The notes below the pieces were generated by a model that made no database searches, was not told where the DNA came from, and worked only from the letters and a program-made list of their open reading frames with translations. A stretch of 64,000 nt of DNA, from contig NZ_AMRX01000008.1 of assembly GCF_000300815.1 (NCBI RefSeq), forward strand, positions 620,001 to 684,000. Reading direction: 5' to 3'. Positions 1 through 64,000 of the stretch are shown piece after piece (the stretch's first letter is position 1; the number at the start of each line of letters is the position of its first letter). The position numbers and the translations under genes are program-made. The DNA is from Gayadomonas joobiniege G7. Lineage in GTDB: Bacteria; Pseudomonadota; Gammaproteobacteria; Enterobacterales; Alteromonadaceae.

Positions 1-1
1 T

Positions 2-76
2 GCTGTTGGTTATAAAATTAGCCTTAAGCTTGCCAAAGAGTATGGCATTGGCGGTGAGGACGATCCTGGTAACTAA
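2..76 (+). CDS. C-terminal fragment of an unidentified protein
   Basis: An open frame entering from the left edge encodes 24 residues, ending in the acidic tail GGEDDPGN before a TAA stop. It is followed immediately by a strong hairpin terminator, which supports it being the real 3' end of a gene. Too little of the protein is inside the window to name it; the tail is hydrophilic and shows no motif. Confidence 0.55.
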   Translation, partial: AVGYKISLKLAKEYGIGGEDDPGN

Positions 77-77
77 T

Positions 78-103
78 AAAAGGGGGCGGGTTACGCCCCT
101 TTT
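78..103 (+). terminator. Rho-independent terminator
   Basis: An inverted repeat pairs AAAAGGGGCG (with one bulged G) with CGCCCCTTTT around the loop GGTTA, starting two bases after the upstream stop codon. The A-tract on the left and the T-tract on the right mean it could work in both directions, also serving the minus-strand GH43-like gene that ends at 137. Confidence 0.85.
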
Positions 104-136
104 ATAATTTTTATAGCAAACTATCTATCAGCACTA

Positions 137-1240
137 TTATTCATTTAAAGCTTGCGGTTTTAGTTTAAATAAATGGGACGCACTGCCATGATCTTTGCTG
201 TCGTTAATACCCGTGGCTAGGTAAATATAGGCAGGTTTTCCATCAACAAATAAAATTTGTGGTCGTTCTAAGCGGCCACTTATTTTCCCACGGTATACTT
301 GTGAGTTTTTTAACGCGTCTTTACCAACATAATGTTCAAGTGCTTCAAAACTTCGCATGATATTAGATTCGTCAAAAAATAGCCCATCGTTGGAGCGCCA
401 TAAAAGCCCACCACCATGATCGCCTTTTAGATTACCAAAATCACGGCTCATTAAATAAACATTATTCTCAAATTCAAAAGCATAAGCATCTTCAATGCCT
501 GCACGTGTAATGGCTTTAGAATGATATTGATAGGGTCCTTCAAGATTATTTGAAATAGCTAGTCCATATGTATAAGCGCCTGATTTTTTGTTCGGATCTT
601 TTTTAATGACCGACTTAACGTACAAAAAGTATCGGTCATCTTTTTTAATCAAGGTGGGATTTGATACCCCTAGTTTTGCATGGTAATTCCAGTCCGTTAT
701 TTGATTGGATTTTCGTAAAATAGTGCCATCTTTTTCAGCGCCTTTGGCCGGACGCCATGGGCCCTCTAGCGTATCACTGACGTACATAATAATTCTTTGG
801 GTCGATAGTTTATTATCGCTGTTCACTATAAATGTTAATACATATTTGCCATCCAACTGTTTAATCGTTGGGTTGTGAGGGGCGTTAAACTGGGTATCTA
901 AATCGGCCACTGCTTTCCCTAAATACGTAAAAGGTCCTTCAGGTTTTTCGGCAACATAGTGTCCGATTTCGCTATCTTTATACCAGCCTGAAAAGTTATT
1001 CTGCGTTTTAGTTGACCATTGAGCCACAAATAAATGAACTTTGCCATCCGGCCCTACAATAGGTGAAGCGCCCCATATATGCGTATTTTTGCGCTCTAAC
1101 ACTTTACCTAGGTATTCAAAATCAAATTTGTATGCTTGTGCATGGCAAATGGAGGTGGAGGGTATTAGGATAAATAACAAAGCCCCCCAAAATTTAATGA
1201 GGGATTTAATAAAATATAATAAGGTTTTGCTTTGGTCCAT
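137..1240 (-). CDS. Secreted GH43-like five-bladed beta-propeller protein
   Basis: A 367-residue protein with a long N-terminal signal (hydrophobic stretch around residues 18-30, likely cut after CHAQA). The rest shows propeller repeats seen in GH43/GH117/GH130-type hydrolases: HIWGASPI, a SEIGHYVAEKPEGPF blade motif repeated as VSDTLEGPW and ISNNLEGPY, and the NAPHNPTI segment. The closest relative in the window is the protein at 41722-42819, which has the same blade order (IWGGS, SEIAHAVADSPFGPF, HNPTV). I infer a periplasmic or outer-membrane exo-hydrolase acting on galactan oligosaccharides, but family and substrate cannot be fixed from sequence alone. It is transcribed away from the next gene and ends near a shared terminator. 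A weak AGAGA ribosome site lies about 12 bases before the ATG. Confidence 0.7.
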   Translation of the reverse strand: MDQSKTLLYFIKSLIKFWGALLFILIPSTSICHAQAYKFDFEYLGKVLERKNTHIWGASPIVGPDGKVHLFVAQWSTKTQNNFSGWYKDSEIGHYVAEKPEGPFTYLGKAVADLDTQFNAPHNPTIKQLDGKYVLTFIVNSDNKLSTQRIIMYVSDTLEGPWRPAKGAEKDGTILRKSNQITDWNYHAKLGVSNPTLIKKDDRYFLYVKSVIKKDPNKKSGAYTYGLAISNNLEGPYQYHSKAITRAGIEDAYAFEFENNVYLMSRDFGNLKGDHGGGLLWRSNDGLFFDESNIMRSFEALEHYVGKDALKNSQVYRGKISGRLERPQILFVDGKPAYIYLATGINDSKDHGSASHLFKLKPQALNE

Positions 1241-1335
1241 ATTGACGATCTCTATTAAAAATAGTTAGATGTTTAATACACTAATAACCGCTGAACCAAT
1301 AAAATCCGTAACAATAAATAGTATGTTTGGGGAAA

Positions 1336-1368
1336 AACGGCAATTTTGTGGTGAACAAAACAGCCGTT
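1336..1368 (-). terminator. Terminator of the lipoprotein gene
   Basis: The inverted repeat AACGGC...GCCGTT has a second paired block, ATTTTGT with ACAAAA, inside it. On the minus strand the stem is followed by TTTTT, directly after the stop of the lipoprotein gene at 1381, so it reads as an intrinsic terminator for that gene. Confidence 0.75.
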
Positions 1369-1380
1369 GACCTTTGTTAG

Positions 1381-2442
1381 TTAATTTATGCTCAGGGTGA
1401 CCGTTAAACTAAGATTGGTATTATTATCTTCGTTATAAACGTTAACGTTATTGAGCGTGAGTGTTTTATTTTCAACATCAAAAGCAAAACCACTACCACA
1501 CTGTGGAATAGCGTCGCTTGCAATCGTCGTGCAAACATAGTCATAGCTTTGCCCGTTTTTATTAACACTCATAGAAATACCATACTCAAAGGCATTAATA
1601 ACAAAATAATCGTTGGGGTCTAAATCGCTATTTGGTGCTGGGACCTGCCCCTTGATTGATAAACCTTTACTAACAATCATCATAAGGGCAGGTTGCATGC
1701 TGCCAAGTTCGTTCGGGGCAAAATATGCAATGTCATTAATGACTAATTCTTGTCCGAGTATGACTGCATCCGATCCAGATAATTTAATATTGGCATAAGT
1801 GCCATCGGACGGCCCCTGATTATCTGGGTCATCTTCGTTAGTCGGTTCAAGATAGTTGAGCAGGCTAGTTTGCAAGTGTTGTTGTGCCGCCAAAGCCGAA
1901 ACTAAGACTCTTTGACCCGCGTTGGTCAGTTTTGTAAGCTTAGTTATCAATTGCTGAATATTGGTATTATTTGCAAAATCTTCAGTGGATACATTAAAAT
2001 CAATTCCGATTTCAGTCGCTTGCTCACTGACTTGGGGTAAAACCCGAATACCATTGTTTGGGTTACCATCATCATCTAAGGTTTGTAAAAATCGCGCTAT
2101 ATTAATGACGGTTGGGTGGCTACTATTGTCGGCTTCGGCAACTAAATCAACAGGCGTAACAATTGAATCACCATTTGCCTGGCCAAGCAAAATATCACCA
2201 ACATAGAAAGAAACCGTGTGTCCGCTGTTATATTCAAACTTGCCTTCACTATCAGTCACACCCGAGATATCACCTGAAATATAGTGGATACCTTCAACCG
2301 GGCTATCGACAAATTGGCCGGTTTTAGTGTTTTTGTCACTGCCACAGCCGGCTAAAGCGAGGGCAAAAAATATCAGGCTGCTGCATACTTTGTAGCTGGG
2401 GGTAACCGCCTTAATACGGCTTGATCTTGATAATGTGTCCAT
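1381..2442 (-). CDS. Hypothetical outer-membrane lipoprotein
   Basis: A 353-residue protein whose N-terminus has a hydrophobic segment ending in the lipobox LALAGC (Cys33), so it should be lipidated. Residues about 45-110 read like a carboxypeptidase-regulatory or Ig-like module (DSPVEGIHYISG, VTDSEGKFEY), a pattern often seen at the start of marine gammaproteobacterial surface lipoproteins. An acidic linker follows (NEDDPDNQGPSDG), then a C-terminal beta-rich domain containing two cysteines that may pair. No catalytic motif is visible. A good AAGGAG site sits just before the ATG. It stands alone, with its own terminator. Function unknown; a surface glycan-binding role would fit the locus but is only inference. 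Confidence 0.65.
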   Translation of the reverse strand: MDTLSRSSRIKAVTPSYKVCSSLIFFALALAGCGSDKNTKTGQFVDSPVEGIHYISGDISGVTDSEGKFEYNSGHTVSFYVGDILLGQANGDSIVTPVDLVAEADNSSHPTVINIARFLQTLDDDGNPNNGIRVLPQVSEQATEIGIDFNVSTEDFANNTNIQQLITKLTKLTNAGQRVLVSALAAQQHLQTSLLNYLEPTNEDDPDNQGPSDGTYANIKLSGSDAVILGQELVINDIAYFAPNELGSMQPALMMIVSKGLSIKGQVPAPNSDLDPNDYFVINAFEYGISMSVNKNGQSYDYVCTTIASDAIPQCGSGFAFDVENKTLTLNNVNVYNEDNNTNLSLTVTLSIN

Positions 2443-2776
2443 GTGTGTCTCCTTGATGTACGACCATTTTTTGGTTTGGGTTTAAAGAACTCGTCTGCAA
2501 CCAAACTACCATCCATGTTTTGAATAAACACTTGACCACAAGTACACCCTAAAGTGCATCTACCGGATGTTTGTTTATGTTTTTAAACCATCTTATCGAC
2601 AAAATATTGAGCTGTATACTATTTAATCAAATCTTGGTGTAAATCATCAAAAATTCATACTAAAACAAAAAATCAACGGTTAGAGTGGCCTATCAGATAG
2701 CATGTATATTACATATCCGATACTATTAAATAATTGCTTTGTAACATCTACTCTGGTTAAAAGGACCTTAAATATC
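2443..2776. promoter_or_regulatory. Divergent intergenic region with ATGTTT-rich tracts
   Basis: This 334-base gap separates the minus-strand lipoprotein from the plus-strand lactonase, so it must hold both promoters. It contains several ATGTTT half-sites (near 2514, 2565 and 2576, the last continuing as ATGTTTTTAAACC), similar to the palindromes before the aldolase gene at 5771. An in-frame start at 2702 is possible but gives a leader with no signal sequence. The start at 2777 has an AAGGA site and a clean signal peptide, so I treat this stretch as non-coding. Confidence 0.4.
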
Positions 2777-3901
2777 ATGCAATCTTCAAACATCAAAAAA
2801 AGTTTGGCAGCTTTGTTATTGAGTTGCACGCCGTTTTTAAACGCACAAACCCATACTCTTTATATGGCTGCCGGTGGTGGTGAAAAAGCAGGCGTTTATC
2901 AAGCCAGCTTTGACAGTGAAAAAGGGCAATTATCTAAACCTGAACAAGTCGCCACATTAGATGCTGCGGGTTTTATCGCACAACATCCCAAAAATTCAGT
3001 GTTATACGTTGTAGGTAGCGAGAAAAAACAACCGATTCTAGCGGCTTATAAAATTACGGAAAAAGGGCAGTTGACTCCTCTTGACCAAGAGTTGTTAAAT
3101 GACGGTGGCGCGGCCCACTTGGCCGTACATCCGTCTGGTCGTTTTTTAGCAACCGCTCAATATGGTGGTAATAGCGTAAGCATTTATAGTTTAGATGAAA
3201 GCGGTATTATTAAATCACGTATCCAGCACATCGAATATACAGGTGCTTCAATGGCCAACCCAAAACGGCAGCGACAACCGCATCCGCATTGGGTGGGATA
3301 TTCACCGGACGGACAGCATGCGCTCGTTGTTGATTTAGGCAAAGACGTAGTAACCGTTTATAAAATTGGGGCGAATGATAAATGGCAGCAGGCGAATGAA
3401 ATTGCTATAAAAGCGGGTAGTGGTCCTCGCCATTTGAAATTTACCCCAGATGGAAAAAATGTTTATTTGTTAAATGAACTATCATTGACCGTTTCTGCTT
3501 TTGCTTATGATGCAGACACAGGTAATTTGAGACCAATAGATCAAGACGTGGAAACCTTGACCGAGTTAGAAAAAGTAGGCGACTTACAGCACAAAGCATC
3601 AGAAATACGAATACACCCGAGCGGACATTATGTTTACACCGCTAACCGAGGTCATGACTCCATTACGGTTTTTCGTCGAAATTTAGAGGGTAAATTAGTG
3701 CGAGTAGAAGTGGAGCCTATCCGTGGTGCTTGGCCAAGAAACTTTAATTTAACCCCAGATGGTAATTGGTTAATTGCCGCCGGTGCCGACTCTAATACCT
3801 TATCCGTATTCAAAGTTGACGATAAAACCGGCGAGCTACAGTTTAAAACGCATGCTGTGCAAAACATGCCAAACCCCATTTGCGTGTTTTTTAGTCACTA
3901 A
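2777..3901 (+). CDS. Periplasmic lactonase, 7-bladed propeller (6-phosphogluconolactonase-like)
   Basis: A protein of about 374 residues of the lactonase/YbhE family (PF10282), which folds as a seven-bladed propeller and hydrolyses aldonolactones. Diagnostic repeats include HPSGRFLATAQYGGNSVSIY, HPHWVGYSPDG, GPRHLKFTPDGK and IHPSGHYVYTANRGHDSI. The chosen start follows AAGGA and gives a typical signal peptide (MQSSNIKKSLAALLLSC..., cut near NAQ); the family is usually cytosolic, so export is notable. With the KDPGal aldolase downstream, it could open galactonolactone or a related lactone in an oxidative (De Ley-Doudoroff-like) galactose route. It ends only three bases from the convergent SDR gene. 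The lactonase fold is confident; the substrate is inference. Confidence 0.8.
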   Translation: MQSSNIKKSLAALLLSCTPFLNAQTHTLYMAAGGGEKAGVYQASFDSEKGQLSKPEQVATLDAAGFIAQHPKNSVLYVVGSEKKQPILAAYKITEKGQLTPLDQELLNDGGAAHLAVHPSGRFLATAQYGGNSVSIYSLDESGIIKSRIQHIEYTGASMANPKRQRQPHPHWVGYSPDGQHALVVDLGKDVVTVYKIGANDKWQQANEIAIKAGSGPRHLKFTPDGKNVYLLNELSLTVSAFAYDADTGNLRPIDQDVETLTELEKVGDLQHKASEIRIHPSGHYVYTANRGHDSITVFRRNLEGKLVRVEVEPIRGAWPRNFNLTPDGNWLIAAGADSNTLSVFKVDDKTGELQFKTHAVQNMPNPICVFFSH

Positions 3902-3904
3902 TGT

Positions 3905-4732
3905 TCAAACTGCCTGACGCGTTTGCTCAGGCAATAAACGCTGAGCTAAATGTTCTAATATTTCGATTAACATTTGGTTGTTAGCCTCATGCAACGCAAA
4001 ATCATGGGGGTAAGAAAATTGTCCAATATCGTTATCAAAATAACGACCATTTTGCGCGGCAAGTGTTGCATCTGTGGCCAATTTAACAATAATATTTGCG
4101 CCAATGGAGAGGTCTTTGCCGTTTACGCCATAGGCTTCTTTGACCATCTTTGAGCCTAATAACGACGCTGGGTTTAACGAAATCCAATCAATATCCTGGT
4201 ATAGCGGTTGATGGGCAAGATGGTAGGTCCAAGCGGCAATAGCGAGTTTACTTTGAGCATAAGCTTGGTTATCGGTCAACCTTGTATGGCCAAGCATTGC
4301 GCCTTTATCCCAAGGTGCTTGGGCTGCAGACGAGAGGTTAATAATGCGGCCTTTTTTAGCCATTTTTTTGCAGAGCTTTTTGCTCAGCCAGTACGGTGCT
4401 AGGGTATTTACAACAAAGCGCACATCTAAGCCTTCGTTGGTTAACGGTTTATCAGTTCTAAAAATACCGGCATTATTCACCAATACGTCTAATTTAATTC
4501 CTTTCTGTTCAATTTTTTCAGCCAAATTTTCTACTTGCGTCAAGTCAGACAAGTCTGCACTGAATGCTGTGACCTTAACTGCTAAGTTGTTGTCCATTTG
4601 CTGTTTAACTTGAGTAAGTTTATCTGGGTTGCGACCGTGAATAATAACTTGATGCCCTTGTTTAGCGAGCTGCTTTGCAGCGAGCAAGCCAATACCGTCG
4701 GTTGAACCTGTGATCAGTATGTTCTTTTTCAT
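3905..4732 (-). CDS. SDR-family NAD(P)-dependent oxidoreductase
   Basis: A 275-residue short-chain dehydrogenase. The cofactor motif TGSTDGIG is at residues 7-14, the NNAG motif follows in the segment LDVLVNNAGIF, and the catalytic Ser plus YAQSK (Tyr-x-x-x-Lys) are present. This is the classical SDR layout, closest in look to the retinol dehydrogenase or protochlorophyllide reductase-like group. The start used here (ATG at 4732) has an AAGGGG site and puts the Rossmann motif at the usual distance; an upstream in-frame ATG would add 20 residues and seems wrong. No signal peptide, so cytoplasmic. It could oxidise or reduce a sugar released by the neighbouring hydrolases, but many SDRs of this type act on other small molecules. 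Confidence 0.8.
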   Translation of the reverse strand: MKKNILITGSTDGIGLLAAKQLAKQGHQVIIHGRNPDKLTQVKQQMDNNLAVKVTAFSADLSDLTQVENLAEKIEQKGIKLDVLVNNAGIFRTDKPLTNEGLDVRFVVNTLAPYWLSKKLCKKMAKKGRIINLSSAAQAPWDKGAMLGHTRLTDNQAYAQSKLAIAAWTYHLAHQPLYQDIDWISLNPASLLGSKMVKEAYGVNGKDLSIGANIIVKLATDATLAAQNGRYFDNDIGQFSYPHDFALHEANNQMLIEILEHLAQRLLPEQTRQAV

Positions 4733-4930
4733 TAGAAAATGCCCCTTAAAATTAATTCCTGTGATAAGAATAGCAGTATTTAATGAATCCATAATCAGTA
4801 GTAATCAAGAATCAGTTTTAATATGTTATTGAAAATAACAGTTAATTTGTTAAATAAATGAAATAAAAATATACTGCTGTAGACAAAATGAAACTGTGAA
4901 CATTCGAAGATTAAAAACAAGGAATTTAAA

Positions 4931-5710
4931 ATGCACAATTATAAAAAATTATTACTGGCGGTAGCAGGGATGATTGCAAGTCTAGGGTTAAGTGCCAACG
5001 AAAAACAATTTAAACCCCTCTACAACGGTAAAGATCTTTCTGGTTGGACAGTAAAAATATACGGACATCAATCGGAAGACAATTTTGCAAATACCTTTGT
5101 GGCTGATGGTGAAAGCATAAAAGTAAATTATGCACAATACCCTTTATTCAACAACCGCTTCGGACATTTATATACTAATGAGTCGTATCAAAACTTTCAT
5201 CTAAAGTTTGACTACCGTTTTTATGGTGAATTTTTAACGGATGCACCAAGTTACGCCAAACTAAATAGTGGGGTGATGTTTGTCAGTCAGAGCCCTGAGA
5301 GTATGAAAATACAACAAAACTGGCCCGTATCAGTTGAGATGCAACTATTAGCCGACGACCCTAAAAATCCGGGGCGAACCACAGGTAATATGTGCTCACC
5401 AGGTACAGATATTGAGTATCAAGGTAAGCTTTTTAAACCGCATTGTTTAAAATCTGAGTATCCAGCGTTGCCATCTGGTCAATGGGTGAGTGCAGAGCTC
5501 ATTGTTAATAACGGCCAAGTAATTCAAAAGATTAATGGACAAACGGTACTCAGATATGCCAATCCAAGTGTCAATATTAATAAGACGATTAAAGGATATG
5601 ATGTAAGTTTGTTTAAAAAAGGTCAAAAATTGCATAATGGCCGAATTGCCTTACAAAGCGAAGGGCACCCTATTGAGTTTAAAAATATACGTATAAAAAC
5701 GCTCGATTAA
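4931..5710 (+). CDS. Secreted DUF1080 (3-keto-disaccharide hydrolase-like) protein
   Basis: A 259-residue secreted protein of the DUF1080 / PF06439 family, a concanavalin-like jelly roll. Typical features are the opening FKPLYNGKDLSGW, the FHLKFDYRFYGEF strand, the LNSGVMFVSQ segment and the closing GRIALQSEGHPIEFKNIRIK. A signal peptide precedes it (cut near LSANE). Some family members hydrolyse 3-keto-disaccharides made by C3-oxidation of glycosides; others only bind glycans. An AAGGA site lies eight bases before the ATG. If active, it would pair with a sugar-oxidising enzyme, and the cytochrome/dehydrogenase pair at 23.3-26.2 kb is a possible partner. That link is inference. Confidence 0.75.
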   Translation: MHNYKKLLLAVAGMIASLGLSANEKQFKPLYNGKDLSGWTVKIYGHQSEDNFANTFVADGESIKVNYAQYPLFNNRFGHLYTNESYQNFHLKFDYRFYGEFLTDAPSYAKLNSGVMFVSQSPESMKIQQNWPVSVEMQLLADDPKNPGRTTGNMCSPGTDIEYQGKLFKPHCLKSEYPALPSGQWVSAELIVNNGQVIQKINGQTVLRYANPSVNINKTIKGYDVSLFKKGQKLHNGRIALQSEGHPIEFKNIRIKTLD

Positions 5711-5770
5711 CTATCGTCCGTGTCCATTTTGTTTCTTTTATGTAAAATCTAATAAAAATATTGATAAACG

Positions 5771-5806
5771 AAACATACTATGTTTAAATTTAAACATCAT
5801 ATGTTT
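5771..5806. promoter_or_regulatory. Array of overlapping ATGTTT palindromes (candidate operator)
   Basis: Three perfect inverted repeats overlap: AAACATA-C-TATGTTT at 5771-5785, the 18-base ATGTTTAAATTTAAACAT at 5780-5797, and AAACAT-CAT-ATGTTT at 5792-5806. They lie 56-91 bases before the GTG start of the KDPGal aldolase gene, where a repressor or activator would bind. Four half-sites at regular spacing suggest cooperative binding of two dimers. The regulator is not identified. Confidence 0.65.
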
Positions 5807-5861
5807 TGCTAATTAGTATGAGTGCTTTTTAGCTGGCATCTTATTTAATTGAGGATAGAAA

Positions 5862-6521
5862 GTGGCCAGTCATTTATTTAAGCCAGACAAACATTTGCCG
5901 TTAATAGCGATTATTCGCGGGGTAACGCCCGAGACTGTGTTGGAGGTTGCCGGGATCTTAGTTGAAAAAGGGTTTAGTTTAATAGAAGTTCCATTAAATA
6001 GCCCTGACGCTTTGATTAGCATTAAAAAATTGGTGGATCACTATCGAACTGATCTAGGAAAAAAACTATACATAGGGGCTGGCACTGTCACCAGCCTGTC
6101 ACAGGCAGAAGCTGTGTTGGCGACCGGTGCTAATTTAGTCGTGACCCCCAATTTAAATTTAGATGTGCTTGCGCTAACTCGTCAACGTGACTGTATTTGT
6201 TTTCCCGGTGTAGTCACGCCCAGCGAAGCGTTTTCGGCAGTTTCAGCGGGTGCAACTGGCATTAAATTGTTTCCCATTTCTATGATTGGCTTAGACGGGT
6301 TTAAAGCACTTAAATCAGTTTTACCTGAAAATGTATTAACGTATCCGGTAGGTGGTATAGACCCTTCAGTAGAGAGTATGCTGCCTTACCTTGAATTAGG
6401 TGCTAGCGGGTTTGGTTTGGGCTCTGCACTATTTAAACCAAGTATGACAATGGCAGACATTTCAAATGCGGCCGAATCCTTTGTGCACAGTTTTTCGCAA
6501 TGTGTTGAACAGCTTAAATAA
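5862..6521 (+). CDS. dgoA: 2-dehydro-3-deoxy-6-phosphogalactonate (KDPGal) aldolase
   Basis: A 219-residue class I KDPG/KDPGal aldolase that splits 2-keto-3-deoxy-6-phosphogalactonate into pyruvate and glyceraldehyde-3-phosphate. The family motifs are complete: IAIIRG (residues 15-20), catalytic Glu42 in IEVPLNSP, GAGTV, TPNLN, and the Schiff-base Lys135 in GIKLFP. It starts at GTG 5862, with GAGG eight bases upstream. The GH127 gene follows after 28 bases, almost certainly in the same operon. In carrageenan degraders the same enzyme (called DauD) ends the 3,6-anhydro-D-galactose pathway, and in the De Ley-Doudoroff route it ends galactose oxidation. The preceding kinase and dehydratase are not in this window. 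Confidence 0.9.
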   Translation: MASHLFKPDKHLPLIAIIRGVTPETVLEVAGILVEKGFSLIEVPLNSPDALISIKKLVDHYRTDLGKKLYIGAGTVTSLSQAEAVLATGANLVVTPNLNLDVLALTRQRDCICFPGVVTPSEAFSAVSAGATGIKLFPISMIGLDGFKALKSVLPENVLTYPVGGIDPSVESMLPYLELGASGFGLGSALFKPSMTMADISNAAESFVHSFSQCVEQLK

Positions 6522-6549
6522 TATCGAGCCGACTTTCGGAGTTTAAAAA

Positions 6550-8535
6550 ATGAACAACTTGTATAATAGAGCGATCTTGGGCAATGAAAACAGCCCTAAT
6601 GTTAAACTTAAGGCTATTAATTTTGGGGATTGCCGTTGGACCCAAGGTTTCTGGGCTGATAAAACTAAAAAAGCCATCGACGTGATGATCCCGTACATGG
6701 GGGATGTATTGTGCGGGGATATCGGTCATGCGTTAAATAACTTTAAAATTGCAGCTGGCCTAAAAGACGGTGAACATCAGGGTATGTACTGGCACGATGG
6801 CGACTTTTATAAGTTTATGGAAGCAAAAGTATATGCTTATGGTTTAACTAAAAATGAAAACCTGCTAAAAGAGCTAGATGAATACATTGATATTTTGGCA
6901 AAAGCACAAGAGCCTGATGGTTATTTGCAAACGCAAATTCAATTGCGGGATGATGCCGATCGATATGAAAACCGTAAATATCATGAAATGTATAATACAG
7001 GCCACTTGTTGATTACTGCTTGTGCTCATTACCGCATCACTGGTCAGCACAACTTTTTAGATTTAGCGATTAAACATGCCGACCTTTTATATACAATTTT
7101 TTACCCTGATACTCGTCATTTTCAACGATTTGGTTTTAACCAGACCCAAATTATGGGGTTAGTTGAGCTATACCGTACTGTTGGCGACGATAAATACTTA
7201 AAACTCGCGCAAAAATTTATCGATCGCCGCGGAACTTATAAGATTGAGCATGACAGCACCACAATTGGTTACCCAATTGGTGACATGGTTCAAGAGCGAA
7301 CGCCATTACGCGAAGCGACAGATCCAGTTGGTCATGCCGTGTTAGCGCTATATTATTATGCAGGTGCAGCAGACGTATATGCCGAGACCGGTGAACAAGC
7401 ACTATTAGATGCTTTAGATCGTTTATGGGAAAGTGTCACCCAGAAAAAAATGTATGTGACGGGGGCCGTTGGGCAAACGCACTATGGCGCGTCAGTAAAC
7501 CGAGACATGATCGAAGAAGGTTTCATTGATGACTATATGATGCCAAATTTAACCGCTTACAATGAAACCTGTGCAAATTTATGTAACGCCATGTTCAGCT
7601 TTCGTATGTTAGGAATTCACGCCGATGCCAAATATGCAGATATTATTGAGTTAGTGATGCACAATAGTGGACTATCGGGTATTGGCATTGAAGGAAAAGA
7701 TTATTTTTATGCCAACCCGCTACGAATGTTGCATGGTACACGTGACTATGATGCGCATGCCGATGTGACCGAAACACCTGATCGGGAAGGGTATTTATCT
7801 TGTTTTTGTTGTCCACCTAATCTGGTACGAACCATCTCAAATTTATCCGGCTGGGCATACAGCATGGGAAGTAATGGCGTGTACGTTAACCTATATGGCG
7901 GTAACGAATTAAATTCGAAACAGCTTGACGGTTCAGACATTAAATTAACGCAAGAAACCGAGTATCCTTGGAATGGATTAATTAAGTTAACCGTAGAGGC
8001 GTGCAAAGACGAAGCGTTTGATATTGCTGTTCGTATTCCAGGTTGGTCTGATGGCGCAGAAATTTCGGTGAATGGCGAAAAACTGGCAATTGAGACCACC
8101 CCAAGCAGCTACACTATTATCAATCGAATTTGGAAAGCCGGTGATGTGATCATTATTGACATTCCAATGGAGCCGACTTTTATAGAAGGTCATACTCGTA
8201 TCGAAGAAATTCGTAATCAGGTCGCAATTAAACGTGGGCCAGTGGTTTATTGTGTTGAAACACCAGATTTACCAACAGATGCCAATGTTTTAGACGTTTA
8301 TCTGTCAGCCAACAGCGAACTGCAAGTTGAACGGAAAGCCGACTTTTTAGGGGGTGTTGATGTGATTAAAACCGAAGCGTTAATTCGTAAAGACAACGCT
8401 GACAAATCGTCAATGTATCGTAAAATTGGTCAAGCCAGCTTTGAAAAACATCCGTTACAGTTTGTGCCTTATTATGCATGGAGTAACCGTGGAACGGCAG
8501 AAATGACGGTATTTATGCCGGTTGTTTGGGCATAA
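6550..8535 (+). CDS. Glycoside hydrolase family 127 (anhydro-D-galactosidase or arabinofuranosidase type)
   Basis: A 661-residue GH127 (former DUF1680) with an (alpha/alpha)6 barrel and C-terminal beta domains. The zinc/thiolate active site is intact: Glu339 and Cys341 in NETCANLC, and Cys420-Cys421 in CFCCPPN. These correspond to the nucleophile and zinc ligands described for the beta-L-arabinofuranosidase HypBA1. There is no signal peptide, so it acts in the cytoplasm. Some marine GH127 enzymes release 3,6-anhydro-D-galactose from carrageenan oligosaccharides. Co-transcription with the KDPGal aldolase, which consumes the product of that sugar, favours this role over arabinose release. A GGAG site precedes the ATG, and a 12-bp terminator follows the gene. 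Confidence 0.85.
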   Translation: MNNLYNRAILGNENSPNVKLKAINFGDCRWTQGFWADKTKKAIDVMIPYMGDVLCGDIGHALNNFKIAAGLKDGEHQGMYWHDGDFYKFMEAKVYAYGLTKNENLLKELDEYIDILAKAQEPDGYLQTQIQLRDDADRYENRKYHEMYNTGHLLITACAHYRITGQHNFLDLAIKHADLLYTIFYPDTRHFQRFGFNQTQIMGLVELYRTVGDDKYLKLAQKFIDRRGTYKIEHDSTTIGYPIGDMVQERTPLREATDPVGHAVLALYYYAGAADVYAETGEQALLDALDRLWESVTQKKMYVTGAVGQTHYGASVNRDMIEEGFIDDYMMPNLTAYNETCANLCNAMFSFRMLGIHADAKYADIIELVMHNSGLSGIGIEGKDYFYANPLRMLHGTRDYDAHADVTETPDREGYLSCFCCPPNLVRTISNLSGWAYSMGSNGVYVNLYGGNELNSKQLDGSDIKLTQETEYPWNGLIKLTVEACKDEAFDIAVRIPGWSDGAEISVNGEKLAIETTPSSYTIINRIWKAGDVIIIDIPMEPTFIEGHTRIEEIRNQVAIKRGPVVYCVETPDLPTDANVLDVYLSANSELQVERKADFLGGVDVIKTEALIRKDNADKSSMYRKIGQASFEKHPLQFVPYYAWSNRGTAEMTVFMPVVWA

Positions 8536-8585
8536 AATGCCCACTTAAATAATAATCTGACCGCGTTGAGCTTGTCACTAACTAT

Positions 8586-8612
8586 AAAAGGCCTTCATTT
8601 TGAAGGCCTTTT
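8586..8612. terminator. Bidirectional terminator
   Basis: A perfect 12-bp stem, AAAAGGCCTTCA with TGAAGGCCTTTT, and a TTT loop lie between the convergent GH127 and SelO genes. A-tract and T-tract flanks allow termination on both strands. Confidence 0.9.
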
Positions 8613-8631
8613 TGTGTGTTTGAGCGATTAG

Positions 8632-10329
8632 TTAAGATGAACAACTATAATGATTTACGCCACCCAAACCAAAAAACTCGGCCGGACGCAATTGATAAAA
8701 AGTACGCTCGACTTCTCCGTCTTGCTCATCGTAGGGGTGGTTTAGTACCTGCTGTAACTGTTGCAGCAACGAATAATCGCCTTGCATGGCTTGTTCATAA
8801 GTCGGCACTATCAGCCATTCACGCCAACTATACTTAGGGTTGACCTTTTTTAACTTTTGTTTGAGTTCGGCCGTTTTCTGATCGGCGTTAATATGTCTGC
8901 GCCATTGACTCAACCATGCGCGCCATTGTTTTTCCTGCGACTCGTTGGGGGCCTGATAAAAACACTTTTCCAACGATTCAAACTCACTGGGTAGATTACT
9001 TAACTCACGAAACATTAAAGTATAATCAGCTTGTGATTTCATCATTAACTGCAAAAGTTGCACGACAATCTCAGTTTTATACTCAGGCAAAGCAAGTTTA
9101 TCAGCCCACATGCGTTCAAGCTTTTGCCGCATGATTGGCGCAAAACCCGCTTCTATTTGGGCAAGTTTGGCTTGCGCTTCACCATTAACCAAGGGTTTAA
9201 GACTTGCACAAAACATCTTAAAATTGGCTTCAGCGGCCAATGGTTGATTTAAAAACGAGAAGTGTCTGCCGCCGCCGGTCCAAGGTTGAAACATGGCATC
9301 AAAAGGTTCCATAAAACCAAAAGGACCATAATCTAGTGTATAACCGCCTGCCGCACAGTTATCACTGTTAAAGTTACCTTGGCAATAACCCACCCGTAAC
9401 CAATTGGCCACTAGGCTAGTTAAACGATCGCAAAAATGATTGGCTAATAAGGGTATTTTTGACGTTAATGGCAGGCTCGGGTCAATATCTGTTTGATATT
9501 CACGTTCGATTAAATGCTCAACTAACATAGTGAGCTCATTTAGGGCTTTTGCATGTTCGTTATTGCGCACGCGGCGCGCAAACAACTCTAGTTGACCAAC
9601 TCGGATAAACGATGGTGCGACTCTGGTTGAAATGGCTACCGGATTTGCAACCATAATTTCTGGATCTTCTGATCGAGAACCTTCTCGGTACCAAGGGCGA
9701 TGCACTTGTTCTGATTTTGATACAAATAAACTCAACGAACGTGATGTTGCAATACCTAGTGCATGCATATGTTCTTGTGCTAAAAACTCACGGACGCTAG
9801 ATCTTAATACAGCGCGGCCATCACCACCTCGGCAATAAGGCGTGCGGCCGGCACCTTTAAGCTGCATTTCCCAACGCTGACCAGATGGGCTTAGCATTTC
9901 TAACACTGAAATTGCGCGGCCATCGCCATAACCATTACCGGTGCGAAACGGACATTGTTGAGTATATTCGGTGCCATAAATGGATAGCGCATAACCGGTT
10001 GCCCAACCATAAGGTTTAAAAGGCTCATTGAGATGGGACAGATCGCCAGAGAACAGCTTTTGAAAACCTTCATCGTTCGCAAACTGGTCGTCAAACCCAA
10101 GTTCGTTAAATAAGTTTTGGCTATGGGCGATGTATTCTGGATCCGGCAAAGGGGTTGGTTTAACCGGCACATAATGGCCTGAAAACACCTGTCTTGGTTG
10201 AAAATCTTCACCGGATTCAGTGGCATCGGGGTCAGCGTTTAAAGCATTCAGCAATGAATAATCGACACCTGGTGACAACTCGTTGAGGTGTTTGATTTTG
10301 CCCTGATTTTTTTCTGCTTTTTGAGACAT
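8632..10329 (-). CDS. selO: SelO-family protein adenylyltransferase (YdiU/UPF0061)
   Basis: A 565-residue SelO pseudokinase-fold protein; family members transfer AMP to protein Ser/Thr/Tyr and act in oxidative stress responses. Seen here are the highly conserved [20 protein letters not shown] block, the [15 protein letters not shown]-terminal segment, the GNFNSDN metal-binding loop, the [12 protein letters not shown] segment and the C-terminal Cys-Ser-Ser of bacterial members. It is longer than E. coli YdiU (about 480), mostly through a longer N-terminus and middle. The ATG at 10329 is preferred over the one at 10353 because AAGGG precedes it at normal spacing. It is a housekeeping gene, unrelated to the surrounding galactan locus. 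Confidence 0.9.
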
Positions 10330-10412
10330 GAAGCGACCCTTAATGAAAACCATAAATGATCGACTACGCTAGCAGAATCTAATTTTTATTGCCAGTACCT
10401 GTTGACCTTTGA

Positions 10413-10443
10413 CGCCATTCTTTGATATCAAAAGTTAATGGCG
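10413..10443 (+). terminator. Hairpin with T-run between two minus-strand genes
   Basis: CGCCATT pairs with AATGGCG around an inner near-palindrome (CTTTGATATCAAAAG), followed on the plus strand by TTTTTT. The flanking genes are both on the minus strand, so as an intrinsic terminator it would face the wrong way; it might end antisense transcription or be an operator before selO. Confidence 0.4.
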
Positions 10444-10448
10444 GTTTT

Positions 10449-12116
10449 TTATTTAGAAGTATATCCTTTTTCAATATCAACTGTGTAGCGGTTTACCTTA
10501 GGAAAACCAGAACCACGAGCATATTCCAGTGATTTTTTCCACTCTGCTTTGAGCCGATTTAGAACCGCTTCATGTTTAGGATCATCAATCAGGTTATGTG
10601 CCTCTAACGGATCTTCGGCAATATAATAAAGCTCTTCATACACAGCTTTTTCGCCTTGCAGTGGGCCTTCTGCATAACTTCGATAGGTCGCAATTTGTGG
10701 ATCATGCACACCATATAACATCTTATTGACATTCATGCCGAGGTGTTTGGCTATTTTTATTTTTTCAACCGCTGACGCGTTATTATTTTGATAATAACGT
10801 ATGTACTTCCAGTTTTTATCTTGTACCGCTTCGCATCTAGGGTTACCAAAATGAGTTGACCATAAATTTTCGGTAAAAGTTAAAGCTCGCTGGGTTGCTT
10901 TATTTTGGTAAATCACCGGGTGAAGATCTTCGCCTTGAAAAGTATCAGGTGCTGAGACTCCGGCCATAGATAATAGAGTTGGGGCAATGTCTATGGTAGA
11001 CACAAGTGCATCGCTGCGGTTATTGGCAGGGCGTTTTCTTGGATCATAAATGATCATAGGAACATGAGTATTTTTTTCGTAACATAAACCTTTTCCACCT
11101 AAACCATGTTCACCCATAAATAGGCCGTGATCTGAAGTAAAGACTATCACAGTATTATCGTCGATTTGTTTTTCAGCCAACATTTGACGGATTTTGCCAA
11201 CCATGCGATCAATGCCTGTCATCGCCTGATATTGGCGGATCAGACGCTCACGTGTGCCAGCAGGCGTATCAACCGAGTTATAAATCGTTTGACGGTCTTT
11301 TACATGGTGTAACCATGCGGGAAGTTTAGGTTGTTTAATATCTGCTTTTGCTAAATAGTGTTTTGGAAGAGGGATCTCAATATCTCGGAACAAGCTTTTA
11401 TAAATTTTATCGTCACTTTCGCGCTGCTCCATGGTGCTGGTACCTGCACCATGCGGTAGGTTGAGGTTAATGGACAGCATAAAAGGTTTATCTGTTGGTC
11501 TTTTTTCTAAAAATTTGATTGCGCGTTTAAATCTATGTTCGTTGTTGTCTAAAAAGTCAGTTACGCCTTCGCCCACAACCTCTATCTGAGTATCATTCTC
11601 CGCTTCTTTAAAGATCTTATGGGCTTCTTTAGGGTAGAAGCGAATATGGCCATGACCCGCGTACCAATAATCGAACGACTTTTCCATAATGCCTGAAAGG
11701 TAACCTTGCTCTCCAATCGGCGCATGATTTTTACCGACCCAACCAGTGTAATAACCAGCTTTTTTTAATAAAACTGGATAACTGTTGTGCCACGCTTCTT
11801 CAGCTACACTTGTACCTGAATTAAAGTTAACGCCATGTTTGCGTTCATACTGGCTTAATAAAATAGATATGCGGCTTGGCGTACAAATGGCGCTGGTAAC
11901 ATGAGCGTTAGTAAAAAGAACCCCTTGGTTAGCAAGCTCATCAATATTTGGTGTTTTAACTACAGGATTTCCCGTTACGCTCAAATATCCGTAGGGTTGG
12001 TCATCCGTAAGAATAAAAATGATATTTGGTTGGTCGCTTCTTGCGTGTATCAAAAAAGACGGAGCCAACAATAAAAATAAAAATGCAAACCAAGATGCTC
12101 GTTTGATAGAAAACAT
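10449..12116 (-). CDS. Secreted S1-type sulfatase (CTPSR)
   Basis: A 555-residue formylglycine-dependent sulfatase of the alkaline-phosphatase superfamily. A signal peptide (cut near IHARS) precedes the metal site TDDQ (residues 37-40). The maturation motif is CTPSR at residues 78-82; the usual following LTG is replaced by ILLSQYE. The second metal site is in FTSDHGLFMGEHGL, and the C-terminal region DPLEAHNLIDDP is typical. It should remove sulfate esters from galactan fragments in the periplasm; subfamily and position specificity cannot be assigned here. An AGGGAG site precedes the ATG. It stands alone between SelO and the efflux operon, yet belongs functionally with the locus sulfatases. 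Confidence 0.85.
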   Translation of the reverse strand: MFSIKRASWFAFLFLLLAPSFLIHARSDQPNIIFILTDDQPYGYLSVTGNPVVKTPNIDELANQGVLFTNAHVTSAICTPSRISILLSQYERKHGVNFNSGTSVAEEAWHNSYPVLLKKAGYYTGWVGKNHAPIGEQGYLSGIMEKSFDYWYAGHGHIRFYPKEAHKIFKEAENDTQIEVVGEGVTDFLDNNEHRFKRAIKFLEKRPTDKPFMLSINLNLPHGAGTSTMEQRESDDKIYKSLFRDIEIPLPKHYLAKADIKQPKLPAWLHHVKDRQTIYNSVDTPAGTRERLIRQYQAMTGIDRMVGKIRQMLAEKQIDDNTVIVFTSDHGLFMGEHGLGGKGLCYEKNTHVPMIIYDPRKRPANNRSDALVSTIDIAPTLLSMAGVSAPDTFQGEDLHPVIYQNKATQRALTFTENLWSTHFGNPRCEAVQDKNWKYIRYYQNNNASAVEKIKIAKHLGMNVNKMLYGVHDPQIATYRSYAEGPLQGEKAVYEELYYIAEDPLEAHNLIDDPKHEAVLNRLKAEWKKSLEYARGSGFPKVNRYTVDIEKGYTSK

Positions 12117-12207
12117 TAAACTCCCTATATAAAATCAATAAATTAAATATAAAGTTTAGTATAAGGGAAAATAATATTTACGCAATTGTTAAATATGCTA
12201 AAAATCT

Positions 12208-12236
12208 GGATAGGCGTCGGTGCTCAGCGCCTATCC
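12208..12236 (-). terminator. Terminator of the RND efflux operon
   Basis: A 9-bp perfect stem, GGATAGGCG with CGCCTATCC, starts ten bases after the stop of the RND pump gene. On the minus strand it is followed by AGATTTTT, a slightly displaced T-run. Confidence 0.7.
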
Positions 12237-12245
12237 ATAAAGCCT

Positions 12246-15200
12246 TTAGTTGGTAGAGTTTTGTGGGGGGCTATGCGGTTTTGCTTTGTCCAAGTTTTGC
12301 CACCATTTAAATACGGTTAGACTTTTATTTTTAACATCACAGCCGCACAGATATAAACAGGGCACAAAAAATAGCGTGACTAGTGTCGCTAATACAATGC
12401 CATATGCAAGAGATACAACCATAGGCACTAAAAATTTAGATTGCTCATTGTCTCCTGAAAGCATAGGTACCAAGCCGATAAATGTTGTGATTGAGGTTAA
12501 TAATATGGGCCTGAATCGCAGTCGGCCAGCTTCTAAAGCTGATGCAAACGGCGTATATCCTTTAGCCCTAAGTTTGTTCAAACAATCAATTAAGACCAGG
12601 TTATCATTCACAACAACCCCGCTGGCTGCCAAAATCCCTAACATAGAAAAAGCACCATAATAAACATCATGGCCCCAGTGACCTAATACTGAACCCATAT
12701 AGGCAAAAGGAATGGCTGACATAATTAAAAAGGGCTGGGTATAAGACTTAAATGCGATGGCCATTAAAATATAACACATAATAAATGCCATCCCTTCCAA
12801 ATAAATCACTTGGTTAACAAATTCGTCTTTGTCTCTTTGGCTGTCACCTCTATCAGTGGTGATTTCTGGGTGACGTTTGCGCCACTCTGGGATAAATTCT
12901 TCACGAATTTTTTTCATGACTTCTGCACGCTCTGAGCCACCGTATTCAGCCCAAACCCAAACAATCTTTTTTCCGTCTCGGCGCTGGATCCGACTCACCC
13001 CAGGTTTCATCTCTAGATTAATTACTGACATTAGTGGCACTTCTCGGCCGTCACGCATGCGAATGTTTAAATTAAAGATTGAGTCTAATGCTTCGCGTTC
13101 TGAGCGAGAGTATCTCACTTTAACTCTGGCATCACCACCGGCTCTTGGCAGCCTTTGTACCTCTTGGCCAAAAAACGCTTGGCGAACCTGTTTGCTCACT
13201 TCGCGAATATTTATGCCTAATGATTCGGCACCTGGTTTTAATGTCATGACGATTTCTTTGCTACCACGGTCTAGCGAGTCACGGATCATAAAAACGTTTT
13301 TATACGTTGACATATGTTCTTTCAATTCATTCGAGGCTAACGCCATCGCATCTAAATTTTCACCTAAAATAGGAAAAACGATCCTTGGATCTCGGGTATT
13401 CAGTGTGGTTTTAAAGTCTATTTCTTCGGCATCCGGGATATCACCAATATATTCAGTCAATAAAGCTGTCGCCTCATCAATGTCCATGGCTCTGTTTTCC
13501 ATCGGCACTAATTTAATAAAGCTCATGATACGAGTTCCCCATAAACGGGTAAAAATGTGCTCGGCAAAAGCGATATTGCCATCTTCACCACTTTGTTCGG
13601 CAATTTCATGTGCTAATTTTTGCTGTGCTGCCGTCATTTTTTCGTATACTTGCTGTACTCGCTCGAAGGATGCATTTTCGGGCATAGAAACCGTCATTCG
13701 GATAGTATCGGCTTCGATTTTGGGTTCAAATGACTGTTTTACATAGTTATCTTCAAGTAATTTAAACGAAAAGAATAAACACAAGACAAATAGACCAACC
13801 ACCATATAACGCCACCTTAATAAAACATTCATCAGTGGCACATATAAGTTGTCACCCATATAGCGCATAAAACCAGCAAAAACGCCTTGGATTCGAGTTA
13901 AAAGATTTTCTTTTTTAACTTTATCTTCAGCAAGGTGCTTTAAATGGCAAGGTAAAATACAAAGTGATTCGAACAGCGAAAATAACAGGGCTAAGATAAC
14001 AACCATCGCGATAGAACGAGTGAATTCGGCTGTGCTACCAGGCAACATAGACATAGGTATAAATACGATAATGGTGGTTAATACACCAAAAATTACGGGT
14101 TTAGCCACCTCACGAACGCCCATGTAAGCCGCTTGTTCACCATGAAAACCGTTTTCGTGAGCACTGTGTATGCTTTCACCGATAACAATCGCATCATCAA
14201 CCACTATGCCGATTACCATCATAAAAGCAAACAAGCTGATCATATTCAAAGACACGTCAACACTCGGCAATAACCAGAATGCGGCCGAAAAAGCAGTGGC
14301 TATGCCCATGCTCACCCAAAATGCAATTTTGGGTTGTAAAAACAATAATAAGGTGACAAAAACTAACAATAAACCGCTGATGGCGTTGCTAAAGATAGAA
14401 TTAAGCCGACTTTGGTATGCTTGGTTCCAGTCTTCCCAAAGCGTTAATGATAAACCGTCAGGCAAGTGTGGGGTTTTCCGTTCAATGTACGCTTGAATGC
14501 TGGCCGACATTTTAGGAATGTTCATGTAATCAGAGTTCATTACGTCGACTAAAATTGCTGGTTCACCATCAAATGCTGAAAATCTTCTGGCTTGCATTGG
14601 ACCATCAATAATTTCTGCAACGTCTGATAAATATAACGTAGCGCCATCTGCTGTTTGGCGAACAATGATATCGGCAAAATCTACTTGGTCTTCAGCACGG
14701 CTACGAACGCTCAGTTTATATGATTCGGTTTCGCTTCTAATGGTCCCTGCTGATAGGTTAACCGATTGATTACGAATGGCATTGGCAACTTCATCAAAGC
14801 TGATTTGATAGTATCTGAGTTTATCTTCCGAAATTTCAATCGATACTTCATCGCCGGTTTCGCCCGTTAAGTTGACTAAAGAAATTAATGGTAATGAGCC
14901 AACTTCACGGCGAATTTCTTGTGCAACCTTGTTTAAAATTTCTTCGCTGGCAAAGCCGTGTAAAGCAATTCTAATCATTGGCTCGCGGTTTGTCCGCTCA
15001 GTCACTATAACTTTATCTGCGTCGTTAGGTAAGCCGTTCACAGAGTTAATTTTTTCGCGCACGTCATCGGCAAATTTTCGTCGGTCGACTCTTTCCTCTC
15101 CGGTCACTGTGACTCGAGCGCGACCTTCAAATGCGTTCGACACGACAAACTTAATGCCTTCAACATTTTTTACGGCTTCTTCGAAACGGACTATGATTTG

Positions 15201-15395
15201 ATCTTCAACTTCACGAGGCCCAGCGCCAGGCCAACTCATGCTGATGTCCATGATAGGCAAACGCACGGTCGGAAAAGGTTCTTTTTCGATTGAGAAAGTA
15301 TAGCTCATTACGCCAGCAACAAATAAAGCAACCATGGCAAGGTTGGCGGCAATTGGGTTTTTAATCCACCATGCCAAAATTGAATTAGCTGGCAT
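12246..15395 (-). CDS. RND-family efflux pump inner-membrane subunit
   Basis: A 1049-residue AcrB/MexB-class RND transporter driven by proton influx. The N-terminus (NPIAANLAMVALFVAGVMSYTF) is the first membrane helix, followed by a porter domain. The second helix cluster contains the paired acidic residues of the proton relay in GIVVDDAIVIGES. A second periplasmic domain and a C-terminal helix bundle (SGVVVNDNLVLIDCLNKLR) complete the duplicated layout. The start overlaps the end of the membrane-fusion gene by 11 bases, so translation is coupled. The sequence resembles the HAE/multidrug group more than the metal-exporting CusA group, because no methionine relay stands out, but this is an impression. 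The substrate is unknown. Confidence 0.9.
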   Translation of the reverse strand: MPANSILAWWIKNPIAANLAMVALFVAGVMSYTFSIEKEPFPTVRLPIMDISMSWPGAGPREVEDQIIVRFEEAVKNVEGIKFVVSNAFEGRARVTVTGEERVDRRKFADDVREKINSVNGLPNDADKVIVTERTNREPMIRIALHGFASEEILNKVAQEIRREVGSLPLISLVNLTGETGDEVSIEISEDKLRYYQISFDEVANAIRNQSVNLSAGTIRSETESYKLSVRSRAEDQVDFADIIVRQTADGATLYLSDVAEIIDGPMQARRFSAFDGEPAILVDVMNSDYMNIPKMSASIQAYIERKTPHLPDGLSLTLWEDWNQAYQSRLNSIFSNAISGLLLVFVTLLLFLQPKIAFWVSMGIATAFSAAFWLLPSVDVSLNMISLFAFMMVIGIVVDDAIVIGESIHSAHENGFHGEQAAYMGVREVAKPVIFGVLTTIIVFIPMSMLPGSTAEFTRSIAMVVILALLFSLFESLCILPCHLKHLAEDKVKKENLLTRIQGVFAGFMRYMGDNLYVPLMNVLLRWRYMVVGLFVLCLFFSFKLLEDNYVKQSFEPKIEADTIRMTVSMPENASFERVQQVYEKMTAAQQKLAHEIAEQSGEDGNIAFAEHIFTRLWGTRIMSFIKLVPMENRAMDIDEATALLTEYIGDIPDAEEIDFKTTLNTRDPRIVFPILGENLDAMALASNELKEHMSTYKNVFMIRDSLDRGSKEIVMTLKPGAESLGINIREVSKQVRQAFFGQEVQRLPRAGGDARVKVRYSRSEREALDSIFNLNIRMRDGREVPLMSVINLEMKPGVSRIQRRDGKKIVWVWAEYGGSERAEVMKKIREEFIPEWRKRHPEITTDRGDSQRDKDEFVNQVIYLEGMAFIMCYILMAIAFKSYTQPFLIMSAIPFAYMGSVLGHWGHDVYYGAFSMLGILAASGVVVNDNLVLIDCLNKLRAKGYTPFASALEAGRLRFRPILLTSITTFIGLVPMLSGDNEQSKFLVPMVVSLAYGIVLATLVTLFFVPCLYLCGCDVKNKSLTVFKWWQNLDKAKPHSPPQNSTN

Positions 15396-16653
15396 CTTCT
15401 TCCACCTCTTCGCTGGTGTTTTCCATTGGTTTTTTCACCGCTTTCTGGCTGACTTCTAAGGTGCTCTTTTGCTCTATAGGAATGACTTTTAGGCCATTTG
15501 TAGCCATCGCTAATGCAGATGTGATTACGCGTGTTTTGTTTTTAAGTCCAGTCACAATGATACTGTCTGGGGTGCGCTGAACTATGTTTGCTGGCACTAT
15601 CTCTAATTCATTTTTTTTGCCGACAATCCACAACTCGCCGTTGTTTCTGAGGGCCGTTTTCGGGAGTTCGCTGCCCGCATCTATCCAGCGGCCTGATATT
15701 TCGGCTGCCACAAAACTACCGCTTAATAGGGGTGCAGTGTTTGATTGATACGGATTTTTAACCTGAGCGACGGCAAATAGTGAGCGGGTTTTATTATCCA
15801 CCACAGCTTCGGTTCGAACGATTTTTGCTGGCCAACTTGTTTGCCCTTCGATAGTTTGGCCATATAATTTTACCGTAAACGGAGATTTTTCATAACTTTG
15901 GTAATAGCCGGCTGGCAATTGGATCTGCGATAATTGTTCAATGCTTAAAGGTAAACGAACTTCCATTAACTCAGTTGAAAAAATAGATGCAAGATTATTA
16001 CCGCGGTTTACATATTGATACTCACTGACGGTTTCTTTTTCAACCCGCCCATCAAACGGGGCGTAGATTCTGGTTCGTTGCAGTGATAGCTTAGCGATTG
16101 CCAATTCGGCTTCAGCCGATTTTAAATTTGCTTTTGCTTGTTTTAATTGTGGCTCACGCAGAGCTAGTTTTGTAACCGAAGTACGACCTAAACTTTTTAG
16201 CTCTAATACTGCCGCTTCAGCTTCTGCTTCAGTTTGTGCTAACTGCTGACTTGCTTGAGCGACTCTGGCTTGTTTTTGGATCACTGCCAATTCATAGTCG
16301 CTCGGCTCAATCTCAATTAACAGCTCACCTTTTTTAAATTGCCCACCGTTTACTAAATTGGGAGAAACATAAACAACAGGACCAGATACTTGGGGTTTTA
16401 ATTCAACCATGTTGACCGGTAAAACTTGACCTTGACTATGGCCTTTTAATTGAATTTTTTGATTTTCGGCAGTGTAGGTAAATACACGTATTTTTTTCAC
16501 TCGATTCGGTCGCTGCTCGGGTTCAGGTTTGTTCATTTCTAACCAATAATATACGGCATAAAAAAAACTAACCAATATTAAGGGGGTGAGTACCCACTTT
16601 ATAAATTGACCGCGGCGGTTTATTTGTCGTGTTTGTTCAAAGTGATTGTTCAT
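15385..16653 (-). CDS. RND efflux periplasmic adaptor (membrane fusion protein)
   Basis: A 422-residue HlyD/AcrA-like adaptor that bridges pump and outer-membrane channel. One N-terminal membrane anchor (WVLTPLILVSFFYAVYYW) is followed by a beta-barrel and lipoyl half (VSGPVVYVSPNLVNGGQFKKGE). Next come an alpha-helical hairpin rich in Ala, Gln and Glu (residues about 125-190) and the second lipoyl half (RIYAPFDGRVEKETVSEYQYV). The tail is acidic (SEEVEEDAS). The start overlaps the upstream channel gene by 17 bases and the stop overlaps the pump gene by 11, giving a tight three-gene operon. Confidence 0.9.
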   Translation of the reverse strand: MNNHFEQTRQINRRGQFIKWVLTPLILVSFFYAVYYWLEMNKPEPEQRPNRVKKIRVFTYTAENQKIQLKGHSQGQVLPVNMVELKPQVSGPVVYVSPNLVNGGQFKKGELLIEIEPSDYELAVIQKQARVAQASQQLAQTEAEAEAAVLELKSLGRTSVTKLALREPQLKQAKANLKSAEAELAIAKLSLQRTRIYAPFDGRVEKETVSEYQYVNRGNNLASIFSTELMEVRLPLSIEQLSQIQLPAGYYQSYEKSPFTVKLYGQTIEGQTSWPAKIVRTEAVVDNKTRSLFAVAQVKNPYQSNTAPLLSGSFVAAEISGRWIDAGSELPKTALRNNGELWIVGKKNELEIVPANIVQRTPDSIIVTGLKNKTRVITSALAMATNGLKVIPIEQKSTLEVSQKAVKKPMENTSEEVEEDAS

Positions 16654-18049
16654 TATTTTCTTCTTCCTTTAACGGAAACTGGGCACCTAAAGCAAGGGTT
16701 AAATCAACTCGGTTATTTAATATGGCAAAGTGAGATCGAATTTCACTTAATTCAGCGTTGATACGGCGGTTTTGAATATTAAATACTTCAAAACTACTCG
16801 CTAGACCTTGCTCGTACTGGCGTACTAATAAGTTTTCTGAAGCCAAAATCTGCTCATTTGCAGCGCTTAAATGCAAATATCTTTTGTTGAGTTCATAGTC
16901 TGACACTATGGCTGCTTCAATTTCCTGCATGGCTTGCAAGATCTTTTTTTGATAATTAAGCCAGGCGATTTCTTGCCTTGTTAAATTTTTTTGATTTAGT
17001 TGGTTGAGCCTATCTGCATTGAATACTGGCATTGCAATATCGGTGGCTAATCGGCCCAGCCAGTTTTGCCAGTCTAATAAACGGCTTAACGAATTAGTGC
17101 CATTAGATAAATCGGCCGTTAAATTAAAGCTTGGCAAATGGTTTTTACTGGAACTTTGCCAGCGATGAACCGCAGCTGCTAACCTCAATTCGGCTGCTTT
17201 TAAATCGGGGCGCTGATTTAAAATATCGGCCGGCGAAATCGTTATGTTCAATGTTGGGGCTTGCGGTGTGGTAAAAGTTAGTGGCAAAGACGCCGATGGA
17301 TAACGGCCTAACATAACATTGATGCGTTGGATGTTTTGATTATAACGGCTTTCGTACTGGGCCAAATTAGACTCTATACTGTGCAAGGTTGTTTGAGCCA
17401 GATATAAATCTAGCGGTTTGGCCAATCCTAGATCAACGCGGCGACCGGTAATTTCAACACGCTTTTTTTGGTTATCAAGATTATATTGGGTCACTTCTTT
17501 TAGTTTATAATTGAGCCCTGCATCTAAATAAACGCGCATTAACGCAGCGATGAGCGATTGTTGAACTTGCTGAAAATCTGCTACAGATGCTTGCCAGTCA
17601 GATTCGGCCGCATCGGATAAGTGACCTAAACGATTCCACAAGTCTAACTCCCAACCAATACGCAAACGAGTATTCATGCTGGTGTTCGTGGTTTTTTGCT
17701 GGTTGGTATCCAAGCGCTGACTGGCAGACCAACCCGTCGAAAAATTCGCATCTGGGATCAGTTGGCTATCTGCTATTATTAAATCTGATTCGGCGATTTG
17801 GATCCTTTTATAAGCGGTTAATACATCTTGATTATTTTTTATTGCGATGTGAACCAAATTACTCAATTCACTTGGGAACTCACCCAATAATTCGAGTTTT
17901 TCGCTTTGATATTCGCTTGTTAGCCAGTTTTTTGGTAACTCTAACTTGCTTTGCTCAGCGTTTAGGTTAGCACTTTCAGAACGACTACTGCAGCCAACAC
18001 TTTGTGTTAATGCAGATATCAAAAAAATCCAACAAACAGTCTGCTTCAT
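16637..18049 (-). CDS. RND efflux outer-membrane channel lipoprotein (TolC/NodT family)
   Basis: A 470-residue outer-membrane factor with a lipobox (TQSVGC, Cys20), as in OprM-like NodT proteins. Two repeats each contain long amphipathic helices and the characteristic RPDLKAAELRLAAA segment, and conserved ADIL, LPSFNLTADLS and QYEQGLASSFEVFNIQ stretches are present. It is the first gene of the efflux operon. Its start has no clear ribosome site; TTAACTT precedes the ATG. The promoter lies in the 291-base divergent gap shared with the sulfatase at 18341. Confidence 0.9.
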   Translation of the reverse strand: MKQTVCWIFLISALTQSVGCSSRSESANLNAEQSKLELPKNWLTSEYQSEKLELLGEFPSELSNLVHIAIKNNQDVLTAYKRIQIAESDLIIADSQLIPDANFSTGWSASQRLDTNQQKTTNTSMNTRLRIGWELDLWNRLGHLSDAAESDWQASVADFQQVQQSLIAALMRVYLDAGLNYKLKEVTQYNLDNQKKRVEITGRRVDLGLAKPLDLYLAQTTLHSIESNLAQYESRYNQNIQRINVMLGRYPSASLPLTFTTPQAPTLNITISPADILNQRPDLKAAELRLAAAVHRWQSSSKNHLPSFNLTADLSNGTNSLSRLLDWQNWLGRLATDIAMPVFNADRLNQLNQKNLTRQEIAWLNYQKKILQAMQEIEAAIVSDYELNKRYLHLSAANEQILASENLLVRQYEQGLASSFEVFNIQNRRINAELSEIRSHFAILNNRVDLTLALGAQFPLKEEENNEQSL

Positions 18050-18340
18050 AAGTTAATCACTAGAGGTTAAATAAATTGTTTTAAAACCTTAAATACTTTG
18101 TATTTATTATAAAGAAGGGAATACGTTTTCCCATCAATTTTATGTAAATTCTTTGTAAGTTAACTTAAGTTGTTACGAGAGAAGATAATTGACACTGTTC
18201 TAGCACTTAAATAGAAAAACACACAAAAAACACACTAGAAGAAGGTTTTTATTTTTAATTTTTTGTTATATAAAGGTGTCAGATCGTATTTGAAAAAACA
18301 AGTATGGTTTATCTTGTAACAAATAACTTATATATCGCTA
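18050..18340. promoter_or_regulatory. Divergent promoter region between efflux and sulfatase operons
   Basis: This 291-base AT-rich gap has no credible gene. A possible plus-strand promoter has TTGACA at 18189-18194 and a weak -10 TAGAAA at 18212-18217 (17-base spacer), giving a leader of about 120 bases before the sulfatase ATG. A run of ACACA repeats (about 18220-18235) follows the -10. Confidence 0.3.
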
Positions 18341-19936
18341 ATGAAATTATTAAAAAAGCTTGGTAAATTTCTGCTTCTAACGACGCTCACGTCAACATCA
18401 ATGAATATATCGGCTGCGCAAACTCGCCAACCAAATGTGATCTTAATCTATGCCGATGATATCAGCGCGCGCGAGTTTCCAATTTATCAATCGTCAGTTT
18501 GGTCGGGTTTGCGGGGCAATACAGTTGCAGACCCTGATAAACGAGCTAAAACACCTGTAATCGACCGTTTGGCAAAAGACGGCGTTTATTTTGACACCGC
18601 TTGGGCGACAACAGTTTGTTCGCCCAGTCGTGCGATGATGATGACGGGGCGCTACGCCAATATCCATAAATGGTGGACAAATGGAGACATTGGTTATCTA
18701 GTTGAAGATGGTAAACGAAAGCGGAACGTACGTTTATATGAAACTTCACCGTTTCAAATTGGGCATCTAGCTAAGCAGGCCGGATATCGTTCTATTTGGG
18801 CGGGCAAAACTCAAATGAAAGGTGGCAAACATGACCACAGCGTTTATGGTTTTGATGAAGGGGTTTTTACCCCAGGTTTAAATTACCCAAATCCGGGTCC
18901 ATACAGTGATTTTAATGTGATAAAAAAAGGGCAGCGCTTGTATAACCAAAATACTGGCGAACCCATCAAAAAAAGCTACGTGCAACAAGGCTGGTACTGG
19001 AAACCTAATGTGCAACTGATGAATCACAGTTCTGCGCCCGCTAAAATGCAATGGTGGCCTAATACAGAGGCCGCAAAAAAGTCATATGGTGTACATACGT
19101 ATGGGCCAGATGTTGAATTAGATTTTATTTTTGATTTTATCGAGCGCCAACAGCGTAATAAACAACCCTTTTTTGTTTATCATACAACCCATTTAGGGCA
19201 TGATGCTTTTGACTTTTTAAACCCCGCGTCAAAGGATAAATGGCCAGCTACGCCAAAAGTTGTCTGGGATGGTAGTGGTTATACTCGGATTACACCTAGA
19301 ATTACAAAAACTTCATCTGGTTTTGATACCCACAATACGCTGACTGATTCAGGCATAGATCATCATATTGAATATCTTGATTATCAAGTTTGGTTATATT
19401 TGAAAAAGCTCAAAACCTTAGGCATAAGTGACAATACCATTATTATTATTACCGCAGATAACGGGACCAGTGGTTATGGTAAACATCAACATGTGCAACA
19501 AAGAGGGACCCATGTTCCTTTTATTATTTACGCGCCTGGTCAGGTCTTAACAAAACAAGGCCAACAAAAAACGCTCGTGAGTATAGCGGACGTTATGCCT
19601 ACTTTGGCCGATATTTTCGCAACCAAAATACCTGCTGATTACACCATTCATGGGCAAAGTGTTTGGCCATACCTAACAACAGATACCGTTAAACACAGGG
19701 ATTATCTGTATTCTTACAAAGGCCCACGCCAGCTTATCCGAGGCCATTATGTGATGAAAGATGGCAATGATGACTGGTGGGATGTTTCTCAAACACCTGC
19801 TGATTTAACCAGTTTTAAAAAAATCACAAACTGGCAGCAAGTCTCCGCGGCTCATAGACAGGAGCGAAAAATGCTTGAGTCTGTATTGCCAACCTTTAAT
19901 AACTATGATGAAGCACATGATTATGTACTCAAATAA
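18341..19936 (+). CDS. Secreted S1-type sulfatase (CSPSR)
   Basis: A 531-residue sulfatase with a signal peptide (cut near ISAAQ), metal-binding YADD (residues 37-40) and the maturation motif CSPSR at 93-97 followed by the canonical MMMTGR. The second metal site is in ITADNGTSGYG. The opening ADDISAREFPIYQS is shared almost exactly with the sulfatase at 52057, so these two form one subgroup that differs from the other four. No clear ribosome site precedes the ATG. The 3' end overlaps the next sulfatase gene by 14 bases, so the two are translationally coupled and probably act on one substrate in sequence. Confidence 0.88.
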   Translation: MKLLKKLGKFLLLTTLTSTSMNISAAQTRQPNVILIYADDISAREFPIYQSSVWSGLRGNTVADPDKRAKTPVIDRLAKDGVYFDTAWATTVCSPSRAMMMTGRYANIHKWWTNGDIGYLVEDGKRKRNVRLYETSPFQIGHLAKQAGYRSIWAGKTQMKGGKHDHSVYGFDEGVFTPGLNYPNPGPYSDFNVIKKGQRLYNQNTGEPIKKSYVQQGWYWKPNVQLMNHSSAPAKMQWWPNTEAAKKSYGVHTYGPDVELDFIFDFIERQQRNKQPFFVYHTTHLGHDAFDFLNPASKDKWPATPKVVWDGSGYTRITPRITKTSSGFDTHNTLTDSGIDHHIEYLDYQVWLYLKKLKTLGISDNTIIIITADNGTSGYGKHQHVQQRGTHVPFIIYAPGQVLTKQGQQKTLVSIADVMPTLADIFATKIPADYTIHGQSVWPYLTTDTVKHRDYLYSYKGPRQLIRGHYVMKDGNDDWWDVSQTPADLTSFKKITNWQQVSAAHRQERKMLESVLPTFNNYDEAHDYVLK

Positions 19937-21827
19937 ACTTATATGGACCAAAAAGCAGGTATTAAAACTTGTGTCAGGGCTGACTATCACCTTAAGCATG
20001 GCCTTAAGTGCGGCTGAAAAACCCAATATTATCTGGCTAATCTCGGAAGATAACTCCAAGCATTTTTTAAATTTGTATAGCCCTGGTGGGGTAAAAATGC
20101 CTGAAGTTGAAAAATTAGCTGATCAAGGGTTAATTTTTGAAAATGCTTATTCGAATGCCCCTGTTTGCTCAACTGCTCGTTCAACATTGGCCACAGGTGC
20201 TTATGGTCCTAAAATCGGCACTCATTATCATAGAGCTTCGCATTTTACCCGTTTAGCAGAAGATTTAACGCCAATATACCAATTGATGAAAGAGGCAGGT
20301 TATTATGTGACCAATAACGCTAAAACAGACTTTAACTTTGTTGAAGATGGGCAGTTATTTGCACAAAACTCGCATAAAGCTGACTGGCGTGCTCGTCAGC
20401 CTGATCAACCGTTCTTTCATATTCAAACTTTTTACGAAACGCATGAATCTAGATTGCACTTTCCGGTCTCTGATATCCAAGACAAACCGACAGTTCACGA
20501 TCCAAAAAAAGTGAACTTGTTTCCTGTTTATCCAGACACTGAAACTTTTAGATATACACATGCCAGATATTTGGATTTGCATTTAAAAGTTGATGCTGAA
20601 ATTTCCAAAGTGATGGCTAAATTAGAAGCCGACGGCGAGCTGGAAAATACCTTTATTTTTTATTTTGGTGACCACGGTGGGGTACTGCCTGCCAGCAAAG
20701 GGCAAATATATGAACGGGGTTTGAATGTTCCTTTAGTCATTCGTATTCCTAAAAATTACCAGCATCTTGTAGGGAAGGGACTTAGAGCACCTCATAATAC
20801 GCGGGTACAAGGGGTTGTGAGTTTTGTTGATTTTGCACCAACTGTCGCTCGTTTAGCTGGCATTAAACAAACTGAACAATATGACGGTGAAGCTTTTTTA
20901 AGCTCAGATCTTAGCTTAAATAAATTAAACCAACGTAGTCATGCGTTTGCATACGGTGACAGATTTGATGATAAATATAATATGGTGCGTTCGGTTCGTA
21001 ATGGTCGTTATAAGTATGTAAGAAGCTATACGCCTTATTATGCTTGGGGACTGCACTCTTATTATCGCTATCATCAAGCGGCTTATAAAGAATGGCGCAA
21101 CCTGTATCACCAAGGCAAATTAAATCCAGTGCAAAGTGCATTTTTTGAGCCGGTTGCTGCAGAACAATTATATGATGTGATGAGCGACCCACATGAAACA
21201 AAAAATCTAGCATCCGATCCTAACATGCAAAAAACGCTATTGGCATTAAGAGAGCAATTGGCAAATCAATTGTTAGATTGGGTTGATTTAAGTTTTTTCC
21301 CTGAATCTTATTTAGCTAAATATGCATTTGATGATGTAAAAAACTTCAAATCAATGCACCGCACAGAAATGCAGCAGTTATTAGACATCGCCAATTTACA
21401 AACGCGCCCGTATTCAAGCACACAAAAAACCTTAGAACAGCTATTGCAGCAAGGCACCGAGTTTGAAAAATATTGGGCGTTAATTGTATTAAGTTCATAT
21501 GGCAAATCAGCACAAGCCAGTGCACAAGTTGTCCGTTCTTTGCTCGCGACAACAAAAAGCACCTACGTGAAAATGCGTGCAATTGAATTTTTAACCATTG
21601 TTGATGTTTATGATCCACGCAACAGCTTAACCGAACTGATTGAAACAACAGAGGGTATCTTACGTTTAGAAGTTTTAAATATTGCAGCTTTTTTACACGA
21701 AGTCCATGGATTTGACTTTCCGATTTCAGACAAGTTTATTGAACAAGTCGCCGCACGTGAGCCGTCTAATAGACTTGAAAAAGGTGTTTTATTTAGTACA
21801 AGTGAGCGTTTAAACTTTATTAAATAA
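19923..21827 (+). CDS. Secreted sulfatase-like protein with non-canonical CSTAR motif and helical tail
   Basis: A 634-residue sulfatase-fold protein starting at the ATG inside the end of the previous gene; it has a weak GATGAAG site and a signal peptide cut near LSAAE. The usual metal pair DD is replaced by SEDN (residues 41-44). The maturation motif is CSTAR at 82-86, with Thr where Pro or Ala is expected (C-x-P/A-x-R). The second metal site is in FYFGDHGGVLPASKG. After the sulfatase domain, residues about 470-634 form a helical, HEAT-like region. The paralogue at 39736 shares the SEDN site, the unusual motif position and the tail. It may be a true sulfatase matured by a permissive FGE, or a phosphodiesterase- or binding-type relative. 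Sulfate ester hydrolysis in the periplasm is the default inference. Confidence 0.8.
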   Translation: MYSNKLIWTKKQVLKLVSGLTITLSMALSAAEKPNIIWLISEDNSKHFLNLYSPGGVKMPEVEKLADQGLIFENAYSNAPVCSTARSTLATGAYGPKIGTHYHRASHFTRLAEDLTPIYQLMKEAGYYVTNNAKTDFNFVEDGQLFAQNSHKADWRARQPDQPFFHIQTFYETHESRLHFPVSDIQDKPTVHDPKKVNLFPVYPDTETFRYTHARYLDLHLKVDAEISKVMAKLEADGELENTFIFYFGDHGGVLPASKGQIYERGLNVPLVIRIPKNYQHLVGKGLRAPHNTRVQGVVSFVDFAPTVARLAGIKQTEQYDGEAFLSSDLSLNKLNQRSHAFAYGDRFDDKYNMVRSVRNGRYKYVRSYTPYYAWGLHSYYRYHQAAYKEWRNLYHQGKLNPVQSAFFEPVAAEQLYDVMSDPHETKNLASDPNMQKTLLALREQLANQLLDWVDLSFFPESYLAKYAFDDVKNFKSMHRTEMQQLLDIANLQTRPYSSTQKTLEQLLQQGTEFEKYWALIVLSSYGKSAQASAQVVRSLLATTKSTYVKMRAIEFLTIVDVYDPRNSLTELIETTEGILRLEVLNIAAFLHEVHGFDFPISDKFIEQVAAREPSNRLEKGVLFSTSERLNFIK

Positions 21828-21872
21828 AAGGGTTAAATAACACAGATAGAAAAACCATTGTGGTTTATTATA

Positions 21873-21900
21873 AAAAGCGCGGGTGAGTTGCTCGCGCTTT
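21873..21900 (+). terminator. Terminator of the sulfatase pair
   Basis: AAAGCGCG pairs with CGCGCTTT about 45 bases after the stop of the sulfatase at 19923-21827. The downstream T-run is short (TTTGTATT), so termination may be partial. Confidence 0.6.
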
Positions 21901-21916
21901 GTATTAAAAAAATAGC

Positions 21917-22216
21917 ATGGTTAAACTTATGAATTATCGAGCGACTTGTCAGCAAAACGAATATGCGGAGTTGGTATCTATTCATCGGCTGAATATAAAA
22001 GCCATTGATATTAATGGGCGGCAGCTAATAGGGCGAGCTTTAGACATTAAAAAAGCAGACACAGGTTTGGGTGAAGTGTTGCAAATTGAAACACCAAATG
22101 GTGTACAAAGCCTATTTATCGCTGAGCTCAAATCGTTAAATGCGTTTGATAATAAAGCACAAACGCATAACTTTAGCGTAGAATTTGAGACGTTAAATAG
22201 CTGTAATTATGATTGA
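21917..22216 (+). CDS. Rof-like Rho-binding antiterminator
   Basis: A 99-residue protein resembling the ROF/YaeO family (PF07073), small Sm-fold-like proteins that bind Rho and block termination. The pattern YRATCQQNEYAELVSIHRLNI, then GRALDIKK and a VLQIETPNGVQSLFIAELKSLNAF end, fits the family layout: Cys near residue 10, a central DIK turn and a final L-x-x-I/L strand. A second in-frame ATG at 21929 gives a 95-residue version closer to family length. Ribosome sites before both are weak. The 3' end overlaps the convergent esterase gene by 10 bases. Identification is by pattern only, so moderately sure. Confidence 0.6.
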   Translation: MVKLMNYRATCQQNEYAELVSIHRLNIKAIDINGRQLIGRALDIKKADTGLGEVLQIETPNGVQSLFIAELKSLNAFDNKAQTHNFSVEFETLNSCNYD

Positions 22217-23124
22217 TTTAATAAAAACCGGATCGCCAAATCAACCCGTTCAGCCCAAGCATTTTCGGAGTGATTGGTGCCAGTAAATTCACGACTTATC
22301 CAGTAGCCAATTGGATATTTATGCTCAACAAAAATTTTATCAACGGGTTCTTGCAAAGCCGGATATAAAGCATCTAGGGTTTCAGTGCCAAAATCAAAGT
22401 AGATTTTATGTTTGTTCAAACGATGTAAATTTTGTTTGATATAGGCCTGAAAATAAGTCGGGATTGGATTATTTTGATGGCTGAAATCACCCGGCCAATG
22501 AGTAGATAAAGCGGCCGCGCCGCGAAAAATTTCTGGATACTCTAATAACCCATACCAAGAAATTAAACCGCCCATACTAGAGCCCATTAAATACGATGCA
22601 TCTGAGTTTACTGAATAGTTTTTTTCTATAAATGGCATTAACTCTTTAACGATAAAAGCTAGATATAAATCCGAATAAACAGGTTGTTGAAATAATTTGT
22701 TCTCACCACCCCGTGTTTTATCATATAAGCTATTTTGCAAATCTTGTGGCATATTTAAAAAAGGCTTTTGTGGAAAGTACTCGCTATGTCTGTTACCACC
22801 ACCATTATAGATACCAACAATAATAAAAGGTTTAACCTGACGATTGTTTATTAAACTCGTTACAGTTTTATCTAAGTCCCAGGATTGTCCATTCCATGTT
22901 CGTTCTGTGTCAAAAAGCATTTGTCCATCATGCATATAAATAACAGGGTACTGGTTGTTTTTGTTATATCCCGGTGGCAACCAAACTTCAATGGTGCGAT
23001 CTGGCACATGCTCTGATTTAAATGATTGGTATCGTTCTAGTTTTCCATCGCTGACTTGTGGCCATACCATTGCACTTAAGGGGCCGCTAAAGACAAAAAT
23101 CGCAAGTAGGATAATTTTTTTCAT
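22207..23124 (-). CDS. Secreted alpha/beta-hydrolase esterase (PF00756, CE1-like)
   Basis: A 305-residue esterase of the enterochelin esterase/antigen 85-like family. A signal peptide (cut near PLSA) precedes the conserved WLPPGYNKNNQYPVIYMHDG. The nucleophile is Ser183 in GSSMGG, the acidic residue follows in FDFGTETLD, and the histidine is in GTNHSENAW. Such enzymes remove acetyl or feruloyl groups from carbohydrates or open lactones. Its position among sulfatases and GH2 suggests de-esterification of algal galactan, but acyl specificity is unknown. It is divergently transcribed from the cytochrome gene across a 217-base promoter gap. Confidence 0.8.
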   Translation of the reverse strand: MKKIILLAIFVFSGPLSAMVWPQVSDGKLERYQSFKSEHVPDRTIEVWLPPGYNKNNQYPVIYMHDGQMLFDTERTWNGQSWDLDKTVTSLINNRQVKPFIIVGIYNGGGNRHSEYFPQKPFLNMPQDLQNSLYDKTRGGENKLFQQPVYSDLYLAFIVKELMPFIEKNYSVNSDASYLMGSSMGGLISWYGLLEYPEIFRGAAALSTHWPGDFSHQNNPIPTYFQAYIKQNLHRLNKHKIYFDFGTETLDALYPALQEPVDKIFVEHKYPIGYWISREFTGTNHSENAWAERVDLAIRFLLNQS

Positions 23125-23341
23125 AGGTTAAATTTATTTAAAAAACTTGTTGTGTTTATCAATATATCTAACCTTTGTTTGAGGTCAAATGAATACGAAT
23201 GCATTTTGTTATTAACTGGTTGTTCAGTTATTTATTTTTTAATTTATATATTTTAACTTTTCTATATAAAAACTTTATATCAGAAATGAATTGTTATACA
23301 TTTGTTTTATTGCAATAAGCTATCCATAGGAAACCATATTA

Positions 23342-24706
23342 ATGATTAACACAGCTCAGTTGCGACCAGTATTGTTTGCTGTCGCCAGCCTGTTCTCTGT
23401 CTCGGCTGCTGCACAAAGCGATCAAGCTATCCTTGATTTGCTTGATCAGCCAGAGCAATTGGCAGCAGGCGAAACGGCTTTTAACTCGATTTGCGCTTCT
23501 TGTCATAAAAAAGATTTAAGTGGGGCGACAGGTTTTAATTTAAAAGATTCAGAATGGGTACATGGCAGCGCGCCATCAGACATCTATAAAAATATCCAAA
23601 ATGGGTTTGCACAAGCTGGTATGCCAGCTTTTAAAGGCATGTTTAGCGATCAACAAATTAAACAAATTACAGCTTATATTTTGTCTAAAAGAGAGGGCTG
23701 GGACAATTTAACCTATAAAGTATTCGAACTGGCTGAGGGTCGCGCACGTGACTGGGATCAGGTGTTAATGCAAAGAGCCGTAAAATCTGGCTCTGCGAAC
23801 AAAAATATGCCTGATTTTAATATTCCTGAAAATGAAGAGTTTGCCTATGTATTAAGCGGTGATTTTTATGCTCCACGGGACCAGGATGCCCGTTTATCTG
23901 TTCATGCGCCCCACACACTTTTAGAAGTTTATATTGATGGTGAAAAAGTGGCTAAAAAAGGTAACGCTTGGCGTGGAAGTTACCCTTTAAAACGAGGTAA
24001 ACAGCATCTTGAATTTCGTTTAATGACCCCACCAAAACCTTTCCCTAAATATACCCGAACCAATGCTTCTTTAATAGTGACCAATGATGCCGAAAATATA
24101 AAACTATTCCCAGCGTCTAAAAGGGCTGTGCAGCAGTTAGCTGGAACTAATTTCCCCATTACTGCGACAAACAGTGAAGTGGTGCAACGCAAAGTTGTAA
24201 TCGAATTACCGCCATATTCGGTGGCCGTTGGTTTACCACAAAAAATGAATTACGCCTTTAATACTCGAAGCTGCGCGATTGTTGGCGCATGGAAAGGAGA
24301 CTTGTTAAACATAGGTCCCAACATCAAAGAGCGTGGCCAAGATGGCAGTGTGCCACTTGGCGATTGGTTATTTCATGCGCCAGAGCAAATCAAACCACTA
24401 ACAAAAGACTGTGATTTTATTAAATACACCCGTCGTGACGCGACTGAGTTTGAGTTTACGTTGGCCGACACACGTTTATCCGTTGCGGCAACGCAGGCTA
24501 ACAATCAAACACTGACATTGACCTATAAAGTACTAGGCGGAGCTAAACCGACTCAACTTAAATTTGCGCTTCCGCGGTCAAAACAAAACAAGTATCAAAT
24601 TAATGGTGGTCAACTAGTCAAACAAGGGCCTCATACACAGTGGCACATTAATACTGCACAAAATAAAACATTCAGCATTCAGTTAAGTGCAGTAGGAGAA
24701 TTATAA
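23342..24706 (+). CDS. c-type cytochrome fused to a PA14-like and a C-terminal domain
   Basis: A 454-residue exported protein (signal cut near SAAAQ). Residues about 35-115 are a class I cytochrome c: heme motif CASCH at 51-55 and a likely axial Met in QAGMPAFKG. A beta domain follows with PA14-like traits (SGDFYAPRDQDARLSV, LEVYIDGEKV, YPLKRGKQHLEFRL). The C-terminal domain carries the NTRSCAIVGAWKGDLLNIGP motif, seen in heme/PQQ-associated proteins of Planctomycetes and Bacteroidetes. Its stop overlaps the next start (TAATG), so it is coupled to the dehydrogenase-like protein and is probably its electron acceptor in the periplasm. An AGGAAA site precedes the ATG. Confidence 0.8.
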   Translation: MINTAQLRPVLFAVASLFSVSAAAQSDQAILDLLDQPEQLAAGETAFNSICASCHKKDLSGATGFNLKDSEWVHGSAPSDIYKNIQNGFAQAGMPAFKGMFSDQQIKQITAYILSKREGWDNLTYKVFELAEGRARDWDQVLMQRAVKSGSANKNMPDFNIPENEEFAYVLSGDFYAPRDQDARLSVHAPHTLLEVYIDGEKVAKKGNAWRGSYPLKRGKQHLEFRLMTPPKPFPKYTRTNASLIVTNDAENIKLFPASKRAVQQLAGTNFPITATNSEVVQRKVVIELPPYSVAVGLPQKMNYAFNTRSCAIVGAWKGDLLNIGPNIKERGQDGSVPLGDWLFHAPEQIKPLTKDCDFIKYTRRDATEFEFTLADTRLSVAATQANNQTLTLTYKVLGGAKPTQLKFALPRSKQNKYQINGGQLVKQGPHTQWHINTAQNKTFSIQLSAVGEL

Positions 24707-26163
24707 TGAGCATAAAATCTATCTTCAAACCATCGCTATTCGCCTCGCTTTTGCCTCTGGGTCTTTTACTAACAAGCACTCACAGTTTTGCAAATAAAAA
24801 CTATATCCCTGAAGGTTATGAACTTAAAACTGTGATGACCCCTAAAGACGTGCCTTTTCATATAACCGGGTTAGATTCAGCGGAAAATGGTGATATTTAT
24901 GTGGTGACTCGGTTAGGTGAAGTGTGGCGATATGATCAAAAATGGCACAAATTTGCTGACGGTTTACATGAACCAACTGGTTTAATGGTGGATGATGACG
25001 GCAGTATTTTAGTCGCTCAAAAACCCGAATTAACCCGCTTAGTGGATACCAATAAAGACGGCTGGGCTGATGAATACATTCAAATTGTTGATGATTGGGA
25101 CTTTCACGATAACTACCACGAATTTACTTTTGGTCCGGTAAAAGATAAAGCGGGCAATTTATATGGTACCCTAAACCTAAGTCATGGCGCGCCAAATAGT
25201 TTTTCGTTGGGGACTATGGGCAGCGCGGGTGGCTGGCGTGGCTGGGCATTTGAAGTGACAAAAGCAGGTGAATTTAAACCTTTTGCATATGGTTTAAGAT
25301 CGCCAGCTGGTATTGGTATTAGCCCAGAAGACGAGTTGTTTTTTACCGATAACCAAGGCGATTGGGTGCCTACCTCTAAAATGCATTTATTGCAGAAAGA
25401 TAAATTTTACGCACACCCAGTGTCGTTAATTGATCACCCAGATTGGGATGAGCAAAAAATTCGCAATGCCAAGCCAGAAGATTTTGCTAAATTTAGTGAA
25501 AAGCCAGTGGTTTGGATCCCGCATATCGAAGTGGCTAACTCACCGGGTAACCCAGAATGGGATACCAGTGGGGGTAAATTTGGTCCATTTGAAGGTCAGA
25601 TTTTTATTGGCGATCAAACCCAATCCAACGTATTTAGAGTGATTCTTGATAAAGTTAAAGGTGAGTATCAAGGGGCTGTCATCAATTTTGTCGGTGGCAT
25701 GCAAAGCGGTAATATCCGTACTCATATTGATAATAAAGGCCAGCTGTGGGTCGGTCAAACTGCGCGTGGCTGGGGAGCAAAAGGTGGTAAGCCATTTGGT
25801 TTGCAAAAAATTGTTTGGAATGGCAAACAACCGTTCGAAGTGTTAGATGTTAAATTAGTAGAAGACGGCTTTAAATTAACCTTCACGCAAGCGCTTAAAG
25901 CAAGCTCAGTTAAGCCAAGTAGTTTTGCCGCAAAACATTGGCATTATGATTATAACGGCAATTATGGCTCGCCCAAACGTGGTGTTACTCAGTTGCCTAT
26001 TAAAACAGCCAAGCTAAGTGATGACGGGAAAACGGTTCATTTAAAAATGTCTCTCACGGCAGATAAAGTCGTGCAAATTGACTTCAACGGCGTAAAAAAT
26101 AAAGCAGGCAGCCAAGCGTCTACTCGCACTCTATATTACACGCTAAACCAATTGAACAATTAA
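24706..26163 (+). CDS. Periplasmic PQQ-type sugar dehydrogenase-like beta-propeller
   Basis: A 485-residue exported protein (signal cut near SFANK) with a six-bladed propeller as in soluble glucose/sorbosone dehydrogenases. Seen are repeated blade motifs such as GLDSAENGDIYVVTRLGEVW, EPTGLMVDDDGSILVAQ, YGLRSPAGIGISPEDELFFTDNQGDW and GQLWVGQTARGWG. A C-terminal beta domain follows (residues about 390-485). The AGLRS/PAGIG-type blade and the paired cytochrome c support electron transfer from an oxidised sugar. PQQ ligands cannot be verified by eye, so a non-enzymatic propeller remains possible. It is translationally coupled to the cytochrome gene and followed nine bases later by GH2. Confidence 0.7.
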   Translation: MSIKSIFKPSLFASLLPLGLLLTSTHSFANKNYIPEGYELKTVMTPKDVPFHITGLDSAENGDIYVVTRLGEVWRYDQKWHKFADGLHEPTGLMVDDDGSILVAQKPELTRLVDTNKDGWADEYIQIVDDWDFHDNYHEFTFGPVKDKAGNLYGTLNLSHGAPNSFSLGTMGSAGGWRGWAFEVTKAGEFKPFAYGLRSPAGIGISPEDELFFTDNQGDWVPTSKMHLLQKDKFYAHPVSLIDHPDWDEQKIRNAKPEDFAKFSEKPVVWIPHIEVANSPGNPEWDTSGGKFGPFEGQIFIGDQTQSNVFRVILDKVKGEYQGAVINFVGGMQSGNIRTHIDNKGQLWVGQTARGWGAKGGKPFGLQKIVWNGKQPFEVLDVKLVEDGFKLTFTQALKASSVKPSSFAAKHWHYDYNGNYGSPKRGVTQLPIKTAKLSDDGKTVHLKMSLTADKVVQIDFNGVKNKAGSQASTRTLYYTLNQLNN

Positions 26164-26172
26164 GGGGGCGAT

Positions 26173-28698
26173 ATGAGCCTACAATGGATGCGAAATAGCC
26201 GCGAGCAGAAATTAGTCCCCTTATTTTTTGTGTTAATATTCAGCCTATTGAGTTTTAGCAGTGTAGCCGGAGAAAGAGCGAGTTTTAACCAAGGTTGGAA
26301 ATTTAAACTGGGTGACGATAAAAGGTTCGCTTTGCCTAGTTATGACGATACTGGTTGGCAAAGTGTGACTTTGCCTCATGACTGGGCGATTGCTGGGCCA
26401 TTTGATCCTAAATACAACGCCCGAACTGGTGGTTTGCCTCATTTAGGTACTGGCTGGTATCGCAAAACTCTGACCCTTTCTAAACAGCAAGCGGGTAAAC
26501 GTGTTCGTTTAAGTTTTGATGGCGCGATGCAAAACGCGCGGCTTTATGTAAACGGCGAACTCGTCGGTTATCGGCCTTTTGGTTATGTTGGTTTTCATTA
26601 CGATATTACTGAATATCTAAAATTTAATGGGCAAGCCAATGTGATAGCGGTTAAATTGTTTGCCGAAGATTTTGCCAGTCGTTGGTATCCAGGGGCGGGT
26701 ATTTATCGGGATACTTGGTTAGAAATTGATGAACCTCTGCATATTGCGCAGTGGGGGACTTTTGTTACCACCCCAAGTGTCAATAAAAAGCAAGCCAGAG
26801 TTGCCGTAAAAACTGAAATTAATAACCTGGAGCAAGTTGATGGAGGTGTTTTAAAAACACGCATCCTTGATGCGCAAGGCCAGCCAGTGGCTAGTGCTGA
26901 GCAAAAGTTAAATCCAAATCAAAAGTTGGCAAAACAAGATTTTACTATTTCAAATCCGCATTTATGGGGCGTTGATAACCCTTACCTTTATCGAGTTGAA
27001 TCAAAACTATATTTAAATGGCCAAGAAGTTGACCGTTATTATTCACCACTTGGTATTCGAGATCTTAAGTTTACGCCCGACAATGGTTTTTTCTTAAATG
27101 GTGAGCGTGTGCAAATTCAAGGCGTTTGTTTACACCATGATAACGGTCCGCTAGGCGCAGTGGCGAATCGTCGAGCGATCGAGCGTAAACTACAAATAAT
27201 GAAAAAAATGGGTGCGAATGCTGTTCGCACATCTCACAATCCGCCGTCACCAATTTTAGTCGAATTAGCCGATAAAATGGGTATTTTGTTGCAAGTTGAG
27301 GCGTTTGACGTTTGGAAAGCACCCAAACGTGGCGCTCTAAACTCTTATAACAAATACTTTGACGAATGGCACGAAAAAGATCTCCGTGCAATGATCAAAC
27401 AACACAGAAATAATCCATCAATCATTATGTGGAGTACGGGCAATGAAATTATGGAGCAGGCTCAAAAAGACGGTTGGAAACGTGCTAAGCAGCTAACTGA
27501 TATTGCAAAGGATGAAGACCCAACGCGCTTAGTGGCGGCTGGTTTTAATCATTATCCGGGGGCGATCAATAATAAATTAAGCGATCAAGTAGATATAGTG
27601 GGTCTAAACTATAAACCTGTTGCCTATCAAAAAGTCCATCAGCAGAATCCAGATTATATATTGCTGGCAAGCGAAACATCATCGGTGACCAGCACGCGCG
27701 GTGCGTACCATTTTCCGGCGTTAGAAAAAGGTCGCAAAGATTTATCCGTTAGCAAACATGATTCACGTGAAGTTAGCAGTTACGATTATATTGGCCCACC
27801 GTGGGCTTACCCGCCAGATATTGAGTTCTATTATTTAGATAACAACCCTCAAGTGATGGGAGAATTTGTTTGGACTGGGTTCGACTATTTGGGGGAACCC
27901 ACACCATACGGTGGTCGAGATCATAATAAAGACGGTCATTGGAATGCAGACTGGCCGGTTAAATCATCATTTTTTGGAATTGTTGACTTAGTCGGTTTAC
28001 CGAAAGACAGATATTACCTGTATCAAAGCCAATGGTCAGACAAACCTATGGTACATGTATTACCCCATTGGAATTGGCCTAATAAAGTGGGGGAAAGCAT
28101 TCCTGTGCTTGCTTATACCAACGCAGAAGCAGTTGAGCTTTTTGTAAATGGAAAATCAATGGGCAAAAAACGCAAGGGTATTGATAAAGCAACCATCCCG
28201 ATTGATTTTACCCGCTGGGATACGTTAGGTGAAGGCGAATTTGAGTGGCAATCACCTTATCGGTTACGTTGGGATGTTGAATATCAACCGGGTGAAATTG
28301 AGGTTGTGGCCTACACTAACGGCAAAGTCGTTGCGCGTAAAAAAGTTGTCACCGCCGATACTGCCTATCAATTGAGTTTAAACGCTGATCGTGAAGTGAT
28401 CCAAGCCGACGGCCAAGACCTGTCTTATATCACGGTTGAGGTAAAAGACAAAAAAGGCCATTTAGTGCCAGATGCCGAACACAAAATAAGATTTTTTGTT
28501 GAAGGGGGGGAAATCGCAGGGGTTGGTAACGGTGACCAAAGCAATTTGATCCCTTTTAATGCCGACTACACGCGGGCTTTTTATGGAAAAGCTGTGCTTA
28601 TTGTTAAATCGAAAGCTGGTCGAGCGGGCAAGATCAAAGTCCGTGCCTTTAGCAGTCATTTGCAAGAGGGTCATTTAGAGTTAACCGCAAAACCCTAA
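26173..28698 (+). CDS. Exported GH2 glycosidase (beta-galactosidase-like)
   Basis: An 841-residue GH2 with the usual order: a sugar-binding jelly roll (GWKFKLGDD, LPHDWAIAGPF, GTGWYRKTL, residues about 35-190), an Ig-like domain, a TIM barrel from about 300, and C-terminal Ig-like and big-domain modules. The acid/base is Glu425 in STGNEI and the likely nucleophile is Glu501 in LASETSS; the HNPP motif is also present. A hydrophobic signal segment (residues about 14-32) suggests export. A strong GGGGG site precedes the ATG in the same operon as the cytochrome and propeller genes. It should remove beta-linked galactose (possibly methylated or sulfate-free) from oligosaccharide ends. Confidence 0.88.
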   Translation: MSLQWMRNSREQKLVPLFFVLIFSLLSFSSVAGERASFNQGWKFKLGDDKRFALPSYDDTGWQSVTLPHDWAIAGPFDPKYNARTGGLPHLGTGWYRKTLTLSKQQAGKRVRLSFDGAMQNARLYVNGELVGYRPFGYVGFHYDITEYLKFNGQANVIAVKLFAEDFASRWYPGAGIYRDTWLEIDEPLHIAQWGTFVTTPSVNKKQARVAVKTEINNLEQVDGGVLKTRILDAQGQPVASAEQKLNPNQKLAKQDFTISNPHLWGVDNPYLYRVESKLYLNGQEVDRYYSPLGIRDLKFTPDNGFFLNGERVQIQGVCLHHDNGPLGAVANRRAIERKLQIMKKMGANAVRTSHNPPSPILVELADKMGILLQVEAFDVWKAPKRGALNSYNKYFDEWHEKDLRAMIKQHRNNPSIIMWSTGNEIMEQAQKDGWKRAKQLTDIAKDEDPTRLVAAGFNHYPGAINNKLSDQVDIVGLNYKPVAYQKVHQQNPDYILLASETSSVTSTRGAYHFPALEKGRKDLSVSKHDSREVSSYDYIGPPWAYPPDIEFYYLDNNPQVMGEFVWTGFDYLGEPTPYGGRDHNKDGHWNADWPVKSSFFGIVDLVGLPKDRYYLYQSQWSDKPMVHVLPHWNWPNKVGESIPVLAYTNAEAVELFVNGKSMGKKRKGIDKATIPIDFTRWDTLGEGEFEWQSPYRLRWDVEYQPGEIEVVAYTNGKVVARKKVVTADTAYQLSLNADREVIQADGQDLSYITVEVKDKKGHLVPDAEHKIRFFVEGGEIAGVGNGDQSNLIPFNADYTRAFYGKAVLIVKSKAGRAGKIKVRAFSSHLQEGHLELTAKP

Positions 28699-28710
28699 AC
28701 CCCACATCAA

Positions 28711-28751
28711 ATTACACCTTAAAAACCTTTATTTAGTTTTTAAGGTGTAAT
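28711..28751 (+). terminator. 16-bp perfect inverted repeat after GH2
   Basis: ATTACACCTTAAAAAC pairs perfectly with GTTTTTAAGGTGTAAT, with a 9-base loop, 12 bases after the GH2 stop, then ATTTGTT. It probably terminates the cytochrome-propeller-GH2 operon; low GC in the stem makes attenuator or mRNA 3'-end protection equally likely. Confidence 0.65.
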
Positions 28752-28835
28752 ATTTGTTAAAACTGTTGACAGTTTACAACTTTAACTATTTAATTACATG
28801 TAAATTAGTTGTATTAAATATAACGGTGAGCTGTG

Positions 28836-29993
28836 ATGGACATTGTTAGTGAGCAAAGAATAGAGTTACCCGCGGGATTACAAAATTTTAACACGAGTAA
28901 GTTGTTGTTAAGCCTCTTGACGTTTTTTGCCGGTGCGATTGCACTGCCGTTATTGTTGAACTTATGGTTTTTATGGGGCTGGTTGCTTTTTAGTTCGGTT
29001 ATTTTGGTTAAATTTTATCAGCGTGAGATTGAGCAACGTAATGCTCAATTTAAGCAATTAGTTGGACAAACAAACAGTCAAATTGGCCAGCTAAAAAACC
29101 AACAAAACACTCAAATTTTAGAGTTAGAAGGACAGATCGAAAAAATCCAACAGCAAGCTCAATTATATAAAACCGTGTTGGATACCATACCTGATTGGAT
29201 TTATGTAAAAGATAATGACCATAATTATATTTTTGCCAATCATTCGTTTTGCCAAGCGATTCCAGACTTAAAAATAGGTCAAAGTGATGATTTATTTATG
29301 CCAATGGATTTTTGCAAAAAAGCCTGGTTAGACGAAAAAGCCGTCATGGAAAATACCAAAAGCTTTATTAACGTAGAAGAGCAGGCCGGTGATACTTGGT
29401 TTTCGACCACTAAAGTGCAATGGCGTTCTGAAGATACAGATAAACTACAAGGCATTATAGGTGTCACTCGTAACGTTACAGATGCTGTCGTAAACAGACA
29501 AAGAATAGAAGAAAGTAACATTTTAATTAAAGAAAAAATTGAAAAGCTGCACAAAATCAAAGCAGAAGCGCGTCAATCTCGGGGCTTAGCTGAGGCTTGT
29601 TATAAAAACTTTGATACTATGTCTTTTACCATTGGCGACATAAATACCAAAAATGATCAAATTGCCGAAACCGTTACTCTGATTAAAGGATTAGCGAACC
29701 AGTCAAAATTATTGTCGATCAACGCCGCAATCGAAGCTGCAAAAGCGGGTGATAGTGGCCGAGGTTTTGGTGTGGTTGCACACGAAGTAAGAGAACTGGC
29801 TGAGCGTAGTGAAGAAGCGGTGACAGAAATTGAAAGTGCAATCAGTGCAGGCACCCAAGTGATAAGCGAGGGCAATAGAATTGCAGATGAAGTGGGTCAG
29901 TCTTTTCATCAAACGATAGACAATTTTCAACAGATAGCTCAGGCAATGGATCTGTTAAGTGATGAGTTACTGCAAATAGAGCAATCTGTATAA
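28836..29993 (+). CDS. Membrane-bound chemoreceptor with cytoplasmic PAS domain
   Basis: A 385-residue methyl-accepting protein. Two hydrophobic stretches (LLLSLLTFFAGAIALPLLLN and LWFLWGWLLFSSVILV) form a tight hairpin, leaving almost no periplasmic part. A coiled coil (about 60-105) leads to a PAS domain (TIPDWIYVKDNDHNYIFANHSFC). The signalling tip LLSINAAIEAAKAGDSGRGFGVVAHEVRELA then sits in a short cytoplasmic hairpin, shorter than in classical MCPs. The start at 28836 (ATG) is favoured over the GTG at 28833 by the GGTGAG site. The sensor therefore looks inward (redox, ligand or small-molecule PAS). It stands alone; a GTTTACAA box lies in its upstream region. Confidence 0.85.
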   Translation: MDIVSEQRIELPAGLQNFNTSKLLLSLLTFFAGAIALPLLLNLWFLWGWLLFSSVILVKFYQREIEQRNAQFKQLVGQTNSQIGQLKNQQNTQILELEGQIEKIQQQAQLYKTVLDTIPDWIYVKDNDHNYIFANHSFCQAIPDLKIGQSDDLFMPMDFCKKAWLDEKAVMENTKSFINVEEQAGDTWFSTTKVQWRSEDTDKLQGIIGVTRNVTDAVVNRQRIEESNILIKEKIEKLHKIKAEARQSRGLAEACYKNFDTMSFTIGDINTKNDQIAETVTLIKGLANQSKLLSINAAIEAAKAGDSGRGFGVVAHEVRELAERSEEAVTEIESAISAGTQVISEGNRIADEVGQSFHQTIDNFQQIAQAMDLLSDELLQIEQSV

Positions 29994-30371
29994 AATTGCT
30001 GGGTCATCAGTGTAGTTAAGGTCCTCAAATAAATATAAGTTGTTCAATTAATTAAAGCGAACCTCTATTGTTTTGGCGATGGTTTTGATGTGCGGCAAAA
30101 AATTTGCAAAAGGCAGATATATTGTTTTAAATTGACACTAAATCAACCCGCAAAACACGCGAGAAAAACCTGGAGCATTCAAATCATAGGGACTAGAGCT
30201 CTTCTAGGCTCATTTAAAAAGCTAAATCCTAGGTTGAATGTAACAGCTTGGCCGGTAGAACTATTCATCTACACACACGGTGTGTAAATGTGGTGCACGA
30301 ATACCCCATTGTCAAATGGGGTATCCAGTTATTAAATCCGCCTTGGTTGCATCTAAGTGTGCAAAGCCGGT
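29994..30371. other. Intergenic stretch without credible gene
   Basis: A 378-base gap between the chemoreceptor and the convergent GH16 gene. It holds a 10-bp perfect hairpin, ATACCCCATT with AATGGGGTAT, at 30301-30324 (no T-run), and short palindromes around 30191 and 30270. A 65-codon frame at 30090-30287 has no ribosome site or recognisable sequence. It could be remnant DNA. Confidence 0.4.
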
Positions 30372-31319
30372 TTACTCGTCGACTAAACGCCAGGTTCTAA
30401 CCCAATCAACTTTCATGGTATTACGGTTGTCGTCCAATAAGTCGGATTTTTTCGGTAAACCGCCAACCCAATGGGAATCTTGGGTCCATAAATCCCAAAT
30501 TAAATGTTGTTCAAGGGTAAATGGTTGCTCAGACGTCACGCTGTTAACAGGTTCGCCATTTAAATAAAATTGCACTGTATGTTCATCTTTCCACCAAGCG
30601 CCATAAACATGGTAAGCCTCGTTCCAAGGCACGCCTTTTAATGTGTTTTTATCGGATAATTGGCGATTGTCTGAAGGGGTTTTATCGCCGTTACGCTCTG
30701 TCACACCGTCTTTAACAATAAAGTACTGGGAGTGCATTTCCCAAGGGTAATTTTTGTGTTTGGCTTGATTCATCGATGGGTTAGAGTTGTTTTCAATGAT
30801 GTCAATTTCGTCTCTGTTATTGGAGTCGCCATTGTTTAACCAAAAGGTGTTGTACGCCGAAATGTGAGCGACTTTTATTCGTGACTCTGTGTACATAGGA
30901 AACTTTATTTTGTCTTTTGAGCGAACGCGTGAGGTTTCAAACCATTGCTCTGCGCTGCCTTCATCTAACGTCGCTTTAATCCACAAATAACCGTTAGAGA
31001 CCCCTGAATTTTTATTCAACATATTGACTGGGGTATTGCCGTAATTCCAATTCGTTTTAGTCCATTTGTTTGAGTCCCATCTATCAAACTCATCCGATAA
31101 GCTGGCAACTTTTTGCCATTTTTTACCCTCTGGCGTTGTATTGTCAAAGGATACAAAGCTTGGGTAATCCGGGTTTGCGGTATTCACATCAATCACATCA
31201 GACACTTTTTCAGGTGCCTTAATTGTTTGGTTTAATGTGTCGGAGCCATTGGTAATGCCACACGCAGTGACAACAGACAAACTTAATAAAGAAAAGGCAA
31301 ATGATTTAAAAGTACACAT
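30372..31319 (-). CDS. GH16 lipoprotein, beta-agarase/porphyranase type
   Basis: A 315-residue secreted GH16 endo-hydrolase. The lipobox VVTAC (Cys20) suggests outer-membrane anchoring. Catalytic residues lie in EIDIIE: Glu171 nucleophile, Asp173, and Glu176 acid/base. Flanking features match agarase-type GH16: WQKVASLSDEFDRWDSNKW, GNTPVNMLNKNSGVSNGYLWIKA and the final VDWVRTWRLV, with aromatic residues lining the cleft. It should cut beta-1,4 bonds in agar- or porphyran-like chains at the cell surface. A TAGGTAG-like ribosome site precedes the ATG. It sits apart from the main locus, next to chemoreceptors. Exact subfamily (agarase or porphyranase) is uncertain. Confidence 0.85.
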   Translation of the reverse strand: MCTFKSFAFSLLSLSVVTACGITNGSDTLNQTIKAPEKVSDVIDVNTANPDYPSFVSFDNTTPEGKKWQKVASLSDEFDRWDSNKWTKTNWNYGNTPVNMLNKNSGVSNGYLWIKATLDEGSAEQWFETSRVRSKDKIKFPMYTESRIKVAHISAYNTFWLNNGDSNNRDEIDIIENNSNPSMNQAKHKNYPWEMHSQYFIVKDGVTERNGDKTPSDNRQLSDKNTLKGVPWNEAYHVYGAWWKDEHTVQFYLNGEPVNSVTSEQPFTLEQHLIWDLWTQDSHWVGGLPKKSDLLDDNRNTMKVDWVRTWRLVDE

Positions 31320-31483
31320 CTTGAACTACCTATTGTAAACGGGTCATTAAATTTTTAATCAATATAATTTAATTGTTAACAGTCGTCAATGAGTCTTTGG
31401 GAACAGATATAGGCACTTTATTTTTGTTTTAACTTTTCAAATTTACAGTAAAATACGGTATTCGTATTTATGAGTATTTTATT

Positions 31484-32590
31484 TTGCATGCCATCTCGAT
31501 CAGATCTGCTGAGTTAGCAGACATAAATGTTTTGGTTCAACTAGAAGAATGCTGTTTTAAAAGTGACCGTCTAACCAAACGCAGTTTTAGGCGTTTTATT
31601 CAAAGTGACTCAGCCAGTTTGCAAATTGTAGAGCAAGACCAACAATTGTTGGCATATGTGCTGGTCTTGTTACATAAAGGCAGTGTGCTGGCGCGTGTTT
31701 ATTCGTTAGCGGTTCATCCCCAGGCGCAAGGGCAGGGCATTGCCGCGAAGTTAATGCAGGCTGCTGAAAAAATATCTGCGGAGCAAGCAAAACTGTTTTT
31801 ACGGTTAGAAGTTGCACAAAATAATATTGCGGCGATCAATCTTTATCAAAAGCTGGGTTTTAAAGTGTTTGATGTCTACCCAGACTATTATGCCGATCAT
31901 CAAAATGCACTAAGAATGCAAAAACGCTTGTTATTTAAACCGCAAAACTTAACAACCCCCAAGGTACCTTGGTATCAACAAACCACAGACTTTACCTGTG
32001 GCCCTGCGGCCTGCATGATGGCGATGAAAGCACTGGTTGATGATTTATCGCTTACGCAAAGTTTAGAGTTAGAAATATGGCGGGAAGCCACCACAATATA
32101 TATGACATCTGGACATGGCGGCTGTCATCCAATTGGACTTGCATTGGCGATGCAAAAGCGTGGATTTACTTGCCAGTTATATTTAAATCAACAAGATACT
32201 TTGTTTTTAGACGGTGTACGCAGTGATCATAAACGACAAATCATAAAAACAGTAGATGACAGTTTTCGCCAACAAGCAAAACATAGTCAGCTGCCTATTT
32301 ATGAAAAGCGTTTTTCACTTGATGAAATGCAACAAGCATTGTTTAGTGGGAAAATGTTAATCATTTTGATAAGTACCTATAGATTTGATGGAAAAAAAGC
32401 GCCTCATTGGGTTGTGGTGTCGGGCATGGATGATACATGTGTTTATTTGCACGATCCTGATCCAGTCGATAAACAAACCGATCAGGCCGCGTGTCAATAT
32501 TTACCAATTAAAAGAGATGAATTTGCAAAAATGATGCAATTTGGAAAAAGTAAACTGCGCTCATTAATTTTGTTATCAGCGCCCGCGTAG
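31484..32590 (+). CDS. GNAT acetyltransferase fused to C39-like peptidase
   Basis: A 368-residue two-domain protein. Residues about 1-150 are a GNAT fold with the acetyl-CoA loop [10 protein letters not shown] and the [13 protein letters not shown] end, like RimI. Residues about 160-368 are a C39-type papain-like peptidase: Cys172 in TDFTCGPAA, His in [10 protein letters not shown], Asp in YLHDPDP. No ATG is in frame near the start; TTG at 31484 fits the domain boundary best. This fusion is known in gammaproteobacteria next to RimK-like ligases, as here, where the two genes overlap tail to tail by 15 bases. The pair probably modifies or trims a small peptide; the target is unknown. Confidence 0.85.
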
Positions 32591-34039
32591 CTCCAGACGG
32601 CGGGCCATCTCAGACATTATTAACATATAAAGCTCATCCCCCAAATATAGATCTTCGACCCCTGAATCCAGGCTTGGATTGTCGTTAATTTCAATAACAA
32701 ATGCTTGTTTGCCTTGCTGTTTTATATCAACACCATAGAGGCCATTACCAATGACTTTAGATGCTTTAATCGCAGCATCTAAAACAGACTTCGGGACTTC
32801 AAAAGTGGGTAGTGTTTCAAAACCACCTGATTCGGTTTTTTTTCGGTTATGGTTGTAGATTTGCCAATGGTTACGAGCCATTTTATATTTGCAAGCGTAG
32901 AGAGGTTTGTTATTTAAAATACCAATCCGCCAGTCAAACTCTGTAAACAAATAGGTTTGTACTAATACTAAAGCACTTTTGGCTAAAATATCATTCAGGC
33001 GGTTTGTTAACTCGTTTTTATCATTAACCTTAAACACCCCCAGCGAAAATGCACCTTCTGGTATTTTTAACACCATAGGGTAACTAAACTCGGCTTCTAA
33101 ATTTTGCAAAGTACTTTCGCTTGCGTCTGAAACACTCAGGGTTTTTAACGCAGGTACATGATTATAGGTAAAAGCATCATGTAAAAATACTTTATTGCAG
33201 CAGCGCAATATGGATGTTGGATCATCAATAACAACCATGCCTTCAAGTTCGGCTTTGCGAGCAAACTGATACGTATGATGGTCTATCGCTGTGGTCTCAC
33301 GAATAAACAGCGCGTCAAACTCAGTCAATCTGTGGATGTCGTCTGGGCCAATAAACTCGGCTTGTATGCCAACCTTAGCGGCTGCTTTTTGCATTTTTTT
33401 TAATGCAGCTTTATCGCTCGGTGGTAGCTTTTCCGCTTCGTTCGCTAAAATCGCCATTTCCCAGCGAGCTTGTTTTGCTGGTTTTTTTTGGTTCCATAAT
33501 TTTTGGTTAAATTTAAATAAAGCCGTATGAAAGTCAATAATTTGCTCAGCTAATAAATCGCTTAACGAGCAGGCTGTAACTTGTAAAATTGCCCAAGGTT
33601 GAATTTGCAACTCTATTTTTAAGATTGGCGCGGCGAATAAACCAAATAGTTTTTGACTTAAGTTATCAAAACCGTCAATTGGGCTCTGCCCAAAATAGAT
33701 CCATAGCTCTATTTTTTGCTGCTGCCAAAGTGGACTCTGAGGAGGAATTTTAGGGACCAGTTTGCCACTAACCTGAGGTTTATACAGTTGTTCGTTCCGT
33801 AAGTCATTAATTGTATTAACACTAGGTATTACTTTATGGCCACGGGCTTCAGCCAACAAAGAACAATAATATCCTTTGCCTAAATATTGTTCGGTAGAAC
33901 AAAGGTTGATCACACGAACATTTTTTAACTCCTTTTTCGGGTGCTCTGCAAGATACTGCTCAAAACTAATGGCAAACTCACCTAGTTCTAAATGTTGGGT
34001 TAATGATAGATCGTCGACAACGATAAGCTGAGCTTGCAT
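32576..34039 (-). CDS. RimK-like ATP-grasp ligase with N-terminal RLAN domain
   Basis: A 487-residue ATP-grasp protein. Residues about 1-200 match the RimK-like N-terminal domain ([23 protein letters not shown]). Residues about 280-487 form the ATP-grasp: [31 protein letters not shown], a [10 protein letters not shown] strand and the metal site [16 protein letters not shown]. Such enzymes form peptide-like bonds, typically adding amino acids to carboxylates. The start at 34039 has an AAGGA site; an ATG further upstream would add nine residues. It is convergent with the GNAT/C39 gene, a pairing seen in many gammaproteobacteria and suggesting a shared peptide substrate, which is an inference. 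Confidence 0.88.
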
Positions 34040-34215
34040 AAAATTCCTTAAAAATAAATGGCTCAATGAGCCGCATATTTAAGTCCTTTTTGCACACTCG
34101 TCAAGCTATATTATCGATTTCTGGGCGATACCCTAAAACAAAAAATTTACATTTCTGTGAAAAATATGATTTAATCAAATATAAACAATCCATATTAAAT
34201 ATAAGTAGTAAATGT

Positions 34216-36285
34216 ATGAATCTGTTAAGTCGGTTACAAATTAAAACCCGTATTATTCTTTTAGTATTTTTGCCGCTCCTAGTGATCCTATATTTTACCG
34301 TAGAGCGCTATCAAGTAGCGGATCAACAACTTAACAAGCTACAAGCATTAAATGTGTCATTAGAGTATGTTGAAGCAGTCTCACCTTTTATTGCATATTT
34401 ACAGCAAGAATGGTTATCTACTAAAAGGTATTTAGGGCCCGGAAAGCCAGATAATCCTGCGGGTCTCGAGTTTAAAAAGGAAATGCTCCAACAACGCGAG
34501 TTAGTTGACAACGCATGGCAGAGATTTAAAAGTTTTACTGAAGTTAAAAAAACAGAACTAGCCGCATCTGCAGCGCTCAATCAAGATATTCAACAAATCC
34601 AAACAAGTTTACAATTTTTTCCCAAAGTACGCAGTTTGATAGACCAAAGGTTAAAAAGTTCTACGACAGTGTTAACCCCCGCTGGTGAAGTCACCTGGAC
34701 TTTGATGGAGATTGAAAAGCTCATCGACTTATTTTTAAGCAGTACTCATCAGGTTGTATTACTCGCGGCTGAAAATAAGGACTTGGTTTTGTTGGCCAGT
34801 GCGTTTCAAAATTTAATTGAAGCGAAAAATACAGCTGCGTTTCAAATGGGCACGATAGAAACCGGAATCACAGGGCGTATTTTTCCGTATTTATACGGTG
34901 TTATAGTTAAATATGAAGCCCTTGAAAAAGACTTTATACAGCGTTTTTTAAGTTATGCGCCGGCACAAATTAAAGCCGAATATAATCGCCTAATTCGCGA
35001 CACACAAGCGTTTATGACGGTTAATAAAGTTTATGAAAACCAGCGTCGAAATATCAAAGATAACTTGGGCCAACCAATTGAGATGGATATAAATGATTGG
35101 CTGAATGATGCGGAACAACTGGCTCAAGCATATAACCAATTATTAGCTCAACTGGTTATAAAAATTAAACAGCAAAAAAACAAACAAATGGCGGATGCCG
35201 AAGACAAAGTGTTTAATACGCTACTTGTTTTAGTCGTTTTAATTATCGCCCTATTGATTATTTCAAACACCATAATTACAAGTATAACCAAACCTTTAAA
35301 TAAAATGGTGCAGACGTACCAAATGTTGGCTAAACACAGGGATATGAATATTCGTTTACCGGCATCAGGCAAAGATGAATTAGCGGCCGCCGCGATCGCG
35401 TTTAATCAGTTAATGGATAGTTTCAACCAAGCTATTTACGGTGTGATGACTCAATCCGATGCAATGAAACAGGCGAGTAGCCGCGTCGAGGCAGCGATGC
35501 AAACCTCTCTCAATTTATCAGAAAGCCAAAAATCATCAACGGATACTGTATCCGTAGCAATTAATCAGATGACAGCGACTATTGAAGAAGTTGCTGGCAT
35601 GGCACAGTCGACTTCAGATACTGTGGTTCGTGTGCATGATACTTCAGTTAGCAGTGAAAATGATGCACAGTTAATGCAATCTGATATGCGGGCTTTAATC
35701 AGTGAATTAGACCACACGGCACAAACGGTTGACAATTTAAATCAGGAGGCCAGTCAAATCAGTAGTGTTTTAAATGTTATTCAGGCGATTTCTGAGCAGA
35801 CTAATTTATTGGCTTTGAATGCTGCAATTGAAGCCGCGCGAGCTGGAGAGATGGGGCGTGGCTTTGCCGTGGTTGCTGATGAGGTACGCAGCTTGGCACA
35901 ACGTACGCAAGATTCTACACAAGAAATTAGAAGCCAAATAGAGCGTTTGCAAAACGGTGCTGAATCTGCTGCTGATAATATGCGGGCACTCCAAAATCGA
36001 GGTGAAAATACGATTGAGATTGTTAGCCAAACGGCTGCGGCTTTTTCTACGTTAAAAAACCAAATGGATCAAATTACACAAATGGCACAGCAAATAGCGG
36101 TTGCTGCCGAGGAACAAACATCAGTATCGAATGAGATAAATCAACAAATTCACAGAATACGGGATGATGCCGATAGTATGCATCAACAAGCAACACAAAC
36201 TCTTGAAGTCACCCATACGTTAACGGACGAAGGAAATAAACTGCAACAACATGTTAAACGCTTCAGATTAAATGAGAAAAATTAG
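34216..36285 (+). CDS. Methyl-accepting chemotaxis protein with NIT-type periplasmic sensor
   Basis: A 689-residue classical MCP. The first membrane helix ([17 protein letters not shown]) is followed by a long periplasmic helical domain resembling NIT (nitrate/nitrite sensing; [13 protein letters not shown] is the conserved part). Then come a second helix ([19 protein letters not shown]), a HAMP linker and a signalling domain with the hairpin tip [35 protein letters not shown] chose ATG 34216 because it places the first helix at the N-terminus; an earlier frame start at 34066 would add 50 residues without a motif. The ligand is unknown; the nearby GH16 and GH2 would make a galactan-derived signal reasonable but unproven. 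Confidence 0.88.
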
Positions 36286-36340
36286 CAAATTTTGACAAAA
36301 AAATATCACTGAATGACCCAATTCAAAAGTATATTAACAA

Positions 36341-36391
36341 TTAATGGTTGTATGTTTACAATAAGCCATTAAACTTGGATGTTAACCAAGT
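36341..36391 (+). promoter_or_regulatory. Two tandem hairpins before GH2
   Basis: TTAATGG...CCATTAA (36341-36372), with inner TTGTA/TACAA pairing, is followed by ACTTGG-ATGTTAA-CCAAGT (36373-36391). They lie 40-90 bases before the GH2 start and contain GTTTACAA. They could be regulator sites or a leader structure. Confidence 0.4.
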
Positions 36392-36430
36392 ATAAAATTA
36401 TTGTTTTATAAGTGCTGAGAAGAGGGTCTG

Positions 36431-38980
36431 ATGAGATTTTTACAATTTATTGGCAGTTGTTTGCTGATTATTTTTACATCAAGTGTGTTGGCTTTGGGGC
36501 CATCAAACCAGAGAGAAAGTGATTTTAACTTTGACTGGAAATTTACTTTAGTTGACAGTCGCAACTTGCCTGATCAAGTACCTTTAAATGATCAAGGTTG
36601 GCGCGACGTCAGGTTGCCTCATGATTGGAGCGTTGAAGCTTCGTTTGCAGAAAAGTGGGAAGGTGCAACCGGTTATTTGCCTGGCGGTGTTGGTATTTAT
36701 CAAAAACATTTTAAAACCCCAGCGAACCCTAAAACAAAAAACACTTATGTGTTATTTGATGGTGTATACAATAATGCAACGTTCTGGTTAAACGGCCAAC
36801 GACTAGGCGAAAATCCGTATGGATATTCGCCTGTATATTGGGATTTAACAAAATATTTAAACACTGACGGTAGCGACAATATATTAACTGTGCATGTTGA
36901 CCATTCTCGTTATGTAGATAGCCGCTGGTATACAGGTAGTGGAATTTATCGAAATGTGACGTTAGTGACGACAGATAAACTTCATATTCCTATTTGGGGT
37001 ACCTTTGTCACCACGCCTGAGGTAAATCCGCAGCAAGCCACCGTTAAAGTTGCTGTAGAAATTAATAATAGTGATCAAAAAGACAGAAATTTTGTTTTAG
37101 TTAACCACATCGTTAATGCCAAAGGCGAGCACGTTGCGAGTGTTGAAGATGACTATGAATTAGATGCGGGCGAACGTGAAACTTTTGAGCAGCAATTAAG
37201 TGTTGCAAAGCCTAACCTTTGGGATACACAAAACCCAAATATGTATCGTGTGCTCACACAAATTTATCAAGATGACACTTTAATTGATTCATATACAACA
37301 TCTTTTGGTATTCGTGATATTAAATTTGAAGCGGGTAAAGGCTTTTTCTTAAATGGTAAACCGACCTTGATGAAAGGGGTTAGTTTACACCACGATGGTG
37401 GTTTAGTTGGCGCAGCAGTGCCTAAAGGCGTTTGGAAACGTCGTTTACAAAGTTTAAAAGACGCTGGCGTAAATGCGATTCGCACAGCGCACAACCCATT
37501 TTCGCAAGAGTTTTTAGACTTATGTGATGAGCTAGGGATTCTAGTGCAGAATGAGTTTTTTGATGAGTTTGATAACCCAAAAGACAAACGTTTAAACAAA
37601 CATGATCGTCACGATGATTATATTTCTCGTGGCTACGACATGCATTTCCAAAAATGGGCCAAAAGTGATTTAACGCGCACCATGTTGCGAGATCGCAACC
37701 ATCCGAGTGTCGTGCAATGGAGTATTGGTAACGAAATAGAGTGGACTTATTTAAACTATCGGTTTGTTACTGGTTATTGGACCCCGGATGCACCAGATAA
37801 AGATGGTAATTTTTGGGGCGGTTTACCAAAATATTCACCAGAAGAGCTTAAAAAGCGCTACGATGAAACCGAAAAAGGGCCCCATTTATTGCACGAAACC
37901 GCGCAAAAATTAGCAAAATGGACGCGTGAGTTAGATACCACACGACCCGTCACTACGAATATGATCATTCCACAAGTGAGCATGGTTACAGGTTATGCAG
38001 ATGCAGTGGATATTGCAGGTTTTAGCTACCGAAATATTACCATCCCTTGGGCGCAAACTCATTTTCCGGATAAATTGATCACCATCAATGAAAACCCAGG
38101 TTTATGGGGTGACTGGTTGCAAGTACTAGAAAACCCTGGTGTGTTCAGCATATTCATGTGGACAGGCATCGACTATATGGGGGAACATCACAACAAGTGG
38201 CCTGAAAAAAGTGGTTGGGGCGATATCTTAGATTTAGCCGGTTTTAAACGCCAAGGTTGGAACTACTTTAAAAGCTATTGGGTGAATGAGCCACATTTAT
38301 CGCTTGGGACGCTACCTTTAAAAGGCTCAGGGTTCAAAAAAGACGAACTGTCAAATAAAGCGATTCCGATCCAAAAAGATGTTAATGGTTGGGGTGGCAG
38401 TTTTAAACTGCGTGATTCTAATATGCATTGGGATTATAAAGAAGGTGACTTGGTTTTAGTCGAAGTCGCGTCGAATCATGCCACTGTCGAGCTTTTATTA
38501 AATGGCCGTTCGTTAGGCTATCGTAGTTTATCAGAAAGCGGCAATCGCATTGTGCGCTGGATAGTGCCATATGAGCCAGGTACATTAATGGCTAGGGCAG
38601 GCTTTGATGGCCAGCAGCAAGAGGTTGTTTTAGCTTCAACGAGTGAACCTGCTGCTTTAAAATTTACCTCTGATAAAGCCAATTTAACCGCAGATGCTTA
38701 TGATGTGGCACATTTGGTGGTTCAACTGGTTGATGATAAAGGTCGTGCGATACGTACACAAGATCTTGATGTGACTTTTGAAATTGACGGTCCAGCTAAG
38801 TTACTCGGGGTGGATAACGGTGCCCCAGATAACATTCAAGATTTTCAGTCTAACAAGCTAACGACAGACAAAGGCCGAGCGCTCGCTATTATTCAATCGC
38901 TTAAAACGCCTGGCTTGATCACTATTACGGCCAGTGCAAAAGGTTTTGCGAAGCAGCGTATTACTATTGATAGTCAATAA
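36431..38980 (+). CDS. Exported GH2 glycosidase (beta-galactosidase-like)
   Basis: An 849-residue GH2. The signal peptide is cut near VLALG. An N-terminal jelly roll (FNFDWKFTLVD, RLPHDWSVEASF, GVGIYQKHF) and an Ig-like domain lead to a TIM barrel with HNPF, acid/base Glu435 in SIGNEIEW and likely nucleophile Glu554 in TINENPG. C-terminal immunoglobulin and big-domain modules follow (LLLNGRSLGYRS, LTADAYDVAHLVVQLVDDKG). It is a paralogue of the GH2 at 26173 with the same domain order. An AGAGGG site precedes the ATG. A bidirectional terminator follows, so it is likely monocistronic. It should cut beta-galactosides; the linkage is not predictable. Confidence 0.87.
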   Translation: MRFLQFIGSCLLIIFTSSVLALGPSNQRESDFNFDWKFTLVDSRNLPDQVPLNDQGWRDVRLPHDWSVEASFAEKWEGATGYLPGGVGIYQKHFKTPANPKTKNTYVLFDGVYNNATFWLNGQRLGENPYGYSPVYWDLTKYLNTDGSDNILTVHVDHSRYVDSRWYTGSGIYRNVTLVTTDKLHIPIWGTFVTTPEVNPQQATVKVAVEINNSDQKDRNFVLVNHIVNAKGEHVASVEDDYELDAGERETFEQQLSVAKPNLWDTQNPNMYRVLTQIYQDDTLIDSYTTSFGIRDIKFEAGKGFFLNGKPTLMKGVSLHHDGGLVGAAVPKGVWKRRLQSLKDAGVNAIRTAHNPFSQEFLDLCDELGILVQNEFFDEFDNPKDKRLNKHDRHDDYISRGYDMHFQKWAKSDLTRTMLRDRNHPSVVQWSIGNEIEWTYLNYRFVTGYWTPDAPDKDGNFWGGLPKYSPEELKKRYDETEKGPHLLHETAQKLAKWTRELDTTRPVTTNMIIPQVSMVTGYADAVDIAGFSYRNITIPWAQTHFPDKLITINENPGLWGDWLQVLENPGVFSIFMWTGIDYMGEHHNKWPEKSGWGDILDLAGFKRQGWNYFKSYWVNEPHLSLGTLPLKGSGFKKDELSNKAIPIQKDVNGWGGSFKLRDSNMHWDYKEGDLVLVEVASNHATVELLLNGRSLGYRSLSESGNRIVRWIVPYEPGTLMARAGFDGQQQEVVLASTSEPAALKFTSDKANLTADAYDVAHLVVQLVDDKGRAIRTQDLDVTFEIDGPAKLLGVDNGAPDNIQDFQSNKLTTDKGRALAIIQSLKTPGLITITASAKGFAKQRITIDSQ

Positions 38981-39025
38981 TTGTTCAAACCTCGTTTTAA
39001 CGGGCGAGGGGTGTGCTGATTAAAC

Positions 39026-39058
39026 AAAAAACGGCCAGTTTAAGCTGGCCGTTTTTTT
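39026..39058. terminator. Bidirectional terminator
   Basis: A 13-bp perfect stem, AAAAAACGGCCAG with CTGGCCGTTTTTT, and a six-base loop lie between the convergent GH2 and NTF2-like genes. Runs of A and T on each side support activity in both directions. Confidence 0.92.
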
Positions 39059-39074
39059 GATTCTATTGCAAGCC

Positions 39075-39542
39075 TTATGCAGGCTGATAAGGCAGCGAAG
39101 ATTGGTGTAAAATTATTTTTATTTTGCCGTCTTCACACTGTTTAAAGACAAAACTTTTGTTAACAAAAATGTGGCTGTCGTCGGCCCCAATAAAGTGCAC
39201 ATTACACTGTACTATGGCCAAGTCGCCGTGCAAAATAAAATCTTCTTTGCTGTACCAAACTTTAACCCAAGGTTTTAGTTTAAAGCCGTTGTCGTTTGGA
39301 AAGTCACTATCACCGCCGACAAAATAGGATAAAGCCCCTTCTTTAGTTGAACGGAAAGTCTGTTGACCGAATGTCAAAGTTGGCTTAAAAAGCACTTTGC
39401 CATTGTCGTAATCATAATGTTCAGACAAAACTTTAAGTGAAAATGCACGGGCATCACCACCTTCGGCATGAAGTTTGCCGACTTTCACGACATTATCACA
39501 CCAGGTTTGTAGGGATTCATGCACCATTTTTTCGTTAAACAT
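39075..39542 (-). CDS. SnoaL/NTF2-like small protein
   Basis: A 155-residue cytoplasmic protein with an NTF2/SnoaL-like cone: an N-terminal helix pair (MVHESLQTWCDNVVKVGKLHAEG), then beta strands (LFKPTLTF, KPWVKVWY, DLAIVQCNVHFI) ending in IKIILHQSSLPY. Members of this group are sometimes labelled phosphoribosyl-AMP cyclohydrolase in databases, but none of that enzyme's metal motifs is seen here. No catalytic residues can be assigned. An AGAGG site precedes the ATG. It is convergent with the GH2 gene across a shared terminator; its relation to the locus is unknown. Confidence 0.6.
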   Translation of the reverse strand: MFNEKMVHESLQTWCDNVVKVGKLHAEGGDARAFSLKVLSEHYDYDNGKVLFKPTLTFGQQTFRSTKEGALSYFVGGDSDFPNDNGFKLKPWVKVWYSKEDFILHGDLAIVQCNVHFIGADDSHIFVNKSFVFKQCEDGKIKIILHQSSLPYQPA

Positions 39543-39735
39543 TGAAGAACCTCTTTTAAATATGTTTTGTTATAACATATCATCTATGGTTGGCAAAAAC
39601 AAAAGTATCCTTGGAATTCATCAATAAAGTTAGTCTTGCTGAATATATGTGATAAAAGGCTGGATTTATTTTAGATAATGTTTTACTTTTGTTGCTTTAA
39701 TAGTGTCATTTATGTAGGGTAAAAAGGTCAGTGTC

Positions 39736-41622
39736 ATGTTTAGATTGTTTACGTATCTCTATTTGATCGCTCATTTATTCGCTGGCGTTGCGCAAGCTCA
39801 AAAACAGCCCAACTTTGTTTGGTTAACGTCGGAAGACAACCATAAAAAGTTTATACACTTATATAACCCAGCGGGCGTTAAAATGACGAGTTTAGATAGA
39901 CTGGCTGGCCAGTCTATTATTTTTGATAATGCATTTTCTAATGCACCTGTATGTTCGGTTGCGCGCAGTACATTAGCTTTGGGCAGCTACGCGCCAAAAA
40001 ACGGTGTGCATAATCATCGTGCGTTTAAACCCGTTGCGACAGACTTAGCAACTATTTATCAGATATTTAAAAAACAGGGTTATTACACAGTCAATGACAA
40101 TAAAGAAGACTTTAACTTTACCTCCAATACAGGCGAGCAGTGGGATCAAATCGGCCGTGGTGCAGATTGGTCTGGGCGCGCAACCGGTCAGCCATTTTTT
40201 TATATTAATAATACGAATCTAACACACGAGCAGCAGATGCTGTTCGATGAATCAGAAAAGACGACTAAACCTGTACCTGATTTACCAAAAAATTTTCAAT
40301 TACCGGCGTATTTACCAGATACACTACTTATGCGTTATAGCTATGCACGGTATTATCAACAACATAAATTGTTAGATAAACACCTAAACCGAGTTTTAGA
40401 CAAGTTAGCAGCCGAAAATTTATTAAAAGATACCTTTGTCTTTTATTTTTCTGACCACGGTGGTGTTCTGCCCGGCAGCAAGGGCTATAGCCGTGAAGTT
40501 GGTTTGCAAATACCCTTAGTGGTTTATGTGCCTGAAAACTTTAAGCATTTACTTAGTCCGTCGCTGCAAAAAAAACTTGGCAAACGGGTAGCTGGTTTTG
40601 TCAGTTTTGTTGATTTTTTACCAACCATGGCAAAATTAGCCGGTTTTAAACTTTCACAAAGTACTGATGGAACGCCATTTTTGGGTCAAGATGTCTCATT
40701 GACCGAACTTGAGTCACGGCAAACTGTGATTTCATATGCTGATCGTTTTGGCGATAAAATGGATCATATTCGGACGCTGCGCAAAGGGCAGTTAAAATAT
40801 GTGCGTAATTTTAAACCTTACCGCGCAGATGGCATCAATCAAGGCTATCGGTTTAAACAAGCTGCGCTGAGTGAGTGGCGTGATTTATTTCATGCAAATA
40901 AGCTCAATCCAGAACAAGCCCAATTTTTTACCGCCAAACCAGCCGAAGCTTTGTATGACTTAGCCAAGGATCCGGACGAAATAAACAATTTAATAAACGC
41001 CCCCGAATATCAAAAACCACTGCAAGAGATGCGTCAGCAATTGGCTCAAAGTTTAAAAGAATGGCCTGATTTAGCCTTTCTGCCAGAATATTTGCTGACT
41101 AAAAACGCAGATAATTGGCGCCATTATGGTCTTGAACAGCAATCGAAAATTGTACAAGCAATAAACATAGCTCAGTTGCAATTAGAAGATTTTTCACGTG
41201 TTCACCGCAAACTAAATAAAGCCATTAAAAGCGGTGACTATCTAAGTCAGTATTGGGCGCTGCAAACTATGTTAGGCTTTGCGGAGCAAGGCCACAAGGT
41301 GAGTAAAAAAATTGATTTACTGAGTTTAGAGAAAAATACCGCAGATACTCTTTTACAGGCCATGGTATTAGCGATTAGGCAACAAGAGAAACCCGAAATT
41401 ACTTTTTATCAAACGCGACTAAATCAGTTACTTACACAAGAATCGGATGCTATAAAAGCGATTCAAATACTCAATATTGCAACTTATTTAAATGATCAGC
41501 ACCAATTAAAAGCAGCGTTAGATATCCCACTCGATGCCTATCAAGCCGCCTGTAAAAACGAATCCTATTGCAAATATTTAATTCGCTACCTTAAAAATCA
41601 AGCGGCTTATTTGATAGAGTAG
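39736..41622 (+). CDS. Secreted sulfatase-like protein with non-canonical CSVAR motif
   Basis: A 628-residue paralogue of the protein at 19923: signal peptide cut near AQAQK, SEDN at residues 32-35 in place of the metal-binding DD pair, maturation motif CSVAR at 73-77 (Val at the Pro/Ala position), and second metal site FYFSDHGGVLPGSKG. The helical C-terminal tail (about 460-628) is also shared. It should act on sulfated galactan in the periplasm if the cysteine is converted to formylglycine. An AAAGGT site precedes the ATG. Downstream lie the GH43-like protein, a canonical sulfatase and a GH2, giving a plausible four-gene transcription unit with short gaps. Confidence 0.8.
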   Translation: MFRLFTYLYLIAHLFAGVAQAQKQPNFVWLTSEDNHKKFIHLYNPAGVKMTSLDRLAGQSIIFDNAFSNAPVCSVARSTLALGSYAPKNGVHNHRAFKPVATDLATIYQIFKKQGYYTVNDNKEDFNFTSNTGEQWDQIGRGADWSGRATGQPFFYINNTNLTHEQQMLFDESEKTTKPVPDLPKNFQLPAYLPDTLLMRYSYARYYQQHKLLDKHLNRVLDKLAAENLLKDTFVFYFSDHGGVLPGSKGYSREVGLQIPLVVYVPENFKHLLSPSLQKKLGKRVAGFVSFVDFLPTMAKLAGFKLSQSTDGTPFLGQDVSLTELESRQTVISYADRFGDKMDHIRTLRKGQLKYVRNFKPYRADGINQGYRFKQAALSEWRDLFHANKLNPEQAQFFTAKPAEALYDLAKDPDEINNLINAPEYQKPLQEMRQQLAQSLKEWPDLAFLPEYLLTKNADNWRHYGLEQQSKIVQAINIAQLQLEDFSRVHRKLNKAIKSGDYLSQYWALQTMLGFAEQGHKVSKKIDLLSLEKNTADTLLQAMVLAIRQQEKPEITFYQTRLNQLLTQESDAIKAIQILNIATYLNDQHQLKAALDIPLDAYQAACKNESYCKYLIRYLKNQAAYLIE

Positions 41623-41721
41623 ATAAAAACATATATTTAAATATGAATTTATTTGTTGACTGTGTTGCATTAATAGTTACAATCAGGTTATTAATGAATT
41701 GTGAATGGGTTGTGCTGTTTT

Positions 41722-42819
41722 ATGATAAAATTAATTAAGTTAGCCGCTGTTGTTATGGGTTTACTGACAAGCCAAATGGCTAGCGCTGCTAGTCCTGATT
41801 TTGAAATCAGTTTTGGTAAGGTTGCAAAAAAGTCTGTTTTTAAAAGTGATCAATACAGTATATGGGGCGGGTCTGTCGTTAAAGGCGATGACAATAAGTA
41901 TCATATGTTATATGCGCGCTGGCCAAAAGGGATAGGTTGGGAGTGGGTGACTTATTCTGAAATCGCCCACGCAGTTGCCGATTCACCATTTGGGCCGTTT
42001 AAACACCAGAGTGTTGTGCTTGAACAACGCGGCAGCCAATATTGGGATGGTAAAACGACCCATAACCCAACAGTCCATCAATTTAATGGTAAATATTATC
42101 TCTATTATATGGGAACAACTGGCGACATGGAGATAGTCAGTAAACCGGGCAAACCCAAACTTAATTGGATGCATCGTAACAACCAACGCATTGGGGTGGC
42201 TGTTGCGGACAAGCCATCAGGGCCTTGGCAGCGCTTTGATCAGCCTGTGATAGATATTAGTCGTGATGATAAAGCCCTAGACGCTCTAATGACCTCTAAT
42301 CCGGCTATTACTGAAAAACCAGACGGCGGCTATTTAGCAGTTTATAAAGCCGTTGGCAAAACCTATCCCTTGCCAGGCGGTGGTCCAGTTGTTCATATGG
42401 TCGCTGAAGCAGATTCACCAAGCGGGCCATTTAAAAAACACCCTCAACCTATTTTCACCGAAAAAGGTGTGCGCTTTCCGGCTGAAGATCCTTATATTTG
42501 GTATCAAGATGGGCGATATCGAGCGATCGTTAAAAAAATTGATCATCCTGAAGGCGGTGGTCGGGTATTCTCTTTGGTGCATTACGATTCAGAAAACGGC
42601 ATCGATTGGCAGCCAGGTAAATATTTCAAAGTATCTGATTTAGTCATTAATTGGGAAGATGGAAGCCAGTTAAAACTCGATCACTTAGAGCGTCCACAAG
42701 TTTATTTGGAAGACGGAAAGCCGGTAGCCATTATGTTGGCAGCCGATACCAAAGATAATAACAATGTTCGCCATTCATTCAATGTGCAAATACCCTTATC
42801 GATTAAAAAGCATTATTAA
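41722..42819 (+). CDS. Secreted GH43-like five-bladed beta-propeller protein
   Basis: A 365-residue secreted protein, paralogous to the one at 137-1240. The start used is ATG 41722, which begins a clean signal peptide (cut near ASAAS); the GTG at 41701 would add seven residues. Blade motifs YSIWGGSVV, SEIAHAVADSPFGPF, AVADKPSGPW and AEADSPSGPF are present, with HNPTV and AEDPYIW at positions where GH43-like enzymes carry catalytic acids. It is probably an exo-hydrolase for algal oligosaccharides; the family is not certain. It lies in line between two sulfatases, so the substrate may be a partly desulfated oligosaccharide. Confidence 0.72.
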   Translation: MIKLIKLAAVVMGLLTSQMASAASPDFEISFGKVAKKSVFKSDQYSIWGGSVVKGDDNKYHMLYARWPKGIGWEWVTYSEIAHAVADSPFGPFKHQSVVLEQRGSQYWDGKTTHNPTVHQFNGKYYLYYMGTTGDMEIVSKPGKPKLNWMHRNNQRIGVAVADKPSGPWQRFDQPVIDISRDDKALDALMTSNPAITEKPDGGYLAVYKAVGKTYPLPGGGPVVHMVAEADSPSGPFKKHPQPIFTEKGVRFPAEDPYIWYQDGRYRAIVKKIDHPEGGGRVFSLVHYDSENGIDWQPGKYFKVSDLVINWEDGSQLKLDHLERPQVYLEDGKPVAIMLAADTKDNNNVRHSFNVQIPLSIKKHY

Positions 42820-42846
42820 AAGGATAACTTAACAGGGCTCTATGGC

Positions 42847-44415
42847 ATGAACAAAACGATTGTTAAATGGCTAAGCTGCTTTGTTTTGTGCAACGCAGCC
42901 ACCGGGTTTGCCAGCGAACGGCCGAACATTTTATTTATCATGTCGGACGATCACGCTTATCAAGCGATCAGTGCGTATGGTTCTGATTTAATTGAAACGC
43001 CCAATATTGATCGCATCGCTAAAGAAGGTATTTTGTTTACCAGAGCAACCGTCACTAACTCTATCTGTGCGCCGTCTAGGGCTACAATTTTAACCGGCAA
43101 ACACAGTCACATGAATGGCAAAATCGATAACCGAACACCCTTTGACGATAGTCAAACAACATTTCCTCAGATCTTTCAGCAAAATGGTTATCAAACCGCT
43201 ATGTTTGGTAAATTGCATTTTGGCAATAATCCAAAGGGTGTTGATGATTTTATGATTCTGCCGGGGCAGGGTGAATACATAAATCCAGATTTTATTACCC
43301 CTCAGGGCCGAGTTAACAAACAAGGATATGTTACCGATATAATTACCGATGAAACGCTAAATTGGTTAAAATACAAACGCAATAAAACAAAACCTTTTAT
43401 GCTCGCTTATTTGCATAAAGCACCGCATCGTTCTTGGTGGCCGAGGGCGGATAAATTCGCCGAGTTTTATCAAAAAGAATATCCGTTGCCCGAAACGCTA
43501 TTTGATGATTATAAAACCCGAGGCACGGCCGCTAAATCAGCCGAGATGACGATTAGTGAGTATATGTTGCCGTCTAAAGATGTAAAAGTTGATCCTGCGC
43601 TGTTTCCATTCAGCTATGAACCCTATGTTGATTTAAAACAAAATAGTCGTATTTACAAACGCCAGTATCTGGATCGTGCCACCCCTAAACAAAAAGCTGA
43701 ATATGCCAAAGTGTTGCGACAGATCACCTCAGATTATTTACATAATTGGCCTAAAATGACTGCTCGTGAGCGAACAATATGGAAGTATCAACGTTATATG
43801 CAAGATTATATGGCCACTATTGCATCGGTTGATGAAAATATAGGTCGTGTTTTAGATTATCTTGAACAAGCCGGACTGAGTGACAATACCTTAGTTGTTT
43901 ATACCTCGGATCAAGGATTTTATTTAGGCGAGCATGGTTGGTATGACAAACGTTTTGCCTATCAAGAATCAATGCGAACACCGTTAATGATGCGCTGGCC
44001 TGCAAAAATTAAAAGCGGCCAAACATCGGGCGAGTTGGTGCAAAACTTAGATTTTGCACAAACGTTTTTAGATATTGCAGGGATTGATGCCCCCACTGAC
44101 ATGCAAGGACAAAGTTTTAAACCTTTATTAACGGGGAATGCGCATAAATGGAAAAGGGACGGTGTTTATTATCATTATTACGAATACCCCGGCCCACATG
44201 CGGTTAAACGTCATTATGCGATTGCAACCAAAAGATTCAAGCTTATTCACTTTTACCAAGATGTTGATGAATGGGAGCTATATGACTTGCAACAAGATCC
44301 GCAAGAGCTCAATAACTTGTATGTTAATCCAGCTTATCAAAATAAGGTTAAACAACTGAAATGGCAATTACGGGCGTTGCAAAAAAAGTATGCCGATAAT
44401 TCATGGGTGCAGTAA
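42847..44415 (+). CDS. Secreted S1-type sulfatase (CAPSR)
   Basis: A 522-residue sulfatase with signal peptide (cut near GFASE), metal-binding SDDH (residues 33-36) and maturation motif CAPSR at 74-78 followed by ATILTGK. The second metal site is in YTSDQGFYLGEHGWYDKR, a pattern of the heparan N-sulfatase/iduronate sulfatase-like group with a C-terminal DUF4976-type region (LYDLQQDPQELNNLY). Given the location, it probably hydrolyses a sulfate ester of galactan oligosaccharides in the periplasm. It begins 27 bases after the GH43-like gene and is followed 54 bases later by GH2. Confidence 0.88.
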   Translation: MNKTIVKWLSCFVLCNAATGFASERPNILFIMSDDHAYQAISAYGSDLIETPNIDRIAKEGILFTRATVTNSICAPSRATILTGKHSHMNGKIDNRTPFDDSQTTFPQIFQQNGYQTAMFGKLHFGNNPKGVDDFMILPGQGEYINPDFITPQGRVNKQGYVTDIITDETLNWLKYKRNKTKPFMLAYLHKAPHRSWWPRADKFAEFYQKEYPLPETLFDDYKTRGTAAKSAEMTISEYMLPSKDVKVDPALFPFSYEPYVDLKQNSRIYKRQYLDRATPKQKAEYAKVLRQITSDYLHNWPKMTARERTIWKYQRYMQDYMATIASVDENIGRVLDYLEQAGLSDNTLVVYTSDQGFYLGEHGWYDKRFAYQESMRTPLMMRWPAKIKSGQTSGELVQNLDFAQTFLDIAGIDAPTDMQGQSFKPLLTGNAHKWKRDGVYYHYYEYPGPHAVKRHYAIATKRFKLIHFYQDVDEWELYDLQQDPQELNNLYVNPAYQNKVKQLKWQLRALQKKYADNSWVQ

Positions 44416-44469
44416 GTTAATGCGACGCAAAAAGCCCTTCTACATTAATATCAAAGTTTAGGTAAACCT

Positions 44470-47400
44470 ATGAATAAAAAGTTAATGATTTTTCTCTACC
44501 TTTGCTTGCTCTGTTTTAGCCAAATAGTGAACGCAAAATCCATGAGTTTAAACGGTGATTGGCAATTTAATACCTTTTTAGGCGATGGATCAGCCTACCG
44601 CCAGATTAGCGTACAAGCACAAGATATTGTAATTGATAATTCACAAACAAATTTAGTTAAAGCGCACGGTAATTGGAAACTGCGCACTGAGCCAGAGCGT
44701 GACAGTCAGCAATGGGGACAAGATTATTTAAAGTTTAATTATTGGCAAGCCAGTCGTGACATTCGGGTAGAGTTTAACTATCCAAACATTAAACCAGGCT
44801 ATTACGAACATTTTGTATTTTACCCATTTGGTGCCAATTTAAATATGCGCTACAGCGTACATCATGCCAACGGCGTGGATGAACACTATATTAGTCAGCG
44901 CAACAAAACTGGCCAATGGGTTAGCTTAGGAATTTATCAAATAGACGATCCAGCGAAAAGCCGTATTCTCGTTTCTAGTAATGCCTCTCAGCCTGGTGTG
45001 GCTGATGCTGTAATGTTACGGCCAGTCAGCGCTGAGGCTTGGCATCAAGCTCAACAGAAAAAAGCAATGGTGATGCAACCAAGCTTTGATGATAGCCAGT
45101 GGCATAGATTAACTGTGCCAGGCCATTGGGGGATGTTAAATCAATACAGCAGTTATACAGGTAAAGGTTGGTATCGAAAACAAGTGTTTTTAGACTCTGA
45201 TTGGCAAGCAGAAAAAAATGAACGTATTTGGTTGCAGTTTGATGGGGTTTATCACCTAGCTAAGGTTTATTTAAATGGCCAATATATTGGCCAGCATAGA
45301 GGTGGTTTTACGCCATTTGAATTTGACGTAACTGAACATATCAAAGCTGGCCAACAAAACCTGTTGGCGGTTCAGGCCGATAATAGCAAAATTGTTGGGG
45401 CGACATGGAATTGGGGAGGCATCATTCGAGATGTTAATTTGCGTAAAACGAAAGATACCCGAATTACCTATCAGTACATACACGCAGAGCCGGATTTAAA
45501 CAAAGGAGATGCGGATTTAACGTTAAAAATGCGGGTAAAAAATTACGCTGATGAAGTCAAAAGTTTAACGTTGAAAGCCGATGTATTGCGCGCATCTGAT
45601 ACGCCTCTAACGCAAATGAAAACTTCTATAAAGTTAGCTGCAAATAGTGAAAAGACCATTGTTTTAAAAAGCAAACTTACGCCTGAACAAGTGGCCCTAT
45701 GGCATTTTGACCGACCGAATTTATACCAACTGAGTAGCCAAGTCTTTGAAAATGAGAAGCTACTCAGTCAACGCACTGATAGATTTGGTATCCGTAAAGT
45801 GGAATTGACTGACTCGCAAATGTTGTTAAATGGCGAAGCTGTGAGAATTGGTGGTTTTAACCGCATCAGCGATCACAGATATTGGGGATCTAGCGAGGCG
45901 TTAGAACTACTAAAACAAGACATACGTTTAATGAAAGATGCTGGCGCTAACTTTATGCGTATTATGCATGGGACCCAGAATAAAAAACTGATTGAGTTAT
46001 GTGATGAAAATGGCATCTTAATTTTTGAAGAAGTAAATGTGCGCACCTTAACCAACCCGGAGTTTCAAGCCCCGGATTATGAGGTTAACCGCCAATGGCT
46101 ACGTGAAATGATCGAAAGAGACATCAATCACCCCAGCATTATAGGTTGGAGTGTCGGCAACGAATTAAAAGATCATTATCGATATGCTCAGCAAATGATT
46201 GCTTACGTTAAAAATGAATTAGATCCGCATCGTCTGGTCACTAACGTCAGTAATACCGGATACCGAGATGGAGATTCTGCGGACAATGATCCTTTGGGGT
46301 TTAGCGATTTAATGATGCAAAACATCTACCAAAAAGATCCTGAAAGAGTCGTCACCACTCTTGCCGAGCGGTGGCCTAATCGTCCGTTATTTATCTCAGA
46401 GTACGGATTAGGTCGTTTCACGACACCTTCGTTAGATAACGATTATCCTAATTTTGCCAGTTGGCATGAGATGATTAGGGGACGCAATACCCATGTCATC
46501 GGCACCTCTATATGGTCATTTAACGACTACCGCAGTGGCTATTCGCAAACACTTGAAGAAGACAATAGAGCTTGGGGTCTTGTCAATGCGTGGCGACAAA
46601 AACGTCGCGCCTACAAAAGGGTACAAGCCGAGATGAGCCCGTTAAAGGCCGTCAAAATGCTTAATTTCAATCTAGCCGAGAAGCAAGCCGAAGTGGTGTT
46701 AGATCCCCGCAATGCCGATGACTATCCAGCTTATCGGATGCAGGATTACCGTCTGCATTGGCAGCTTGTTAATCAGCGGGGCGAGCTATTAGAAGCCTAT
46801 CAACAAAAGCTGCCTACTTTGTCGCCCGCGAGTAAAGATTTGCATCGTAAATTAAGTTGGCAAACTGAAAAAGCAGAGATTTTTGCTTTACAGCTGCAAA
46901 TAAAATCCAGTAATGGTTTTATTCGATATCAGGATAGCTGGCCAATTAAAGCGCCACTATCACCTAAGATAGTCGAAGTAGAAACTTCAAATAACCAGAT
47001 ACGTGTGCATCTCGCCCCGCAAGCGGATGCAAGCGAATTTCAATTAAATTACCGAATATTGGGCGGAGAATGGCAGCAAACCGAACAAACGATAGACCCT
47101 ATTATCACGATCAACAATGTTGAAAAAGGGGCTCAATATCAACTCAAAGCCAACGCTATCAATGACTATGCGAGTACCGCGGCTAAGCAATTGCAAACAG
47201 TCACCGCAAAAGGCGCGCAACTGGCTCCGAGGATATGGTTTCAAATGATTAGAGATAAGCGTTTGATCATTGGTTTTACTGGCCATATCAGCGACCAACA
47301 ATATCAATTAGAGTATGGGCTTGATCCAAACCAGTTCACACACTCAGAACGCCTTTATGCTAGAGGTATGATAACCGCTGAGTTAGCTGATATGCGTGGC

Positions 47401-47481
47401 GTTATTTATTATCGATTGCGCAGAGTCACTGAACAAGGAACCAGTCAATGGAGCTCAATTAAACAAATCAAACATCTATGA
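44470..47481 (+). CDS. Large exported GH2 with nested golvesin-like domain
   Basis: A 1003-residue GH2. After a signal peptide (cut near VNAKS), the jelly roll begins (MSLNGDWQFNTF) but is interrupted at about residues 37-190. The insert has the golvesin/Xly CBD-like layout (WQASRDIRVEFNYPNIKPGYYEHF, QWVSLGIYQI, ADAVMLRPV). The jelly roll then resumes (WHRLTVPGHWG, GKGWYRKQVF). The TIM barrel carries acid/base Glu565 in SVGNEL and likely nucleophile Glu644 in FISEYG. The C-terminus has fibronectin III-like modules. Note that the arm is HGTQ rather than HNPP near IMHG. It should cleave beta-galactosides; the insert may add substrate binding. An AGG-containing site precedes the ATG. Confidence 0.86.
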   Translation: MNKKLMIFLYLCLLCFSQIVNAKSMSLNGDWQFNTFLGDGSAYRQISVQAQDIVIDNSQTNLVKAHGNWKLRTEPERDSQQWGQDYLKFNYWQASRDIRVEFNYPNIKPGYYEHFVFYPFGANLNMRYSVHHANGVDEHYISQRNKTGQWVSLGIYQIDDPAKSRILVSSNASQPGVADAVMLRPVSAEAWHQAQQKKAMVMQPSFDDSQWHRLTVPGHWGMLNQYSSYTGKGWYRKQVFLDSDWQAEKNERIWLQFDGVYHLAKVYLNGQYIGQHRGGFTPFEFDVTEHIKAGQQNLLAVQADNSKIVGATWNWGGIIRDVNLRKTKDTRITYQYIHAEPDLNKGDADLTLKMRVKNYADEVKSLTLKADVLRASDTPLTQMKTSIKLAANSEKTIVLKSKLTPEQVALWHFDRPNLYQLSSQVFENEKLLSQRTDRFGIRKVELTDSQMLLNGEAVRIGGFNRISDHRYWGSSEALELLKQDIRLMKDAGANFMRIMHGTQNKKLIELCDENGILIFEEVNVRTLTNPEFQAPDYEVNRQWLREMIERDINHPSIIGWSVGNELKDHYRYAQQMIAYVKNELDPHRLVTNVSNTGYRDGDSADNDPLGFSDLMMQNIYQKDPERVVTTLAERWPNRPLFISEYGLGRFTTPSLDNDYPNFASWHEMIRGRNTHVIGTSIWSFNDYRSGYSQTLEEDNRAWGLVNAWRQKRRAYKRVQAEMSPLKAVKMLNFNLAEKQAEVVLDPRNADDYPAYRMQDYRLHWQLVNQRGELLEAYQQKLPTLSPASKDLHRKLSWQTEKAEIFALQLQIKSSNGFIRYQDSWPIKAPLSPKIVEVETSNNQIRVHLAPQADASEFQLNYRILGGEWQQTEQTIDPIITINNVEKGAQYQLKANAINDYASTAAKQLQTVTAKGAQLAPRIWFQMIRDKRLIIGFTGHISDQQYQLEYGLDPNQFTHSERLYARGMITAELADMRGVIYYRLRRVTEQGTSQWSSIKQIKHL

Positions 47482-47664
47482 GGCTGTAAGTCGATAACCT
47501 CAGCTGGCTCGGTTTTTATTAGCACAAGCTAAGCTGAAAAATTGTCTGTGTTTAGATAAAAATTTGTAAATAGATTGAATAATAATATTTTGTTGCTATT
47601 ATAGATTTAATTATATGGTAAACAATTTACATAAATAGTTGTAATAATAACAAGAGGGCAGACT

Positions 47665-49350
47665 GTGGGGATTATCGACCTGAGCGTCATAGGTATTTTT
47701 ACCTTGTTAGTTTTAGGCTGCGGCATGAGTTTTTCAAATGCCGGTAAAAATATGAAGTCATTCTTTTCGGCAGGTGGTGCTTTACCTTGGTGGATGAGCG
47801 GTTTGTCTTTGTATATGAGCTTTTTTTCATCTGGTACTTTTGTTGTTTGGGGATCAATTGCTTATACATCAGGTTGGGTCGCAGTTACGATCCAATGGAC
47901 CATGTGTTTGGCCGGTTTTATTATTGGCTTTTTTATTGCGCCGCGTTGGCAAAAAACACGCGTGGTGACTGCCGCCGAATTTATTCGTATTCGTTTAGGT
48001 GGTCGTTATCAAAAAATATACGCCAGTATTTTTTTAGCTATTTCTGTACTCTCAACCGGCGCGTTTTTATACCCAGTTGCCAAATTGTTAGAAGTTTCAA
48101 CGGGTGCCCCTTTGGCAACCACCATTATTGTCTTAGGCATTATTATTTTAGCTTATACCGCGGTTGGCGGTTTATGGGCAGTAATCGTAACCGATATTTT
48201 GCAATTTGTGGTTCTGGCTGCAGCCGTGATTATCGTGGTTCCTTTGTCGCTTGATTTAATCGGTGGTATCGGCAATTTTGTTGAAAAAGCACCAGAAGGC
48301 TTTTTTAACCTAGTTAATGATGAATACACTTGGGCGTTTATTTTTGCATTTGGTTTATATAATTTATTCTTCATTGCTGGCAACTGGGCCTATGTGCAGC
48401 GTTATACCAGTGTGGGCAGTGAAAAAGATGCCAAAAAGGTTGGCTGGTTATTTGGTGGTTTATATACCATAAGCCCTGTTATTTGGATGTTAGCCCCTAT
48501 GATATACCGAGCTTTATACCCAGACTTAGAGGGGTTAGCTGATGAAGGTGCTTACCTAATGATGTGTAAAGAAGTTTTACCTGTTGGCATGATGGGTTTA
48601 ATGTTAGGCGGGATGATTTTTGCAACCTCTAGTTCAATTAATACCTCATTAAATATTGCTGCGGGTGTGATAACCAATGACGTATTTAAGCAGTTAAAAC
48701 CTAATGCAAGCCAAGCGCAATTGGTTAAAGTTGGACGAATAGCCACTATTCTATTAGGGTTTGTCACCATAGTTGTGGCTTTATTAGTCCCTAATTTAGG
48801 TGGCATTGTTGAAGTGGTTATGAGCCTAGCCGCATTAACAGGTGGTGCATTGTTTTTGCCACCGATTTGGCTGTTATTTTCAAAATATCAAACTGGACAA
48901 AGTATTTTAACCACTTCGTTAGTGACCTTAGCGCTAAACGGATATTTTAAATTTGTTAGCCCTGCATTGTTTGATTTTTCGTTAACTCGAGCACAAGAAA
49001 TGATGTTAGGGGTATTAGCGCCGGTTATTATTTTGACTATTTTTGAAATTTTTCTGCGAGCCAAAGGCAAAGAATCACCCCAGTATCAGAACTTAGTGCA
49101 GTTCCGCCTTGATAAAGCCAATGAAGACGCAACGGTCGAAGTGCAACAAGAAGCCAGTAACGAAAATAAAAAAGGTATCCGCGTTATTGGTACCGGCGTT
49201 GCTGCAACGGGTTGCATCATGTTGGTTTTGACTTTGTTTGCTGATAAAGGTGTCATGATAGTAGCGCTAATGGGGGCATTTATTTTAGCAATTGGCAGCC
49301 TAATTTTAATAAAAAACAAACCGGCCAAGCGGGTTGAAGGGAGTTTGTAA
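47665..49350 (+). CDS. Sodium:solute symporter (SSS family)
   Basis: A 561-residue SLC5-type transporter with about 13-14 hydrophobic helices. The segment SGLSLYMSFFSSGTFVVWGS and the later MLGGMIFATSSSINTSLNIAAGV match the sodium- and sugar-binding helices of the family. A GTG start at 47665 with AAGAGGG upstream is used. It overlaps nothing, but GH117 begins one base after its stop, so both are probably co-expressed. It likely imports neoagarobiose-like disaccharides or anhydrogalactose for cytoplasmic cleavage. The upstream gap contains a TTTACA/TGTAAA-like region near 47620. Confidence 0.85.
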   Translation: MGIIDLSVIGIFTLLVLGCGMSFSNAGKNMKSFFSAGGALPWWMSGLSLYMSFFSSGTFVVWGSIAYTSGWVAVTIQWTMCLAGFIIGFFIAPRWQKTRVVTAAEFIRIRLGGRYQKIYASIFLAISVLSTGAFLYPVAKLLEVSTGAPLATTIIVLGIIILAYTAVGGLWAVIVTDILQFVVLAAAVIIVVPLSLDLIGGIGNFVEKAPEGFFNLVNDEYTWAFIFAFGLYNLFFIAGNWAYVQRYTSVGSEKDAKKVGWLFGGLYTISPVIWMLAPMIYRALYPDLEGLADEGAYLMMCKEVLPVGMMGLMLGGMIFATSSSINTSLNIAAGVITNDVFKQLKPNASQAQLVKVGRIATILLGFVTIVVALLVPNLGGIVEVVMSLAALTGGALFLPPIWLLFSKYQTGQSILTTSLVTLALNGYFKFVSPALFDFSLTRAQEMMLGVLAPVIILTIFEIFLRAKGKESPQYQNLVQFRLDKANEDATVEVQQEASNENKKGIRVIGTGVAATGCIMLVLTLFADKGVMIVALMGAFILAIGSLILIKNKPAKRVEGSL

Positions 49351-49351
49351 A

Positions 49352-50548
49352 ATGACAAAAACAACTCAAAGTGCGGGTTATCCTTGGGATATTCCCCAAA
49401 CAAAGCCGCAGCGTAAATTAAGTGCGGCAATGGAGCGCCTGTACGATAACTATTTAACACCGCGTCCAGAAGATAACCCCTTATCTACTGCGTTTAAATA
49501 TACCCGTTTATCCGGGTTTGATTATAACGGCGATAACGGCACAGTTAGCCGTCGAGATCCCTCTAAAATTATTAAACATCAAGGACGTTATTATGTTTGG
49601 TATACCAAAAGGGATACGCAGACCCCTCCAAGAGGTGCGCAGCATTGTTCTGAAACCATACCATCAACCGATTGGGACTTAGCAGAAATCTGGTATGCAA
49701 CCAGCGAAGACGGATTTCATTGGCAAGAGCAGGGCGTTGCAGTGGCCCGCCCACCAGCGCCTGAGGTCGGCTGTCGCTCGGTATCGACACCCGATATATT
49801 ATCTTGGCAAGGAAAATATTATCTATACTATCAGGCTTTTAACGAACCTAGTGGTTTAAAAGGCGACCATTGCCCTGTCACCATGTCTTTTGCCGATTCA
49901 CCAGAGGGTCCGTGGCAAGCGTGTGGAAAAGTTGTGGTTGAGAATGGTGCGCCAGGGGAGTGGGATCAGTTTTCGATTCATGATCCTTATTTATTGGTTT
50001 ATCAAAACAAGATCCATCTATATTACAAAGCGGCTTATGGCGATAGACCCGATTATTTGGTTGGCAATGGCGTTGCCATAGCCGACAGCCCATTTGGACC
50101 CTTTAACAAACATCCGTTAAATCCAATTTTAAACTCTGGCCATGAAACGGCTTATTTTAAATTTAGGCAAGGTATTGCTGCTTTAGTCACCCGAAACGGG
50201 AACGAGCATAGCAGTATTCAGTATGCAAATGATGGTGTGAATTTTGAGTTGGCATCGGTCAGTGCGTTAATGCCAGTGGCAGCCGGCGCATTTGTACCGG
50301 ATGCTTTTATAAACACGGATAGCGGGTTAGGTATTAATTGGGGACTTTCTCATTTTTCTGACAAAAAAGACCCGAGCACTAAACACAGTTTTTTAGGACG
50401 TTTTGACTGTAATTTATTGGCAGATCCTAGCAGTCAAGGGTTAGCCAAAAGTGAGTTAAAAGAAACCGATTTAGTGATAGATCCTGACGTATTTTTTAGT
50501 CAAAGTTTAACGCCAGCTCAGCTGGCTCAACGATCAAAAAACTTCTAA
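49352..50548 (+). CDS. Cytoplasmic GH117 alpha-1,3-(3,6-anhydro-L-galactosidase)-like enzyme
   Basis: A 398-residue GH117 five-bladed propeller. Seen are YDNYLTPRPEDNPL, the GTVSRRDPSKII segment with the catalytic Asp69, the IHDPY segment and the NSGHET motif whose His is the proposed acid in characterised neoagarobiose hydrolases. No signal peptide is present. The start at 49352 follows GAAGGGAG in the end of the symporter gene. Known family members release 3,6-anhydro-L-galactose from neoagaro-oligosaccharides. Being next to a symporter, it would act after uptake. It is a paralogue of the exported GH117 at 61048. Activity on agar-type disaccharides is likely; some GH117 clades have no known substrate. 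Confidence 0.88.
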   Translation: MTKTTQSAGYPWDIPQTKPQRKLSAAMERLYDNYLTPRPEDNPLSTAFKYTRLSGFDYNGDNGTVSRRDPSKIIKHQGRYYVWYTKRDTQTPPRGAQHCSETIPSTDWDLAEIWYATSEDGFHWQEQGVAVARPPAPEVGCRSVSTPDILSWQGKYYLYYQAFNEPSGLKGDHCPVTMSFADSPEGPWQACGKVVVENGAPGEWDQFSIHDPYLLVYQNKIHLYYKAAYGDRPDYLVGNGVAIADSPFGPFNKHPLNPILNSGHETAYFKFRQGIAALVTRNGNEHSSIQYANDGVNFELASVSALMPVAAGAFVPDAFINTDSGLGINWGLSHFSDKKDPSTKHSFLGRFDCNLLADPSSQGLAKSELKETDLVIDPDVFFSQSLTPAQLAQRSKNF

Positions 50549-50562
50549 GAGACAACACGAAT

Positions 50563-51810
50563 ATGAAACAAACGATAGCGGCATCAGCAGCGCTTATTTT
50601 TTTATTTGGTTGCCAAAACCAGCCACAAGCAAATACAACACAAAATTATCAACCACAAGTTGATGATAATAAGTTCAATCCAAGTCAGTGGCAACTAGCT
50701 TGGCAAGATGAATTTGATGGTCCCGACGCTGAATTAGAACAAGTTTGGGATGTGCAAAATAGTCCAAGTGGACACATCTTATCCAGCCGGTGGCGTGAAA
50801 ACGTAAAAGTAGGAGACGGGGTTTTATATTTACAGAACCGAAAAGAAAAACGGGGCGGTCAAGATTGGACTTCTGGCAGTATTCGAACAAAAGAACAGTT
50901 TGGATACGGCTATTACGAAGCTAGATACAAATATGCAGCATCGAACGGCACCAATAACTCTTTTTGGTTAATGACCTACCCATTAAACCAAGAGATTAAA
51001 AAAGGTAAAAAGTTCGAGATAGACATTAACGAAGGACATTACCCAAACGAAGTAAATACTAATATTCATAACTGGAGTGATATTACCACTCGACCTGATG
51101 GTCGAAAAACGCACCCGAGCGATAGCCGAACAAAGAGTTATGGCGCCAAACCTGAATATAAGTTTCCGCTCGAAATTCCGGTGACTACACAAAAGATACG
51201 TTTTATTTCAAATGACTTAAATTATGTTCATTTGCGTGATTTTAGTGTTTATGGCCTTGGCGGGGCAGTAAAAGGGAAAAACCTTGCTTTAGATAAGCAA
51301 GTAAGGATTTTAACGAGTGGCCAGCGCAACGCTAAATTCAAAGCACAAAATATGCTGGGCCCTAACAGTGCAAGCTGGACATCTCAGCTAAAAGGCGATA
51401 AGTGGGTTGTTTTAGAATGGCCAGAAGAAAAAACCATCGAAGAGATTCATTTTGCTAATGGCTGGAGTAAAAACAATAAAGGTTGGGCTGGTTTAACGCA
51501 GAATTTTAAATTGCAATATTATAAAAATGGGCAATGGCATGATGTTGCCAGCTTAGATGTTGAAAATGACGTTAACTTTGCCGACGAGTACCATACTTGG
51601 GGGTTGGAGTGGAACGAGCAAGAGATTGTATTTTATTTTGACGGCAAAGAGATACGCCGAGAAAAAAATGAGTTTGCACATAGCCCATCACCGATTTGGT
51701 TAAGTTTAGCAATCATCAAATGGGACGGACCAGTAACAGATAAAATTAATGGTACCAGCATGAAAGTGGATTATGTGCGTTATTATAAAAAAGTAGCGGA
51801 CGCTAAATAA
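50563..51810 (+). CDS. GH16 lipoprotein with inserted discoidin-like domain
   Basis: A 415-residue GH16 with lipobox LFGC (Cys17). The catalytic motif EIDINE has Glu152, Asp154 and Glu157. The first half of the fold (WQDEFDGPDAELEQVWDV through NIHNWSD) is followed by about 145 residues (roughly 195-338) that look like an F5/8 type C (discoidin) module. The fold is then completed by YHTWGLEWNEQEIVFYFDGK and VDYVRYY. The insert seems rearranged: a stretch like the end of a discoidin domain (IRFISNDLNYVHLRDFSVYG) comes before one like its start (GKNLALDKQ, WVVLEWPEEKTIEEI). It is probably a surface endo-hydrolase for agar- or carrageenan-type chains; the subfamily is uncertain. Confidence 0.82.
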   Translation: MKQTIAASAALIFLFGCQNQPQANTTQNYQPQVDDNKFNPSQWQLAWQDEFDGPDAELEQVWDVQNSPSGHILSSRWRENVKVGDGVLYLQNRKEKRGGQDWTSGSIRTKEQFGYGYYEARYKYAASNGTNNSFWLMTYPLNQEIKKGKKFEIDINEGHYPNEVNTNIHNWSDITTRPDGRKTHPSDSRTKSYGAKPEYKFPLEIPVTTQKIRFISNDLNYVHLRDFSVYGLGGAVKGKNLALDKQVRILTSGQRNAKFKAQNMLGPNSASWTSQLKGDKWVVLEWPEEKTIEEIHFANGWSKNNKGWAGLTQNFKLQYYKNGQWHDVASLDVENDVNFADEYHTWGLEWNEQEIVFYFDGKEIRREKNEFAHSPSPIWLSLAIIKWDGPVTDKINGTSMKVDYVRYYKKVADAK

Positions 51811-51856
51811 ACTAAGTTTTATAGACGGAAACAGAATTCAAACGTTGACCCTACTG

Positions 51857-51877
51857 CCTCGCCCGTTCAGGGCGAGG
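51857..51877 (+). terminator. GC-rich hairpin after GH16
   Basis: CCTCGCCC pairs perfectly with GGGCGAGG around GTTCA, 47 bases after the GH16 stop. No good T-run follows, so it may be a Rho-dependent or transcript-stabilising hairpin rather than an intrinsic terminator. Confidence 0.5.
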
Positions 51878-52056
51878 TGATTGCATTTAATAACTCAGAA
51901 TATGATCTAATCTTTTGGTGACTATTGTCCCTTGTTTATATAATCATCCAACCATTGTCAAATAAAAATATATATAAAGTTTTATTTTTATATTTAAATG
52001 GTCAATGGTTTCATATACTCTTAGCATTTATTAACTCTTTTAATAAAAGAGCACCT

Positions 52057-54027
52057 ATGAAACAGATATTAATATTTTTAATTGGTTTATTTTCGACAAC
52101 TTGTGTCGTAGCAAAACCTATGAATGTTATTTTAATCATGGCTGACGACATCAGCGCCAGAGAATTCCCCGTTTACCAGTCGAATAAATGGTATGGAGAT
52201 CGTCGGGCAAAAACACCTGTGTTGGATAAGATAGCCAATGAGGGTGGAAACTTTATAGAAACCGTCTGGGCCAGTACAATTTGCAAGCCGAGCCGTGTAC
52301 AAATAATGAATGGTACATACGCGCACCAGAATAAATATTGGGATAACAGCCATATGGGTGTTAACAGTCATACTCAATATGTCGCGTATCAAAGTGCGCC
52401 AATCACACTAGGAAATATGAGTCGAGAAGCTGGTTACGCAAATATTTGGGTATCTAAAACCCATAATACGGATGGCGCGGATACCTTGAGTATGGGATTT
52501 AATGAAGGCGTTTTCAGCCCTGCCGAAACCAAACGTGCTGGCTGGAATCCTTTTGGAACCCCGAACGAAAATCCATATAAAATTTTCACCACAGCCGACC
52601 CAAAACACTGGGACCATAAATCTTTTTACTGGTGGCCTGAAATTCAGCTAATTAACCATCCAGATCACCCAGCTGAACCCTATAAATATGTAAAAACATC
52701 GCTAAATGATTATGCGCCTGATCTTGAATTAGAATATATTTTTGATTTTATCGAACGTTCAAAAGCAGCTGGGAAGCCATTTTTTGTTTATTATACGCCA
52801 CATCTGGGACACACTGCGCGTGATCCTGCAGTAGAAGGCAATCCAACACTTTGGGTTCCTACGCCTGAAATTTCGTATAACCAAGAAGAAGGTGAGTTTG
52901 GCACTTATACCCGAGCAGACGCAAAATATATTCTTCAAGCTGACGGCACTTATAAAGCAATCAATATAACCCCGCCCGGAATTAGCTATCATTTAGAGTA
53001 TTTGGACTACCAAATATGGCAATATCTGAACAAATTAAAAAAAATGGGCGAACTTGATAATACGGTTATCATATTTACCGCCGACAACGCCACACAGGGG
53101 TGGGGCAAAGCTTCAATTCATCGTCAGAAAGGCCCTCATGTACCTATGATTATTTACGCGCCTGGGGTTAAGGGGTTACTTGAAGGGCGACAAAATATCC
53201 AAGCGGATTTAACCGATGTATTGCCAACGCTTGCGGATATTATGGGTTATCAATTTCCTCAAGGGTATGACAAGCTTGATGGCAAAAGTATCTGGCCTTA
53301 TTTAACGGGAAAAACTGATAAACATAGAGACTACATTTATGCAATGCGCCTTGATGCACAAATGATCCGCAACGACAAGGTGTTAAGAGATGGCCATGGT
53401 ATTTGGTATGATGCCACAGAGACGCCAACAGATTACGACAGTTTTATAAAAATTAAGGATCTGCCTGACGGCGAGCATAAGACTCAGTTGCTGGCAGAAA
53501 AAGCAAAACTTGAACCCCTGTTAGCTCAATACGATTTGTACAATACAAGTTCCGAAGCGCCATTGCCGCCGCTCGATAGCGATGGTGATGCTTTATCAGA
53601 TGCGTTTGAAAGCAAATATTCAGTTTCAGATCCCTATGCAGATCCTGACGGTGACGGCGTGAATAACTTTCATGAGTTTGTATTTGGAACTAATCCAAAT
53701 GATGCCACTTCACCAACGCCCCTACAGAAACCTCATTTAATTGACGTTAGCGATGCGCAAGGTGAATATATTGGGCTTGCGTTTCAGCGCAATGAGGCAC
53801 TGGGTTACGATTATTTTTTCATCATTGAAGGGACAAGCGATGGTAAAACATGGCAAACTGACGGTGTCATCCAACAGTATAGCTTTTCATCGAACGGCGA
53901 TGGCACCGCGAGCGTCATTGCTAGAGTTGCTGCTGACAAAAGCAAAGCGCTGATAAAAGATTTACGCCTCAAGATTAAAAAACCAAAAAAACGCAAACCA
54001 CGGAAATATAAAAATTTGTTAAAATAG
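52057..54027 (+). CDS. Secreted S1-type sulfatase (CKPSR) with calcium-binding C-terminal tail
   Basis: A 656-residue sulfatase. The start at 52057 begins a signal peptide (cut near VVAKP); an earlier frame start at 51925 only adds untypical residues. The metal site is MADD, the maturation motif CKPSR at 76-80, and the second metal site ITADNATQGWG-like (FTADNAT). It shares ADDISAREFPVYQS with the sulfatase at 18341. After the sulfatase domain come two aspartate-rich loops of thrombospondin type 3 kind (DSDGDALSD, DPDGDGVNNFHEFVFGTNP) and a beta domain. A strongly basic C-terminus follows (KKPKKRKPRK). The tail may bind calcium or anchor the enzyme to anionic polysaccharide. Confidence 0.86.
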   Translation: MKQILIFLIGLFSTTCVVAKPMNVILIMADDISAREFPVYQSNKWYGDRRAKTPVLDKIANEGGNFIETVWASTICKPSRVQIMNGTYAHQNKYWDNSHMGVNSHTQYVAYQSAPITLGNMSREAGYANIWVSKTHNTDGADTLSMGFNEGVFSPAETKRAGWNPFGTPNENPYKIFTTADPKHWDHKSFYWWPEIQLINHPDHPAEPYKYVKTSLNDYAPDLELEYIFDFIERSKAAGKPFFVYYTPHLGHTARDPAVEGNPTLWVPTPEISYNQEEGEFGTYTRADAKYILQADGTYKAINITPPGISYHLEYLDYQIWQYLNKLKKMGELDNTVIIFTADNATQGWGKASIHRQKGPHVPMIIYAPGVKGLLEGRQNIQADLTDVLPTLADIMGYQFPQGYDKLDGKSIWPYLTGKTDKHRDYIYAMRLDAQMIRNDKVLRDGHGIWYDATETPTDYDSFIKIKDLPDGEHKTQLLAEKAKLEPLLAQYDLYNTSSEAPLPPLDSDGDALSDAFESKYSVSDPYADPDGDGVNNFHEFVFGTNPNDATSPTPLQKPHLIDVSDAQGEYIGLAFQRNEALGYDYFFIIEGTSDGKTWQTDGVIQQYSFSSNGDGTASVIARVAADKSKALIKDLRLKIKKPKKRKPRKYKNLLK

Positions 54028-54052
54028 GCCCTATGGAAGGGAATATCCGACA

Positions 54053-54313
54053 ATGAAATCTAATTAAGGACGTAACAGCGCTCGAGCCGCGCCCATTATC
54101 GGCTCTACTTCGAGCATGGGAAAAGCCATTGCCTCAAAGCTCGTTGAAGATGGATTTATTGTTGTTTTTCACTCTCTAAAATGGGTTCATTAGGGGGAAA
54201 GATTGGCGCAAAGTGTGCACCAAGGGCAGCACATACAAGCTGATTTATCTGAGCAAACGCAAGCTAAATAGCTAACATCAACTGTACTAGATCGTTATGG
54301 CCGTTTGTTCTAG
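54053..54313 (+). pseudogene. Decayed N-terminal fragment of an SDR oxidoreductase
   Basis: Three pieces read like the start of a short-chain dehydrogenase. The first is PIIGSTSSMGKAIASKLVED followed by GFIVVFHS (the glycine-rich nucleotide site). The second, in a shifted frame, is ERLAQSVHQGQHIQADLSEQ. The third is TVLDRYGRL after a stop. An in-frame TAA lies four codons after the only ATG, with further stops at about 54193 and 54270 and a frameshift between. The rest of the gene, including the YxxxK site, is missing. It is non-functional. It lies between the last sulfatase and the DinB gene. Confidence 0.75.
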
Positions 54314-54350
54314 TTATTAGTGTTTTCTCAAGCTTTTTGTAAGGCAGCAT

Positions 54351-54863
54351 ATGTATCAATTATTAGCTAATTACAACCGTCAAATGAACGAAAAAATATA
54401 TAGGGCTGCTTTAAATTTGCCCGAATCCGAAGTGTGCATGGATCGAGGGGCGTTTTTCGGTTCAATATTTGATACGCTTAATCACATTTACGTTGGTGAT
54501 TTAGTCTGGTTAAAGCGGTTTTCCCAAGGAAACTTAGGGCTGAAGTCGCTTCTCCCTATGGCTGATTTACCGCAGCCGATTGGTTTGAGCGCTAGAATGG
54601 CTGATTCTCTTGCTGAGTTAAGTGAACATAGAGGCAAACTTGATCAGATCATTATTGAATTTGTAAATGAATTACGCCCCGAAATGTTAACTCGTAAGCT
54701 GGTATATCAGAACACTAAAGGGGTGGAATTTGAAAAAGACTTCGCTGCTCTTGTTTTACATATGTTTAACCATCAAACTCATCATAGGGGGCAAGTAACG
54801 ACGCTATTGAATCAAATTGGTATTGATGTGGGTGTGACCGATTTGCTGGAGTGTATCCCTTAG
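54351..54863 (+). CDS. DinB/YfiT-family four-helix protein
   Basis: A 170-residue DinB-like protein, a four-helix bundle that usually binds a divalent metal through three histidines. Candidate ligands are His in LNHIYVGDLVWL and the two in FNHQTHHRGQV near residue 145. Members act as metal-dependent thiol transferases (for example with bacillithiol or mycothiol) or have unknown roles. An AAGGCAG site precedes the ATG. It is convergent with the alpha/beta hydrolase, 13 bases apart. The reaction cannot be predicted; it appears unrelated to galactan use. Confidence 0.8.
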   Translation: MYQLLANYNRQMNEKIYRAALNLPESEVCMDRGAFFGSIFDTLNHIYVGDLVWLKRFSQGNLGLKSLLPMADLPQPIGLSARMADSLAELSEHRGKLDQIIIEFVNELRPEMLTRKLVYQNTKGVEFEKDFAALVLHMFNHQTHHRGQVTTLLNQIGIDVGVTDLLECIP

Positions 54864-54876
54864 CTTAAACATAAGT

Positions 54877-55749
54877 CTAAGTTAAAAACTCCAATATCGC
54901 GGCGGTAAATTTTTCAGGGGCATCCTGGGGTAACCAGTGAGAAGCGCCGTCAATGGCTTTAAATATTGCCGTTGGGATCTCACTGGCAAGCTGTTTACCA
55001 TCCTCTGACTTTTGCCAAGAGTCGTCCATGCCCCAAAGAATCAGGGTCGGGGCACTAATGCTCCCGTGACGGTCGACTAACGCCATTGTCTGGTTCGCGT
55101 TTAATGCGGCGGCATTGCGAATTAAACTAAGTTTGCCTTCTTCACTCGCCCAAGGCGCTATGATGCCTTCTCTAAAGTATTGGCTTAATCTGTCTGGGCG
55201 AGACAAGCCCGCAGCTAAGCTTTCTTCTAGGGCGGTGACCAAATCAGCGACCGAACGATTTTTCCAGCGTATTGGATGGCCAAAGTCTAACATGTCATCA
55301 TCAAATCTGTCGTAACAAACTGAGTTTGTGATCACCAAAGCTTGTATTAAATGCGGATGTTCAATCGCTAACATTAAAGCCACCGCACCGCCTGTGTCAT
55401 GGCCGACTAAATTCACTTTGGGTATATCCAAAATTTCAAGCAAGGCAATAATCATACTCGCTTGGTCTTTAAATGAACGATCAAAACAGTCTCTTTTATC
55501 AGACCAACCGTGGCCTAAAAAGTCAGGTGCGATAACGCGATAACCGTCGGCGACAAAGGCATCAATAACAGCATGATATAAAAATCCCCAAGTTGGGATA
55601 CCATGCATCAATAACAGAGTTCCTTTTTCAGCAACCCCTTTATCTAGGTAGCGCACAGTTAACGGGATATGAGCGACTGTACCCGCTGCTAATTGCACAG
55701 ATTTTTGTGCAGCCGCAAAGTGTTGCCACTGGCTTAAGTCTGATTCCAT
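54877..55749 (-). CDS. Alpha/beta hydrolase with Asp nucleophile (epoxide hydrolase/dehalogenase-like)
   Basis: A 290-residue alpha/beta hydrolase. HGIPTWG forms the oxyanion region, and the nucleophile elbow is GHDTGG with Asp118, as in haloalkane dehalogenases and epoxide hydrolases rather than serine esterases. The acidic partner may be in LWGMDDSW and the base is the His in GASHWLPQ. A cap domain fits residues about 140-215. No signal peptide. A GAGGAAA site precedes the ATG. The substrate is unknown, and it does not look part of the galactan locus. Confidence 0.78.
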   Translation of the reverse strand: MESDLSQWQHFAAAQKSVQLAAGTVAHIPLTVRYLDKGVAEKGTLLLMHGIPTWGFLYHAVIDAFVADGYRVIAPDFLGHGWSDKRDCFDRSFKDQASMIIALLEILDIPKVNLVGHDTGGAVALMLAIEHPHLIQALVITNSVCYDRFDDDMLDFGHPIRWKNRSVADLVTALEESLAAGLSRPDRLSQYFREGIIAPWASEEGKLSLIRNAAALNANQTMALVDRHGSISAPTLILWGMDDSWQKSEDGKQLASEIPTAIFKAIDGASHWLPQDAPEKFTAAILEFLT

Positions 55750-55900
55750 TGATCTTTTTCCTCTGTTCAGCAGATAGTAATAATAAGTTCATATTCTTTA
55801 ATTATCAAAAATATTTTGAAACTGATTACAAAGCTGGCTAGCAGATGATTGCCGCGTCAACTTGTATGATCGTTCAAATACTAACATAACTAACGTATTC

Positions 55901-56431
55901 ATGATGAAAAAATTATTAGCTATATTTTTTATATTTGTTTTAGTCCCTAACCTAGTTAAAGCGGGCGATCACGCTGCTTCTGCTGCGTATATTCAAGGTG
56001 AAGGAGATGTACAGGGCATTAAACTGGCCTATCAATATTATCCAGATTATCAAATTGAAGCTTTGCCTTTGCTTGAACTCTATTTTGAAACCAGTATCAA
56101 TTTTTGGCGCTACAATGATCCAGTAGAAACCGACGGCAATGCTGTGATAGCCTTTTCGCCAGCTATCCTATATCCGTTGGGTACAGTATTTAATCACAAT
56201 GTTGAACTTGAGTTTGGAATAGGTTTAAGTTTATTAGACGACACCAAATTTGCTGGTAAAGATGTTAGTACACATTACCAGTTTGAAGATCGAATTGGTT
56301 TTGTCACCAAGTTTGGTAAAGACAATAAACAGAGTGTATCACTGCGCTATTTGCACTATTCGAACGGTGGTTTTAAAAGCCCTAACCCTGGATTAGACTT
56401 TATTTCTTTAACGTATGCTGAGCGTTTTTAG
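55901..56431 (+). CDS. Lipid A 3-O-deacylase-like outer-membrane protein (PagL/acyloxyacyl hydrolase family)
   Basis: A protein of about 176 residues with a signal peptide (cut near VKAGD) and a short beta-barrel of alternating strands (SAAYIQGEGDVQGIKLAYQYY, LLELYFETSINFWRY). The C-terminal part carries LRYLHYSNGGFKSPNPGLD, matching the PagL His-x-Ser catalytic pair followed by a PNPG turn, and ends in YAERF, an outer-membrane sorting-type terminus. It would remove the 3-O acyl chain of lipid A. ATG codons at 55901 and 55904 are equally possible. The 3' end overlaps the convergent CBS gene by 32 bases. Confidence 0.8.
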   Translation: MMKKLLAIFFIFVLVPNLVKAGDHAASAAYIQGEGDVQGIKLAYQYYPDYQIEALPLLELYFETSINFWRYNDPVETDGNAVIAFSPAILYPLGTVFNHNVELEFGIGLSLLDDTKFAGKDVSTHYQFEDRIGFVTKFGKDNKQSVSLRYLHYSNGGFKSPNPGLDFISLTYAERF

Positions 56432-56858
56432 TTTTAGCTTGATTCAACTTATGTATTCGTAGCCCGAGCGCACGCATTATGTCCCGCCACGAAATAATGC
56501 CAACGGCGCTATTGTGATTATCAACGACTGGTATGCAGGAGACACCATATTCGTTAAACATAAAAATGGCGTCTTGTACTAATGCATTTTCTGAAATAAC
56601 AACTGGATCTCTGTGCATAATTTGATGAGCTTTTTTATTTAACGAAGATAAGTCTTTCGCCGTTTCTGCTGCGGTACCTATATTAGGGCTGAGTGATTTT
56701 AAAAGATCGCGGTCAGATATCACACCCAAAAGTTTTGCATTTTCTATGACTAATAAGTGATGAAACTTTGTATTGTCAAAAATATCCTTAATAGTGCTAA
56801 GGGGATCGTCTAATTTAACAGACACCAAGCGTGTGCTCATTAATGATTTGAGTTTCAT
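56400..56858 (-). CDS. Two-CBS-domain protein
   Basis: A 152-residue protein consisting almost entirely of a CBS pair: the first domain is MSTRLVSVKLDDPLSTIKDIF with GVISDRDLLKSL, the second MHRDPVVISENALVQDAIFMFNEYGVSCIPVVDN with GIISWRDIMRAL. Such stand-alone CBS pairs bind adenine nucleotides and regulate partners. The final part is a short basic helix. The gene overlaps the PagL-like gene tail to tail by 32 bases; its partner is unknown. Confidence 0.85.
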   Translation of the reverse strand: MKLKSLMSTRLVSVKLDDPLSTIKDIFDNTKFHHLLVIENAKLLGVISDRDLLKSLSPNIGTAAETAKDLSSLNKKAHQIMHRDPVVISENALVQDAIFMFNEYGVSCIPVVDNHNSAVGIISWRDIMRALGLRIHKLNQAKTKNAQHTLKK

Positions 56859-56976
56859 GGTGGGTTTATCTTTTTTACAACTTTAAAAGCAGTAGCTTAT
56901 TAAATACTTTTAGATTAAACAAGCTATCTTAATTGTGCCAGATCAAGGCATGAAAAAATAGAAAGTGAAAAGCAAA

Positions 56977-57009
56977 AAAGAGACTGTTTAAAAGATAAAC
57001 AGTCTCTTT
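56977..57009 (-). terminator. Terminator of the AraC-esterase-propeller operon
   Basis: A 14-bp perfect stem, AAAGAGACTGTTTA with TAAACAGTCTCTTT, is followed on the minus strand by TTTTTTGC, six bases after the stop of the propeller lipoprotein gene. Confidence 0.88.
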
Positions 57010-57015
57010 AAAGGG

Positions 57016-58392
57016 TTATTTTATGTGTGTTTTTAAATGCGTGATCACAGGTTTTAACTGATTATGCTGTGAAAGTTTAAATTCTACACTATAGCTATAA
57101 CCGGCTGGTAAGCTGGTTACGTCAATGCTGGCTGGTTTTTTTTCTACCACACGAACAAAACCAGATTTTTGCTGATAGGTTTCTTTAATGTTTGCAAATT
57201 CCGTCCATTGATCAATTTTTCCATCGTTATCAATATCAACACCCGCTCTGGCCTGCACTCCGTCTATCCAAGGGCCATCACTTATATAGTCGTTACCGGC
57301 TCGTTGCACTAACAAATAAAACTTGCCTTCAGCAAAACCGACTGTTGGGTCAGGGTGGAAACCAGCGCCTACTTCACCGTCCCAGACAAATTGTTTGTTA
57401 ATATTGTCGCTGCGCCAACGACCTACACGCATGCTTTTACTTTTATCGGCTGGGTCGTAATCACAAAATAGATAATAGTGATCGCCGACTTTAATAAGCG
57501 TGTAATCGCCAAACGCATCTTGAGGTCCCTGATGTTCTTGATAAACATAAGGATACGGATCTTTACCAAATTCCATTTGGTTCGGGTGTGGTTTATACGG
57601 AAGTATTTTTCCAGTCGGAGTTGTTCTTACATCAATCGGTGGCTCGTATTCATGAGGTTCAAAGCCATTGATGCCGTCAGGACTGTCAGCATGACCCGCT
57701 AAGGGCGAATCCCATGCATGTTTACTCGGGTCTACTGGACTCCAGTCTTCGTAAATTAAATGAAAATTACCATCGTCATTTCTAAAAATGGCCATATCCG
57801 AGCCATGAGTTGGATCTTCAAATACCTTGCCAACCACCTTGCCTTGTTTTCCGTCAGTTAAGTCATCATCGATAATTAAATGCGGATCTTCATCATTCGG
57901 TTTATCAAAATAGATATAAAATTGGCCGTCTTTGTACTCGGCAGATGTGACCCAACGATTATCGTGGGTAGAGATAGGTCCATGATGAGTCCAATCTTTC
58001 ATGTTGGTACTATGCCAAGCATGGTAACCAGTTTTGGGTGATTTAGCATAGCGCGCGAGCAGCCAATAATTTCCATCACTCACTGGCACGAACACAGGGG
58101 CGTCTTTTGCTTCTGCGGGTACAATTTTGTCAACCGCTTGCCAATTGTCCCAGACTGGCAGCTGCTCAACTTCTATGTTGGCAAGTTTCACCGGCTTGCG
58201 GCCTTGAAAAACTTTTGCGGTAAATTGGCCACTATCTGCCGTTAAACGGATTTGGTTTCCATTAATATCAATTCCTTCTTGCTGAGTAATTTCACCCCAG
58301 CTAAGTGATGCGGTTTGACTGTTTGGATTTTCGGTGGTCGCACATCCGTTGAGAATGGTGGCAAGCATCATGGTGCTAAGTGTTTTTTTCAT
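57016..58392 (-). CDS. GH43-like beta-propeller lipoprotein
   Basis: A 458-residue lipoprotein with lipobox ILNGC (Cys17). After a beta-rich N-terminal module (residues about 30-80), a five-bladed propeller follows. Blade motifs are DAPVFVPVSDGNYWLLARYA, WHSTNMKDWTHHGPIS, HGSDMAIFRNDDGNFHLIYEDW and GFHPDPTVGFAEGKFYLLVQRAG. Asp/Glu residues at FHPDP and YEDW are candidate catalytic acids. A DIDNDGKID loop near the end may bind calcium. An AAGGAT site precedes the ATG, 12 bases after the esterase gene. It probably works with the esterase on an acylated oligosaccharide. Exact family is uncertain. Confidence 0.7.
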   Translation of the reverse strand: MKKTLSTMMLATILNGCATTENPNSQTASLSWGEITQQEGIDINGNQIRLTADSGQFTAKVFQGRKPVKLANIEVEQLPVWDNWQAVDKIVPAEAKDAPVFVPVSDGNYWLLARYAKSPKTGYHAWHSTNMKDWTHHGPISTHDNRWVTSAEYKDGQFYIYFDKPNDEDPHLIIDDDLTDGKQGKVVGKVFEDPTHGSDMAIFRNDDGNFHLIYEDWSPVDPSKHAWDSPLAGHADSPDGINGFEPHEYEPPIDVRTTPTGKILPYKPHPNQMEFGKDPYPYVYQEHQGPQDAFGDYTLIKVGDHYYLFCDYDPADKSKSMRVGRWRSDNINKQFVWDGEVGAGFHPDPTVGFAEGKFYLLVQRAGNDYISDGPWIDGVQARAGVDIDNDGKIDQWTEFANIKETYQQKSGFVRVVEKKPASIDVTSLPAGYSYSVEFKLSQHNQLKPVITHLKTHIK

Positions 58393-58404
58393 TTGTTATC
58401 CTTA

Positions 58405-59937
58405 TCATTTAACGACATTTAATGAACGTAAAGGCCAGTCGTCAGTTCTAAATGGCGCAACGGGTAACTCACCTTTGTCATATAAGTTCACGACAGGGTT
58501 ATCTTCCCAGCCGTAGCGAACGGCGACAGGATTTTTAACTTGCTCAGAAAAAACTTGGACTTTGTTTTTTCCGATTATTTTTGCATCAGCTTTGACAAAT
58601 TGTTGATCGTCGCCAGCAATATAAAAACCATCAACTTTCCAAGTATCTTGACTGTAGAGCTTTTTAGTCACATTTTTAAAGCTAACAATGGCTTTGTCGC
58701 CGTCAATTTTTAATTCGTCGAATCTCGGGCTGTCGGCGGTTAAATTAAAACCATACACTTTTGCGAGCGGATGACGAACTAAACGGTCTGCAACATCCTG
58801 TTTGTTCGTTGGGTGTATATTCCGCCCTTCACCGAGATCAATCGCAATCGCTTCTCCGGTGTTTGGCACGCTTAATGTCATGCTTTGTGCTTCTCGTAGT
58901 TCAGCCCAATCACTGTATTCTGAAGGCGTGTCCTGTTCAGCTCTAAAGTCCGCTAATTGCACCCAATAAAATGGGAAATCACCCTGACCCCAGCGCTCAC
59001 GCCAAGTATTTATAAGCAGCGGAAATAATGAACGGTATTGATAACCACGGTTCCCATTGGCTTCACCTTGATACCAGATCACGCCACGAATACCATACCC
59101 GACCGTTGGATTGACCACACCATTAAAAATATTGGCTGGGCGTTTACCACCAGAAATGGGATCTTTAGGTTTATCAACACGGCTTTCTGCGGGACGGCCT
59201 GCTTTATTCCATGCATTAAAAGCTTTCAGCTGCTGTTGATAAGTTGCTGGATCAAAATCAGCTGTGAGTTGATCCCAATGTGATAACATCGGCTCGTATT
59301 CACCACTGTTATCTAAGGCGTCGCGTGGGATCCAGGCTTCGATTGGTGTGCCGCCCCAAGAGTTTTTAATTAAACCAACAGGAACACCAAGTGCGTGGTG
59401 AAGGCGGCGACCATAAAAATAACAAATTGCAGAAAAATCGCGAATACTACTTGGTGAGACGGTTTCCCATTTTGCATCAATATCAAACTGCGGGGTATCA
59501 ATACCCACTCGTGGGACTTTCATAATACGAATGTCTGAGTAATTTGCAGTTAAAGTTTCTACTGCGGGATGGTTAGAATCCTTTACTCGCCATTCCATGT
59601 TTGATTGCCCCGAGCACATCCAAACCTCGCCAACCAATACATCTTTTATCTCTATCGAATTTTGCGCCTGAACTTTAATATTGTAGGGCCCCCCGGCCGG
59701 CATTTTGGCTAACTTAACACGCCAGTTACCGTCTGCATCGGCTTTGGTTTTATAGGTTTGATCTGCAAGTGAGATACGGATCGATTCGCCCGGGCTGGCT
59801 TTACCCCAAATCGGATTTTCCTGTTTTTGTTGCAACACCATTTTATCAGCAAAGACGCTTGGCAGAGAGACCTCTGCTTGTGCTTGCGTGCAATACATTA
59901 AAGTAGATGTCAATGACCACAAAGCTAATTTGTTCAT
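58405..59937 (-). CDS. Exported SASA-type carbohydrate O-acetylesterase
   Basis: A 510-residue sialate O-acetylesterase-like (SASA, PF03629) protein with a signal peptide (cut near AQAEV). An Ig-like N-terminal part (LPSVFADKMVLQQ, GNWRVKLAKMPAGGPYNI) leads to the SGNH-type domain. The nucleophile is Ser112 in SGQSNMEW, the glycine block is NSWGGTPIEAW, and the catalytic Asp-x-x-His is represented by EGRNIHPTNKQDVADRL. Members remove acetyl groups from sugars. It is the middle gene of an operon with AraC upstream and the propeller lipoprotein downstream. The acyl group on the algal substrate is unknown. Confidence 0.85.
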   Translation of the reverse strand: MNKLALWSLTSTLMYCTQAQAEVSLPSVFADKMVLQQKQENPIWGKASPGESIRISLADQTYKTKADADGNWRVKLAKMPAGGPYNIKVQAQNSIEIKDVLVGEVWMCSGQSNMEWRVKDSNHPAVETLTANYSDIRIMKVPRVGIDTPQFDIDAKWETVSPSSIRDFSAICYFYGRRLHHALGVPVGLIKNSWGGTPIEAWIPRDALDNSGEYEPMLSHWDQLTADFDPATYQQQLKAFNAWNKAGRPAESRVDKPKDPISGGKRPANIFNGVVNPTVGYGIRGVIWYQGEANGNRGYQYRSLFPLLINTWRERWGQGDFPFYWVQLADFRAEQDTPSEYSDWAELREAQSMTLSVPNTGEAIAIDLGEGRNIHPTNKQDVADRLVRHPLAKVYGFNLTADSPRFDELKIDGDKAIVSFKNVTKKLYSQDTWKVDGFYIAGDDQQFVKADAKIIGKNKVQVFSEQVKNPVAVRYGWEDNPVVNLYDKGELPVAPFRTDDWPLRSLNVVK

Positions 59938-60017
59938 GGATTAGTTCCCTAGCAGTTTGTTCAATAAAATTAATTTAGTATTACAACAAGTGACTGCCGG
60001 AAAACCGCAAAGCTATT

Positions 60018-60884
60018 TTATTTCCGATAATGCTTTTGGTAGTTGAGTGGCGAAACGCCGACTTCTTGTTTGAATATTTTAGAAAAGTGATAAACATCTA
60101 AAAAGCCGGTTTTGGGGGCTATTTGGGACACAGGCGTTTGGCTAAGCAGTAAAAACTGTTTGGCTAAATCAATCCGTTTAAGCAAAATATAGCGTTTGGG
60201 TGAGATATTAAACTGGTTTTTAAAAATACGCGAAAAATGTTCACTGCTCATATTTGCTTGCGCAGCAAGGTCGGCAACTTTTAATGGTTTGGCAAGATTG
60301 TCATGAATATGTTTTAGCGTTGGCAAAAGCTTACGGTAAGCGAGTGCATCTTTATTCTCTGATGCTGAAGTCATTTGTGCAACAAAAGGCGTTAGTAAGC
60401 TCGCCAAATGAGCATTACGTGTTAAAACGCCAGCCGCCGTATTTGGGGCCTGATGAATAGATTGAACGATAATATTTAAGTCGTCCGTTACTTGTTTGTT
60501 TTGAGTAATTGCGATTTTTTTAGGCTGCGAAAAAATCGAAAATAGATCCAGATCACCTTGCACTAGAGCGTGAAAATGGACCCAATAAAACTTCAACGTT
60601 TGTTTACAGTGATGAGAGTTTAAAGAATAGGGTGGAATCAAATATAAATAGCCAGGCTCCATTATAATGGTTTCCTGGCTAAAAACTAACTCTGCTCGAC
60701 CCTCAGTTACATAGTATATGCGATTATAATGATTAACAAATTGATCACCAGACCATTGCTGATCGGTTTCCATGTAATGCGCATAATGGATATGTAAGCG
60801 CAAATCAGAGATCCACGGAATTGGCGCGATATTCTGCCATACAAAGCCACCTGAACCTGTTTCATATTTTTCTGGATATAGCAC
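60018..60884 (-). CDS. AraC-family transcriptional regulator
   Basis: A 288-residue regulator with an N-terminal cupin-like ligand domain (FVNHYNRIYYVTEGRAELVF, MEPGYLYLIPPYSLNSHHC) and a C-terminal pair of helix-turn-helix motifs. The second contains the signature GFLDVYHFSKIFKQEVGVSPLNYQKHY. It starts at GTG. It lies upstream of the esterase and propeller genes and is divergent from the exported GH117, so it probably senses an oligosaccharide and controls both directions. Its binding site is likely in the 163-base gap, where a GTTTACAA box occurs. Confidence 0.88.
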   Translation of the reverse strand: MLYPEKYETGSGGFVWQNIAPIPWISDLRLHIHYAHYMETDQQWSGDQFVNHYNRIYYVTEGRAELVFSQETIIMEPGYLYLIPPYSLNSHHCKQTLKFYWVHFHALVQGDLDLFSIFSQPKKIAITQNKQVTDDLNIIVQSIHQAPNTAAGVLTRNAHLASLLTPFVAQMTSASENKDALAYRKLLPTLKHIHDNLAKPLKVADLAAQANMSSEHFSRIFKNQFNISPKRYILLKRIDLAKQFLLLSQTPVSQIAPKTGFLDVYHFSKIFKQEVGVSPLNYQKHYRK

Positions 60885-61047
60885 AATATTTCTACCAGTT
60901 ACTATTTATTTTCTAAGATATGTTTTTATCTATAAATAATCAAATAGAGTGTCAGTTTAAGTATATAAAACAAATATTAATTAAAAGTTAAATGTTTACA
61001 AGTCTTTCGAGGGATTTGTATCTATTATTTATTTAAGGTGATGCAAA
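60885..61047. promoter_or_regulatory. Divergent promoter region with ATGTTTACAA box
   Basis: This gap between araC-type gene and GH117 is AT-rich. It contains AATGTTTACAAG at about 60991-61002; ATGTTTACAA also occurs before the GH2 at 36431, and the shorter GTTTACAA before the GH16 at 30372 (inverted) and before the chemoreceptor at 28836. I take it as a candidate regulator site. Confidence 0.4.
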
Positions 61048-62319
61048 ATGCAGCAAAATAGATTCACATGGCTCGGATTAAGCTTAATGGCCGCGAGCTA
61101 TAGTTTGATGGCTGGGCAAACAATTGGAGCCTTCCCATATGACATGCCGGCAGAAAAACCGGCCCGGCCATTAAGTGAAGCGGTTGCGCGAAACTATGAT
61201 AATTACATGTCGCCAAGACAAGAAAAAAACGAACTCTATTCCTTGTTCAAATATACCAAGCTGAAAGGGTTTGACTACAATGGAGAAGACGGCACAGTCT
61301 CGCGCCGCGACCCCTCCAAAATTATTAAAGAAAACGGCCAATATTATATCTGGTATACCAAAAGACATACTAAAGCTGTGCCTGTTGGTTTGAGTAATGC
61401 ACATTTGGCAAGCGACGAAATTCCGTCGGCTGACTGGGATTTGGCAGATATTTGGTATGCCACTTCTAAAGATGGTTTTACTTGGCAAGAGCAAGGCGTT
61501 GCTGTGCCGCGTCCACCCAAACCTCAAATTGGCTGGCGCTCGGTTGCGACGCCAGATATTTTAAAGTGGAAAGGTAAATATTACCTTTATTACCAAGGGT
61601 TTAATGCACCTAGCGGACTAACTGACAACGATTGCCCAGTTGCAGTTTCGGTTGCGGAATCACCAGACGGTCCGTGGAAAGCCATCAATAAAGTGATTAT
61701 ACCTAATGGCAAAAAAGGAGAGTGGGATCAAAACTCCATCCATGATCCACATCCTATTGTCCACAATGGCAAAATCTACCTGTATTACAAAGCCGATTTT
61801 GATCGCATACGTGGCAGTAAAGACAGACCACAAGCAGTACGTATGCAAGGGTTAGCGATTGCGGATAATCCACTAGGGCCTTTTAAAAAACATCCGCTAA
61901 ATCCGGTTTTGAACTCAGGTCATGAAACCTCACTTTTCCCGTTTAAAGAGGGTGTTGCCGCACTTATTATCCGTGATGGCAACGAGCGAAGCACCATTCA
62001 ATACGCCGAAGACTGGGTCAATTTTAACATCGCCTCTGTAGTTGAGTTAATGCCGAATGCCGCTGGTTTTTATGTACCGGATGCTTTTACTGATACTAAA
62101 TATGGCCGCGGGGTGACTTGGGGATTATCGCATTTTACTGCGGTCAATGGTTGGGACACAAATCACTCGCAATTAACTCGGTTTGATACTGATTTAAGTT
62201 TAGATCTGCACGATCCTGAGATGAAAAAACACAATTATAAATACAGTCCAGAGCACCACTACAAATTTGGTTTATCGGCCAAACAAAAAGAACGTATAAA
62301 AAACCAAAATTATAAGTAA
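61048..62319 (+). CDS. Exported GH117 alpha-1,3-(3,6-anhydro-L-galactosidase)-like enzyme
   Basis: A 423-residue GH117 paralogue of the gene at 49352, but with an N-terminal hydrophobic signal (LGLSLMAASYSLMAGQ). The catalytic motif GTVSRRDPSKII has Asp88, and IHDPH and NSGHET are present. Length and motifs are those of neoagarobiose hydrolase-like enzymes. It should act in the periplasm on agar-type disaccharides, complementing the cytoplasmic copy. An AAGGTGA site precedes the ATG. It is divergent from the AraC regulator and ends in its own terminator. Confidence 0.86.
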   Translation: MQQNRFTWLGLSLMAASYSLMAGQTIGAFPYDMPAEKPARPLSEAVARNYDNYMSPRQEKNELYSLFKYTKLKGFDYNGEDGTVSRRDPSKIIKENGQYYIWYTKRHTKAVPVGLSNAHLASDEIPSADWDLADIWYATSKDGFTWQEQGVAVPRPPKPQIGWRSVATPDILKWKGKYYLYYQGFNAPSGLTDNDCPVAVSVAESPDGPWKAINKVIIPNGKKGEWDQNSIHDPHPIVHNGKIYLYYKADFDRIRGSKDRPQAVRMQGLAIADNPLGPFKKHPLNPVLNSGHETSLFPFKEGVAALIIRDGNERSTIQYAEDWVNFNIASVVELMPNAAGFYVPDAFTDTKYGRGVTWGLSHFTAVNGWDTNHSQLTRFDTDLSLDLHDPEMKKHNYKYSPEHHYKFGLSAKQKERIKNQNYK

Positions 62320-62324
62320 AAAAT

Positions 62325-62361
62325 ACCCATTCAGTAAAATATTTATTGAGTGGGGTTTTTT
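62325..62361 (+). terminator. Terminator after GH117
   Basis: CCCATTCA pairs with TGAGTGGG (one T-G wobble), with an A/T-rich loop and a run of T after the stem, starting five bases after the GH117 stop. The left A-run suggests partial activity on the other strand. Confidence 0.75.
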
Positions 62362-62444
62362 AATCGAATTATTATTGTTATGTTATAACGTTATATGATT
62401 GTAAAAATGACCCTAATATAAGTTATCTGCTTAGGAGAAATAAA

Positions 62445-63344
62445 ATGAAACACTTTGATCCGCACATTCACATGTTATCTAGAACCACAGATGACTATCA
62501 AAATATGGCGAATGCCGGGGTTGTTGGTCTAGTTGAGCCAGCATTTTGGAATGGTCAGCCGCGCACTCAACTTGGATCTTTTATCGATTATTTTGATTCT
62601 TTAATTGGTTGGGAGCACTTTAGAGCGTCCCAGTTTGGGATACAGCATTATTGTACTATAGGCCTTAACTCTAAAGAATCGAATGATTTGGAGTTAGCCG
62701 AAGGCGTGATGAAATTATTGCCTAGGTATTGCCAAAAAGAAAACGTTGTAGCCATAGGTGAAATTGGTTATGACGATATCACACCGGCAGAGCATAAGTT
62801 CTTTTTGGCTCAATTAGAGTTAGCGAAAGAATCAAATTTACCTGTTCTTGTGCATACCCCGCACCGAGATAAAGTCACTGGCACTAAAAAGACGATAGAG
62901 GCTATTCGAGAGGTGGGTGTTGCTGAAAAAATGGTATTGATTGATCACTTAAACGAGCAGACCTTGCCATTGGTGTTAGAAACAGACTGCTGGCGAGGTC
63001 ACAGTATTTATCCAAATACTAAAATGTCATCTGAGCGAATGGTGGCCCTATTAAAAGAATATGGTTTAGAAAAAATGGTGGTTAATAGTGCAGCTGATTG
63101 GGGGATTAGTGATCCGTTAGCGGTTCCTAAAACCGCCAAAGCCATGTTAGCGGCAGGATTTACAGAAGCCGAAGTTGAGCGAGTGACGTTTGAAAACCCG
63201 ATTAATTTTTATGCCCAAAGTGGTCGCATTAATTTGGCTGACGTTAATCGACTGGCCATTGACCAAACAAAAACCTATCAAGCCAATTCGGTGACTCGCG
63301 GCCAACAACCTGTTGTTGAATTAGCAGCCAGTTTGCAAGATTAA
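62445..63344 (+). CDS. TatD-like metal-dependent hydrolase (EboB-like)
   Basis: A 299-residue TIM-barrel hydrolase. Metal ligands are visible as HIH (residues 7-9), Glu in AIGEIGYD, His in VLVHTPHRDK, His in LIDHLNE and Asp in NSAADWGISDP. The sequence HTPHRDKVTGTKKT and the SIYPNTKMSSERMV segment resemble the TatD-like protein of the bacterial ebo cluster (EboB) more than DNase-type TatD proteins. Its substrate is not known. An AGGAGA site precedes the ATG; the dihydroorotase-like gene follows after nine bases, so they form an operon distinct from the galactan genes. Confidence 0.75.
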   Translation: MKHFDPHIHMLSRTTDDYQNMANAGVVGLVEPAFWNGQPRTQLGSFIDYFDSLIGWEHFRASQFGIQHYCTIGLNSKESNDLELAEGVMKLLPRYCQKENVVAIGEIGYDDITPAEHKFFLAQLELAKESNLPVLVHTPHRDKVTGTKKTIEAIREVGVAEKMVLIDHLNEQTLPLVLETDCWRGHSIYPNTKMSSERMVALLKEYGLEKMVVNSAADWGISDPLAVPKTAKAMLAAGFTEAEVERVTFENPINFYAQSGRINLADVNRLAIDQTKTYQANSVTRGQQPVVELAASLQD

Positions 63345-63353
63345 AGGTGATTG

Positions 63354-64000
63354 ATGAAAACACTTATAAAAAATGCAATCACGTTAGAGCGCTTGATGGG
63401 TGGCCTTGGCGACAATCAGATGAAAGTTAATCTGGTTGTAGAAGGAACAAAGATAACACAGATTTCAACGTCTCAAATACATGACGATTTTCATCAGGTG
63501 ATTGATGCAGACGGGTTATTTTTGTCGCCTGGGCTGGTCGATCCCCAAGTTCATTTTCGTGAACCTGGAATGGAATACAAAGAAGATATTGAATCTGGCA
63601 GTCGCGCCGCGGTTAAAGGTGGTTTTTGCACTGTTATCTCAATGCCAAACACCTCGCCGGTTGCTGACCATCCACACGTGATCCAAAACATGCTTGCCCG
63701 TGCAAAAGAAGTTGCGCTCTGCCATGTATATCCCACAGGATCGCTATCCATAAATTTGGCAGGCAAAAAATTAACTGACTTTAAAGCACTTAAAGCGGCC
63801 GGCGCGATTGCGATCACTGATGATGGCAAAGGGGTGCAATGTGATTCCTTGATTGAGCAAGCCCTGATGCAAGCCAAACAAGTAGGCTTGGCGATTTTGG
63901 ATCACTCTGAAGATGAGCGCTTATCTAATCAAGGAGCCATTCATAACGGTGAGATCGCAAAACAATTTTCTGTCGCCGGCATAGATAGCGACTCTGAAAG
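63354..64000 (+). CDS. Dihydroorotase-like amidohydrolase (partial)
   Basis: The first 215 residues of an amidohydrolase-superfamily protein cut by the right edge. It begins with the beta-sandwich (MKTLIKNAITLERLMGG) and then the metal motif DPQVHFREPG (residues 63-72), followed by YKEDIESGSRAAVKGGFCTV and MPNTSPVAD as in dihydroorotases. The first metal His is replaced by Gln65, a variant also seen in some DHOase classes. An AAAGGTGA site precedes the ATG. Pairing with the TatD-like gene may mean a role other than pyrimidine synthesis; the missing C-terminus prevents a firm call. Confidence 0.8.
   Translation, partial: MKTLIKNAITLERLMGGLGDNQMKVNLVVEGTKITQISTSQIHDDFHQVIDADGLFLSPGLVDPQVHFREPGMEYKEDIESGSRAAVKGGFCTVISMPNTSPVADHPHVIQNMLARAKEVALCHVYPTGSLSINLAGKKLTDFKALKAAGAIAITDDGKGVQCDSLIEQALMQAKQVGLAILDHSEDERLSNQGAIHNGEIAKQFSVAGIDSDSE

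Follow-up and report, generated by a model that had tools for sequence, protein, structure and literature searches.

The window, by which we mean the whole stretch of 64,000 nucleotides analysed here, encodes a GH16 glycoside hydrolase whose sandwich is split by an insert. Judged from its sequence, this insert is almost certainly one complete discoidin-like (F5/8C) domain, circularly permuted and nested in the GH16. Our explanation of the whole, to which we give a probability of about 60%, is that the permuted insert would act as a built-in binding module, its apical loops facing the GH16 and galactan being held beside the cleft.

The GH16 protein and its insert

The GH16 gene (50563..51810; this and all features of the protein on the + strand) is a whole frame of 415 amino acids with its stop codon. 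Pfam PF00722 (GH16) scored 67.3 bits in all against a cut-off of 22, split over two stretches. In the genome search the GH16 profile likewise matched in two pieces, 12-97 and 42-174, the latter of which begins within the insert. The NCBIfam matches of the protein were all far under their cut-offs. A signal peptide with a lipobox-like LFGC and Cys17 (50613 being its last position, 50563 its first) was read by eye from the sequence, and the enzyme is probably secreted as a lipoprotein. The first half of the sandwich (50680..51144, residues ~40-194) contains the complete ExDxxE catalytic motif E152-I-D154-I-N-E157 (51016..51033), and E152, D154 and E157 were invariant in 23 of 23 rows of the GH16 alignment; the second half covers 51577..51795 (residues 339-411). 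An AlphaFold2 model of the mature protein (pLDDT 84.4, pTM 0.75) was less sure than that of the insert alone. The top Foldseek match of this full model in the PDB was 8ep4 (E 1.1e-13, TM by target 0.72), in keeping with a GH16 beta-sandwich fold. 8ep4 is a GH16_14 methyl-porphyranase (PMC12316285); its chain of ~265 residues is too short for such an insert.

The sequence-only reading had placed about 145 residues between the two GH16 halves, and indeed residues ~195-338 (51145..51576), 144 amino acids that were folded alone as a unit, lie there, in the loop preceding the conserved FHTYGLEW-type strand of GH16. It had further claimed that a segment like the end of an F5/8C domain precedes one like its start. 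This order was confirmed. The C-terminal part comes first (51151..51255, residues 197-231; PEYKFPLEIPVTTQKIRF...RDFSVYG) and is followed by a linker from the old C- to the old N-terminus (51256..51276, residues 232-238) and by the N-terminal part (51277..51573, residues 239-337; KNLALD...TSW...KWVVLEW...QWHDVASLD). The G+C content of the insert (38.7%) is close to that of the GH16 parts before (40.4%) and after it (39.7%) and to that of the window (40.6%). Hence there is no sign of a recent import of the insert.

Strand order of the insert

The circular permutation is well supported by a swap test, shuffled controls, crossed profile alignments and the autonomous model of the insert. For the swap test, part 1 was moved behind part 2 in five inserts (out of the 52 later counted). 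This raised the best F5/8C score in all five: PF00754 went from 30.2 to 43.1, from 37.6 to 48.7, from 28.2 to 42.1 and from 20.1 to 31.5 bits, and the window insert from 17.9 to 23.6 bits with F5_F8_type_C_2, still under the cut-off of 27.8. The Pfam match also became longer, e.g. from PF00754 positions 2-82 to 2-114. The true swap scored above a shuffled part 1 in ten of ten controls (two shuffles for each of the five inserts); a shuffled tail alone gained as much as 4.3 bits compared with the unswapped sequence.

For profile-profile comparison, 25 ordinary F5/8C domains, taken from 33 matches in six genomes, served as the reference. In natural order the insert profile gave two crossed matches: its columns 75-150, the second part, aligned to canonical columns 14-87 (score 65.9), and its columns 6-38, the first part, to columns 98-131 (40.4). 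The rotated profile gave a single alignment of 115 columns (score 98.9, E 3.2e-17), and homology over the whole domain appeared only in this rotated form. When the C columns were shuffled once, the first match alone survived (66.0). Thus the insert does not have the canonical F5/8C strand order; its C part stands before its N part. Against the PDB, the profile matched the CBM32 chains 4a42 (9.3e-7) and 2jd9 (7.7e-6) via the second part. In 7rga (E 6.5e-4), residues 24-103 matched profile columns 78-151 and residues 116-145 columns 6-33, the latter with 5.1 bits.

AlphaFold2 predicted with confidence that the insert alone folds as an all-beta domain in its own right (pLDDT 90.2, pTM 0.86). Neither a fold other than a jelly roll nor a normal strand order turned up; a jelly roll is suggested by this model together with sequence homology. 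A sequential Foldseek search of the insert model against the PDB returned no F5/8C structure and no significant match (best E 0.053). This is expected when a sequential aligner meets a permuted fold; it also leaves the jelly roll a predicted one. The insert resembles the F5/8C or discoidin and CBM32 domains (PF00754, PF22633; CpGH89 CBM32-6, 4a42) in profile, in predicted all-beta fold and in its candidate apical sugar positions. It differs from the ordinary ones in being permuted and nested, whereas those are appended and have their ends at the base.

Two other readings of the anatomy have to be weighed. The tail of one broken F5/8C domain could stand beside the head of another, as tandem arrays of ordinary domains are known (locus L126) and two GH16s (L095 and L096) carry parts in the order C-N-C-N. 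This is very improbable, however, for the insert is as long as a single domain, its two parts stay side by side across three phyla, the pair modelled alone reached a pLDDT of 90, and rotation yields one continuous alignment. Tandem F5/8C copies are rather the likely route of origin. We give marginally less credence still to the idea that the insert belongs to another beta-sandwich family merely resembling F5/8C. The Foldseek result would fit it, as would the window insert, which alone stays under the Pfam cut-offs (F5_F8_type_C_2 17.9 bits, no PF00754 match) and is divergent. Yet PF00754 matched 18 of the 23 aligned members in natural order at E <= 1 (best 2.6e-9), and the 4a42 match and the E value of the rotated profile speak against it as well. 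A permuted discoidin-like domain thus remains the preferred reading. Such permuted nested domains are easily overlooked, since ordinary profiles match only part of them.

Hosts and distribution of the insert

In a scan of 166 loci, 64 segments matched the permuted profile, five of which were set aside before the classes were counted: an ordinary tandem (L126), an ordinary domain (L129), a partial segment of undecided order (L056:3194), a fragment (L046:1276) and a segment in a GH16 at a contig end (L056:4863). In L126, an N-C-N-C tandem, the normal-order profile scored 44.0 against 37.3 for the permuted one; in L129 the scores were 75.2 and 46.4. There were 52 inserts between GH16 halves, in 50 proteins from three phyla, six inserts in Ig-like hosts and one (L125) elsewhere. 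Homologues thus do keep the insert, though some GH16s of the same group are without it.

In L095 and L096, two inserts stand in tandem within one GH16. These are GH16s of two Opitutales MAGs (L095, 2052-4214; L096, 2111-4276) with permuted units in the order C-N-C-N. The middle N-C pair of L095 reads as an ordinary F5/8C domain (Pfam 259-367, profile 3-117), and the pairing of the halves is ambiguous.

The six other nested inserts, L128 among them, occur in six multidomain proteins of three Chitinophagaceae-type genomes (G299, G301, G826). A stretch like 'SSGLPV.F.SSNT' precedes the insert and one like 'ITA.Q.GDEN' follows it, and by our reading of these sequences the interrupted host is an Ig-like domain. 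When the flanks of two such hosts were joined, Pfam gave one weak match to Baseplate_J (0.011) and nothing for the other. L090, which encodes a protein of this type, also has an uninterrupted copy of the host domain at 1345-1422 (29.6 bits, E 5e-8) and, additionally, an insert-free GH16. The remaining protein, L125 (1590-3959, - strand; 790 amino acids), has a permuted discoidin domain near its N-terminus; a GH16 that is only distantly related and a Golvesin_C domain follow. A concanavalin-like host was considered for it and not adopted, as Pfam gave no match in the host region.

In most relatives the linker is about 20 amino acids long and contains Tyr-Pro; that of the window is short and without Tyr-Pro. 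The two residues are present in 88% and 83% of the 52 GH16-nested rows and in six of six Ig-nested rows. This common feature suggests that the domain was permuted once and only then spread from one kind of host to another. The tree of the inserts is compatible with a single permutation and weak at depth (SH-aLRT 94 for the Ig group, 77 for permuted versus ordinary domains).

Searches of larger genome samples gave counts that are lower bounds, as a limited number of candidates was scored per genome. The domain profile matched one of 395 genomes of a Bacteroidota-wide sample at E 1e-12, namely the centre genome, so the domain is rare there. With the centre genome counted in each case, it matched 3 of 294 genomes in the family of G299, a Chitinophagaceae MAG (at 1e-9), and 7 of 249 in that of the Algibacter genome G295. 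At order level, centres again included, matches came from 2 of 198 genomes for G304 (a Paludibacter MAG) and from 6 of 177 for G306 (an Opitutales MAG), two of these six being ordinary F5/8C on inspection. In the window's own family, a whole-protein search found a near full-length relative in 9 of 295 genomes, its own included (11 places). Among 72,556 plasmid records there were two matches, one from Catenovulum adriaticum (65.8%) and one from Persicobacter psychrovividus (34.9%). The insert of the former duplicates one in G085, which belongs to the window's genus, and was left out for this reason. The window's own genome has another insert-bearing GH16 (G000 C1:234702-235874, L130), which is 45% identical to the first. 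Genome G1157, which is probably that of L046, Flavicella sediminum, contains, beside two intact inserts, an additional one (L145; L046 1276-1674) that has decayed and is broken by stop codons.

A tree of the GH16 parts alone was built from 62 rows, 52 of them with insert; a few rows are the same gene cut differently. Nine distant insert-free rows of 73 and then two more insert-free long branches had been left out of the GH16 trees. The insert label needs six changes on this tree, at least four of them forced by well-supported branches. A single insert-bearing clade was rejected (p-AU 0.0002), and insert-free GH16s branch among the insert-bearing ones. The insert-free rows L069 and L147:143 are on long branches and their placement is unsure. 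The clearest case is L057 from a Mariniphaga MAG, an insert-free GH16 that is 88% identical to the insert-bearing L051 in its GH16 part and forms a clade (99/98) together with three rows that have the insert. In its genome the domain profile found no match at E 1e-9. From these sequences we read L057 as a loss of the insert, though in a MAG an assembly fault could have the same effect. The ExDxxE motif is kept in six of six close insert-free GH16s; the insert is therefore dispensable for the GH16 core. GH16 paralogues with and without the insert occur near each other in three genomes (L139, L147, L043/L098). Such natural pairs offer a test of what a built-in module does.

Possible role and gene neighbourhood

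In the ordinary F5/8C fold, the sugar-binding loops are at the apex and the chain ends at the base. In the permuted domain, the linker would join the old ends at the base. The new ends would fall between the strand ending in WxDI and the strand FxLxxPV, i.e. in an apical loop, if strands alternate as in the ordinary topology. The domain would then hang from its host by the binding end. The sugar sites of CBM32s sit in apical or edge loops (PMC5291390, PMC3313936); in CpGH31 CBM32-1, the site, to which Gly1021-Asn1022-Gly1023 and Phe1085 belong, is described as lying in variable loops at the apex (PMC5291390). A structural calcium site is reported for CBM32s, too. Because the new chain ends would lie at the apex, where CBM32s bind sugar, the binding face would point at the host. 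The insert could thus be a built-in carbohydrate-binding module, unlike a tethered module that faces away, and its apical loops, with N299-G300-W301, H223 and possibly W272, would be turned towards the GH16 so that a galactan chain is held beside the catalytic cleft. N299-G300-W301 (51457..51465) is a candidate sugar-contact loop by comparison with the CBM32 papers.

The candidate positions are conserved in both kinds of host. In the 52 GH16-nested and six Ig-nested rows, respectively, H223 is found in 75% and 100%, W272 in 96% and 100%, N299 in 75% and 83%, and G300 in all; the W301 position has Trp in 90% of the GH16-nested rows and an aromatic residue in six of six Ig-nested rows. W272 is presumably a common F5/8C core position and hence less telling for a ligand. 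That the candidate apical residues are common to copies in different hosts favours ligand over host contact. This bears on the main alternative, in which the permuted discoidin insert is structural, bracing a long GH16 loop or stabilising the fold with no sugar bound. Such a role would fit the intact catalytic motif of the close insert-free relatives, which makes the insert optional, and not all discoidin-like domains are lectins. However, bracing of one host would not predict that copies in hosts unrelated to each other have residues of the candidate sugar-binding loops in common, and we consider a purely structural role unlikely.

A broader picture can tentatively be drawn, which we regard as possible but less likely than not. 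A distinct discoidin lineage that was permuted once would have lived since then as insertions. With its ends at the ligand-binding apex, the module could enter loops of beta-sandwich hosts that are unrelated to each other (GH16, Ig-like and perhaps others), turn its binding face against the host and form composite binding sites; gain, duplication and loss would each affect the whole module. Carbohydrate-active enzymes commonly use F5/8C domains as binding modules. The nested permuted form would show how permutation alters which side of a module faces the enzyme.

Work of Montanier from 2010 reportedly links two calcium-dependent CBM families, CBM36 and CBM60, by circular permutation, and TOS1 is said to be a permuted 1,3-beta-glucanase. 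These are natural circular permutations in carbohydrate-active proteins, as here, but the families differ, and the titles of these works say nothing of nesting. Paenibacillus LamA combines the same two types of domain, but carries its discoidin domain at the carboxyl terminus (PMC2789033). Some insertional domains of RNA polymerase are themselves circularly permuted (PMC13114784). Insertion and permutation occur together there as here, while the domains are unrelated; the terms 'carbohydrate' and 'galactose-binding' are absent from the main text of that paper. Among the top-ranked results in the open-licence literature, none described a glycoside hydrolase with a permuted F5/8C domain nested in it, which does not prove absence.

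In the neighbourhood of the gene, the window encodes two sulfatases and a sodium:solute symporter as well as a GH2 and a GH117-like protein (49334..50548, + strand; 4u6d E 1.1e-155, 4ak5 anhydro-alpha-L-galactosidase 6.3e-57). This gene context points to a sulfated algal galactan as the probable substrate. On the Catenovulum and Persicobacter plasmids, too, the GH16 is near GH2, symporter and other GH genes. In the GH2 of the window (44470..47481, + strand), a Golvesin_C match at residues 53-183 follows the LNGDWQF start and stands ahead of the match to the GH2 N-domain, which opens at profile position 21. By its sequence, this may be a further case of nesting, one domain lying inside a host domain, within the same cluster.
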